Below are positions 1-38,936 of a stretch of 38,936 bases of DNA, in pieces (within the stretch, counting starts at the first letter, position 1; each line of letters opens with the position of its first letter). The DNA is taken from NCBI GenBank assembly GCA_945915085.1, contig CAMEET010000005.1:1-38936 (forward strand), read 5' to 3'. The position numbers were made by a program, and so were the translations under genes. The stretch is from an uncultured Treponema sp. (GTDB taxonomy: Bacteria > Spirochaetota > Spirochaetia > Treponematales > Treponemataceae). The notes under the pieces were generated by a model. It saw nothing but the letters and a program-made list of their open reading frames with translations, did not search any database and was not told where the DNA came from.

Positions 1-1693
1 TGCCATTTCTTGCAAGAATTTTTCCACGCACTGTAAGTTTTTCCAATACAGAATTTCTAAAACGGCGCAGAACTTTTGAAAAACGGTTGTTTCCTGTTGC
101 AAAAAACTTTTCATTTGCAATTTCTATTCCAGTTCTAGCAGAATACATTTTGGAATTCAAAGTCACATCTTCTGAACTCTCGCTCAAAGAAACGATGATA
201 AAATAATCATAACCGTTTGCACGTGCATTTTTAAAAGCTTCGCCAAAACCAGAAACTGGATTTACCTGAGTTTTCACTGCAGTAATTGCAATTCCAGAAA
301 AAACATCAGAACAGGCCAGAGCTGTCAAGCGGTCACTGTCAGCATGAATAAATGAAGAAGGATTTTCAGCATAAAAAATAGCAATATTCCATCTGATTTT
401 ATCAAGATAAAAAGGTTCTATTTTCCATTTTTTTGAAAGGCTATTTTCCAGTAGAGAATTATATGCTTCGATTTTATCTTCGATTGAACTGTCGATTTTT
501 ATCTGTTCATTTTCTTTTATAAACAAAAGCTGCGAAAGATAAGTTTCGTACATTCCGTTCATTTCAAGAATTTCTGCATAATTAAGTCTAGCAACTGCAT
601 TTGAAGGATCAATCATCAAAGCGCGCTGATATTCATACGAACTTCCTGCATTATCATATCTTGACTGATATTGCTGCGCATTCGCAATGTGATATTGTGC
701 AAATGTTGAGCGACGTTCATCATCAAAAGCAAGAATGTCTTTAATCACAAGTTCAGTCACCATTCTCATCATTTCATCTTGAGGAGCTACAGAAAGTCCT
801 GTCGTCCAAACATCAAGCGCATCCTCTTTGTTTCCAGTTTTTTCCAAAGAAATGCCTTTTAAATACCATGCTACGCTATTGTTTCTATTTTTTGATATCA
901 GATAATCGCATAAATCAATTACTTCAGAATATCGTTTTTGATTGTAAATTGCATTTGCCAAAAGTTCATAGGCTTTTTCGTAATTTCCTTTGATTTCAAC
1001 TGCAATTCTCGCATGTAATTCTGCCTGTGAAAACTCGCCTTGCATCATATAAATAATAGCAGCAAGATAATGAACTTCCGCCTGACCTGAGTAATATTGC
1101 ATTGCCTGATTCAAATAATTTCGGGCAATTTCAAATCTCCCAGTTTGAGCGCAAATCAAAGCTAAAGATAAAAGTGCTTTTCTATTTGAACCTTGTCTTT
1201 TTAAAGCTTCCGAATATTGAATTTCCGCACCTGAATATTTTCCATCAAAAAGTTCAATTTCGGCAAGTCCAAAATGAGAATCTACATCGTTTGGAAACTG
1301 TTTCAGCACAGCTTCAAAAATATCTTTTGCTTCATCCAGTTTTCCAAGAGCAAGCAAAATCATTCCTTTAAGATTTTGTACTTTTGAATTATTTTTTTCG
1401 TATTTTTCAGCAGATTCCAAATAATAATAAGCCAAGTCAAATTCGCCCAGCTGATAACTGCACAATGCAAGATTAAACCATGCATCACTATAAGCTGGAT
1501 TCAAGTTCACCACTTCAAGAAAATACTGAGAAGCAGTATAATAATCTTCATTATCAAGGCAATTCACTGCCTCATTATAAATTTTTACAGGATTTTGTTT
1601 TGCATTATTTTTTGAATTAATCTGAGCCTGAAGGCAAAAAGAGAAAATCAAAAAAACAATCAAAAAACAACTTCCATGTAAAAACTTACTCAT
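1..1693 (-). CDS. Exported tetratricopeptide-repeat protein, C-terminus cut by window edge
   Basis: The reading frame is open from position 1693 to the left edge, giving at least 564 residues. The start ATG lies inside ATGAGTAA and overlaps the stop of the upstream CBS-domain gene by 8 nt, so translation is probably coupled. Residues 1-23 form a signal peptide: a short basic start, a run of L/I/V/F, then an LQAQ cleavage region. Residues ~30-400 are back-to-back TPR-like helical pairs with the usual W/Y-L/A-G-A/Y-F-A-P spacing, including segments around DAWFNLALCSYQLGEF and DSHFGLAEIELFDG. The last ~130 residues are no longer TPR-like and form a mixed alpha/beta domain. TPR arrays scaffold protein complexes; the signal peptide places this one in the periplasm or envelope. 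Partner and function are unknown. Confidence 0.85.
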   Translation of the reverse strand, partial: MSKFLHGSCFLIVFLIFSFCLQAQINSKNNAKQNPVKIYNEAVNCLDNEDYYTASQYFLEVVNLNPAYSDAWFNLALCSYQLGEFDLAYYYLESAEKYEKNNSKVQNLKGMILLALGKLDEAKDIFEAVLKQFPNDVDSHFGLAEIELFDGKYSGAEIQYSEALKRQGSNRKALLSLALICAQTGRFEIARNYLNQAMQYYSGQAEVHYLAAIIYMMQGEFSQAELHARIAVEIKGNYEKAYELLANAIYNQKRYSEVIDLCDYLISKNRNNSVAWYLKGISLEKTGNKEDALDVWTTGLSVAPQDEMMRMVTELVIKDILAFDDERRSTFAQYHIANAQQYQSRYDNAGSSYEYQRALMIDPSNAVARLNYAEILEMNGMYETYLSQLLFIKENEQIKIDSSIEDKIEAYNSLLENSLSKKWKIEPFYLDKIRWNIAIFYAENPSSFIHADSDRLTALACSDVFSGIAITAVKTQVNPVSGFGEAFKNARANGYDYFIIVSLSESSEDVTLNSKMYSARTGIEIANEKFFATGNNRFSKVLRRFRNSVLEKLTVRGKILARNG

Positions 1694-2474
1694 CATCCTC
1701 TTCCTTTTCAAGATTTTTTACTACTTTCACAACGTTGATTCTGTGCCCTTCAATATCCTGCACAATAAAATCATAATTTTTCCATGTTGCTTTTTCATAT
1801 TTAACAGGAACTTTTCCAAATAAATCAAAGACAAAACCGCCCAGACTGTCAAAATCTTCATTAGGAAAATCAGCTTCGATAGACTCATTCAAATCATCCA
1901 GATTTACGCGCGCATCACAAAGCCATACATTTTCGTTGACTGTCAGAATATCTTCCTGTTCTTTATCAAATTCATCCTGAATATCACCAACAATTTCTTC
2001 TATGATATCTTCCATTGTGACAATTCCAGACATTCCGCCGTATTCATCGATTGCAATTGCAATATGAAGATGATGACGTTTGAATTCTCGCAAAAGTGAG
2101 TCAATTCTCTTGCTTTCAGGTACAAAATAAGGTTTTCTTGCAATTTCTTTCAGATTAATTTCTCGGTTTTCTGCAAGACATTTGATAATATCTTTTACAT
2201 ACAAAACACCAATTACATTATCGATAGATTCTGTGTAAACCGGGAACCGAGAATGTCCGCTTGAAACCAGCTTTTTAAAAAGTTCATCCTGTTTTGTGTC
2301 TGAACTTATAAAATCCACATCAATTCTGGGAATCATTACTTCTTTTACAGAAGTTTTTGATAAATCTTCCACTCCCTGAATCATATCTTTTTTTTCTTCA
2401 TTCAAGATTTCCTGTTGAAGAACCTGTGCATCAATTTCTGACTGCTGCTTTTTTTTGTGTTTAAAAAAACTCAT
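1686..2474 (-). CDS. CBS-pair / CorC_HlyC domain protein (TlyC-like, no membrane domain)
   Basis: A 262-residue protein of the CorC/HlyC/TlyC family. After a Lys/Gln-rich start, residues ~40-160 hold a CBS pair: VKEVMIPRIDVDFIS, GHSRFPVYTES and GVLYVKDII in the first half, then HHLHIAIAIDEYGGMSGIVT and MEDIIEEIVGDIQDE in the second. A transporter-associated CorC_HlyC domain follows to the C-terminus. The N-terminal DUF21 (CNNM) membrane domain of larger relatives is absent, so the protein should be cytoplasmic. CBS pairs usually bind adenine nucleotides, and relatives have been linked to Mg2+/Co2+ efflux; older 'hemolysin' labels are not supported by anything here. Its ATG overlaps the ybeY stop (ATGA), matching the common ybeY-corC arrangement. 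Confidence 0.9.
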   Translation of the reverse strand: MSFFKHKKKQQSEIDAQVLQQEILNEEKKDMIQGVEDLSKTSVKEVMIPRIDVDFISSDTKQDELFKKLVSSGHSRFPVYTESIDNVIGVLYVKDIIKCLAENREINLKEIARKPYFVPESKRIDSLLREFKRHHLHIAIAIDEYGGMSGIVTMEDIIEEIVGDIQDEFDKEQEDILTVNENVWLCDARVNLDDLNESIEADFPNEDFDSLGGFVFDLFGKVPVKYEKATWKNYDFIVQDIEGHRINVVKVVKNLEKEEDDE

Positions 2475-2956
2475 TTTATTATTTTCTCTTCCTTTAATAA
2501 TTCCAATATTTTTTCCTGTCTCTGGAGCATTTCACAAACAGGCATAACTCCTTTTTCGATATGTTCATCTCCATGATCCATGCCGTTTAAGTGAAGAATT
2601 CCATGAACTAAAAGCCGTTTTAATTCATCATTATTATTTTCGTCAAAATAATCTGAATTTATAGGTAAAGTTTCCAGACTTATTACAATATCACCTACGC
2701 ATTTCCATTTTCCATATTCATCTTCATATTCCATATCATTTTCAAAAGAAAGGACATCTGTTGAGCTGTCAATGCCGCGGTAATTTTTATTCAGATGCTG
2801 CATGTACTCATCATTGCAAAAAAGAATGGAAATTTCTTGATGCGAAAACTCAAGCATTTCAAGAACTTTCTGCGCGAAACATTCCACATTTTCAAGCCAT
2901 TGAGGTTCTTCAAGATTTTCCTGTATGTTAACAAAGACTCTGTTTTTTTCAGTCAT
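2471..2956 (-). CDS. ybeY: Endoribonuclease YbeY
   Basis: YbeY is a metal-dependent endoribonuclease acting in 16S rRNA 3' maturation and 70S quality control. The family signature is complete: LLVHGILHLNGMDHGDE carries the three zinc-binding histidines (H-x3-H-x5-H), and the conserved NxxYRGID...TDVLSF segment lies upstream. I choose ATG 2956 (MTEKNRVF): it has GAGG 9 nt upstream and its ATGACTGA overlaps the preceding gene's stop by 8 nt. In-frame ATGs at 2965 and 2971 would lengthen the protein from 161 to at most 166 residues but have no comparable ribosome-binding site. It sits between the 7TM-HD hydrolase gene and the CBS gene in one tightly overlapping operon, consistent with the widespread phoH-ybeY linkage. 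Confidence 0.95.
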   Translation of the reverse strand: MTEKNRVFVNIQENLEEPQWLENVECFAQKVLEMLEFSHQEISILFCNDEYMQHLNKNYRGIDSSTDVLSFENDMEYEDEYGKWKCVGDIVISLETLPINSDYFDENNNDELKRLLVHGILHLNGMDHGDEHIEKGVMPVCEMLQRQEKILELLKEEKIIK

Positions 2957-4685
2957 TTTTTTCATCCTCATTATTTTCTTTTTTTGTCTGATTTTGAGAG
3001 TCTGGATCCTGCTGATTTTGATATTTAATTCTGTTGTGATAATAACCTGTCAAAAGGTTTACAAACGATTTTTTGATTTTAGCAATATCACTGAAAGTCA
3101 GTTCGCAGTTATCAAGTTGACCGTGTTCGATTTTTTGGCTTATAAGATTTGAAATGAATTTTTCAAGACGGCCAGAAGTCGGATTATCCAGAGTGTGACA
3201 AGCTGCTTCAACTATATCTGCAAGCATTACAACACCAGATTCCTTTGAAGAAGGCGGATTGCCTGGATATGCGAAATCTTCAGGGCTCAAAGTGGAATCT
3301 TTTTTTGTAGCTTCATTATAAAAATATGTAATAATGCTGTTTCCGTGATGTTCTGCAATTATATCAATAACAGCCTGCGGCAGATGAAGCTGATGACCTT
3401 TTTCAATTCCTTTTCTGACATGACTTTTTATTACACTGGCAGAAAGTGTTGGATTTATATCATTATGCTTATTCTGCATATTCAATTGATTTTCAACAAA
3501 ATATTCACTTTGTTCAATTTTTCCAATATCATGATAATATCCGCCTACCCGCGCCAGAATTGGATTTGCATTGATTTCGCGGCATGCACTTTCGGCAAGT
3601 TGTGCAACCATCATAGAATGATTGTATGTTCCATTTGCCTGAATCTGCATCTGCTTAAAAATCGGCGTGTTGTTATCACTCAAATCCATAAGACGGAAAA
3701 CGCTCGCTGTATTCAAAATAGTTTCGAGCGGAGTCAAAAGTCCCAGAGTTAAAATGCCTGAAATAAAGCCGTTTATTGCCACTCCAAAAAGCAAAGGTGC
3801 AATTGTGGAAATTGCTTCATTAAAAATCACCTGCAGCAATAAAACAAAAACAACTTCAAACAACGCCATGATTATGCCGGCAACAACAAGGTCAATTCTT
3901 CTTTCGATTTTTCTGACAATCACAGTTGATGACAATGCAGACGCCAATGTAAAAAGACTTGGAGGAATCTGCCATCCGCTTGCATTTAAAACTCCAAGTG
4001 AAATGATAAATGACAAAAGTACTGCAGACAAATTTCCATATAAAATAGTCACAAGCATAATACAGATTGATGTTGGAATAATTATGCAGATACTGTATGT
4101 CGATGAAAAAAGTGAAAGTTTGCCGCCAAAAGCTGTCACAAGATAAACAATCGCAAAAAGGACTACGTGAAGCAGACATTCTTTAAACAAAACTTTCCTG
4201 CCAAAATCCACAAATGAATAAAGAAGATACCACATGATTGCAAGCAGTAATATAAAAAGTTCGCTGTTTGCAAATGCCCTATAATCAATGTACAAAGGTG
4301 ATGCGGCCATTTTCTTTAGTTTCGCATAACCTTCTTCAGTAATAGGAAAACCTTTTTTAATGATTTTTTCGCCTTTTGTTATGCTCACAGGATCAAGTTC
4401 ATCAGGAGAAAGTGAACGGTCAGCAGTTATAGTTCTGTCAGAAATCTGTCCAATTTCAAAATCGGAAATTGAAAAATTTGCAACTGTCTGAACGGTTGTA
4501 ATTTTCATAAAATTGATGGCAGAAACAGCAAGAAGCCCCGCAAAAAAAAGAATCAAAAATGCATAATTATTATGAATATAAACTCCGCATGAATGGAAAA
4601 ACTGAGAAACAGCATTTTTTTCTTCATTTTCAATTTTTTCAGAATTAAATCTGTCTGTTTTAGTCATTTTGTTTTTCATTTTCAT
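2949..4685 (-). CDS. 7TM-HD family membrane phosphohydrolase (PgpH-like)
   Basis: A membrane protein of up to 578 residues. One transmembrane helix (~42-60) precedes a short extracytoplasmic segment (~65-140), then a block of about seven hydrophobic helices (~142-325), then a cytoplasmic HD phosphohydrolase domain (~340-550). Metal ligands are visible: TYNHS (H356), GGYYHDIGKIEQ (H385, D386), AEHHG, and an Asp in MLADIVEAA. Characterised PgpH proteins hydrolyse cyclic-di-AMP, so that substrate is likely but inferred. The extracytoplasmic part looks much shorter than in Listeria-type PgpH, suggesting reduced or altered ligand sensing. The start is uncertain: 4685, 4679 (AAGG 9 nt upstream) and 4667 (ATGACTAA, 8-nt overlap with the phoH stop) are all in frame. 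It is co-transcribed with phoH and ybeY. Confidence 0.87.
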   Translation of the reverse strand: MKMKNKMTKTDRFNSEKIENEEKNAVSQFFHSCGVYIHNNYAFLILFFAGLLAVSAINFMKITTVQTVANFSISDFEIGQISDRTITADRSLSPDELDPVSITKGEKIIKKGFPITEEGYAKLKKMAASPLYIDYRAFANSELFILLLAIMWYLLYSFVDFGRKVLFKECLLHVVLFAIVYLVTAFGGKLSLFSSTYSICIIIPTSICIMLVTILYGNLSAVLLSFIISLGVLNASGWQIPPSLFTLASALSSTVIVRKIERRIDLVVAGIIMALFEVVFVLLLQVIFNEAISTIAPLLFGVAINGFISGILTLGLLTPLETILNTASVFRLMDLSDNNTPIFKQMQIQANGTYNHSMMVAQLAESACREINANPILARVGGYYHDIGKIEQSEYFVENQLNMQNKHNDINPTLSASVIKSHVRKGIEKGHQLHLPQAVIDIIAEHHGNSIITYFYNEATKKDSTLSPEDFAYPGNPPSSKESGVVMLADIVEAACHTLDNPTSGRLEKFISNLISQKIEHGQLDNCELTFSDIAKIKKSFVNLLTGYYHNRIKYQNQQDPDSQNQTKKENNEDEKND

Positions 4686-5613
4686 AAGCCTTTACAATTT
4701 TTTTTACAAGATTATTTCTTACAACATCATTTGCCGTAAGACCGATAAATCCAATTTCTTCTATATTATATAATATATTAATAGCAGCAGTAAGACCAGA
4801 ATTATTTTTTTTAGGTAAATCTATTTGTGACGGATCGCCTGATACAAACACTTTTGTATTCTCCCCCATTCTAGTAAGAAACATTTTCATCTGCGAGCAA
4901 GTTGTATTCTGAGCTTCATCTAATATTACAACACAATTGTTTAAAGTTCTACCACGCATATATGCCAATGGCGCAACTTCTACAATTCCAATTTCAAAAA
5001 GATGTTTTACAGTTTCAACAGGAAGAACAGTTTCCATGGCATCTTTTAAAGGACGCAAATAAGGATCGATTTTATCTTCCAAATCACCAGGCAAAAAGCC
5101 AAGATTTTCTCCAGCTTCCACGACTGGCCTTGTGATTATAAGTTTATTTTTTTTGTGATTCAAAATAAGTTTTAACGCTTCACACACAGCAAGAAATGTT
5201 TTTCCGCTTCCAGCTGCACCTGTACAGAAGACCATATCTTTTGTCTGCAAAAGAGAAATATACTCAGCCTGCCCCTGTGTTCTAGGATAAACTTTTTTTA
5301 TGGCTCCTGGAATTAAAATGGACATCTGATTAACATCCACTTTTTTTTGTGCATTCAAAACTGTCAGGATTATGTCTTGAGCATCTTTTGCAGAATAATC
5401 ATCAGCATTACGGATTTCATCAATAACTCTGTCTATAATAAATTTAAATTTCTGGCAGATTTCAGGATTTTCATTATCTATTGAAAGTTCATTTCCTTTT
5501 GTAAAGACAGGCACACCAAGATGCTCTTCAATGAGTTTTAAGTTTTTGTCATTCATTCCACATAAGCAAAAAAGCACATCATTATCTGGAACGACAATTG
5601 TAAATTCATTCAT
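4660..5613 (-). CDS. phoH: PhoH-family ATPase
   Basis: A 317-residue PhoH-like P-loop NTPase. An N-terminal KH-like region (~1-95) precedes the ATPase core, which has Walker A GAAGSGKT at 132-139 and Walker B VVILDEAQN near 230. TRPVVEAGENLGFLPGD and SGDPSQIDLP are other family-typical stretches. PhoH proteins are thought to act with RNA, often next to YbeY; no precise substrate is established. It is the first gene of the operon that continues into the 7TM-HD hydrolase, ybeY, CBS and TPR genes. A near-consensus promoter ends only 10 nt before the ATG and no Shine-Dalgarno is visible, so the mRNA leader should be only a few bases long. Confidence 0.94.
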   Translation of the reverse strand: MNEFTIVVPDNDVLFCLCGMNDKNLKLIEEHLGVPVFTKGNELSIDNENPEICQKFKFIIDRVIDEIRNADDYSAKDAQDIILTVLNAQKKVDVNQMSILIPGAIKKVYPRTQGQAEYISLLQTKDMVFCTGAAGSGKTFLAVCEALKLILNHKKNKLIITRPVVEAGENLGFLPGDLEDKIDPYLRPLKDAMETVLPVETVKHLFEIGIVEVAPLAYMRGRTLNNCVVILDEAQNTTCSQMKMFLTRMGENTKVFVSGDPSQIDLPKKNNSGLTAAINILYNIEEIGFIGLTANDVVRNNLVKKIVKAYENEKQND

Positions 5614-5623
5614 ATTTCATTTA

Positions 5624-5652
5624 ATTATATATAAAAAAAACAGTTTTGACAA
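5624..5652 (-). promoter_or_regulatory. Promoter of the phoH operon
   Basis: Reading the minus strand, -35 TTGTCA (5652-5647), a 17-nt spacer and -10 TATAAT (5629-5624). This is an 11/12 match to the sigma-70 consensus. The predicted transcription start is about 4 nt before the phoH ATG at 5613. Confidence 0.8.
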
Positions 5653-5696
5653 TTTTTAATCATTTTTTATCGTTTATATATTGATTTTACCGCACA

Positions 5697-8600
5697 TTAT
5701 TCCAATTTCCATTCACCATATTTATCTGTTACTGTTGTTTTTATGCTTTCCATTGGACTCCAGACTACACCAATTGTGAAATAAGGACTAAAATCATATC
5801 TTTTTCGACCATTTTCTGTAATAACACGCGGTTCTATTTTAAGTGTCATATTAAGTTTCCAGTCATGCAAATCATGCGAAAGTGTCATATTTAAAGATTT
5901 GAGTTTAAATCCTGAATTTTCACGAAGAGAATTATTATCAAAACGGAAAGAGTTAAATAAATCTATAAACATATTCAACGGAAAACCACCGCCATCATTA
6001 TAAAAATCACCAGGTTCATTGTGAAAATACCAGTATAAAACCGAGTTTCTGGATGTTGAAGAAAATGTTAAATCCATAAACTTATGCAATCTGAAAGTGA
6101 TTGAAGGTGAAAATGTTAAATAACTGTTTGTAGGTCGCAAAAAGTCATAAACAATGCTTGTATTCAAACTTGGTGCAACTGATATTCTGTTAAACCATCT
6201 GTAAAAAGTTTTTGATGGTGGAGTATACGAAAAAGACAGATTGTATGGTCCAAATTCTTTCTCAGTACGAGGAATCCATCCAGATTCTCTGTCTAAATCA
6301 TATCGAGTTGCATATGAATTCAGGAAAGAAACAGAAATTCCATTCCATGAAAGTGAAAACTTCAAACTTTCATGGTAATTCTCTTCCTGATTATATGAAT
6401 AACTTTGCGTTAAACTTAAACTTTTCGAGAAAAATGGAATTGAAATTGAAACAGATTCATTTATTGGACTTTTTTTCCATCTTTCACTTTCAGGGATGGT
6501 TTCATCTTTTGTTTTCTGCTGCAAACCAGTTGAAAGCGAAAGAGTTACATAAGGAAATGTAAGTCCCAAATTAACATTGTATTGTTTTAATAAAGGTGGC
6601 ATGATTGCAGTAAACGAAAGTGACTGACCTATCATTTTATCAAATTCTTTGGCACTCAATACTGCTGATAATGAATTCACTGTAACACAGTTATCATCAT
6701 CAAAATCGACATATTTATTTTCCCATTCTTCATTTTCCTCAATAACAACAAATTTTCTTCTGAACAATTTAATAGAAGAATTCCATGAAACCTGTGAATC
6801 ACTAAAAATATCAAAATATGTAAATGGTTTAATTGAAATTTTATTTGTATTGATAATATCCTGAGATTTCGCATTATTATCAGCAAGTTTCATATTTTTT
6901 ATTTCTTTCTCAGTATATCCTCCGTTTTTGGTATCATCTGAAATAAAAGGATGATCCTGCCAGACAGGAGAATAAGAAATTCCGTTAGATACATTTACAA
7001 AATTACTTCCATAAGAAAAATCACTGTTAATATTCACTGGTGTTTTTAAAGTATATAGGAATGAGCGTGCATTTTCCCATTTAAAATCATCAGATTTTTT
7101 TAAATTTGTCGAAGCATAAGACAGCTGCGATGTATAGTTTGCAGAAGCAGAATAAGTTATTTTGTAATTTATGCCTTCTTTAATTGTTGAAACTTCAGGT
7201 TTAAAAGTCAATTGAGGAATAGTAAATACAAAATCTTCAACAGTTTTGTTATCTTTTTTATCTTCTTTTTTTTCTTGGTTTACTGATTCTGAAGTTTCAT
7301 TGTTATCTTCATTTTGATTTTCTTTTGCAAGTTCAGTTTCTTCTTTTTTCTTTTTTTCTTCATTTTCCTTATCAATTTGAGATTGAGATTTTAATTCATC
7401 AGGTTTATTCAATGTCATTGGGAATGAAACATTTTTTTTATTTGATGACTTGACTGGAACTGGCCACGAAAATAAAGTTCCGCTCATCGAAAGATTTACA
7501 TTAGCTGGATTTATATATGACGGATAATAAAATCTTCGCTGGGGAGTGTATGAAGTCCAGATTTCGGGATAATTCTCATTATCATAATAATATACCTGTT
7601 CACCATCAACTTTCTCTTTAAATACTGTATTCTTTGTAGAAAAGTTTACAGAAGATTTAAGCGACATGGACAGACTTGAAAGATAAGGTTTAAAAAACTC
7701 AGGTAATTTTGGAGAATACGAAGCATTAATCTGCCATGTAAATGAAGAAACTTCAGAAATAGAAATATCGTCATCCTGGCTTTTTGTTGAATTCAACAAA
7801 TATGAAATCCAGTCCATATTTTCACTTCGATAAGTTTTAAAATCATAACCATAGTAAGGGTCTGAATAAACAGGTAATGAAATAGACAATGTAAAAGGTT
7901 TTGATAAGTTAAAATCTAACTTTCCGCTAAATCTGAAAGGAAGATTTTGAATCCCTAGAAAAGTTGATTTATCCCAGTAGTCTTTTCCATTTTCATCAAA
8001 CGGATAATAATTACCTTCAGTTTTAAAAATTGTTCTGCTGAATCCCAAATCAAGAGAAAGTGCAAATTTTGAAATATAATCATTTTTTGGATTAAGATTA
8101 ATATCAAATCCTACTAATCCTCCAAGATTTGTGTACCAGTCTGCAAGAACTTTGATATATTGAGAAGAATCTCCTTTGTAATCTTCATCAAGATTATGCA
8201 GAATCAATCCTTCAAGTTTCTGTTCTTTTAAAGTTGACGGGCGCACAAAATTATAAAGACCTTTCAGAGCTTCTGAAGATGTTGAAGTTGAAGAATCAGA
8301 TGAACTGGAAGATGACGAGGAAGAAGATGATGATGAATCAAGAGGTTTGCGTCCCCATACATAAGTTGTAGTCTGGATAGCATATCCTTCACGTTTTCTC
8401 GTCGAAAAAACAGGATTAAAAATCAGTTCATCTTTTGGATAATAAAAAGCAGGTAAATATAAAACCGGAATTGGCCCAACGTACAAAAGTGCATTGAAAA
8501 AGGCGAATTCTCCACCAGGCAACAAAAAGGTTCTAGTAGCATCAATTTTCCAGTGAGGATTTTCATCATCACAAAATGTTAAAGAAGAATTTTTAAAAGC

Positions 8601-9146
8601 AATTGTATTCTGGCTACCTTTTCCAAATAAATCTGAAAAAACAATCATTGTTGAACCGGAAGGCAAATTCAATGCGTCCGATTGTGTCTGAACTACTTTT
8701 CCACCATCAAAAATACCTTCAAGAGTGGAAGTATTCAGCAAAAGTGATGATGCATAAGTTGTTTCACCGCCGGAAGACGAAGATTTTGTAGTAATCTGCA
8801 CATTTCCCTGAGCATAAAGCATTTCAGTTTTTCTGTCATAAGTAATGTTATCTGCAGAAATTTCAGATGTAGTTTCACCTTTTTGAACGGACAGTTCAAC
8901 AGAGCCATCTAGCACAATCAAATCATTTCCAGTTTCTTCGCTTTTTTTATAAGAAGTCTGGCGTGCATTTTTTATCGTTATTGTTGTAATTTCTGTTTGT
9001 TGAGCAGAAAGCAGATTCTTTTGTCCCAAAAATCCAAAATTAAATAATATTAATAGAAGAAAAAAAACTTTTTTCATCAAATGAGAAAAATTACTAACTT
9101 CAACTGTTTCAAAATAATTTCTTCTATTATTATCAAATATTTTCAA
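5697..9146 (-). CDS. lptD: LptD/OstA-family outer-membrane assembly protein
   Basis: LptD forms the outer-membrane barrel that inserts lipopolysaccharide or analogous glycolipids. An OstA-like jellyroll occupies ~50-190 (DNITYDRKTEMLYAQGNVQI). The family-typical linker follows (CDDENPHWKIDA, then a VPVLYLPAFYYP-type stretch, ~193-240), then a long run of amphipathic strands to the C-terminus. At up to 1149 residues it is much longer than E. coli LptD (~780). Extra length includes a 13-Ser run near 270 within a Ser/Thr tract, and a highly charged K/E/N/Q stretch at ~583-636 that is probably a loop. Start: a TTG at 9146 has GAGG 6 nt upstream, while an in-frame ATG at 9077 directly begins the signal peptide (KKVFFLLLILF) but lacks a ribosome-binding site. 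It lies 18 nt after uvrA and is probably co-transcribed. Confidence 0.85.
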   Translation of the reverse strand: MKIFDNNRRNYFETVEVSNFSHLMKKVFFLLLILFNFGFLGQKNLLSAQQTEITTITIKNARQTSYKKSEETGNDLIVLDGSVELSVQKGETTSEISADNITYDRKTEMLYAQGNVQITTKSSSSGGETTYASSLLLNTSTLEGIFDGGKVVQTQSDALNLPSGSTMIVFSDLFGKGSQNTIAFKNSSLTFCDDENPHWKIDATRTFLLPGGEFAFFNALLYVGPIPVLYLPAFYYPKDELIFNPVFSTRKREGYAIQTTTYVWGRKPLDSSSSSSSSSSSSSDSSTSTSSEALKGLYNFVRPSTLKEQKLEGLILHNLDEDYKGDSSQYIKVLADWYTNLGGLVGFDINLNPKNDYISKFALSLDLGFSRTIFKTEGNYYPFDENGKDYWDKSTFLGIQNLPFRFSGKLDFNLSKPFTLSISLPVYSDPYYGYDFKTYRSENMDWISYLLNSTKSQDDDISISEVSSFTWQINASYSPKLPEFFKPYLSSLSMSLKSSVNFSTKNTVFKEKVDGEQVYYYDNENYPEIWTSYTPQRRFYYPSYINPANVNLSMSGTLFSWPVPVKSSNKKNVSFPMTLNKPDELKSQSQIDKENEEKKKKEETELAKENQNEDNNETSESVNQEKKEDKKDNKTVEDFVFTIPQLTFKPEVSTIKEGINYKITYSASANYTSQLSYASTNLKKSDDFKWENARSFLYTLKTPVNINSDFSYGSNFVNVSNGISYSPVWQDHPFISDDTKNGGYTEKEIKNMKLADNNAKSQDIINTNKISIKPFTYFDIFSDSQVSWNSSIKLFRRKFVVIEENEEWENKYVDFDDDNCVTVNSLSAVLSAKEFDKMIGQSLSFTAIMPPLLKQYNVNLGLTFPYVTLSLSTGLQQKTKDETIPESERWKKSPINESVSISIPFFSKSLSLTQSYSYNQEENYHESLKFSLSWNGISVSFLNSYATRYDLDRESGWIPRTEKEFGPYNLSFSYTPPSKTFYRWFNRISVAPSLNTSIVYDFLRPTNSYLTFSPSITFRLHKFMDLTFSSTSRNSVLYWYFHNEPGDFYNDGGGFPLNMFIDLFNSFRFDNNSLRENSGFKLKSLNMTLSHDLHDWKLNMTLKIEPRVITENGRKRYDFSPYFTIGVVWSPMESIKTTVTDKYGEWKLE

Positions 9147-9164
9147 TCAAAGCCTCAGTTTATT

Positions 9165-12008
9165 TTATCTGTTTTTTTCGAGCATTTCTTTTATGAATTT
9201 TCCTGTATAGCTTTGTTCCACTGCTGCAACTTGCTCCGGCGTACCTTTTGCAATAATATTTCCGCCTCTAAATCCGCCTTCTGGTCCCAAATCAATAATA
9301 TAATCAGCCTGACAGATTACATCAAGATTATGCTCAATCATCACTACTGAATTTCCCTGCTCCACCAGGCGCTGAATCACTTCCATCAAAAGTTTTACAT
9401 CAGCAAAATGAAGACCTGTTGTAGGTTCATCAAGGATATACAAAGTTTTGCTTGTAGAAGGACGAGCTAGTTCATTTGCAAGTTTCACACGCTGAGCTTC
9501 TCCACCTGATAAAGTGAGTGCATTTTGACCAAGTGTAATATAACCTAATCCTACAGATTTGAGTGTTGCAAGTTTTCTATAAATATGAGGAATAGAACTG
9601 AAAAAATCGCAGGCTTCGTCAATCGACATATTCAAAACATCATTGATTGATTTTCCTTTGTATTCCACTTCGAGTGTTTCTTTATTAAATCTTTTTCCGC
9701 CGCATACTTCGCACTGAATGTAAACATCTGGCAAAAAGTTCATTTCAATTATGTTTTCACCAGCACCGCCACAAGCTTCACAGCGACCGCCTTTTACATT
9801 GAAACTGAAACGACCTTTCTGATAGCCGCGTGCTTTACTTTCCGGAAGACTTGCATATAAATCACGGATAGCATCAAAAACTCCAACATATGTTGCAGGA
9901 TTTGATCTTGGAGTGCGCCCGATTGGACTTTGATCAATGTTGATTACTTTGTCCAGTGCTTCAGTTCCTTCCACACTTTCACATTTTCCAACCGGATAAT
10001 TTGTTCTCATCAGTCTGTTACTCACAGCTGGATACAAAATATCGCTCATAAGAGTTGATTTTCCCGAACCTGAAACTCCTGTTATACAGGTAAAACATCC
10101 TAGCGGAATCTCAATACTCACATTTTTCAGATTGTGTTCCACAGCTCCGCTGATTTTCAGGAAGTTTCCGTTACCTTTTCGTCGTTCAGAAGGAATATCC
10201 ATTTTTAAAGTTCCACTAAGATATTGCCCCGTAAGACTTTCCTTTACTTTTGCAACTTCCTCTGGAGTTCCGCAGGCAACAACTTTACCGCCATTTACAC
10301 CAGCGCCTGGTCCCATATCAATAAGATAATCAGCTGTACGCAAAGTCTGTTCATCATGCTCAACAACAATCACAGAATTTCCGTTATCACGCAAATTTAT
10401 AAGTGTATCGATAAGTTTTTGATTATCTCTTTGATGAAGACCAATACTCGGTTCATCCAGAATGTACATTACACCACACAAAGCAGAACCAATCTGCGTT
10501 GCAAGACGAATTCGCTGAGCTTCTCCACCAGATAAAGTTTCTGCAGCGCGTTCCATTGTCAGATAGTCAAGTCCAACATTCTTCAAAAACGTAAGACGTG
10601 AACGAATTTCTTTTACAATTCCAGCAGCAATCTGTGATTCACTATCTGAAAGTTGCAATTCATTGAAGAAATCAATTGATTCTGAAACAGAAAGAAGACA
10701 AAGCTGGTGAATATTTTTACCACCGACAGTCACTCCAAGTGCTTCTTTTCTAAGACGCTGACCGTGACAACAGCTACATTCACTCACCGTCATAAACTTT
10801 TCTTCGATACCAATTCGCTGTGCTTCGCTCCATGATTCGTTATAACGGCGTTTCATGTCATTTATAATTCCAGTCCAAGGTCTGTCGTAAGTTGAATATC
10901 CTTCACCGCTTGATTTTTCATAAATCCAGTGAAGTGTTTCATCAGGATTTCCGTTCCACAAAAAATCAAACTGTTCTTTTGAAAGATTTTTAATCGGCTC
11001 ATCCAGACTGAAACCACAATGTTCTGCAATCGCAGAAAAAATACATTTGTTCCATGAAGATTCAGGATTATAAAAAGGAAAAGCCCTTTGATTAAAGCTT
11101 AATGATTTGTCTGGAATGATTTTTTCAAAATCCCATTCCATTTTTTCACCAAGACCAGTACATTCAGGACATGCCCCAAATGGATTGTTAAAAGAAAAAA
11201 GACGTGGCTGAAGGTCTGGAATGGAAATTCCGCAGTCAGGGCATGCATTTTTCTGGCTAAAAAAGATTTCCTGCTCAGTATCCGAATTTTCATCTTTTCT
11301 GGCAATAACTACAATTCCGTTTGCATTTTTCAAGGCGATTTCAATAGAATCAGCCAGACGCGAACGGATATCGTCGCTCTTTTTGATTCTGTCTACAACA
11401 ATTTCGATAGTATGTTTTTTTTGTTTGTCAAGTTTGATAGAATCATCTAAATCTGTCATTACACCGTCAATTCTAGCACGAACAAAACCAGATTTTTTTG
11501 CATCTTCAATAATTTTTTGATGTTCACCTTTTTTTCCACGAATCACTGGAGATAAAACCTGCATTTTTGTGCCATTCGGCCATTCCATTACAGTATCAAT
11601 AATCTGATCAACCGACTGTTCACGAATCTCTCTTCCACAATTTGGACAATGAGCGTGACCAGCTCTTGCAAACAAAAGTCTGTAAAAATCATAAATTTCT
11701 GTAATAGTTCCCACTGTAGAACGGGGATTTTTGTTTGTAGATTTTTGTTCTATAGAAATGGCAGGAGAAAGACCTTCAATGGAATCAACATCAGGTTTAT
11801 CCATTCTGCCGAGAAACTGCCTTGCATAAGAAGACAAACTTTCCATATAACGGCGCTGACCTTCCGCAAAAAGAGTATCAAAAGCTAACGATGATTTTCC
11901 TGAACCAGACAGTCCCGAAATCACAACAAGTTTATTTCTGGGAAGTGTAACGTCAACATTTTTCAGATTATGTTCGCGTGCACCTTTTATAATAATTTTA
12001 TCTTCCAT
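9165..12008 (-). CDS. uvrA: Excinuclease ABC subunit A (UvrA)
   Basis: The damage-recognition ATPase of nucleotide excision repair, at the usual length (947 residues). Both ABC modules are complete: Walker [10 protein letters not shown] near residue 33 and GVSGSGKST near 640, and two LSGGEAQR signatures, each followed by ILDEP Walker B segments. Zinc modules are visible as [13 protein letters not shown]...CPECTG in the first half and CEACGG...CEVCGG in the second. The UvrB-binding and DNA-binding insert regions are in normal order. No UvrB or UvrC gene is in the window. Its promoter lies 8 nt before the ATG and no Shine-Dalgarno is present. lptD follows after 18 nt. Confidence 0.98.
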
Positions 12009-12016
12009 AATCTTAT

Positions 12017-12045
12017 ATTATAGTAAAAAATTGGATTTTGAACAA
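12017..12045 (-). promoter_or_regulatory. Promoter of uvrA
   Basis: On the minus strand, -35 TTGTTC (12045-12040), 17-nt spacer, -10 TATAAT (12022-12017), then 8 nt to the uvrA ATG. The predicted mRNA leader is 0-2 nt. Confidence 0.72.
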
Positions 12046-12076
12046 TGGAGTTAATGAACAGAATCAAGTAATGAAC

Positions 12077-12118
12077 AAAAAAAGCTTTGCCGAAAAGATT
12101 ATTTCAAGCAAAGCTTTT
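12077..12118 (-). terminator. Rho-independent terminator of guaB
   Basis: On the minus strand a perfect AAAGCTTTGC / GCAAAGCTTT stem around a 17-nt loop is followed by a T7 tract. It begins 25 nt after the guaB stop and separates guaB from uvrA. Confidence 0.88.
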
Positions 12119-12142
12119 ATGACCATTTTGAACTAAACGATA

Positions 12143-13648
12143 CTAGTTAGCCTTTATGCTATTTTTTACGATTACATCGTGAGCACCGCCTTCCCTTATA
12201 GAAGCAGGACTAACGAGAGTAATCTTAGCAATTTTCTGAAGTTCTGGAATTGTAACAGCACCACAGTTACACATAGCATGAATTACTTTACTTGTTGTAA
12301 GCGTAACATTGTCATGCAAAGAACCTGCATAAGGAACATAAGAATCAACACCTTCTTCAAAGGCCATTCCTTTTTTTCCACCAAGGTCATAACGCTGCCA
12401 GTTGCGCGCACGGTTTGAACCTTCGCCCCAGTATTCTTTTACATAATTTCCATTAACAATCAGTTTGTTTGTTGGTGATTCATCAAAACGAGCAAAGTAA
12501 CGACCGAGCATTACAAAATCTGCACCCATTGCCAAAGCAAGTGTAACATGATGATCATAAACAATACCACCGTCAGAACAAATCGGAATGTAAATGCCAG
12601 TTTTTTCGTAATATGCATCGCGCGCTTTTGCTACTTCAATTGTAGCTGTAGCCTGACCACGACCAATTCCTTTCTGTTCACGTGTAATACAAATTGAACC
12701 GCCACCAATACCAATTTTTACAAAATCAGCTCCAGCATCTGCCAAAAAGTTGAATCCATCAGCATCAACTACGTTTCCGGCTCCAACTTTTGCTTCCGGC
12801 CATTTTTCATGAATGTCATGCAAAGCTCTTTTCTGCCATTCTGTAAAACCTTCAGAAGAATCAAGAGTCATTACATCAACTCCAGCTGCGAGCAAAGCAG
12901 GAACTCTTTCCATATAATCACGTGTATTAATTCCAGCTCCAACAATATAACGTTTTTGATTATCCAAAAGTTCAAGAGGATGTTCCTGATGACTTGCAGC
13001 ATCTTTTCTGAAAATCAAACTCAAAAGATGACCATTTTTATCAACAACAGGAAGTTGATTTACTTTTTTCTGCCAGATAATTTCGTTTGCTTCTTCCAAA
13101 GTAATTCCTTCCTGCCCCATTACAAGTGAAGAAAGCGGTGTCATATAATCTTTTACTTTTGCACCTTCAGGGCAATGTGTAATGCGGAAATCTCTATCAG
13201 TAATAATTCCAACAAGTTTTCCATTTGCAGTGCCATCTTCTGTAACTGCAACGGTAGAATGACCAGTCTTTTCAATAGCATTAACAAGTTCAGTCAAAGT
13301 CTGTTCAGGTTTAATATTAGTATCAGAAGTTACAAATCCTGCTTTATATGCCTTTACACGGGCTACCATTGCAGCCTGATTTTCAATAGTCTGAGAACCG
13401 TAAATAAATGAAATTCCACCTTCTTTGGCAAGAGCAACAGCAAGTTTGTCATCAGAAACTGCCTGCATAACAGCAGAAGTCATGGGAATGTTCATCATTA
13501 AAGGACATTTTTCGCCAGCTTTTTTGTTATAACGAACAACAGGAGTCTGCAAAGAAACATTCGCTGGAATACAATCTGGACCAGTGTAGCCAGGAACTAA
13601 CAGATACTCATCAAATGTGTGTGAAGGTTCTTCAAAAATGTAAGCCAT
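12143..13648 (-). CDS. guaB: IMP dehydrogenase
   Basis: Converts IMP to XMP with NAD+, the first committed step to GMP. The 501-residue TIM barrel carries a two-CBS insert at ~105-215 (STVAVTEDG...VGIITDRDF and [20 protein letters not shown]). The catalytic loop reads [13 protein letters not shown] with C320 as nucleophile. The mobile-flap Arg-Tyr pair is R419-Y420 (NWQRYD). The loop and the GRGQATA segment differ from the E. coli GIGPGSICTTR form and belong to a divergent subfamily, but all key residues are present. It has its own promoter, a GGAG Shine-Dalgarno 5-6 nt before the ATG, and its own terminator, so it is monocistronic. Confidence 0.96.
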
Positions 13649-13686
13649 AGGTTCTCCATAAATAATAAAAAATATATTAATCTGTA

Positions 13687-13715
13687 ATTATACATTATTA
13701 TTAAATAGTGTTCAA
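13687..13715 (-). promoter_or_regulatory. Promoter of guaB
   Basis: On the minus strand, -35 TTGAAC (13715-13710), 17-nt spacer, -10 TATAAT (13692-13687). The predicted leader is about 32 nt and contains the GGAG ribosome-binding site, in contrast to the very short leaders of several neighbours. Confidence 0.8.
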
Positions 13716-13769
13716 GAGTGGTTTTTAGTATCTTATTAATTAACACATCACAGAATTTTAATCTCAGTA

Positions 13770-13798
13770 TTGAAAAAAAAAAGAATTTATTATATGAT
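13770..13798 (+). promoter_or_regulatory. Promoter of rpsO
   Basis: -35 TTGAAA (13770-13775), 17-nt spacer, -10 TATGAT (13793-13798). The predicted start near 13805 gives a leader of about 105 nt ahead of rpsO. Confidence 0.7.
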
Positions 13799-13813
13799 AA
13801 TTTCACTGTTTTA

Positions 13814-13881
13814 CGGAAAATAACTGTGATTACTTCCTTGAAACCCAGGATTTAACTGGCAGAATTTCCGCTTATACAGTT
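13814..13881 (+). promoter_or_regulatory. Possible pseudoknot in the rpsO leader (candidate S15 autoregulatory element)
   Basis: Two complementary pairs are interleaved: CGGAAA (13814-13819) with TTTCCG (13865-13870), and AACTGT (13822-13827) with ACAGTT (13876-13881). The order a-b-a'-b' is that of an H-type pseudoknot. S15 represses its own translation in E. coli through a leader pseudoknot, and in other phyla through unrelated structures. Each stem is only 6 bp, so this is a prediction. The AAGGGG ribosome-binding site lies ~18 nt further on. Confidence 0.4.
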
Positions 13882-13909
13882 TAATTTTATTATTTTAAGG
13901 GGTTCCAAA

Positions 13910-14179
13910 ATGGCACTTACAAAAGAAACAACTTCTGCTACAGTTAAGAAGTACGGTGCAAAAGAAACTGATACAGGAAATGTAAAAGTTCAGATTGCAA
14001 TTATGACACAGCGTGTTCAGCAGCTTACAGAACACACAAGAACATTCCCAAAAGATGCAAATGCTAAACGTGCTCTTTTGAAAGTTGTAGGTCAGCGTCG
14101 CAAAATGCTTCGTTATTTTGAACGCACAGACCTTGAAGGTTACCGTGCATTCATCAAAGAACTTGGATTGCGCAAGTAA
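13910..14179 (+). CDS. rpsO: 30S ribosomal protein S15
   Basis: An 89-residue S15 of normal length, a primary binder of the 16S rRNA central domain. Typical segments are present: TGNVKVQIAIMTQRVQQLTEH, a KDANAKRALLKVVGQRRKMLRY core and a final FIKELGLRK. A strong AAGGGG Shine-Dalgarno sits 7 nt before the ATG. rpsO is usually followed directly by pnp; here pnp is 3.9 kb downstream behind a strong terminator, a restriction-modification gene and repeats. Confidence 0.98.
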   Translation: MALTKETTSATVKKYGAKETDTGNVKVQIAIMTQRVQQLTEHTRTFPKDANAKRALLKVVGQRRKMLRYFERTDLEGYRAFIKELGLRK

Positions 14180-14184
14180 ATGTC

Positions 14185-14209
14185 ATTCCCGTGTTGTGTA
14201 CATGGGAAT
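14185..14209 (+). other. Perfect hairpin immediately after rpsO
   Basis: A 10-bp stem (one G-T pair) with a 5-nt loop starts 5 nt after the rpsO stop: ATTCCCGTGT pairs with ACATGGGAAT. There is no T tract, so it is not itself a terminator. It may protect or process the rpsO 3' end ahead of the true terminator. Confidence 0.6.
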
Positions 14210-14215
14210 CTAAAA

Positions 14216-14251
14216 AATCCCGCCAGATTAAATCTAGTGGGATTTTTTTTT
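14216..14251 (+). terminator. Rho-independent terminator of rpsO
   Basis: AATCCCGCCAGAT pairs with ATCTAGTGGGATT (one mismatch, one G-T pair) around a TAA loop and is followed by T9. It should strongly reduce read-through from rpsO into the restriction-modification gene. Confidence 0.9.
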
Positions 14252-14341
14252 GCCGATTAAAAAAAGTTAGCCAATTCCAGTCCTTACAACGGTTTAAAAT
14301 CTAAAACTCTAGATTGAAAATGTTAATAATAGGAACAGAAT

Positions 14342-17296
14342 ATGAACTTTATTCCACACACAAAAGAAGAATCTCTACACATAATCAAAGATTTAGTTGC
14401 CCGCTTTAAACAAAACGAAAAATCATACACAAGTGTAATCTACGATGAGTCAAATACACGAACAGATTTCATAGATAAATTTTTTGAAGCTTTGAATTGG
14501 GATGTTAGAAACGATAACGGTTTTGCAGAACGATTTCGCGAAGTTGTGCGGGAAGATAAAGTTGTAATAAACGGTCAAACAAAAGCCCCTGATTATTCAT
14601 TCAGACTTGGCGGACAAAAAATTTTCTTTGTGGAAGCAAAAAAGCCATCTGTAAATATAAAAGATGACATTGCTCCAGCCTATCAACTTCGTCGCTATGC
14701 TTATACTGCAAAACTTCCACTTTCCATTTTAACTGACTTTGAAGAATTTGCTGTTTTTGATACAAAAATCAAACCAAATCCAAATGACAAAGCAAGTGCG
14801 GCTCGCATTCAATATATGCGATATGACCAATATGAAGAAAATTTTGATTATTTATGGAATACTTTTTCCAAAGAAGCAGTTCAGACTGGAAGTTTTGACC
14901 AATATTGTGAATCTGGTAAAAACAAGCGCGGAACCAGCGAAATTGATAACGAACTTTTATCTACAATAGAAAAATGGCGACTAGATTTAGCAAAAAACAT
15001 AGCACTTAGAAATCCACAATTATCTTTGCGAAATTTGAATGTTGCAGTTCAAAAAATAATTGACCGCATCATCTTTTTAAGAATTGCAGAAGATAAGGAT
15101 ATGGAAGATTTGGAAACATTAAAAAATGCCTGTAATTCTTCTGATGCTTACAACGAACTTAAAAAAGTATTTGAAAATGCAAATGTAAAATATAATTCAG
15201 GTCTTTTTGCTTCAGAAAACTGGATAAACGAATTAATTATCGATAGTAAAGTTTTAAAAGATATTGCAAACGAACTTTATTATCCTTCTTGTCCTTATGC
15301 ATGGGTAGCCCTTCCTGTAGAAGTTCTGGGCAATATTTATGAAAAGTTTTTAGGGAGCGAAATAAATTTTAAAAACGTAAAGAATGGACATACTGTAACT
15401 GTTGAAGAAAAGCCGGAAATAAAAAAAGCAGGTGGTGTTTTTTACACTCCAACTTACATTGTAAAATATATAGTTGAACAGACAATCGGAAAAAAGCTTG
15501 CAAATTGTACTCCAGAAAATGCAAGTTCAATAACAATTTGCGACCCCGCATGTGGTTCTGGTTCATTTTTAGTGGGTGCCTTTAAGTATCTATTAAACTG
15601 GTATTTAGACAAATATACGAAAAACAAAACCGAAGAAAACAAAAACTTAAAAACTGGAAAATTGATTTCTGTAAAAAATGGCATTGAATTGAGCATTCAG
15701 GAAAAAAAGAAAATTTTGACAACTCATATTTATGGAGTTGATATTGATGCGCAAGCTGTAGAAGTTACAAAACTTTCTCTTTATTTGCAGATGCTAGAAG
15801 GCGAAGGCAAACAGGAAAATTCTTTATTCCGGGAATCTGATATGCATGTTTTACCATATTTAGGCGACAACATAAAATGCGGTAACAGTTTGATTGGAAG
15901 CGATTTTTATGCCTCGCAGGATTTATCACTTTTTGAAGAAGAAGCAATGTACAAAGTGAATGCATTTGACTGGGAAAAAGAGTTTTCACAAATTTTCAAG
16001 AATGGTGGTTTTGATTGTGTGATTGGAAATCCGCCGTATGTAAATATAAATACCATGCCTGAATATCATGAGTATTTCTCTAAAAAATATTCAGAAATTC
16101 ATACTGGTTATAATGATTTAATGTATTATTTTCTTTATCGTGGAATAAATTTGTTAAATAAAACTGGTATTTACGGAGTGATTACATCTAACTATTTTCT
16201 GGGAAATGAATATGCAAAAAAACTAAGATTGTTTTTAAATTCAAAAGTTACTTCGATTATTAATTTTAAAAATGCTCAAATTTTTTCAGAAGCAAGTGTC
16301 CATACAACTTTACTTTTTGCAAAAAATGAAAATACAGAAAATGAAATTAAGATTTTCACATATAGAGAAAATAAATCGCCACAAGAAGTGATATTGAATG
16401 AAAGTTATGATTTTTCTACATTAACAAAAAATGAGTTATCAGATACCTGGTTGATTGCAGATAAATCATCTACATCTATTATCAATAAAATAAATACTAA
16501 TTCTGTTTTTTTAGGTGATATTGCTGAAATTGTAAAAGGTGCAGAAACTGGTAAGAATGGTATTTTTTCAGTGCCTTACAAAATAATAAAAGATAATTTA
16601 ATTGAAGAAGAAATTGTGCGAAAATGTATCAAAAATAGTCATATTCATAGATATCACATTAATTCTGTTGATTTGTTCTTGATTTATTGTGATAACAATT
16701 TTTCATCAAAGAAATATCCAAATACATATAAATATTTAGAGAAATATAAAAATGAATTATCAGATAGACGAGGTCCAAAAAACAATGAATATGAATGGTG
16801 GAGACTACATCGCCCTTCTGTAAAAGAATTTCATGATGCACCGGAAAAAATAATTGTTCCTTATAGGGCGGAACATAACAGATTTGCTTACGATGATCAA
16901 CAGTTTTTCAATGATGGTGGTGACATACGTGCAATCGTTATGAAAGAGAATTGTGGTTACTTGATTAAATATATACTTGCATTACTTAATTCCACATTGC
17001 TTGATTGGTATTTTGGTTTTATTGGAAAAACAAAAGGTAATTCTCGCAAATATTTTAATAAACCATTAGCCTTGATTCCAATAAAATCTGCCACACAATC
17101 CCAGCAACAAGAACTTGCAAATCTTGCAACTTTGATGATGGACGCTGTAAAAAGGCAGCAGGAAGCAAAAAGTGACCAGGAAAAAAATATCTGCAAAATG
17201 CGAATAGAAGCAATAGATGCCCAAATCAACGCAAAAGTTTATGCTTTATACGGTTTAACAGAAGATGAAGTTGCCATTGTAGAAAAATCAAAGTAA
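14342..17296 (+). CDS. Type IIG restriction-modification enzyme (fused nuclease, N6-adenine methyltransferase, specificity domain)
   Basis: A single 984-residue chain with all parts of a type IIG (Eco57I-like) enzyme. Residues ~35-130 form a PD-(D/E)xK nuclease of the HsdR_N type (P83-D84 and E98-A99-K100, in KAPDYSF...FFVEAKKP). A helical linker precedes the methyltransferase (~365-660): motif X GGVFYTPTYIVKYIV, motif I DPACGSGSFL at 401-410, and catalytic motif IV NPPY at 563-566, the form used by N6-adenine methyltransferases. The C-terminal third (~680-960) resembles a TaqI-type target-recognition domain and is more AT-rich than the rest. Because methylation is built in, no partner gene is needed, and none is adjacent. 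AGGA lies 7 nt before the ATG. AATCTA/TAGATT, a 6-bp inverted repeat about 40 nt upstream, could be an operator. The recognition sequence cannot be read from the protein. Confidence 0.9.
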   Translation: MNFIPHTKEESLHIIKDLVARFKQNEKSYTSVIYDESNTRTDFIDKFFEALNWDVRNDNGFAERFREVVREDKVVINGQTKAPDYSFRLGGQKIFFVEAKKPSVNIKDDIAPAYQLRRYAYTAKLPLSILTDFEEFAVFDTKIKPNPNDKASAARIQYMRYDQYEENFDYLWNTFSKEAVQTGSFDQYCESGKNKRGTSEIDNELLSTIEKWRLDLAKNIALRNPQLSLRNLNVAVQKIIDRIIFLRIAEDKDMEDLETLKNACNSSDAYNELKKVFENANVKYNSGLFASENWINELIIDSKVLKDIANELYYPSCPYAWVALPVEVLGNIYEKFLGSEINFKNVKNGHTVTVEEKPEIKKAGGVFYTPTYIVKYIVEQTIGKKLANCTPENASSITICDPACGSGSFLVGAFKYLLNWYLDKYTKNKTEENKNLKTGKLISVKNGIELSIQEKKKILTTHIYGVDIDAQAVEVTKLSLYLQMLEGEGKQENSLFRESDMHVLPYLGDNIKCGNSLIGSDFYASQDLSLFEEEAMYKVNAFDWEKEFSQIFKNGGFDCVIGNPPYVNINTMPEYHEYFSKKYSEIHTGYNDLMYYFLYRGINLLNKTGIYGVITSNYFLGNEYAKKLRLFLNSKVTSIINFKNAQIFSEASVHTTLLFAKNENTENEIKIFTYRENKSPQEVILNESYDFSTLTKNELSDTWLIADKSSTSIINKINTNSVFLGDIAEIVKGAETGKNGIFSVPYKIIKDNLIEEEIVRKCIKNSHIHRYHINSVDLFLIYCDNNFSSKKYPNTYKYLEKYKNELSDRRGPKNNEYEWWRLHRPSVKEFHDAPEKIIVPYRAEHNRFAYDDQQFFNDGGDIRAIVMKENCGYLIKYILALLNSTLLDWYFGFIGKTKGNSRKYFNKPLALIPIKSATQSQQQELANLATLMMDAVKRQQEAKSDQEKNICKMRIEAIDAQINAKVYALYGLTEDEVAIVEKSK

Positions 17297-17310
17297 AAAT
17301 AACACAAAAA

Positions 17311-17359
17311 ACGTCGTAGACATTTCAAATCAATGTGAAAAAAAACACCTTGCAAAAAA
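17311..17359. repeat. Direct repeat, copy 1
   Basis: This 49-nt unit matches 17699-17749. They share the exact 18-mer catttcaaatcaatgtga and an A-rich tail ending cttgcaaaaaa. The first 10 bases differ by three transitions. The tail supplies the -35 element of the forward RNA promoter. Confidence 0.85.
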
Positions 17360-17378
17360 TGCAAACTAGATGTATATT
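17350..17378 (+). promoter_or_regulatory. Promoter of the candidate small RNA
   Basis: -35 TTGCAA (17350-17355), exactly 17 nt, -10 TATATT (17373-17378). The predicted start is near 17385. No gene lies downstream before the terminator at 17429-17469. Confidence 0.6.
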
Positions 17379-17384
17379 AAAAAA

Positions 17385-17469
17385 AGGAAGTGCCAAAACT
17401 CATTTGGTCGTCTCCACGGTTTCATTAAAAGCCGCCGCAGAGTCAGCAAACTTTGGCGGCTTGTTTTTT
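17385..17469 (+). ncRNA. Candidate ~85-nt small RNA (possible antitoxin RNA)
   Basis: Inferred from a near-consensus promoter and a strong terminator only ~50 nt downstream, with no credible coding frame between. Its 3' end converges on the 32-codon hydrophobic peptide gene read from the opposite strand, and the terminator stem would be shared by both transcripts. That arrangement resembles the antitoxin RNA of Fst/par type I loci. I found no long complementarity between its 5' half and the 5' end of the opposing transcript. Confidence 0.45.
17429..17469 (+). terminator. Terminator of the small RNA, possibly bidirectional
   Basis: AAGCCGCC (17429-17436) pairs perfectly with GGCGGCTT (17455-17462), with AGT/ACT able to pair inside the loop, followed by a run of six T on the + strand. 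On the minus strand the same stem is followed by TTTT, so it could also end the convergent peptide transcript. Confidence 0.8.
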
Positions 17470-17474
17470 CTCTT

Positions 17475-17573
17475 TTACTTGTAAATGTAAGAGAGCACTG
17501 CAAATATAGCACATACAATTGTAGCAATTCCTACCACAACTGAAAAAATCACTGAAATGATTTTTGCTTTCAT
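17475..17573 (-). CDS. Possible 32-residue hydrophobic membrane peptide (type I toxin-like)
   Basis: An ATG-TAA frame encodes a Lys-bearing start (MKAK), about 24 uninterrupted hydrophobic residues (IISVIFSVVVGIATIVCAIF...) and a C-terminal YIYK, so a single membrane span with positive ends. Size and composition fit type I toxin peptides such as Fst, Ldr and TisB, but I recognise no specific family. The ATG is buried: TTGAGGGG upstream pairs perfectly with CCCCTCAA, whose last A is the first base of the ATG, locking the only G-rich Shine-Dalgarno candidate in a hairpin. That would suit tight translational control, or may mean the frame is not translated. No strong promoter is visible; TTGAAA-N17-TAACTT inside repeat copy 2 is the best candidate. 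Confidence 0.4.
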   Translation of the reverse strand: MKAKIISVIFSVVVGIATIVCAIFAVLSYIYK

Positions 17574-17597
17574 TGAGGGGGTAGTACAACCCCTCAA
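17573..17597 (-). promoter_or_regulatory. Hairpin sequestering the peptide's start codon and G-rich ribosome-binding candidate
   Basis: An 8-bp perfect stem, TTGAGGGG / CCCCTCAA, with a 9-nt loop. It includes the first base of the peptide ATG at 17573. Confidence 0.6.
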
Positions 17598-17605
17598 AAC
17601 GGCGA

Positions 17606-17638
17606 AGTCAAGGCTTTAAGCGTTAGCGTGCCTTGACT
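17606..17638. repeat. Inverted repeat AGTCAAGGC / GCCTTGACT
   Basis: A perfect 9-bp stem around a 15-nt loop, in the presumed 5' leader of the peptide transcript. Two tiny frames cross it on the minus strand: ATG at 17661 (12 codons) and ATG at 17651 (11 codons, GGGAGG only 2 nt upstream). Neither is convincing as a gene. Confidence 0.55.
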
Positions 17639-17698
17639 CGACGTATTGCATAGCCTCCCATTTTTTTATTTCAGCTTATCGCTGATAAAGTTAGGGAG

Positions 17699-17749
17699 AC
17701 GCCGCAGGCATTTCAAATCAATGTGACAAAAAAAACATCTTGCAAAAAA
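17699..17749. repeat. Direct repeat, copy 2
   Basis: A 51-nt counterpart of 17311-17359, lying 388 nt downstream in the same orientation. The two copies bracket the small RNA and peptide. The sequence after copy 2 diverges and lacks a good -10 box, so only copy 1 seems to form the forward promoter. Confidence 0.85.
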
Positions 17750-17784
17750 ATTGTAGTTTAGTTTTTAGTAATTGAAAAAATCTT

Positions 17785-17824
17785 TATAATCGATTAAAAT
17801 TAGTTTTGTGAAAATTTTTCACAA
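17785..17824 (+). promoter_or_regulatory. TATAAT box followed by a 19-nt perfect palindrome; possible pnp promoter/operator
   Basis: TATAAT at 17785-17790 has only a weak -35 (TTTTTA, 17-nt spacer). The palindrome TTGTGAAAA-T-TTTTCACAA at 17806-17824 starts ~9 nt after the predicted transcription start, a typical repressor-operator position. It could drive pnp through a ~280-nt leader. The binding protein is unknown. Confidence 0.4.
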
Positions 17825-17829
17825 GGATT

Positions 17830-18048
17830 CCTGGAATTCGTTGAATCACGGGTACACACAAATAAAAATTTTGGGGCGTTGCGGGGCAGCGGCGGAATGA
17901 TTTTTGCCCCGCTAGAAGGGGTGGCGAGCAACGTAGTGCGAGCCAGGGGAAGGCTTTCCCCTCCTTTTATATTCTTTTTTATATTCTATATTATAATTTT
18001 TGAGAATGGCTAAGTTTTTATTTGTGTGAATCTGTGGTGAATTCCAGG
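17830..18048. repeat. Long interrupted inverted repeat with GC-rich core upstream of pnp
   Basis: Outer arms CCTGGAATTC (17830-17839) and GAATTCCAGG (18039-18048) are exact complements. Inner arms ACACAAATAAAAA (17856-17868) and TTTTTATTTGTGT (18015-18027) are also exact. The 16-nt and 11-nt segments between them do not pair. The core (17873-17965) is strongly GC-rich and folds by itself: GCGGGGCA (17881-17888) with TGCCCCGC (17905-17912), and GGGGAA-GGCT-TTCCCC at 17946-17961. It looks like a MITE- or REP-type cassette, or a native leader hairpin interrupted by one. No transposase is present. Confidence 0.65.
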
Positions 18049-18076
18049 CATAATTTTTTTTATTTAAGAGGAAAAT

Positions 18077-20170
18077 ATGGCTGTAGAAAGAGTTACTTAC
18101 AGACTTGGTGATGCTGATCTTATCCTGGAAACTGGTAAAATCGGTAAGCAGGCTAATGGTTGTGTTTACGCTCAGTGGGGCGGAGCTGCCATTATTGCAA
18201 CAATTTGTGCTTCCAGCACTGTAACAGAAGGTCAGGATTTTGTGCCTGTTACTGTTGAGTACAATGAAAAATTTTATGCTGCAGGAAAAATTCCTGGTGG
18301 TTTTGTAAAGCGTGAAGGTCGTCCTAAGGATAAGGAAATTCTGGTTAGTCGTCTTATTGACCGTCCTATGCGTCCGCTTTTTGAACCTTCTTTTGGTCAT
18401 GAATTGCAGATTGTTCCTACTTGTGTTTCTGCTGATGGTGAACATACTCAGGATATTCTTGCTGTTCTTGCTGCTTCGGCTGCTACTTGTATTTCGGACA
18501 TTCCTTTCCATGGTCCTGTTGCTGCATGTCGTGTTGGTTTTTTGGACGGTAAATATGTAATCAATCCTACTTTCAAGCAGATTGAAGAAGCTGATATGGA
18601 AATTGTTGTTGCTGGTACAAAAGACGGTTTTACAATGGTAGAAGGTGGTGCAAACGAAGTTTCTGAAGAAGTAATGCTTGGTGCTCTTGCAGAAGCTGAA
18701 AAATTTATTAAGGAAATGTGTCTTTTGCAGGAAGAGCTTGTAAAAAAAGCTGGAAAAGAAAAGCTTCCTTTGAATCCGCTTGATGTTACTCTTGAAAATG
18801 CTCAGGCTATTGAAGAAGAAGCTACTCCTCTTTTGAAAGAAGCTTGTTTCCAGGATGGAAAACAGAATCGTGGAATTGCGATTGCAAAAGTCCAAAATCA
18901 GCTTGCTGAAAAATATGCTGAACAGCTTTCTGACCCTATTCAGGCTAAACTTTTCTGTAATTTAATGGATGATATTCAATATAAACTTTTGCGAAAGTCT
19001 ATTCTTGATGACGGTGTGCGTATTGATGGTCGTAAGTGCGATGAAATCCGCCCTATTTCCTGCGAAATCAATGTTTTGCCTATGCCTCATGGTTCTGCTT
19101 TGTTCACTCGCGGTGAAACTCAGTCTCTTGCAGTTTGTACTTTGGGTACTGCAATGGATGAACAGACTTATGATGATATTGACGGAGACAGAAGTGAACA
19201 CTTTATTCTCCATTACAACTTCCCTCCATATTCTGTAGGTGAAACTGGAAAACTCACAACTGGTCGTCGTGAAATTGGTCACGGAAATCTTGCTCGCCGT
19301 TCTTTGGCTCCTATGGTTCCAAGCCGCGAAGAATTCCCATACACTATTCGTGTTGTTTCTGAAATTATGGAATCTAACGGTTCTTCTTCTCAGGCTTCTA
19401 CTTGCGGTGGCTGTCTTTCTATGCTTGCAGCTGGTGTTCCTATGAAAAAAATGGTTGCTGGAATTGCAATGGGGCTTATCACTGAAGGTGAACATTATGA
19501 ACGCTACAAGATTTTGAGTGATATTCTTGGTGAAGAAGATCATCTTGGTGATATGGACTTTAAAGTTGCCGGTACTGAAGATGGTATTACTGGTTTCCAG
19601 ATGGATATTAAAATTCCTGGTGTTACTACTGAAATCATGAAAAATGCTTTGGAACAGGCTCGCGTTGGTCGTATGCACATTCTTGGAAAAATGAAGGAAT
19701 GTATCGACAAACCGGCTCCACTTTCTCCACGTGCTCCTCAGATTCTTACTATGAAGATTCCTGTTGATAAAATTGGTGCTTTGATTGGGCCTGGCGGAAA
19801 AAATGTAAAAGCGTTGTGTACTCAGTATGGTGTTACTATCAACACTGACGATGATGGAACTGTAACAATTTACGGTAAAACTGGAATTGCCGCTGAAGCT
19901 GCTAAAAAAGCTGTAAAAGGCATTACAGAAGATCCTGAAGTTGGCACAATTTATCAGGGAACTGTTAAACGAATTATGGAATTTGGTGCGTTCATTGAAA
20001 TTCTTCCTGGAAAAGAAGGTTTGTGTCACATTTCAAAACTTTCTCGTCAGCGAGTAAACAAAGTTACTGATGTTTTAAAAGAAGGTCAGGTTATTCCTGT
20101 AAAACTTCTGGAAGTAGACAAACAGGGAAGACTTAATCTTTCTTATATTGATGCATTGGAAACTAAATAA
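18077..20170 (+). CDS. pnp: Polyribonucleotide nucleotidyltransferase (PNPase)
   Basis: A 3'-5' phosphorolytic exoribonuclease of the usual length (697 residues). Two RNase PH domains (about 1-210 and 305-540) flank an all-helical linker; the second carries the catalytic Asp segment DMDFKVAGTEDGITGFQMDIKI split over ~485-505. A KH domain (KIGALIGPGGKNVKAL, ~555-615) and an S1 domain (GTIYQGTVKRIMEFGAFIEILPG onward, ~622-690) complete the protein. AAGAGG sits 7 nt before the ATG. It is normally co-transcribed with rpsO but here must use another promoter. PNPase represses its own mRNA in E. coli through a leader duplex, which makes the inverted repeat just upstream of interest. Confidence 0.98.
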   Translation: MAVERVTYRLGDADLILETGKIGKQANGCVYAQWGGAAIIATICASSTVTEGQDFVPVTVEYNEKFYAAGKIPGGFVKREGRPKDKEILVSRLIDRPMRPLFEPSFGHELQIVPTCVSADGEHTQDILAVLAASAATCISDIPFHGPVAACRVGFLDGKYVINPTFKQIEEADMEIVVAGTKDGFTMVEGGANEVSEEVMLGALAEAEKFIKEMCLLQEELVKKAGKEKLPLNPLDVTLENAQAIEEEATPLLKEACFQDGKQNRGIAIAKVQNQLAEKYAEQLSDPIQAKLFCNLMDDIQYKLLRKSILDDGVRIDGRKCDEIRPISCEINVLPMPHGSALFTRGETQSLAVCTLGTAMDEQTYDDIDGDRSEHFILHYNFPPYSVGETGKLTTGRREIGHGNLARRSLAPMVPSREEFPYTIRVVSEIMESNGSSSQASTCGGCLSMLAAGVPMKKMVAGIAMGLITEGEHYERYKILSDILGEEDHLGDMDFKVAGTEDGITGFQMDIKIPGVTTEIMKNALEQARVGRMHILGKMKECIDKPAPLSPRAPQILTMKIPVDKIGALIGPGGKNVKALCTQYGVTINTDDDGTVTIYGKTGIAAEAAKKAVKGITEDPEVGTIYQGTVKRIMEFGAFIEILPGKEGLCHISKLSRQRVNKVTDVLKEGQVIPVKLLEVDKQGRLNLSYIDALETK

Positions 20171-20241
20171 ATCTTAATAAAATCTTAAAAAAATTCTGTT
20201 ATCTGGTCTAACGGCATTTCGTTTTTTTTTGATTTTTTTAA

Positions 20242-20286
20242 AAGGCATTGTGCAGTTTTTTGCTGTACTTTGCCTTCTTTTTTTTT
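20242..20286 (+). terminator. Rho-independent terminator of pnp
   Basis: AAGGCA (20242-20247) pairs with TGCCTT (20271-20276), and TGCAG pairs with CTGTA inside it across a small internal loop. A run of nine T follows. A weaker AACG/CGTT hairpin with its own T tract lies just before it. Confidence 0.8.
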
Positions 20287-20297
20287 CTGATGTTTTG

Positions 20298-20306
20298 TGT
20301 TATAAT
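20298..20306 (+). promoter_or_regulatory. Extended -10 promoter of dut (predicted leaderless)
   Basis: TGTTATAAT is an exact TGnTATAAT extended -10 box. The dut ATG begins 6 nt after it, where transcription itself should start. There is no Shine-Dalgarno and no clear -35. Confidence 0.65.
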
Positions 20307-20312
20307 TAAATT

Positions 20313-20759
20313 ATGAATAAAATTGATATTAAATGTATTGCGCAAAAAGGTGCTGTGATTCCTCAATACAAAACAAGCGGTGCTGCTGGTGCTGATTTGT
20401 GTGCACTTTTGGAAAATTCTTTGACTATTGCAAGCGGAAAAACTGCAATTGTTCCAACCGGTCTTTTTTTTGAAATTCCTGATGGATATGAAATTCAAAT
20501 TCGTCCGCGTTCGGGGCTTGCTGCAAAAAACGGAGTTACTGTTTTGAATACTCCCGGAACTATTGACAGTGATTATCGCGGTGAAATAAAAATTATTTTG
20601 ATTAATCTTGGTGATGAGGATTTTGTCATCAACAGTGGCGACAGAATTGCGCAGATGATTGTTGCACCTGTCACTCAGGCTGATTTTTCATTTGTAGAAA
20701 ATCTCTCTGAAACTGAGCGTGGAACTGGCGGGTTTGGTTCTACTGGGTTAAAATCTTAA
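20313..20759 (+). CDS. dut: dUTP diphosphatase
   Basis: Hydrolyses dUTP to dUMP and PPi, keeping uracil out of DNA and feeding dTMP synthesis. The 148-residue trimeric-type dUTPase has its motifs in order: GAAGADLCA (motif 1), [11 protein letters not shown] (motif 2 region), [15 protein letters not shown] with the catalytic Asp (motif 3), GDRIAQMIV (motif 4) and the Gly-rich C-terminal arm [10 protein letters not shown] (motif 5). lptF starts 4 nt after its stop, so it heads a dut-lptF-lptG operon. The promoter abuts the start codon. Confidence 0.97.
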
Positions 20760-20763
20760 TCAA

Positions 20764-22071
20764 ATGAATAATCGGGACGAAAACAAAAAAGTCTTTTCAA
20801 AAATTTCCTCTTTTTTTGATTTTCTTGAGAGAAAATGGATTAATTTTAAAACTCGTTTAAAAAATATTTTTATTGGTATCAAAAAAAGCCGTTTTTTTAG
20901 TTTTGTTTCCGCCTGTATTGATACTTTTCAAGTGAAAGTTTTCAAAAAAGGAACTCTCAAAAATCATATTCTGATAAAATATCTTTTGAAAGATTTATTT
21001 TTGTATTTTCTTGTTTCGTTTCTTTTCTTTTTTATGATTTTTTTTGTAAACCAGATTCTGCTTGATGTTGAAAAACTTCTTGCAAAATCGGCTCCTTTTA
21101 AAGATGTTATGAGAATTATGGTTTACAGTCTTCCATTTATTGTGGCTCAGTCTGCGCCATTTGCAACTTTAGTCGGTTTTTTGATGAGTTTGGGCGGAAT
21201 GATGAGCAGCAATGAAATCCTGATTTTCAGAGCTTCGGGTTTTTCATTTTTTAAGATTTTACTTCCAGTTGCTTCTTTGGGACTTATCATTTCTATTGGT
21301 TCTTTTTTTGTAAATGATTATCTTTTGCCTTTGGGGCATATGAAATATAACAAACTTATGCGTGAAATTATGAATTCCACGCCATCTATCGAACTTGAAT
21401 CTAACAGTGTAAAAAAAATAGATAAATCCCATGTCGTTATTGGCGATGTAGACGGTTCTTCCGTTTCTGATATCATTCTTTTTGATTCAGATAAAGATTC
21501 TGACAGAATTATTGTGGCTGGTGATTCAAAACTTATTGGTGCAAAACAGGAAGGAGTTTTGATGCAGCTTGATATGAATGATGCGCTGGTTGTTTCAATC
21601 GATAAAGATAACCGTAAAAATTTTGATGTCATGAATTCTGAAAAAACTATTTTAAACATTTTTGATACTGCAGTTTTGGGAACGACGAGCCGTTCTGCCA
21701 GAGAAATGACAACTTACGATTTAACAAAAGCTTTGAACGAGATGAAAGAAGACTACAAGTCTGACCCTTCTTTAAAAACGAGGGTAAATTTGTGGACGAT
21801 GGAATATCACAAAAAATTTGCACTCCCCTTTGGTTCCATTTTCTTTGCTTTTCTTGCTTTTTCTATTGCTTTTCTTTTTGGAAAACATAATGGGCAGACT
21901 CTCGGATTGTTTTTGGGACTTATAATCTGTGTAATTTATTGGGCGATGCAGATTATGGGACAGCTTTTTGTGCAGAAAGTTGGTGCAAACGCTTTTTGGT
22001 GTATTTGGGTTCCTAATTTTGTAATAGGATTTTTTGGAATTGTCTTTTTAATCAAACTGCTGAAAAAATGA
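20764..22071 (+). CDS. lptF: LptF/LptG (YjgP/YjgQ) family permease, first copy
   Basis: An inner-membrane permease subunit of the Lpt exporter, which with LptB extracts glycolipid from the inner membrane. Of 435 residues, ~75-180 hold the first transmembrane group (KYLLKDLFLYFLVSFLFFFMIFF and following), then a periplasmic beta-jellyroll (~200-330), then three C-terminal helices (~345-430, FALPFGSIFFAFLAFSIAF). The first ~70 residues are an unusual basic, aromatic amphipathic extension absent from E. coli LptF. The next gene overlaps by 4 nt (ATGA). F versus G is assigned by order only. Confidence 0.85.
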   Translation: MNNRDENKKVFSKISSFFDFLERKWINFKTRLKNIFIGIKKSRFFSFVSACIDTFQVKVFKKGTLKNHILIKYLLKDLFLYFLVSFLFFFMIFFVNQILLDVEKLLAKSAPFKDVMRIMVYSLPFIVAQSAPFATLVGFLMSLGGMMSSNEILIFRASGFSFFKILLPVASLGLIISIGSFFVNDYLLPLGHMKYNKLMREIMNSTPSIELESNSVKKIDKSHVVIGDVDGSSVSDIILFDSDKDSDRIIVAGDSKLIGAKQEGVLMQLDMNDALVVSIDKDNRKNFDVMNSEKTILNIFDTAVLGTTSRSAREMTTYDLTKALNEMKEDYKSDPSLKTRVNLWTMEYHKKFALPFGSIFFAFLAFSIAFLFGKHNGQTLGLFLGLIICVIYWAMQIMGQLFVQKVGANAFWCIWVPNFVIGFFGIVFLIKLLKK

Positions 22072-23144
22072 AACTTGTTGTTTATCTTTTTAAAAAAATT
22101 ATTCCTCTTTTTTTTGGAGCAATGGCTTTTTTTGCACTTGTTTTAAACCTTGTTGATTTGTTTATGAATATTGCAAATTATCTTCAAAACGGATGTGCTT
22201 TAAAAGACATTTTGACGGTAATGGCAAATTATGTTCCAAAAACTATCTGGTACTCTGTTCCTGTTGCAATTCTTTTTTCCACTTCCTATGTTTTAAGTGA
22301 TATGTATGCAAATAATGAAATAGAAGCACTTTTTGCTTCTGGAGTTTCGTTATTCAGATTTACTTTCCCAATTCTTTTTGTTTCTTTTCTTCTGGCCTTT
22401 GGTCTTTTTGCTTTTGAAAATAAATTTGTTGTAAAGACTTATGAAAAAAAAGTTCAGCTCCAAAATCAACTGCTTGGAAAAACAACTAATGAAAATAATT
22501 CTGATGTAATTGTTCTTTCTGATAACGGAAAAATCATTTACAAAGCAAACAGATATTATGAAGATAACAAACAGTTAAAACGAATTTATTTTATCTTCAG
22601 AGATGAAGATAAGAATCTTGAATCTATCATTTTTGCTTCACAGGCTCAGTGGAATTTTGATCAGAATGTCTGGAATCTTGACGGTGCTGTTCAGTATATT
22701 CCCGACAATCAGGGAATGAAAATTGTTCCGCTTGATTCCAATTTCACAGACAGACTTACTGAATCTTATGAAATTTTTCGAAAATCGAATATTGATGTTC
22801 AGTCTGTAACTGCAAAAGAGGCTAAAATTTATGTTGAACATTTAAAAAAAGCTGGTCTCCCATATAATGAAGAGCTTTCTGAATACTACAAAAAATATGC
22901 TTTTCCTTTTATCGTTTTTATTGTAGTATTTTTATCAATAGGTTTGACTGGAAAAACGAAAAAAAATGTACTTTTAATCAGCCTTGCTTCCTGCATAAGT
23001 GCTTCCGTTTTGTTTTATGTTTCCATGATGATTACGATGGTACTTGCAAAACACGGATATATTTCTGCATTTATGGGAGCATGGTTTCCTGTCATTTTTT
23101 TCACGATTCTGAGCATTATTTTACTCAGATACAGCAGGACATAG
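22068..23144 (+). CDS. lptG: LptF/LptG (YjgP/YjgQ) family permease, second copy
   Basis: A 358-residue paralogue of the preceding gene with the same plan: N-terminal transmembrane group (KKIIPLFFGAMAFFALVLNLVDLF onward), periplasmic domain (~135-270), and C-terminal helices (FPFIVFIVVFLSIGL; SASVLFYVSMMITMVL; FMGAWFPVIFFTILSIILL). It is of normal length and lacks the N-terminal extension. LptF and LptG form a heterodimer with LptB2; the ATPase is not in the window. The outer-membrane end of the pathway, lptD, is at 5.7-9.1 kb. Confidence 0.87.
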   Translation: MKLVVYLFKKIIPLFFGAMAFFALVLNLVDLFMNIANYLQNGCALKDILTVMANYVPKTIWYSVPVAILFSTSYVLSDMYANNEIEALFASGVSLFRFTFPILFVSFLLAFGLFAFENKFVVKTYEKKVQLQNQLLGKTTNENNSDVIVLSDNGKIIYKANRYYEDNKQLKRIYFIFRDEDKNLESIIFASQAQWNFDQNVWNLDGAVQYIPDNQGMKIVPLDSNFTDRLTESYEIFRKSNIDVQSVTAKEAKIYVEHLKKAGLPYNEELSEYYKKYAFPFIVFIVVFLSIGLTGKTKKNVLLISLASCISASVLFYVSMMITMVLAKHGYISAFMGAWFPVIFFTILSIILLRYSRT

Positions 23145-23201
23145 CGAGTAAAATTATTCCGCTTGAGTTTGCTGTGAAAAACTTATAAAAAAGGAATAAA
23201 A

Positions 23202-24335
23202 ATGGAAAAAATATTTGATATTCATCATAAATCTTCAGACGGAAATGCAAGAACAGGAGTGCTTCATCTAGCTCATGGCGATGTACAAACTCCTGTTTTT
23301 ATGCCGGTAGGAACAAACGCTACAGTTAAAGCGATGCCAAAAGATTTTCTTGAAGATATTGATTTTGAAATTATTCTTGCAAATACTTATCATCTTTTTT
23401 TAAGACCTGGTCCAGATTTAATCAAAGAAGCTGGTGGTTTACATGGATTTTCAAAATGGCAGAAAAATTTTTTGACTGATTCCGGCGGTTTTCAAGTCTT
23501 TTCTCTATCCAAACTGCGAAAAATCACTGATGAAGGAGTACGTTTTCAAAGTCATATTGATGGAAGTTACCACATGTTCACTCCAGAAAATGTTGTTTCC
23601 CATCAAGTAAAATATAATTCAGATATTCAAATGCAGCTTGATGTTTGCACTGGTGCTGGAATTTCTCAAAAAGATGCTCAAAAAGCTTTGAAAATAACAA
23701 GTGACTGGTTACTTCGTGCAAAAAAAGAATGGGAAAAAGAACGTGAAAATGGTTACAAAGGTATTTTATTTCCTATTGTACAAGGAAATTTTTTCGAAGA
23801 TTTACGTCAGCAAAGCGCACAATTTGTAAACAGTCTTGATATGCCTGGAATTGCAATCGGAGGTTTGAGTGTTGGCGAAACTCCTGAAGAATTCAAGCAT
23901 TTTTTGAATCACACAGTAAAATATCTTTCTGAAGATAAACCAAAATATGTTATGGGAATTGGCACTCCAGAATACATTCTTGATGCGGTACAGGCCGGTA
24001 TTGATATGTTCGACTGCGTTTTGCCTACAAGAAATGCAAGAAACGGTTCATATTTTACTCACAGAGGCATGCTTTCAATTAAACAGGAAAGATGGATTCA
24101 TGATTTTGGACCTGTTGACAGCGAATGTAAATGCAAAGTGTGCCAGACTTATTCAAAAGCATATCTTCGCCATCTTTTTAAAGAACAGGAAATTCTCAGT
24201 TCAATTTTGGCAAGCTATCACAATCTTTATTTCCTTCATAATATGATAAAAGAAATCAGAATTGCTATAAATGAAGACAGATTTGAAAAATATCGAAAAG
24301 ATTTTCTTGAAAAATTTCATCAGGGTGTAGTATGA
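23202..24335 (+). CDS. tgt: tRNA-guanine transglycosylase
   Basis: Exchanges G34 of GUN-anticodon tRNAs for the queuosine precursor preQ1. The 377-residue TIM barrel carries LTDSGGFQVFSLS (active-site Asp region), the GGLSVGE loop, the nucleophile segment MFDCVLPTRNARNG, and a zinc site CKCKVC...H near 305-335. AAGGA lies 7 nt before the ATG. A TTGAGT-N15-TATAAA element in the 57-nt gap after lptG may be a separate promoter. The HEAT-repeat gene overlaps its stop by 4 nt, so the two are translationally coupled. Confidence 0.97.
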   Translation: MEKIFDIHHKSSDGNARTGVLHLAHGDVQTPVFMPVGTNATVKAMPKDFLEDIDFEIILANTYHLFLRPGPDLIKEAGGLHGFSKWQKNFLTDSGGFQVFSLSKLRKITDEGVRFQSHIDGSYHMFTPENVVSHQVKYNSDIQMQLDVCTGAGISQKDAQKALKITSDWLLRAKKEWEKERENGYKGILFPIVQGNFFEDLRQQSAQFVNSLDMPGIAIGGLSVGETPEEFKHFLNHTVKYLSEDKPKYVMGIGTPEYILDAVQAGIDMFDCVLPTRNARNGSYFTHRGMLSIKQERWIHDFGPVDSECKCKVCQTYSKAYLRHLFKEQEILSSILASYHNLYFLHNMIKEIRIAINEDRFEKYRKDFLEKFHQGVV

Positions 24336-25972
24336 AAAAAATATCTGCTTTTTTAATTTCAGTTTTGCTTTTTTTTCCAGTTTTTTCTCAAGAGGTTGAT
24401 GAAACTGCTCAAGTAAATCAATCAGACTCTGTTCATAATACCGTTTTAGATAATTCCGAAATGCAGGAAGCAGAATCTCAATTAACAGAAGAAGAAAAAC
24501 TGAATACTGAAAAGCAGACTGACGTTGAACAAACTGAAGAATCTCAAGCAGAATCTCAAAACGAATCAGAAGAAGAAGTCAAAAAAGCTGAATCTGGTTT
24601 TGCAGAAGTGCCGCCGCCAAAACGCCCAAAACCTATAGATTCTCAAAAAGCAGAAAAAGCACGCGAAAAAGATGAAACTGAAAATGATGAAGAAAATTTT
24701 AAGAATACGATAAAGTATGGAATTCCATCAGAAATTTCTGAACTTGTGGAAAAACTGATAAAAAATGATGATCCGCGTTTTACAGAAGAACTTTATGATG
24801 TTTTCCAGGAAACAAAAAATGTAACAATTCAACTTCAGATATTAAAATATTTTACAAAACAGGAAGATCCTTGTCTTGAAGATTTTGCTGTCGAACTTAT
24901 TAATGATCCTTATGATGCAAAAAAGGAACTTGTAAAATCTTGTTTTGAATACATCAGTGCGGTAAAAACTGTTCAGGCAATTCCGGCAGTACTCACACTT
25001 ATAGAAACTGAAAATGAAGATTATTTTAATGACGCTATTTCTGCGATTGGTGAAATTGGAGGCTCTTCGGAAGCCGTTTTTCTTGTAGAATTACTAGACC
25101 GTGACGATTTGAGTGATGCACAGCGTCAAACTCTTATGCGAACATGCGGAAAAATGCATGCGTTAGAAACATGGGATAAAATTACTACCATTTTGGAAGA
25201 TGAAGATGAAAATACTTATGTCAGAATGTACGCAGCTGAAGCAATCGGTTTGATGCAAAAAGAAGAATCAGTTCCTGTTTTGATAGAAACATTCTCTGAA
25301 ACAGACCCAAATCTCAGGCAATATGTCATAAAAGGACTTTCTAATTTTCCCGAAAATGAAGATGCAAAAAACACAATCATTCAAGGAATAAGAGATGAAC
25401 ATTGGCGGGTTCGGCAGGAAGCTATAAAATCATGCAAAGAAATGGAAAATGTAGATGCAGTTCCATTTTTAATTTATAGAATAAAAAATGACAGCGAAAA
25501 AATAATTAAAGAAGAAAGCATTAAGACAGTTGCTTTTTTAAACACAAATGAAGGAAATGATTTCTTACTTTCGCAACTTCAGGATAAAAAAGTGGGCGAT
25601 GGAACAAAAAAGAAAATCATCGAATGTCTTTTAAAAGAAAATCATGCAGGACAAAAAGAAATTCTTGCACTTGCTGAAGAATGTATCAAAGATGACAAGA
25701 AAAAAGATTTGCGCTATGCAATTGGAAAAGAGCTTGCAAAGTACGAAAATCCTGATTTTGAAAACATCTGTCTTTTATATCTTGATTCAAAAGATACAAC
25801 AACAATTGGACTTGGACTTGATATTTACAAAACAAACAAATTTTCTTCTGCTCAAGAAAAAATGCGCTCCCTTTATAGTGAAAAAAAGACAAACAGCAGC
25901 ATAAAATCGCGAATTCAGAAAATGCTCAATATCGAAGACAAAGACGACGAAAAAGCCAAAGAAACAAAATAG
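24332..25972 (+). CDS. Exported HEAT-repeat protein
   Basis: A 546-residue protein. A signal peptide (KKISAFLISVLLFFPVFS, cleavage likely before QE; no lipobox Cys) is followed by ~110 residues of Glu/Gln/Ser-rich low-complexity sequence with a PPPKRPKP patch. Residues ~125-530 are HEAT/Armadillo-type helical pairs, such as AVPFLIYRIKNDSEKIIKEESIKTV and the DEHWRVRQEAIKSC unit. HEAT arrays bind other proteins; no catalytic motif is visible. It is probably periplasmic. Overlap with tgt by ATGA implies co-expression, though no functional link is obvious. Its partner is unknown. Confidence 0.82.
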   Translation: MKKISAFLISVLLFFPVFSQEVDETAQVNQSDSVHNTVLDNSEMQEAESQLTEEEKLNTEKQTDVEQTEESQAESQNESEEEVKKAESGFAEVPPPKRPKPIDSQKAEKAREKDETENDEENFKNTIKYGIPSEISELVEKLIKNDDPRFTEELYDVFQETKNVTIQLQILKYFTKQEDPCLEDFAVELINDPYDAKKELVKSCFEYISAVKTVQAIPAVLTLIETENEDYFNDAISAIGEIGGSSEAVFLVELLDRDDLSDAQRQTLMRTCGKMHALETWDKITTILEDEDENTYVRMYAAEAIGLMQKEESVPVLIETFSETDPNLRQYVIKGLSNFPENEDAKNTIIQGIRDEHWRVRQEAIKSCKEMENVDAVPFLIYRIKNDSEKIIKEESIKTVAFLNTNEGNDFLLSQLQDKKVGDGTKKKIIECLLKENHAGQKEILALAEECIKDDKKKDLRYAIGKELAKYENPDFENICLLYLDSKDTTTIGLGLDIYKTNKFSSAQEKMRSLYSEKKTNSSIKSRIQKMLNIEDKDDEKAKETK

Positions 25973-25979
25973 AATCCAC

Positions 25980-26009
25980 GAGATTTTGCAGTTGAAAAAA
26001 ATCTCTTTT
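25980..26009 (+). terminator. Probable terminator between convergent HEAT-protein and lepB genes
   Basis: GAGATTTT (25980-25987) pairs perfectly with AAAATCTC (25998-26005) around a 10-nt loop, then TTTT. The T tract is short, so strength is uncertain. Confidence 0.55.
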
Positions 26010-26033
26010 CACTGTCTGATAATATTTTATCCC

Positions 26034-27755
26034 TTACACTTTTCCAAATCTTGCCAGTGGCCAGAATCTAAATACAGGTTTACCGATTATATATTTTTTG
26101 TTGATATATTGCGGTGACATCATTGAATAGTACGAAACAGACATTTTATCATCATTGCAAAGAGGTTTGAGAGTTTGTTCGTAAGAATGTCGTAAATCAA
26201 GAGAATTAAAACGATTGTCTCCCATCATAAAATAACAGTTTTCAGGGATATATTGAGGATTTCCGTTTGAATCATTTTCTGGGAAAAGAGGCATATTTCT
26301 TTCATCCAAAAGCATTTGAATATACCAGTTTAAAGTTTCAGCTTTTTGAAAATATGATTTTATCTGCTCATCATTGTTCAAAGATGAAAAATTCACTCCG
26401 GAATCAAGTAACTGAGCATAGCGCAAAACCATTTCTCCAAAAGTCAGTTTTGTCATGACATTTAAAGTAAAATTCGACTGCTGATAATAATCTCTGTTTC
26501 TGTTTTTATTTTCTATCCATGAAGTCATGAATTTTTCAAACCAGTCAAGACCACCTGTTTTGTAAATTATATTTGCCGTAATCTGCTGAACATTTCTAAA
26601 CAAATCATATTCCCACAAATCTGGAGTCGTAAAATCACCAAGAAGATCATTATTTGCTTCATATTTTGAAATTTCTCTCACAATTTCACCGGCTCTTATT
26701 GATGCGGCATTCAAATCAAACTGTCTGCGTTCTTCTTCAAAATCTAGCATTTTCTGATATTCTTCTGCAGAAAGCGGAAAACTTTGAACTTTCTGTTTTT
26801 CTTTATGATGAACAGCATTTAAATTCCACGTTGCATATTTTTCATCAATTTTTGACGGAATAAAATCATCACTATCTTTTGTGCGCACATACAAAACTCC
26901 GTCCTGCATTACAAGTTGTTCACCAGGAAGACCTGTGATGCGCTTTACAAGAGGGTCAGCTTTCATTTCGCCATTTTCATCTTTATTTAGATTTACAGTC
27001 ATGAGAGAAAGCATATAAACAAGCTGCGAAGTCACCGTTTTTACTTCTGATTTTCTGTCCAGACTGTAATGAGGATTTCTCAAAACAATTGTATCTCCTC
27101 TTTTATATTTTCTAAAATCTGGAAGTCCTACATCTGTCAGTGGAAATTTTGGTCCACAATCAATTTTGCTTACAAAAACACGGTCTTTAATCAAAAAAGT
27201 CGGTACCATAGATTCAGAAGGGATTTCGTAAAGCTGCAGAATAAAAATCTGGAAAATTAAAACAGTAAAGATTGACCAAACTAATGCATCAATCCAGTCA
27301 ACTACTTCAAAAATTATTTTATTTAGTCCTTTGAATTTTCTTTCTGCAGGCGCAGTTTTCCAGCCTTTTACTATCAATGCATTCTTTTTTGGATAAAGTT
27401 TTCGTGAAGTTAAAAAAGAACATACAAAAATTACGAACCACAATATAACCGTAATGACATCGTAGAAGAATGGAGTTCCGTTTTTTCCTGCCCTTCGTAA
27501 AATAAATGTTATAAAAAATACATAAGGTAGGTATTCTGTCAGTTTGATTACTTTGTAAATCAACTTACCGTCAGTTTTTAATATCATTTTTAAAGAAAAT
27601 AAAACAGTTAATGCACAATAAGCAATACCAATTGGGAAAGCTAAAAGTGAAATATCACATGAAAAATTAATGAGAAGAAGCGAAAATAAAACTGAAGCTC
27701 CAAGATTTATAAAAGTTGTAATTTTGTAATTTTCAAATTGTTTTGTAGTATTCAT
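26034..27755 (-). CDS. lepB: Signal peptidase I, enlarged
   Basis: Cleaves signal peptides of exported proteins at the membrane surface. Three or four hydrophobic segments (~15-115) and one at ~155-175 precede the catalytic domain. Catalytic Ser182 lies in IPSESMVPTF and the general-base Lys271 in LVKRITGLPGEQ. Box E reads MGDNRFNSLDLRH, with Leu where many enzymes have Ser. At 573 residues it is far longer than E. coli LepB (324): the extra length is the added N-terminal membrane region and a ~190-residue insert between Lys271's beta-strand region and box E (~300-505), charged and mainly helical. Its start codon follows a TATAAT box by 7 nt without a Shine-Dalgarno. Confidence 0.93.
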   Translation of the reverse strand: MNTTKQFENYKITTFINLGASVLFSLLLINFSCDISLLAFPIGIAYCALTVLFSLKMILKTDGKLIYKVIKLTEYLPYVFFITFILRRAGKNGTPFFYDVITVILWFVIFVCSFLTSRKLYPKKNALIVKGWKTAPAERKFKGLNKIIFEVVDWIDALVWSIFTVLIFQIFILQLYEIPSESMVPTFLIKDRVFVSKIDCGPKFPLTDVGLPDFRKYKRGDTIVLRNPHYSLDRKSEVKTVTSQLVYMLSLMTVNLNKDENGEMKADPLVKRITGLPGEQLVMQDGVLYVRTKDSDDFIPSKIDEKYATWNLNAVHHKEKQKVQSFPLSAEEYQKMLDFEEERRQFDLNAASIRAGEIVREISKYEANNDLLGDFTTPDLWEYDLFRNVQQITANIIYKTGGLDWFEKFMTSWIENKNRNRDYYQQSNFTLNVMTKLTFGEMVLRYAQLLDSGVNFSSLNNDEQIKSYFQKAETLNWYIQMLLDERNMPLFPENDSNGNPQYIPENCYFMMGDNRFNSLDLRHSYEQTLKPLCNDDKMSVSYYSMMSPQYINKKYIIGKPVFRFWPLARFGKV

Positions 27756-27762
27756 ATTTTAT

Positions 27763-27768
27763 ATTATA
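27763..27768 (-). promoter_or_regulatory. -10 box of lepB (predicted leaderless)
   Basis: TATAAT on the minus strand (27768-27763), 7 nt before the lepB ATG at 27755. There is no good -35 and no ribosome-binding site. Confidence 0.5.
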
Positions 27769-27783
27769 CAAAAAAAACTTTGC

Positions 27784-28500
27784 TTAGAAAAGAGATTTTT
27801 TTTGCGCAAGAAGTTCCATTATCCTTTTTTGAATTTTTGTAATCTCGCCTGGAGATGTAAATTTTTCTCCTTTTAAACACTGAAAAGGTGCATCCGTTTC
27901 GCAAAGAATTCTTTCTGACGGCAGATTTTTAATGCAGTCCAGAACTTTTTTATTTCCGTTAAAAACCTGTTTTCCAAAACTAAAATATCCGTTTATATTA
28001 TGATTCAAAAGACTAAACGCTTCTGCTGAAGGTCCCATAAATGAATGAAAAAGAACTTCCGGCAACTGTGAAAGCTTAGTTTTATATTCAAAAAGTTTGT
28101 GATTTGCCTTTCTGCAGTGGATTACAACAGGAAGATTATTTTTAATTGCAATTTCCATTTGAATAGTAAAAATTTCTTCCTGTTTTATTTCAAAACGTTT
28201 ATATTCATCGCAAAATAAATCAAATCCGCATTCACCAATAAATGAAATTTGTTTTTCTGCAACTAATTTTTCTAGAAAATCTATAGAAGAAATATTATAA
28301 TTCTGAGCGTTTTGAGGATGTAAACCATAAGACTTTATAATAAAATCAGGCGAATCTTTTTGAGTTTCCCATTCCTTTTCACAATGAGCACACGAAATTC
28401 CTACAAAATCTTCTGGAAAAACACAAATTCCAAGATTCATGCAATCAGCATAATGAAAATGTGCATCAAAATTTAATTTTTTTACAAATTTTTCTAACAT
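27784..28500 (-). CDS. TatD-family metal-dependent hydrolase
   Basis: A 238-residue TIM-barrel hydrolase of the TatD/YcfH group, slightly shorter than usual (~260). Metal ligands are visible in order: FDAHFHYADC (HxH), GECGFD (Glu), VIHCRKANH (His), LFHSFMG (His) and CETDAPF (Asp). Family members are 3'-5' exonucleases or D-aminoacyl-tRNA deacylase-like enzymes; which activity applies here cannot be told. It is read in the same direction as lepB, 28 nt upstream of it. A TATAAT box lies at 28523-28518, 17 nt before its ATG. Confidence 0.88.
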   Translation of the reverse strand: MLEKFVKKLNFDAHFHYADCMNLGICVFPEDFVGISCAHCEKEWETQKDSPDFIIKSYGLHPQNAQNYNISSIDFLEKLVAEKQISFIGECGFDLFCDEYKRFEIKQEEIFTIQMEIAIKNNLPVVIHCRKANHKLFEYKTKLSQLPEVLFHSFMGPSAEAFSLLNHNINGYFSFGKQVFNGNKKVLDCIKNLPSERILCETDAPFQCLKGEKFTSPGEITKIQKRIMELLAQKKSLF

Positions 28501-28602
28501 TTTTTTTTTATAATCCGATTATATAAATAATGACATCTTGTAAAATCATTTTCAAGATAATTTTGTGGAAAATTTCTTATTCAATACGGGAGGTAAGAAA
28601 AT

Positions 28603-28821
28603 ATGAAAACTTACACACTTAAAAGCATTGGAAAAAACACTGACTATATGACTATTCTGCGCGAAATGGAAGACGGTTTTGTTGTAAAAATTGTTCGTGA
28701 TTTAGACGGCTACGAAGATGTAAAAACTGACTACATCTCAAAAGAACTTTTTGACAGCTGCATTCGCACAGGCTATTTGACAGAAATAACAGAAACTGTA
28801 AAAATTGCGGCAAATGCATAA
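28603..28821 (+). CDS. Small acidic/basic protein of unknown function (72 residues)
   Basis: I do not recognise this protein. A strong GGGAGG lies 9 nt before the ATG, supporting real translation. The sequence is well mixed and soluble-looking, with alternating beta-type (DGFVVKIVRDLDGYED) and helical (SKELFDSCIRTGYL) segments, no signal peptide, no membrane span and a single Cys. It is a lone + strand gene diverging from the TatD-family gene and converging on miaA, whose stop is 7 nt away. Upstream, ATCTTG/CAAGAT forms a 6-bp inverted repeat with a 12-nt loop. Confidence 0.75.
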   Translation: MKTYTLKSIGKNTDYMTILREMEDGFVVKIVRDLDGYEDVKTDYISKELFDSCIRTGYLTEITETVKIAANA

Positions 28822-28828
28822 TCAAACA

Positions 28829-29773
28829 TCAGTCAAAACTTTCTTTTGAAATCAACTGGAGAGCCTGATTTATTCTTTTTTCTTTTGAAGCAGGCTCAAG
28901 CCAGTGGATTTTCACACCTTTTTTTTCCATCATTCTAAACCATGTCTGCTGACGTTTTGAAAACTGTCTGATTGCAATAAAAAGTTGCTCAAACAGTTCA
29001 TCTTTTGAAGCAATTTTTCCCTGCAAAAATAATGAACAGTAACGATATTCCAATCCTAATTTTTCAAGACGTTCCCAACTGATACCGTCCTCATGAATGG
29101 AACGAACTTCATCAATCATTCCTTCTTCAAGTCTTTCTTTTAGCCGAATAGAAATATTCTGCCAGAGTTGCTCACGGTCAATTGTAGTTCCGATGATAAA
29201 AGGATTAATTTTTGGACGATAATCTGAAGTTGTATCATTTCCTCTTTTTTTTGCTTCGATTATTTCAATTGCCTTAATAACACGCTCTTTTTCCTGCAAA
29301 TCTGCTTTTACATGTAAATCAGGCTGTTCTTTTAAAAGCCGTTCGCATAAAACTTCTAATGGAGTTGATTCAAGTTCCTCATGAAGCACTTTATCTTCCT
29401 GCAAATTCACAAGCTTATAATCTCTGATAATTGCATCAAGATACATTCCAGTTCCGCCAACTACGACAGGTCTTTTTTTTCTCTTGATTATATCTTCAAA
29501 CGCTTTATAAAAATCTTTTTGATAATCATAAACAGTATATTCAGCCGGCAAGTCAACTATATCAATAAGATGATAAGGAATTTGCTTTCCGTCAATGATA
29601 TATTCGCATAAATCTTTTCCAGAACCAATATCAAGTCGTCTGTAAGTCTGTCTGGAATCTGCGGAAATAATCTCGCCATCCAGAGCATGAGCAACTGAAA
29701 CTCCAATCGATGTTTTTCCTAAGGCTGTAGGCCCCAAAATAACAACACAATTATATGACACGGCAAACCACAC
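28829..29773 (-). CDS. miaA: tRNA dimethylallyltransferase
   Basis: Adds a dimethylallyl group to N6 of A37 in tRNAs reading UNN codons. The P-loop LGPTALGKTSIG is at ~14-25, followed by the substrate-binding ISADSRQTYRRLDIGSGK and the VVVGGTGMYLDAI strand. A C-terminal RQFSKRQQTWFR motif binds tRNA. 314 residues is normal. The start is GTG, at 29773 or 4 codons later at 29761; neither has a ribosome-binding site. The first choice overlaps the end of the RlmI-like gene by 23 nt, so translation probably depends on coupling. Confidence 0.96.
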   Translation of the reverse strand: MWFAVSYNCVVILGPTALGKTSIGVSVAHALDGEIISADSRQTYRRLDIGSGKDLCEYIIDGKQIPYHLIDIVDLPAEYTVYDYQKDFYKAFEDIIKRKKRPVVVGGTGMYLDAIIRDYKLVNLQEDKVLHEELESTPLEVLCERLLKEQPDLHVKADLQEKERVIKAIEIIEAKKRGNDTTSDYRPKINPFIIGTTIDREQLWQNISIRLKERLEEGMIDEVRSIHEDGISWERLEKLGLEYRYCSLFLQGKIASKDELFEQLFIAIRQFSKRQQTWFRMMEKKGVKIHWLEPASKEKRINQALQLISKESFD

Positions 29774-31013
29774 ATTTTAAATATTCTGATTTTGGATAGC
29801 CAAGCAAAACTGGATGATCAGGTCCTGCTCCCCTTTTTTCAAGAATCTGCACTTTTTTGTGACTGTCCATCGCTGCGTGCATAATCATATCACAGAACAT
29901 TGACGATTCCATAAAATATGAACATGAACATGTTATCAAAATGCCGCCTTCTGTTAATAGCCGCATTGCCCGAAGATTAATTTCTTTGTAACCGCCGTAA
30001 GCTTTTTCTATCATTTTTGCTGATTTTGTAAAAGCAGGAGGATCAAGAATGATTACATCAAATTTTTTCTTTTCTGCTTCGTAAGTTTTAAGCAAATCAA
30101 AAACATCCGCACAAACTGCTTTCATTACTTTTTTTTGATGATTCATCTGAATATTGTGATTTACAATTTCCACTGCTTCTGGCGAAATATCAACAGAAAT
30201 TACCTCTTTTGCTCCAGCCATTGCAGCATTTAATCCGAAAGCACCTGTGTGTGTAAAAGTGTCAAGAACTCGTTTTCCTTTGCAGAATTTTGCTGCCACC
30301 TGCCGATTAAATTTCTGATCCAAAAAATATCCAGTTTTTTGACCATTCATCAAGTCGACATCTAGTTTTATACCGTTCTCGATTATTGTGATTTTTGTTT
30401 CAAATTCTTTTCCAATCCAACCTGAAACAAGAGGCAAACCTTCTTTTTCGCGAACAGAAAGATCACTTCGTTCAAAAATTCCGTTTGGTCTGCAAACTTT
30501 TTCCAATGCATTCAAAAGCTGATTTCTAAATATTTCACAGGAAAGTGAAAGAAACTGAACTACAAGAAATACTCTGCTCTGTTCATCACAAAAACGCTCG
30601 CAGATAAATCCTGGAATTAAATCAGCTTCTGCAAAAACCAGACGATAAGAATCTTCTCTTGTAAAATAATCTTTTCTCATTTTGTATGCATTAGAAATTT
30701 TTGATTCCCAATAAGCATCAGTATTTTCACAAATTTTATCGGCATGCTGATTATCAAAAATTCTGACAGTTATTTTTGATTTTTTATTTAAAACTCCTGT
30801 TCCAAGAAAACCGCCAGCTTTTGTATAAACTTCAACAATTTTTCCGTCTTCAACAGAACATTCATTCAATTCTTCATTTTTCCATTCACTTTTTTCATCA
30901 CTTTTATGTTTAAAATGTGAAATTTCATTATCAAAAACCCATGGAAATCCCTGTAAAATTTCTTTTTCTTCTTTTGATTTCAAAAAAACACGTGGAAATA
31001 AATTAGTACTCAT
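29751..31013 (-). CDS. rlmI: RlmI-like class I SAM-dependent rRNA cytosine methyltransferase
   Basis: A 420-residue protein. An N-terminal PUA domain (~1-85, FPRVFLKSKEEKEILQGFPWVF) is joined to a Rossmann methyltransferase. The SAM-binding motif is VLDTFTHTGAFGLNAA, then ISVDISPEAVEIVNHN, and the catalytic-loop motif IV is DPPAFTKS. A late motif with CSCSYF carries a conserved Cys. The FLDQKFNR segment is typical of the RlmI/YccW family, which makes m5C1962 in 23S rRNA. The exact target here is inferred from the family. There is no Shine-Dalgarno; a TATAAT lies 7 nt before the ATG. miaA overlaps its 3' end. Confidence 0.88.
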   Translation of the reverse strand: MSTNLFPRVFLKSKEEKEILQGFPWVFDNEISHFKHKSDEKSEWKNEELNECSVEDGKIVEVYTKAGGFLGTGVLNKKSKITVRIFDNQHADKICENTDAYWESKISNAYKMRKDYFTREDSYRLVFAEADLIPGFICERFCDEQSRVFLVVQFLSLSCEIFRNQLLNALEKVCRPNGIFERSDLSVREKEGLPLVSGWIGKEFETKITIIENGIKLDVDLMNGQKTGYFLDQKFNRQVAAKFCKGKRVLDTFTHTGAFGLNAAMAGAKEVISVDISPEAVEIVNHNIQMNHQKKVMKAVCADVFDLLKTYEAEKKKFDVIILDPPAFTKSAKMIEKAYGGYKEINLRAMRLLTEGGILITCSCSYFMESSMFCDMIMHAAMDSHKKVQILEKRGAGPDHPVLLGYPKSEYLKCVVCRVI

Positions 31014-31020
31014 AAAATGA

Positions 31021-31026
31021 ATTATA
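31021..31026 (-). promoter_or_regulatory. -10 box of the rlmI-like gene (predicted leaderless)
   Basis: TATAAT on the minus strand, 7 nt before the ATG at 31013. It shares a 72-nt divergent intergenic region with the HAD gene's -10 box at 31074-31079. Confidence 0.5.
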
Positions 31027-31073
31027 TTCTTTTTTTACAAAAAAAACCACTAGAATTGAAATAGTTTTTATTT

Positions 31074-31079
31074 TATAAT
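31074..31079 (+). promoter_or_regulatory. -10 box of the HAD gene (predicted leaderless)
   Basis: TATAAT, then 6 nt, then the ATG at 31086. There is no ribosome-binding site. The only -35-like element is TTGAAA with a too-short 12-nt spacer. Confidence 0.5.
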
Positions 31080-31085
31080 AATTAT

Positions 31086-31745
31086 ATGCTTTTTATTTTT
31101 GATATGGGTGGTGTTGTTACTACCACTTTTGACATGCAAGTGATTTTCAATAAACTGAATACCACAAAAGACGATTTTTTTAACATTTGTAATCAACATA
31201 ATGATAATATTTGGAATAAACTCGAAACTGGCAACATTTCTACTGTAGAATTTTGGAAAACTTTTAATTCCCGTGTAGAAGCTTTGCAGCGTAATCTTTT
31301 TGATGGATTTTTAAAAATTGGTGGAAAAGTAAAATCTAGTCACGAAGTGCAGATTCAAAATATTCCAAAAGTTGAAATGGATTTGTTCAGACTTTTCTTT
31401 AATCCAAAAATTAATGAAAAAACTTGTGAACTTATAAAAAATCTGAGGAAAAATCACAGAGTTGTGTGCGGCACAAACACAATTCAAAGCCATTGGGAAA
31501 ATCACATGGAACGCGGAGATTATGCTTTTTTTGATAAAACTTATGCTTCAAATAAAATCAACTGCGCAAAACCAAATCCACATTTTTTCGAACTGATTTT
31601 GGAAGCCGAAAATTATAAACCGGAAGAAACTTTCTTTGTAGATGATAAACAGAAAAATATTGATGCAGCAAAATCTTTGGGAATAAATACAGAACTGATG
31701 ACAACCCCTGAAGAACTTTACAAAAACTGGAAAAAATATTTTTAG
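31086..31745 (+). CDS. HAD-superfamily hydrolase
   Basis: A 219-residue haloacid-dehalogenase-like phosphatase. Motif I FIFDMGGVV supplies the nucleophile Asp5; the second Asp of DxD is Gly, as is common in the YihX/'FDLGGV' subgroup. Motif II is VCGTNT, motif III Lys is in NCAKPNPHFF, and motif IV is FVDDKQKNIDAA. The helical cap between motifs I and II is of normal size. The substrate is unknown, probably a small phosphorylated metabolite. It stands alone: divergent from the RlmI-like gene and 94 nt ahead of thiI, which has its own promoter. Confidence 0.85.
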   Translation: MLFIFDMGGVVTTTFDMQVIFNKLNTTKDDFFNICNQHNDNIWNKLETGNISTVEFWKTFNSRVEALQRNLFDGFLKIGGKVKSSHEVQIQNIPKVEMDLFRLFFNPKINEKTCELIKNLRKNHRVVCGTNTIQSHWENHMERGDYAFFDKTYASNKINCAKPNPHFFELILEAENYKPEETFFVDDKQKNIDAAKSLGINTELMTTPEELYKNWKKYF

Positions 31746-31827
31746 GCTGTTTTTTTTTGGTAAATTATCTACCCCAAAAAATAAAGTCTAAATCAAAATT
31801 ACTCTGTTATAATCTCTTTTTTTTTGC

Positions 31828-31833
31828 TATAAT
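31828..31833 (+). promoter_or_regulatory. Extended -10 promoter of thiI (predicted leaderless)
   Basis: TGCTATAAT is an exact extended -10 (the TATAAT at 31828-31833). The thiI ATG begins 6 nt after it. A second TATAAT lies ~20 nt upstream. No Shine-Dalgarno is present. Confidence 0.6.
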
Positions 31834-31839
31834 CAAAAT

Positions 31840-33042
31840 ATGACATATCTTGCAAAAATTGGTGAGCTTACTTTAAAAGGCTCAAATTTAAAAGAATTTG
31901 AAAATCTGCTTGTACAGAATACAAAAAAATATTTATCAGGCTTGAATGTAAAAGTTGAACTTCGAGCCGGCCGGCTTTACATTGACTGCGATGAAAATGA
32001 TTCTCAGCGTGTTGAATTCTGTTTAAATCATCTTTTGGGAATTACAGGATGGGCAAAAACAACTGTCTGTGAAAAATCTCTTGAAGGCATCAGCAAAGCT
32101 GTTTTTTCTCTTGCGCAACAAGAAGTTCAAAGAGGCTGCAAAACTTTTAAAATTGATGCACGACGCGCTGACAAAAGTTTTCCTTTAAATTCTTATCAGA
32201 TTTGCTGTGAAGCTGCTGGTGATGTTGAATCTATAATGAAGGTTGATGTTCACAATCCAGACACTACAATTTTTGTAGAAGTGCGTGAAAAAGTTTTTGT
32301 TTATGTTGATTCAAATACTGGTTGCAGAGGTCTTCCTGTAGGTTCAAGCGGTAAAGGACTTTTACTTTTAAGCGGTGGACTTGATTCTCCTGTTGCAGGT
32401 TACAGAATGTTACGACGCGGTATGAAAATTGAATGCTGTTATTTTCATTCTTATCCTTATACTTCTGAAGAAGCAAAACAAAAGGTTGTAACACTTGCTC
32501 AAAAACTCAGCAATTATGGCATTACAACTTATTTGAATGTAATTCCTTTTACGGATGTGCAGATGAAAATCAAGGAAAAAGCTCCTGAAGCATGGTCCAC
32601 TTTGATGCTTCGTGTCTGCATGATGAAAGTTGCAAATCGTCTTGCAAAACGTTGTAAGGCAAAATGTATTATTACTGGTGAAAGTGTTGGTCAGGTTGCA
32701 AGTCAAACAATCGAGAATATGACTGTAACCGAACATTTTGCTGAACTTCCACTTTTGCGTCCTCTTTGTGGCATGGACAAAGAAGAAATAATTAAGGATT
32801 CATATTTTATTGACACCTATGCAACTTCTATTTTGCCATATGAAGACTGCTGTGTTCTTTTCAGTCCTCGCCATCCAGTTTTGCGTGGAACTCCACAAAT
32901 GGCACAAGAAATTTATGATTCTTTGGAAATTGATGATTTAATAGAAGAATCTTACAAAAAAAGGGAAATTATTAAGCTTACCGTAAATCAGGAACCTCAG
33001 GTAAAAGCCGATGAAGGTTGTGTTGAAGACCGCAGAGAATAA
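31840..33042 (+). CDS. thiI: tRNA 4-thiouridine synthase ThiI, without rhodanese domain
   Basis: Installs 4-thiouridine at tRNA position 8. Residues 1-165 contain the ferredoxin-like and THUMP RNA-binding parts. The PP-loop LLSGGLDSPVAGYRML (SGGLDS at 178-183) adenylates the uridine. ITGESVGQVASQT and LPYEDCCVLFSPRHP (C337/C338) are conserved active-site segments. At 400 residues it lacks the C-terminal rhodanese domain of E. coli ThiI, as in Bacillus-type enzymes that take sulfur from a dedicated cysteine desulfurase; none is in view. udg follows after 48 nt. Confidence 0.95.
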   Translation: MTYLAKIGELTLKGSNLKEFENLLVQNTKKYLSGLNVKVELRAGRLYIDCDENDSQRVEFCLNHLLGITGWAKTTVCEKSLEGISKAVFSLAQQEVQRGCKTFKIDARRADKSFPLNSYQICCEAAGDVESIMKVDVHNPDTTIFVEVREKVFVYVDSNTGCRGLPVGSSGKGLLLLSGGLDSPVAGYRMLRRGMKIECCYFHSYPYTSEEAKQKVVTLAQKLSNYGITTYLNVIPFTDVQMKIKEKAPEAWSTLMLRVCMMKVANRLAKRCKAKCIITGESVGQVASQTIENMTVTEHFAELPLLRPLCGMDKEEIIKDSYFIDTYATSILPYEDCCVLFSPRHPVLRGTPQMAQEIYDSLEIDDLIEESYKKREIIKLTVNQEPQVKADEGCVEDRRE

Positions 33043-33090
33043 TTTTTTAAAAATTTCTTTTGAAAATTTTTATCTGAAATAAGGATTTTT

Positions 33091-33855
33091 ATGACAAGTG
33101 ATGATAAAAAACTGATTTATAATCTTCTCAAAACAGCTGATTCATGTTATTACGGTTACACTCGTGAAGTTTTTAACCAGGAATATGTTTTTTCTGATGA
33201 TAAAAAAACAGAAACAATCAAAATAAAAGATTCAAATGACATTTCAGAAGAAAAAAATCATATTCAGCAGAATATTCATGAAAATGAAAAAGCAAATGGA
33301 CTTACACTTGAAAGTTTGAATGAAAAAATGCTTCGTTGTACAAGATGTGTTTTAGCTCGTACTCGAAATAATGTTGTTCCTGGAATGGGAGTTATAAATC
33401 CACTTGTTCTTGTGATTGGAGAAGGTCCAGGTCATGATGAAGATATTCAAGGTCTTCCGTTTGTTGGAAAAGCTGGAATTCTTTTGGATAAAATGCTCAA
33501 TGCCATCGATTTGGACAGAAATAAAAACTGCTATATCGCAAATGTCGTTAAATGCCGACCGCCTGAAAACAGAAATCCTTCACCTCAAGAAATGGACGCA
33601 TGTTTTTCTTTTTTGCAGACTCAAATTCACATTTTGAAACCAAAAATGATTCTCTGCATGGGAAAAATCGCTATCGAAAAACTGATGAACCAAAGTATTT
33701 CCATCACACAAAGTCACGGACAGTTTTTTGAATATAACGGCATCCCTGTAATGCCAACGTATCATCCTAGTGCACTTTTGAGAAACACAGATCTAAAACG
33801 TCCTGCATGGGAAGACTTAAAAAAATTTAAAGCAAAACTAAAGGAATTTATCTGA
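33091..33855 (+). CDS. Family 4 uracil-DNA glycosylase (4Fe-4S)
   Basis: Excises uracil from DNA. After ~85 residues of poorly conserved polar sequence the family-4 core begins. CTRCVLARTRNNVVPG supplies two cluster cysteines; VIGEGPGHDEDIQGLPFVGKAG is the active-site motif 1; NVVKCRPPENRNPSPQEMDAC supplies the other two cysteines; MPTYHPSALLRN is motif 3 with the catalytic-pocket His. AAGGA lies a few nt before the ATG, and priA begins 8 nt after the stop, so the two are likely co-transcribed. It complements dut (20.3 kb) in limiting genomic uracil. Confidence 0.94.
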   Translation: MTSDDKKLIYNLLKTADSCYYGYTREVFNQEYVFSDDKKTETIKIKDSNDISEEKNHIQQNIHENEKANGLTLESLNEKMLRCTRCVLARTRNNVVPGMGVINPLVLVIGEGPGHDEDIQGLPFVGKAGILLDKMLNAIDLDRNKNCYIANVVKCRPPENRNPSPQEMDACFSFLQTQIHILKPKMILCMGKIAIEKLMNQSISITQSHGQFFEYNGIPVMPTYHPSALLRNTDLKRPAWEDLKKFKAKLKEFI

Positions 33856-33863
33856 ATCAGCTT

Positions 33864-35852
33864 ATGCTCTATCTGGAAATAATTTTAAATCTTCCTGTGA
33901 ATCAGGGATTTACATATTCATACATTTCTCCAGAAAATGAAAAACCGGAACTTGTTCCTCAGATTGGAAAACGTGCTGAAATCATGTTCGGAAATAAAAA
34001 AACAGAAGGATTTATCATCAATATTTTTGATAAACTTCCGCCGAACTGTCCTGTTGAAGAATCAAAAATAAAATCGGTAAAGCGAATTATCGATAAGCAA
34101 CCGCTATTTGGAGAAGAGCTTATTGAAATGGCAAAATGGATTTCTCATTATTATTTATGCACGCTCGGAGAAGCCGTTTTTTCTATGATTCCATCTGGAA
34201 GACGAGATGTAAGCGCAGGCGGTTTCAGTTTTGAACAAGATTTTTCTGAAGAAGTGCAGAATGAACTTTCCGATGAACAAAAACTTTGCGTAAATGAAAT
34301 CTCAAATAATCCTACCGGTTTTCACTATATTTATGGTCCCACTGGAACTGGAAAAACAGAAGTTTTTTTATCACTTGCAAAAAAAATGATTGATGATGGA
34401 AAAGGGGTTATTTATCTTGTGCCTGAAATTGGACTTACAGGACAAGTCGCAAAAGATGTTGCAAAAAGATTTAATAACAATTGTGCAATTTTACATTCAG
34501 GTCTGACCCCTTCTCAAAGGCTCAGCGAATGGCACAGGATTATGAACAGAGAAGCCCGCATAGTAATCGGTGCCCGTTCCGCAATTTTTGCACCAGTTGT
34601 AAATCTTGGACTTGTGATAATCGATGAAGAACATGACGGTTCTTATAAATCAGGAAATAATCCACGCTATCATGCAAGACAAGTTGCTATGCACCGCTGT
34701 TCTAAACTGAACATTCCGCTTGTAATGGGAAGTGCAACTCCTTCTGTTGAAGCCTGGTATGGAATGAAAAAAGGTACAATCATAAAACATTCGCTGACAA
34801 AAAGACTTGCAGGCGGCGAAATGCCCAAAATTGCATGCATTGATTTGACAAAATATCAATCAGAAAACTGTATTTCAAAACCTTTGGAAGAAAGCATTAA
34901 AAAATCACTGGAAAACGGACATCAATCAATTTTGTTTTTAAACAGACGAGGATTTACACATTTTTTCAGATGCAATTCCTGCGGCTATGAAATTGTCTGC
35001 AAAAATTGTTCTGTTCCACTCACCTATCACAAAAACGAAAATCGTCTGCGCTGTCATTACTGCAACTGGTCTGTTTTTCCCCCTCAAAGCTGCCCGAAAT
35101 GCGGTTCTATGGATATTGGAACTTCTGGTTTTGGAACTGAGTTTATAGAAGCTGAAACAAAAGCAAAATTTCCAAACGCAAAAATTGTCCGCCTCGATAC
35201 TGATGCATTGAAAAATAAAGATGAATTATTAACGACTCTTGAAGATTTCAAAAATCACAAATATGACATTCTTCTTGGTACTCAAATGGTGGCTAAAGGA
35301 CTGAATTTTCCTAATCTGGAACTTGTGGGCGTTATTCTAGCTGATGCAGGACTTCACATGCCTGATTTCCGGGCTGGTGAACGAACTTTTTCCCTGATTA
35401 CTCAAGTTGCCGGGCGCGCAGGAAGATATTTTCCAAACGGAAAAGTTTTTGTCCAGACTTACAGCCCTAATCATGAACCAGTTTTATTTGCATGCCAGAA
35501 TAAAATAGAAAATTTCTATGAATATGAGATTCGGCAAAGACAAATGCTTGATTTTCCGCCTTTCACACGTCTTTTAAGAATTGTTTTCAGAAGTTTTAAC
35601 AAACAACTAGCGGCAGAAACTTCAAATGATGCTGCAAAAATTCTCAGTCAAAATATTCCGCGCGGTGTGGAAATCATTGGTCCAGCTGAATGTCCAATCG
35701 AAAAACTTAATTCATCATGGCGGTATCAGATTCTTTTAAAAGGAAATTCAATTCTGCCTCTTCAAAATGCAGCCAGAAAACTTTTATTTGATTATTCGCA
35801 TAATCATAATGTCTATATTGAATACGACGTTGACCCTGTAAGTTTATTATAA
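33864..35852 (+). CDS. priA: Primosomal protein N' (replication restart helicase PriA)
   Basis: A 3'-5' superfamily 2 helicase that reloads the replisome at stalled forks. The 662 residues contain an N-terminal 3'-DNA-end binding domain (~1-105), Walker A GPTGTGKT at 158-165, DEEHD (Walker B), GSATPS (motif III), the zinc-binding region CNSCGYEIVCKNC...CHYCNW...CPKCG (eight cysteines, ~370-420), GTQMVAKGLNFPN and QVAGRAGR. It is slightly shorter than E. coli PriA (732). It lies 8 nt after the uracil-DNA glycosylase gene and converges on truA. Confidence 0.97.
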   Translation: MLYLEIILNLPVNQGFTYSYISPENEKPELVPQIGKRAEIMFGNKKTEGFIINIFDKLPPNCPVEESKIKSVKRIIDKQPLFGEELIEMAKWISHYYLCTLGEAVFSMIPSGRRDVSAGGFSFEQDFSEEVQNELSDEQKLCVNEISNNPTGFHYIYGPTGTGKTEVFLSLAKKMIDDGKGVIYLVPEIGLTGQVAKDVAKRFNNNCAILHSGLTPSQRLSEWHRIMNREARIVIGARSAIFAPVVNLGLVIIDEEHDGSYKSGNNPRYHARQVAMHRCSKLNIPLVMGSATPSVEAWYGMKKGTIIKHSLTKRLAGGEMPKIACIDLTKYQSENCISKPLEESIKKSLENGHQSILFLNRRGFTHFFRCNSCGYEIVCKNCSVPLTYHKNENRLRCHYCNWSVFPPQSCPKCGSMDIGTSGFGTEFIEAETKAKFPNAKIVRLDTDALKNKDELLTTLEDFKNHKYDILLGTQMVAKGLNFPNLELVGVILADAGLHMPDFRAGERTFSLITQVAGRAGRYFPNGKVFVQTYSPNHEPVLFACQNKIENFYEYEIRQRQMLDFPPFTRLLRIVFRSFNKQLAAETSNDAAKILSQNIPRGVEIIGPAECPIEKLNSSWRYQILLKGNSILPLQNAARKLLFDYSHNHNVYIEYDVDPVSLL

Positions 35853-35886
35853 TAACCGCAATTTTGATTTCAAGAAAATTTTGAGA

Positions 35887-36681
35887 CTAAACATGACGTC
35901 TTATTCCATCAAATTTGATATCATACAAAAACAAACCTGTCGGCGGAGCCGTAACTCCAGCTTTTGTTCTGTCTTTTGAATCAAGAATTTTTTGCATAGA
36001 ATCAAGCGACTGGTTATTTTTATCAAGATTTACAAGTGTGCCTGTTAATGTGCGCACCATTTTCCACAAAAATGCATTTGCCTCTATCTGAAAAACAAGG
36101 AGATTATTTCCCCAAATATCTTTTTGTAGAAAAAAGAAAGCATCATCTATATATCTGTTTGTAGAAACACTTTCATCACCGCTTGCTGCAAATGATGCAC
36201 AGTCAAGTTCTCCTCGAAGGCACCCGGCAAAATGATTTAACCGTTCAAGATTTGGTTCATACTTTTTTATGTGCCATGTAAATCTGGAATTGTTTGCAGG
36301 AGTTTGTGGTTCATAAGCAATAAAATAACGGTAAACTCGACTTGTAGCCGATTTTCGAGCATTAAAATCATCATCAACTTTTTTTGATTCGAGAATTCTG
36401 ATATCTGATGGAAGAAACGCATTCAAAGCTGGAACAAAGTTTTCAGCCGGCATTTTTTCAATCGGTGAATAAAAATTTGCAGCCTGACCGAGCGCATGGA
36501 CTCCGCTGTCAGTGCGTCCCGAACCATAAAGCGGAATATGAGATTTATGGATTTTAAACAACGCTTTTTCGATTTCACCTTGCACCGTTCTGAAAGCTTC
36601 GTCACCGCTTTCATTATCCTGACGCTGCCAGCCGCAAAAATCAGTTCCGTCGTAAGAAACTTTCAGTAAAATATTCTGCAT
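35887..36681 (-). CDS. truA: tRNA pseudouridine(38-40) synthase
   Basis: Isomerises uridines 38-40 in the tRNA anticodon arm. The catalytic Asp58 lies in GSGRTDSGVHALGQ; VSYDGTDFCGWQRQ and LVNLDKN...FLWKMVRTLTG are the other family segments. 264 residues is normal. Upstream there is TTGTTT-N17-TATATA (36724-36696 on the minus strand). It converges with priA across a 34-nt gap without an obvious strong terminator. Confidence 0.97.
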   Translation of the reverse strand: MQNILLKVSYDGTDFCGWQRQDNESGDEAFRTVQGEIEKALFKIHKSHIPLYGSGRTDSGVHALGQAANFYSPIEKMPAENFVPALNAFLPSDIRILESKKVDDDFNARKSATSRVYRYFIAYEPQTPANNSRFTWHIKKYEPNLERLNHFAGCLRGELDCASFAASGDESVSTNRYIDDAFFFLQKDIWGNNLLVFQIEANAFLWKMVRTLTGTLVNLDKNNQSLDSMQKILDSKDRTKAGVTAPPTGLFLYDIKFDGIRRHV

Positions 36682-36695
36682 ATCAAACCCGACTT

Positions 36696-36724
36696 TATAT
36701 AATTTTCAAAAATTGGATAAACAA
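36696..36724 (-). promoter_or_regulatory. Probable promoter of truA
   Basis: On the minus strand, -35 TTGTTT (36724-36719), 17-nt spacer, -10 TATATA (36701-36696), ~14 nt before the truA ATG. Confidence 0.55.
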
Positions 36725-36735
36725 TAAAAATAAAA

Positions 36736-37617
36736 CTAAAAGTTTTCATCATTTACGAGCTTTGAAAGATTATCATAAAGATTTCTTGCATGCTCGAGTA
36801 ATGGACCAGGCTTATTTTTCGAAGATTTTCCAAGTCCGAAAATTCTTGCAATTGCAGTTTTTGATTCACTTAATTTTTTTAATCGCAACTGAATATCTTC
36901 CTGCTGACCGTATTTATATTCCAAAAGACCACAAAGATAAATAACTCCATCCCAACCATAATTTTTATCCATGTCAGGTCCCATATTTGAAAGAGTAGAA
37001 CTTTTTTCTTCTTTTGTAGTTTCTGCAATCACAGCCTGCTGATAAAAAAACAAGGCTTTACTATAAAACATTTTTGAAATCAGATCATAATTATGATTTG
37101 CACAACGCGTATTTATATCTTTTGTAAGCCATGCAAGTCGCAGTGACAAAATTGCCTGTTTCATAGTAGGCAGCATATATGATCCAAAATCATCATAAGT
37201 CATCAAAGCAAGATAATACATTGCAGCACCATCAAAAAGTGTACGTTCTTTTTTTAAGTTAAAATAAGGAAAAATTGTTTCGCACGCCTGTTTTCGTTTA
37301 TCTGAATGTTCAAAAAGTTTATCAGAATCTTCCTGTGTAATTTTTTCTTTAAAATCATTCCAAAAAAGTGAAGTATAGCAGAATGGACATGTTCCAATTT
37401 CATAAATCAAAGGATAAATTAAACCGTATTTGGCAGAAGGCTCAAAATTTCTGTGAAGTTCATCAGTAAGAGAGCCTGCAATCATTCTTCCGTTTCCGCT
37501 TCGCATTATTTCACGTTCAAAAGATTTATTGCAAACTGGACAGGTACATTTATCTTTTGACCAATAAGAAATTCCAACCTGTTTTTTTTCAGTTCCTTTT
37601 TTTGTTGTTGCTGCCAT
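36736..37617 (-). CDS. DUF2225 family protein with paired Cys-x2-Cys motifs
   Basis: A 293-residue protein matching the DUF2225 pattern. CTCPVCNKSFE and GTCPFCYTSLF each supply a Cys-x2-Cys pair, probably forming one zinc site in the N-terminal ~90 residues. The rest is helical and repeat-like: QACETIFPYFNLKKERTLFDG, SLRLAWLTKD and KALFFYQQAV resemble TPR helices. It has no signal peptide or membrane span. Function is unknown. It has its own promoter and a GGGG ribosome-binding site ~6 nt before the ATG. It is read toward truA, with a promoter between. Confidence 0.8.
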   Translation of the reverse strand: MAATTKKGTEKKQVGISYWSKDKCTCPVCNKSFEREIMRSGNGRMIAGSLTDELHRNFEPSAKYGLIYPLIYEIGTCPFCYTSLFWNDFKEKITQEDSDKLFEHSDKRKQACETIFPYFNLKKERTLFDGAAMYYLALMTYDDFGSYMLPTMKQAILSLRLAWLTKDINTRCANHNYDLISKMFYSKALFFYQQAVIAETTKEEKSSTLSNMGPDMDKNYGWDGVIYLCGLLEYKYGQQEDIQLRLKKLSESKTAIARIFGLGKSSKNKPGPLLEHARNLYDNLSKLVNDENF

Positions 37618-37638
37618 TTTTACCCCACTTATCCGTTT

Positions 37639-37666
37639 ATTATAATTTTTCTATCATATCTGCCAA
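37639..37666 (-). promoter_or_regulatory. Promoter of the DUF2225 gene
   Basis: On the minus strand, -35 TTGGCA (37666-37661), 16-nt spacer, -10 TATAAT (37644-37639). It gives a ~20-nt leader carrying GTGGGG. Confidence 0.72.
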
Positions 37667-37727
37667 TGTTGCATTTTATTTACTTTAATTATTCTTTATT
37701 AATCTTTCTTAAATTCCATAAAAAAAA

Positions 37728-38102
37728 TCAAACACATTCGATTATCACAAAAGCAATTGCAAATTCTTTTTCATGACTTAATGAAACTAGAACTTTGCAC
37801 GCACCACAACGATTTTCCAGAATATTTTTTGCATTATTCTGAATGTTTAATGTCGGCTTTCCGTCTTGGTCATTTGTGACAAAGACATCTTTTAAATTAA
37901 AACCTGTAATTCCAGTTCCTAATGCCTTGGAAAAAGCTTCTTTTGCTGCAAATCTAGCCGCATAATGTTCGCACTTAGCATTTAAACTTCCGTTTTCCAT
38001 TATTTCCTGCGGATTAAAAAATCGTTTTATAAATTCTTCATTTTTAACCCATTTTTCAAAGCGGCTTACTTTTGTAATGTCTGTGCCAATTCCATAAATC
38101 AT
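37728..38102 (-). CDS. acpS: Holo-[acyl-carrier-protein] synthase
   Basis: Transfers 4'-phosphopantetheine from CoA to acyl carrier protein. Mg2+-binding motifs are present: GIGTDITKVSRF near the start and FAAKEAFSKALGTG around 50-65; VSLSHEKEFAIAFV forms the end. I use ATG 38102 (MIYGIGTDI), the usual family start, giving 124 residues. A TTG at 38123 would add seven poorly conserved residues. It lies downstream of the YbbR-domain gene, the arrangement expected after a diadenylate-cyclase/YbbR pair. Confidence 0.94.
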   Translation of the reverse strand: MIYGIGTDITKVSRFEKWVKNEEFIKRFFNPQEIMENGSLNAKCEHYAARFAAKEAFSKALGTGITGFNLKDVFVTNDQDGKPTLNIQNNAKNILENRCGACKVLVSLSHEKEFAIAFVIIECV

Positions 38103-38175
38103 TAAACCACATCCCATAATCAATCAATAGACTATCATTCAAATGGCTGAATTTGCGCCGTTAGAGTTTATCTGG

Positions 38176-38196
38176 AGTTTCTTACGAAACTTTTTT
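38176..38196 (+). terminator. Terminator-like hairpin on the strand without a gene
   Basis: AGTTTC-TTAC-GAAACT followed by a T run (38191-38196) on the + strand. Both flanking genes are on the minus strand, where the same sequence gives a GTAA-tetraloop hairpin without a T tract. It may end an antisense transcript or act as an mRNA hairpin between the YbbR-domain gene and acpS. Confidence 0.35.
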
Positions 38197-38210
38197 GATT
38201 AAGTTCTATT

Positions 38211-38936
38211 TTATTGTGTGTCATTTTCACTGACACTGTTTTCGTTTTCATTTTGAATCATGCTGTTTACAGCACCTTCAACTTTTGAAAGCATTAAATC
38301 TTTATGTTCTATGTCCTTTTCCTTATTTTCACTTTTTAGCTTTTCATCTGCAGGTTCAAAAACTTGTGCATCATCATTTTGATTTTCGTCATTTATTTCC
38401 AGCTTTTCAATCTGTTTTCTTGAAATTTTCAAATTAATCTTATCAAAAGATTTTGAAAGCAGTTCAAACTTTTTGGGATAATTAACTTTTACTGGAATAG
38501 AATAAATGCCTTCATCTTTTATAGAAGAACAATCGAGCTGAACAAAATTTTCACCTGGCTCATAAGGTTCCAAATCAGGCATAGTACCTTTAAGTGTAAT
38601 ATTTATTTTTGGAATATTAGAAACTATTTCAAAATCATCACCTAAATTCACAATTTTTACAGGATTATTTTCAAACTGTTTTTCATATCCCAAAGCAGAA
38701 ATTATCACAGTTGCTTTTGCAGGATTTTCGTCTTCTATTTTAAAATTTTTGCTCACCTGCAGAAAATCACATTCGGTAGAAAAAGTGTTTTTGGCGTTCG
38801 AAACATTGATTTTTGTTGTATCAATATGTGAAATTTTATCCAACACTGATTTTGCACCTGAAATTTCAATAAATGAAGGAGTCATTTCTATAGAAGAAAT
38901 TGTATATCCATGCGCAACTTCACCAACGACGGAAGG
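38211..38936 (-). CDS. YbbR-domain (CdaR-like) protein, N-terminus beyond window edge
   Basis: The frame is open through the right edge, giving 242 C-terminal residues. It contains YbbR-type repeats: GYTISSIEMTPSFIEISG at the edge of the window, with INVS after it, followed by a second unit ending ITLKGTMPDL, and a third with IPVKVNYPKKFELLSK. The last ~65 residues are an acidic, low-complexity tail (Glu/Asn/Asp/Lys). YbbR proteins are exported, membrane-anchored regulators of the diadenylate cyclase CdaA, so a cdaA homologue probably lies just outside the window; that is an inference. acpS follows downstream. Confidence 0.83.
   Translation of the reverse strand, partial: PSVVGEVAHGYTISSIEMTPSFIEISGAKSVLDKISHIDTTKINVSNAKNTFSTECDFLQVSKNFKIEDENPAKATVIISALGYEKQFENNPVKIVNLGDDFEIVSNIPKINITLKGTMPDLEPYEPGENFVQLDCSSIKDEGIYSIPVKVNYPKKFELLSKSFDKINLKISRKQIEKLEINDENQNDDAQVFEPADEKLKSENKEKDIEHKDLMLSKVEGAVNSMIQNENENSVSENDTQ

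Follow-up and report, generated by a model that had tools for sequence, protein, structure and literature searches.

The analysed stretch of 38,936 nucleotides, which we call the window, comes from contig 5 of a 2.37-Mb draft genome of the genus Treponema. Directly behind a type IIG restriction-modification gene and between rpsO and pnp, it carries a small module that we read, with a probability of about 0.8, as a decayed representative of a family of type I toxin-antitoxin systems in Treponema, probably silenced and with its antitoxin kept. In the intact members of this putative family, an antitoxin RNA of about 85 nt would be transcribed from its own strong promoter on one strand, and an mRNA on the opposite strand, converging on a shared terminator, would encode a predicted membrane-spanning toxin of 26-35 aa, with a leader in which a cis anti-SD, GUCUCCC, pairs with the SD GGGAGGC. 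As in txpA/RatA, pairing of the 3' ends would lead to cleavage by RNase III and keep the toxin mRNA low, and folding of the leader would act as a second brake on the toxin. In the window, a mobile repeat parts the SD from the start codon, so that the peptide is probably not produced. A preliminary description of the locus had proposed an undescribed type I-like system with convergent RNAs and a shared terminator, a proposal for which there is now strong comparative support. If correct, the proposal would add Spirochaetota to the phyla with type I systems. Well over 100 loci are present in Treponema from herbivore guts, the cultured T. porcinum among them, and they form a natural data set in which intact pairs number in the dozens, next to tandem arrays, antitoxins without a toxin and toxins that were broken repeatedly.

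Layout of the window locus

The features of the locus are listed below in window positions, with the evidence for each in brackets.

17311-17359, no strand: direct repeat 1, probably what is left of a lost neighbouring unit, from its toxin 5' end (tandem spacing)
17350-17378, plus: antitoxin RNA promoter, TTGCAA-N17-TATATT (read directly from the sequence)
17385-17469, plus: antitoxin small RNA of about 85 nt, made up of 5' hairpin, linker and terminator (covariance model, conservation, covariation)
17386-17415, plus: RNA 5' hairpin with the shared element GGAARTGCC..GTCTCC (fold; covariation of helix 1)
17430-17469, both strands: bidirectional terminator, the 3' overlap of both predicted RNAs (stem, T runs, helix 2)
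17475-17573, minus: 32-aa single-span membrane peptide MKAKIISVIFSVVVGIATIVCAIFAVLSYIYK, the predicted toxin, stop codon included (profile match, 8.9e-10)
17576-17648, no strand: inserted dispersed repeat, including one copy of ATTG (copies in the genome; comparison with loci L176 and L170)
17654-17659, minus: original toxin SD, GGGAGG (SD-ATG spacing conserved in homologues)
17671-17688, minus: hairpin H2 of the leader, which lies between anti-SD and SD (numerous compensatory pairs in its arms among homologues)
17694-17714, minus: toxin mRNA 5' element GAAATGCCTGCGGCGTCTCCC with the cis anti-SD GTCTCCC (SD sequestration in homologues)
17699-17749, no strand: direct repeat 2, read from tandem arrays as the toxin 5' end of the window unit plus the leftover RNA promoter of the next unit
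17750-17778, minus: weak promoter-like match TTTTCA-N17-TACAAT, 5' of the toxin leader and off the conserved position

Most of the basic elements had already been named in the preliminary description, and these are present: the promoter TTGCAA-N17-TATATT lies where it had been placed, the RNA of about 85 nt ending at a terminator is matched at 17381-17467 with 79.7 bits by a covariance model built from 32 homologous RNAs, the convergent 32-codon frame with its membrane span has homologues in many Treponema species, and the terminator stem said to be usable from both sides is indeed bidirectional. The direct repeats are equally real, with 87% identity between 17311-17348 and 17699-17736, and look like leftovers of a tandem array rather than like DRa/DRb of the Fst type. 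Comparison of the repeats with tandem arrays suggests that in each of them an antitoxin promoter adjoins the 5' end of a toxin; the spacing of units in close tandem arrays is 344-460 nt. Integron cassettes were considered as a source of the arrays and rejected, with few core-site-like matches and no paired sites found.

The neighbouring restriction-modification enzyme (14342-17296) is of type IIG with Eco57I/TaqI_C similarity and matches the PADLOC model REase_MTase_IIG with an E-value of 7e-203. Neither a constant neighbour gene nor a defence island was found for the family, the neighbours being diverse across 90 flanking frames. On the other side of the locus, a GC-rich stretch 5' of pnp (17847-18036), which has 25-nt inverted repeats at its borders and terminator-like hairpins inside, is possibly another mobile element.

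Conservation of the RNA and the peptide in Treponema

The RNA model matched 74 of 200 genomes of the genus Treponema, where a single genome can have as many as about 12 copies and tandem arrangement is frequent. It also matched 19 of 296 genomes sampled across the phylum, nearly all of them from the same family. An exact-pattern search of named records returned 64 stretches, nearly all from Treponema or other spirochaete MAGs and mostly from animal gut. T. porcinum and Treponema sp. C6A8 were also among the sources, as was a single MAG with the label Proteobacteria. The exact pattern was not found in IMG/VR, and carriage by phages or plasmids was rejected on the basis that the queries used had no match in plasmids, phages or IMG/VR. 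A divergent class of modules was also seen (L347, L348, L350, L352 and L353), whose toxin leaders, most of them with ACCCGTGACAGG, resemble the 5' end of the RNA that they face; since the R1 model misses most of this class, the family is larger than counted.

Co-occurrence of RNA and peptide had been suggested as a check, and a DNA search with the RNA region and a protein search with the peptide led to the same places in other Treponema. Among 135 RNA loci that were fetched, 84 carry an intact membrane peptide of 26-35 aa, in every case convergent with the RNA, with the SD 5-11 nt from the ATG and the stop codon near the 3' end of the RNA. In comparison with the 105 RNA loci whose peptide match (E<1e-3) is convergent, only 12 of 310 control stretches had any peptide match.

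The RNA consists of a 5' hairpin (GGA.RTG.CCRA .. TYGG.CGT.TCC) and a terminator hairpin, and its covariation lies above that of all 500 shuffles (0/500) and of every slid control. The RNAalifold consensus of the first alignment lacked the 5' hairpin, which was tested separately: 91% of the cells in this helix (helix 1) are paired, and 3 pairs changed on both sides. In homologues, the T run after the terminator stem measures 7-8 on the RNA strand and mostly 3-6 on the toxin strand. An RNA promoter scoring at least 9/12 is present at 112 of 132 loci (6.6 expected), and one scoring at least 10/12 at 99 of the 132 homologous genes (1.0 expected from shuffles); for the toxin, 59 of 71 homologues have a promoter of at least 9/12, where shuffles predict about 5. 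With promoters far above chance, a shared terminator, and peptide matches (E<1e-3) on the convergent strand in 105 of 105 loci, the pair has the sequence make-up of an antisense gene and its target, and we infer that both strands are transcribed. An Rfam search gave no match at the gathering score, and the best permissive match (E 0.79) was an unrelated alphaproteobacterial sRNA.

The peptides, of which 75 are distinct, are 26-35 aa long with one hydrophobic span, have LSYLK(N/D)(K/R)K(E/S) or a near variant as their C terminus in most cases, and have Kyte-Doolittle window maxima of mostly 2-3 (84 members); at less than 60 aa, hydrophobic and with one membrane span, they have the size and make-up usual for type I toxins. 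The preliminary description had named a lack of conservation of the reading frame as a refuting outcome; the frame is conserved under purifying selection (pS 0.246, pN 0.131, ratio 0.53; 39 independent pairs, Fisher p = 7e-14). One subgroup, with MT(I/L)YE..SLAI.LAILIL, resembles the Pfam family PF16935 (Hol_Tox, of the TxpA kind) just under the cutoff: 5 of 28 members matched, with E-values from 5.9e-5 to 5e-4 and shorter peptides (MTIYEIISLAINLAILIL..), and two scores were 22.8 and 20.2 bits versus a cutoff of 23.3. Another subgroup has the same RNA and leader and no Hol_Tox match, and the window peptide did not match PF16935 either. No Fst-type family appeared among the Pfam, NCBIfam and solved-structure matches of the peptides, and no solved structure gave a useful match to the peptide.

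Purifying selection and a membrane span are insufficient to prove toxicity. We also compared how often each partner occurs without the other. Among untruncated RNA loci, 28 of 132 have no toxin or a toxin remnant (16 of 90 among matches of at least 60 bits). In a search that started from the peptide, a listed RNA adjoined 102 of the 128 matches. In 20 further regions that were fetched, nine clear and two weak matches to the RNA model lay at the right place, L347, L348, L352 and L353 have a divergent RNA of the same design as judged by eye, and L334 and L351 are broken or truncated. Intact-looking toxins with no recognisable RNA came to 3 of about 120 examined (L337, L338 and L344, in genomes that hold other copies), a count that excludes a few peptide matches, some of them at contig ends. 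The asymmetry is significant (Fisher p = 4e-6, with an approximate denominator for the toxin-without-RNA class). Part of its ascertainment comes from the RNA side, and some of the weak RNA matches that it includes may be false. Such an asymmetry is what is predicted for a toxin-antitoxin pair, in that the putative antitoxin alone appears to be tolerated and the putative toxin alone hardly so. A conserved, non-toxic small membrane protein with a function in stress or in the envelope, controlled by a convergent antisense RNA, would also account for conserved peptides under purifying selection; we consider it unlikely in view of the multicopy tandem arrays, the patchy presence (74/200 genomes), the diverse neighbours, the tight SD sequestration described below, the Hol_Tox similarity, and the many loci where the peptide has decayed beside a retained RNA, the reverse of which is hardly seen.

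Leader folding, shared 5' element and related systems

The toxin mRNA starts with approximately the same element as the RNA (GGAAATGCCTGATTCAGGCGGCGTCTCCC), followed by a hairpin and then by the SD GGGAGGC. The leader hairpin has many compensatory pairs in homologues, and the SD pairs with GTCTCCC at a mean probability of 0.93, versus 0.19 with shuffled leaders, such that the SD is sequestered in 71 of 71 homologues, versus 3 of 71 with shuffled leaders.

The 5' elements of toxin mRNA and antitoxin RNA are same-sense and locus-specific, with GGAAATGCC at the predicted 5' end of each. Their likeness is 14.2 within a locus versus 9.3 +/- 0.3 across loci (0/2000 permutations), in a test that is lenient in that it includes paralogous and related loci. 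We know of no parallel for a toxin mRNA and an antitoxin that share a 5' element. The likeness within loci may reflect gene conversion between inverted copies, or functional coupling. More speculatively, it might point to a new control logic, in which the antitoxin would carry a locus-specific copy of the 5' element of the toxin mRNA (hairpin plus anti-SD) that co-evolves with it within the locus, the two RNAs would compete for or exchange pairing through this element, and the RNA would mimic the cis-repressor of the leader; we regard this as a doubtful but conceivable reading. The matching elements in any case pose a testable question, namely how the two RNAs recognise each other.

The 5' half of the RNA was no more complementary to the toxin leader or SD than expected from shuffles (mean z -0.15 overall), and the duplex z was -0.39 at the SD versus -0.36 at a control region. 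This agrees with the preliminary description, which had seen no long 5' RNA-RNA complementarity; excess 5' antisense pairing with the leader or SD was accordingly rejected beyond a short anti-SD core, and direct blocking of the SD by the antitoxin RNA is possible but unsupported. The sole strong complementarity is the perfect 3' overlap of both RNAs, of about 40 nt, which makes txpA/RatA, where convergent RNAs pair at their 3' ends (PMC6562991), the nearest mechanism, and not Fst. Like txpA/RatA, bsrG/SR4 and bsrE/SR5 of Bacillus subtilis, the Treponema modules have convergent RNAs, a 3' overlap and a small single-span membrane toxin, here a predicted one. They differ from txpA/RatA in the overlap (100-140 bp there, about 40 nt in Treponema), in their shorter peptides, whose Hol_Tox scores stay below the cutoff and most of which have no match, and in being chromosomal and tandem with a 5' element common to both RNAs.

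The preliminary description had drawn an analogy to Fst/par. The par/Fst system (RNA I/RNA II, Enterococcus pAD1) is indeed convergent, with a bidirectional terminator, an overlap that does not reach the coding region and a membrane toxin (PMC4147584). However, the Fst repeats are complementary and pair RNA II with the toxin start region (PMC4147584), whereas the 5' elements in Treponema are same-sense with no excess 5' complementarity, and the Treponema peptides match no Fst-type family, a distinction drawn from searches of Pfam, NCBIfam and solved structures. Membership in the Fst family was therefore rejected, and the analogy fails on both repeat logic and peptide family. Type I systems were previously known only from Proteobacteria, Firmicutes and Tenericutes, to which a 2025 paper adds Cyanobacteria (PMC12390103). 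Its msoT1/msoA1 pair from Microcystis is, like the modules described here, a recent candidate type I system outside those three phyla (PMC12390103), but from an unrelated phylum. The open-access literature searched did not yield any description of a type I system from Treponema or another spirochaete, and the Spirochaetota family looks new.

The inserted repeat and the window copy

An 8-bp hairpin at the start codon had been taken for a sequestered initiation site. The sequence is real, but it is the left end of a dispersed repeat, and the hairpin was therefore rejected as a regulatory element. The repeat (about 17572-17648, including the GAGGGG..CCCCTC hairpin by the start codon) has at least 11 further strong matches in its own genome and many copies in sister Treponema species; its copies (17576-17648 in the window; L001-L014, L020-L028) are about 70-80 bp long, contain two hairpins and carry ATT at either end. 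In the homologue L176, the peptide ATG lies directly behind GGGAGGCTGGCA with a single ATTG and no repeat, whereas in the window the repeat is bordered by ATTG on either side. This identifies the repeat as an insertion that separates the peptide from its original SD, with ATTG as the likely 4-bp target duplication. The insertion is identical in L170, from a second species. In view of the dispersed repeat and the direct repeats, the whole region might be taken for mobile, non-coding repeat DNA or a REP-like array in which a reading frame is open by chance, an outcome that the preliminary description had named as refuting its proposal. That holds for 17576-17648 alone; for the RNA and the peptide, whose conservation in many species does not depend on the repeat, it is refuted, and as an account of the locus it is extremely improbable.

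The insertion also bears on the translation of the peptide. The site that had been called the only G-rich one upstream is not the original SD, as the true leader and the SD GGGAGG (17654-17659, minus strand) lie beyond the repeat. In the folded window mRNA, a distance of 80 nt separates this SD from the ATG of the peptide, and the ATG close to the SD opens a frame of 11 codons. At the conserved position of the toxin promoter the window scores only 5/12, with a weaker match further upstream. Because the repeat separates the SD from the start codon and the conserved promoter position holds no good match, this copy probably yields no peptide. The RNA gene is retained, and the working pair of the preliminary description gives way to a copy that is probably silenced. 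The weak promoter at 17778-17750 of the minus strand could still drive a peptide mRNA in this genome. One might also suppose that the pair still works and that the inserted repeat has become functional, its hairpin controlling the start codon: the hairpin covers the AUG, and the insertion is common to two species in which the frame is open. We hold this to be very unlikely, considering that the repeat occurs at many unrelated sites, that no SD lies by the AUG, that the SD-proximal frame ends after 11 codons, and that a promoter of the conserved kind is missing. Under the preferred reading of a silenced copy, a mobile repeat has apparently tamed a predicted toxin. The peptides of the window and L170 differ by two nonsynonymous and no synonymous codon changes, which is insufficient to prove decay.

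Identity between L170, from a sister species, and the window is 60% at the end of the restriction gene and 79% in the RNA (window 15900-17467), versus 97% in the peptide, 100% in the insert and 97% in pnp, which suggests that the left half was replaced by recombination. Repeats have also inserted into the RNA promoter of L335 and into the toxin 5' element of L195/L063, and in L161/L049 a repeat separates the SD from a decayed peptide. Finally, four toxin remnants (L122, L167, L193 and L220) have the membrane span swapped for the same short sequence, ..SLRPVLSYL.., which suggests that another dispersed repeat has inserted repeatedly into the toxin.
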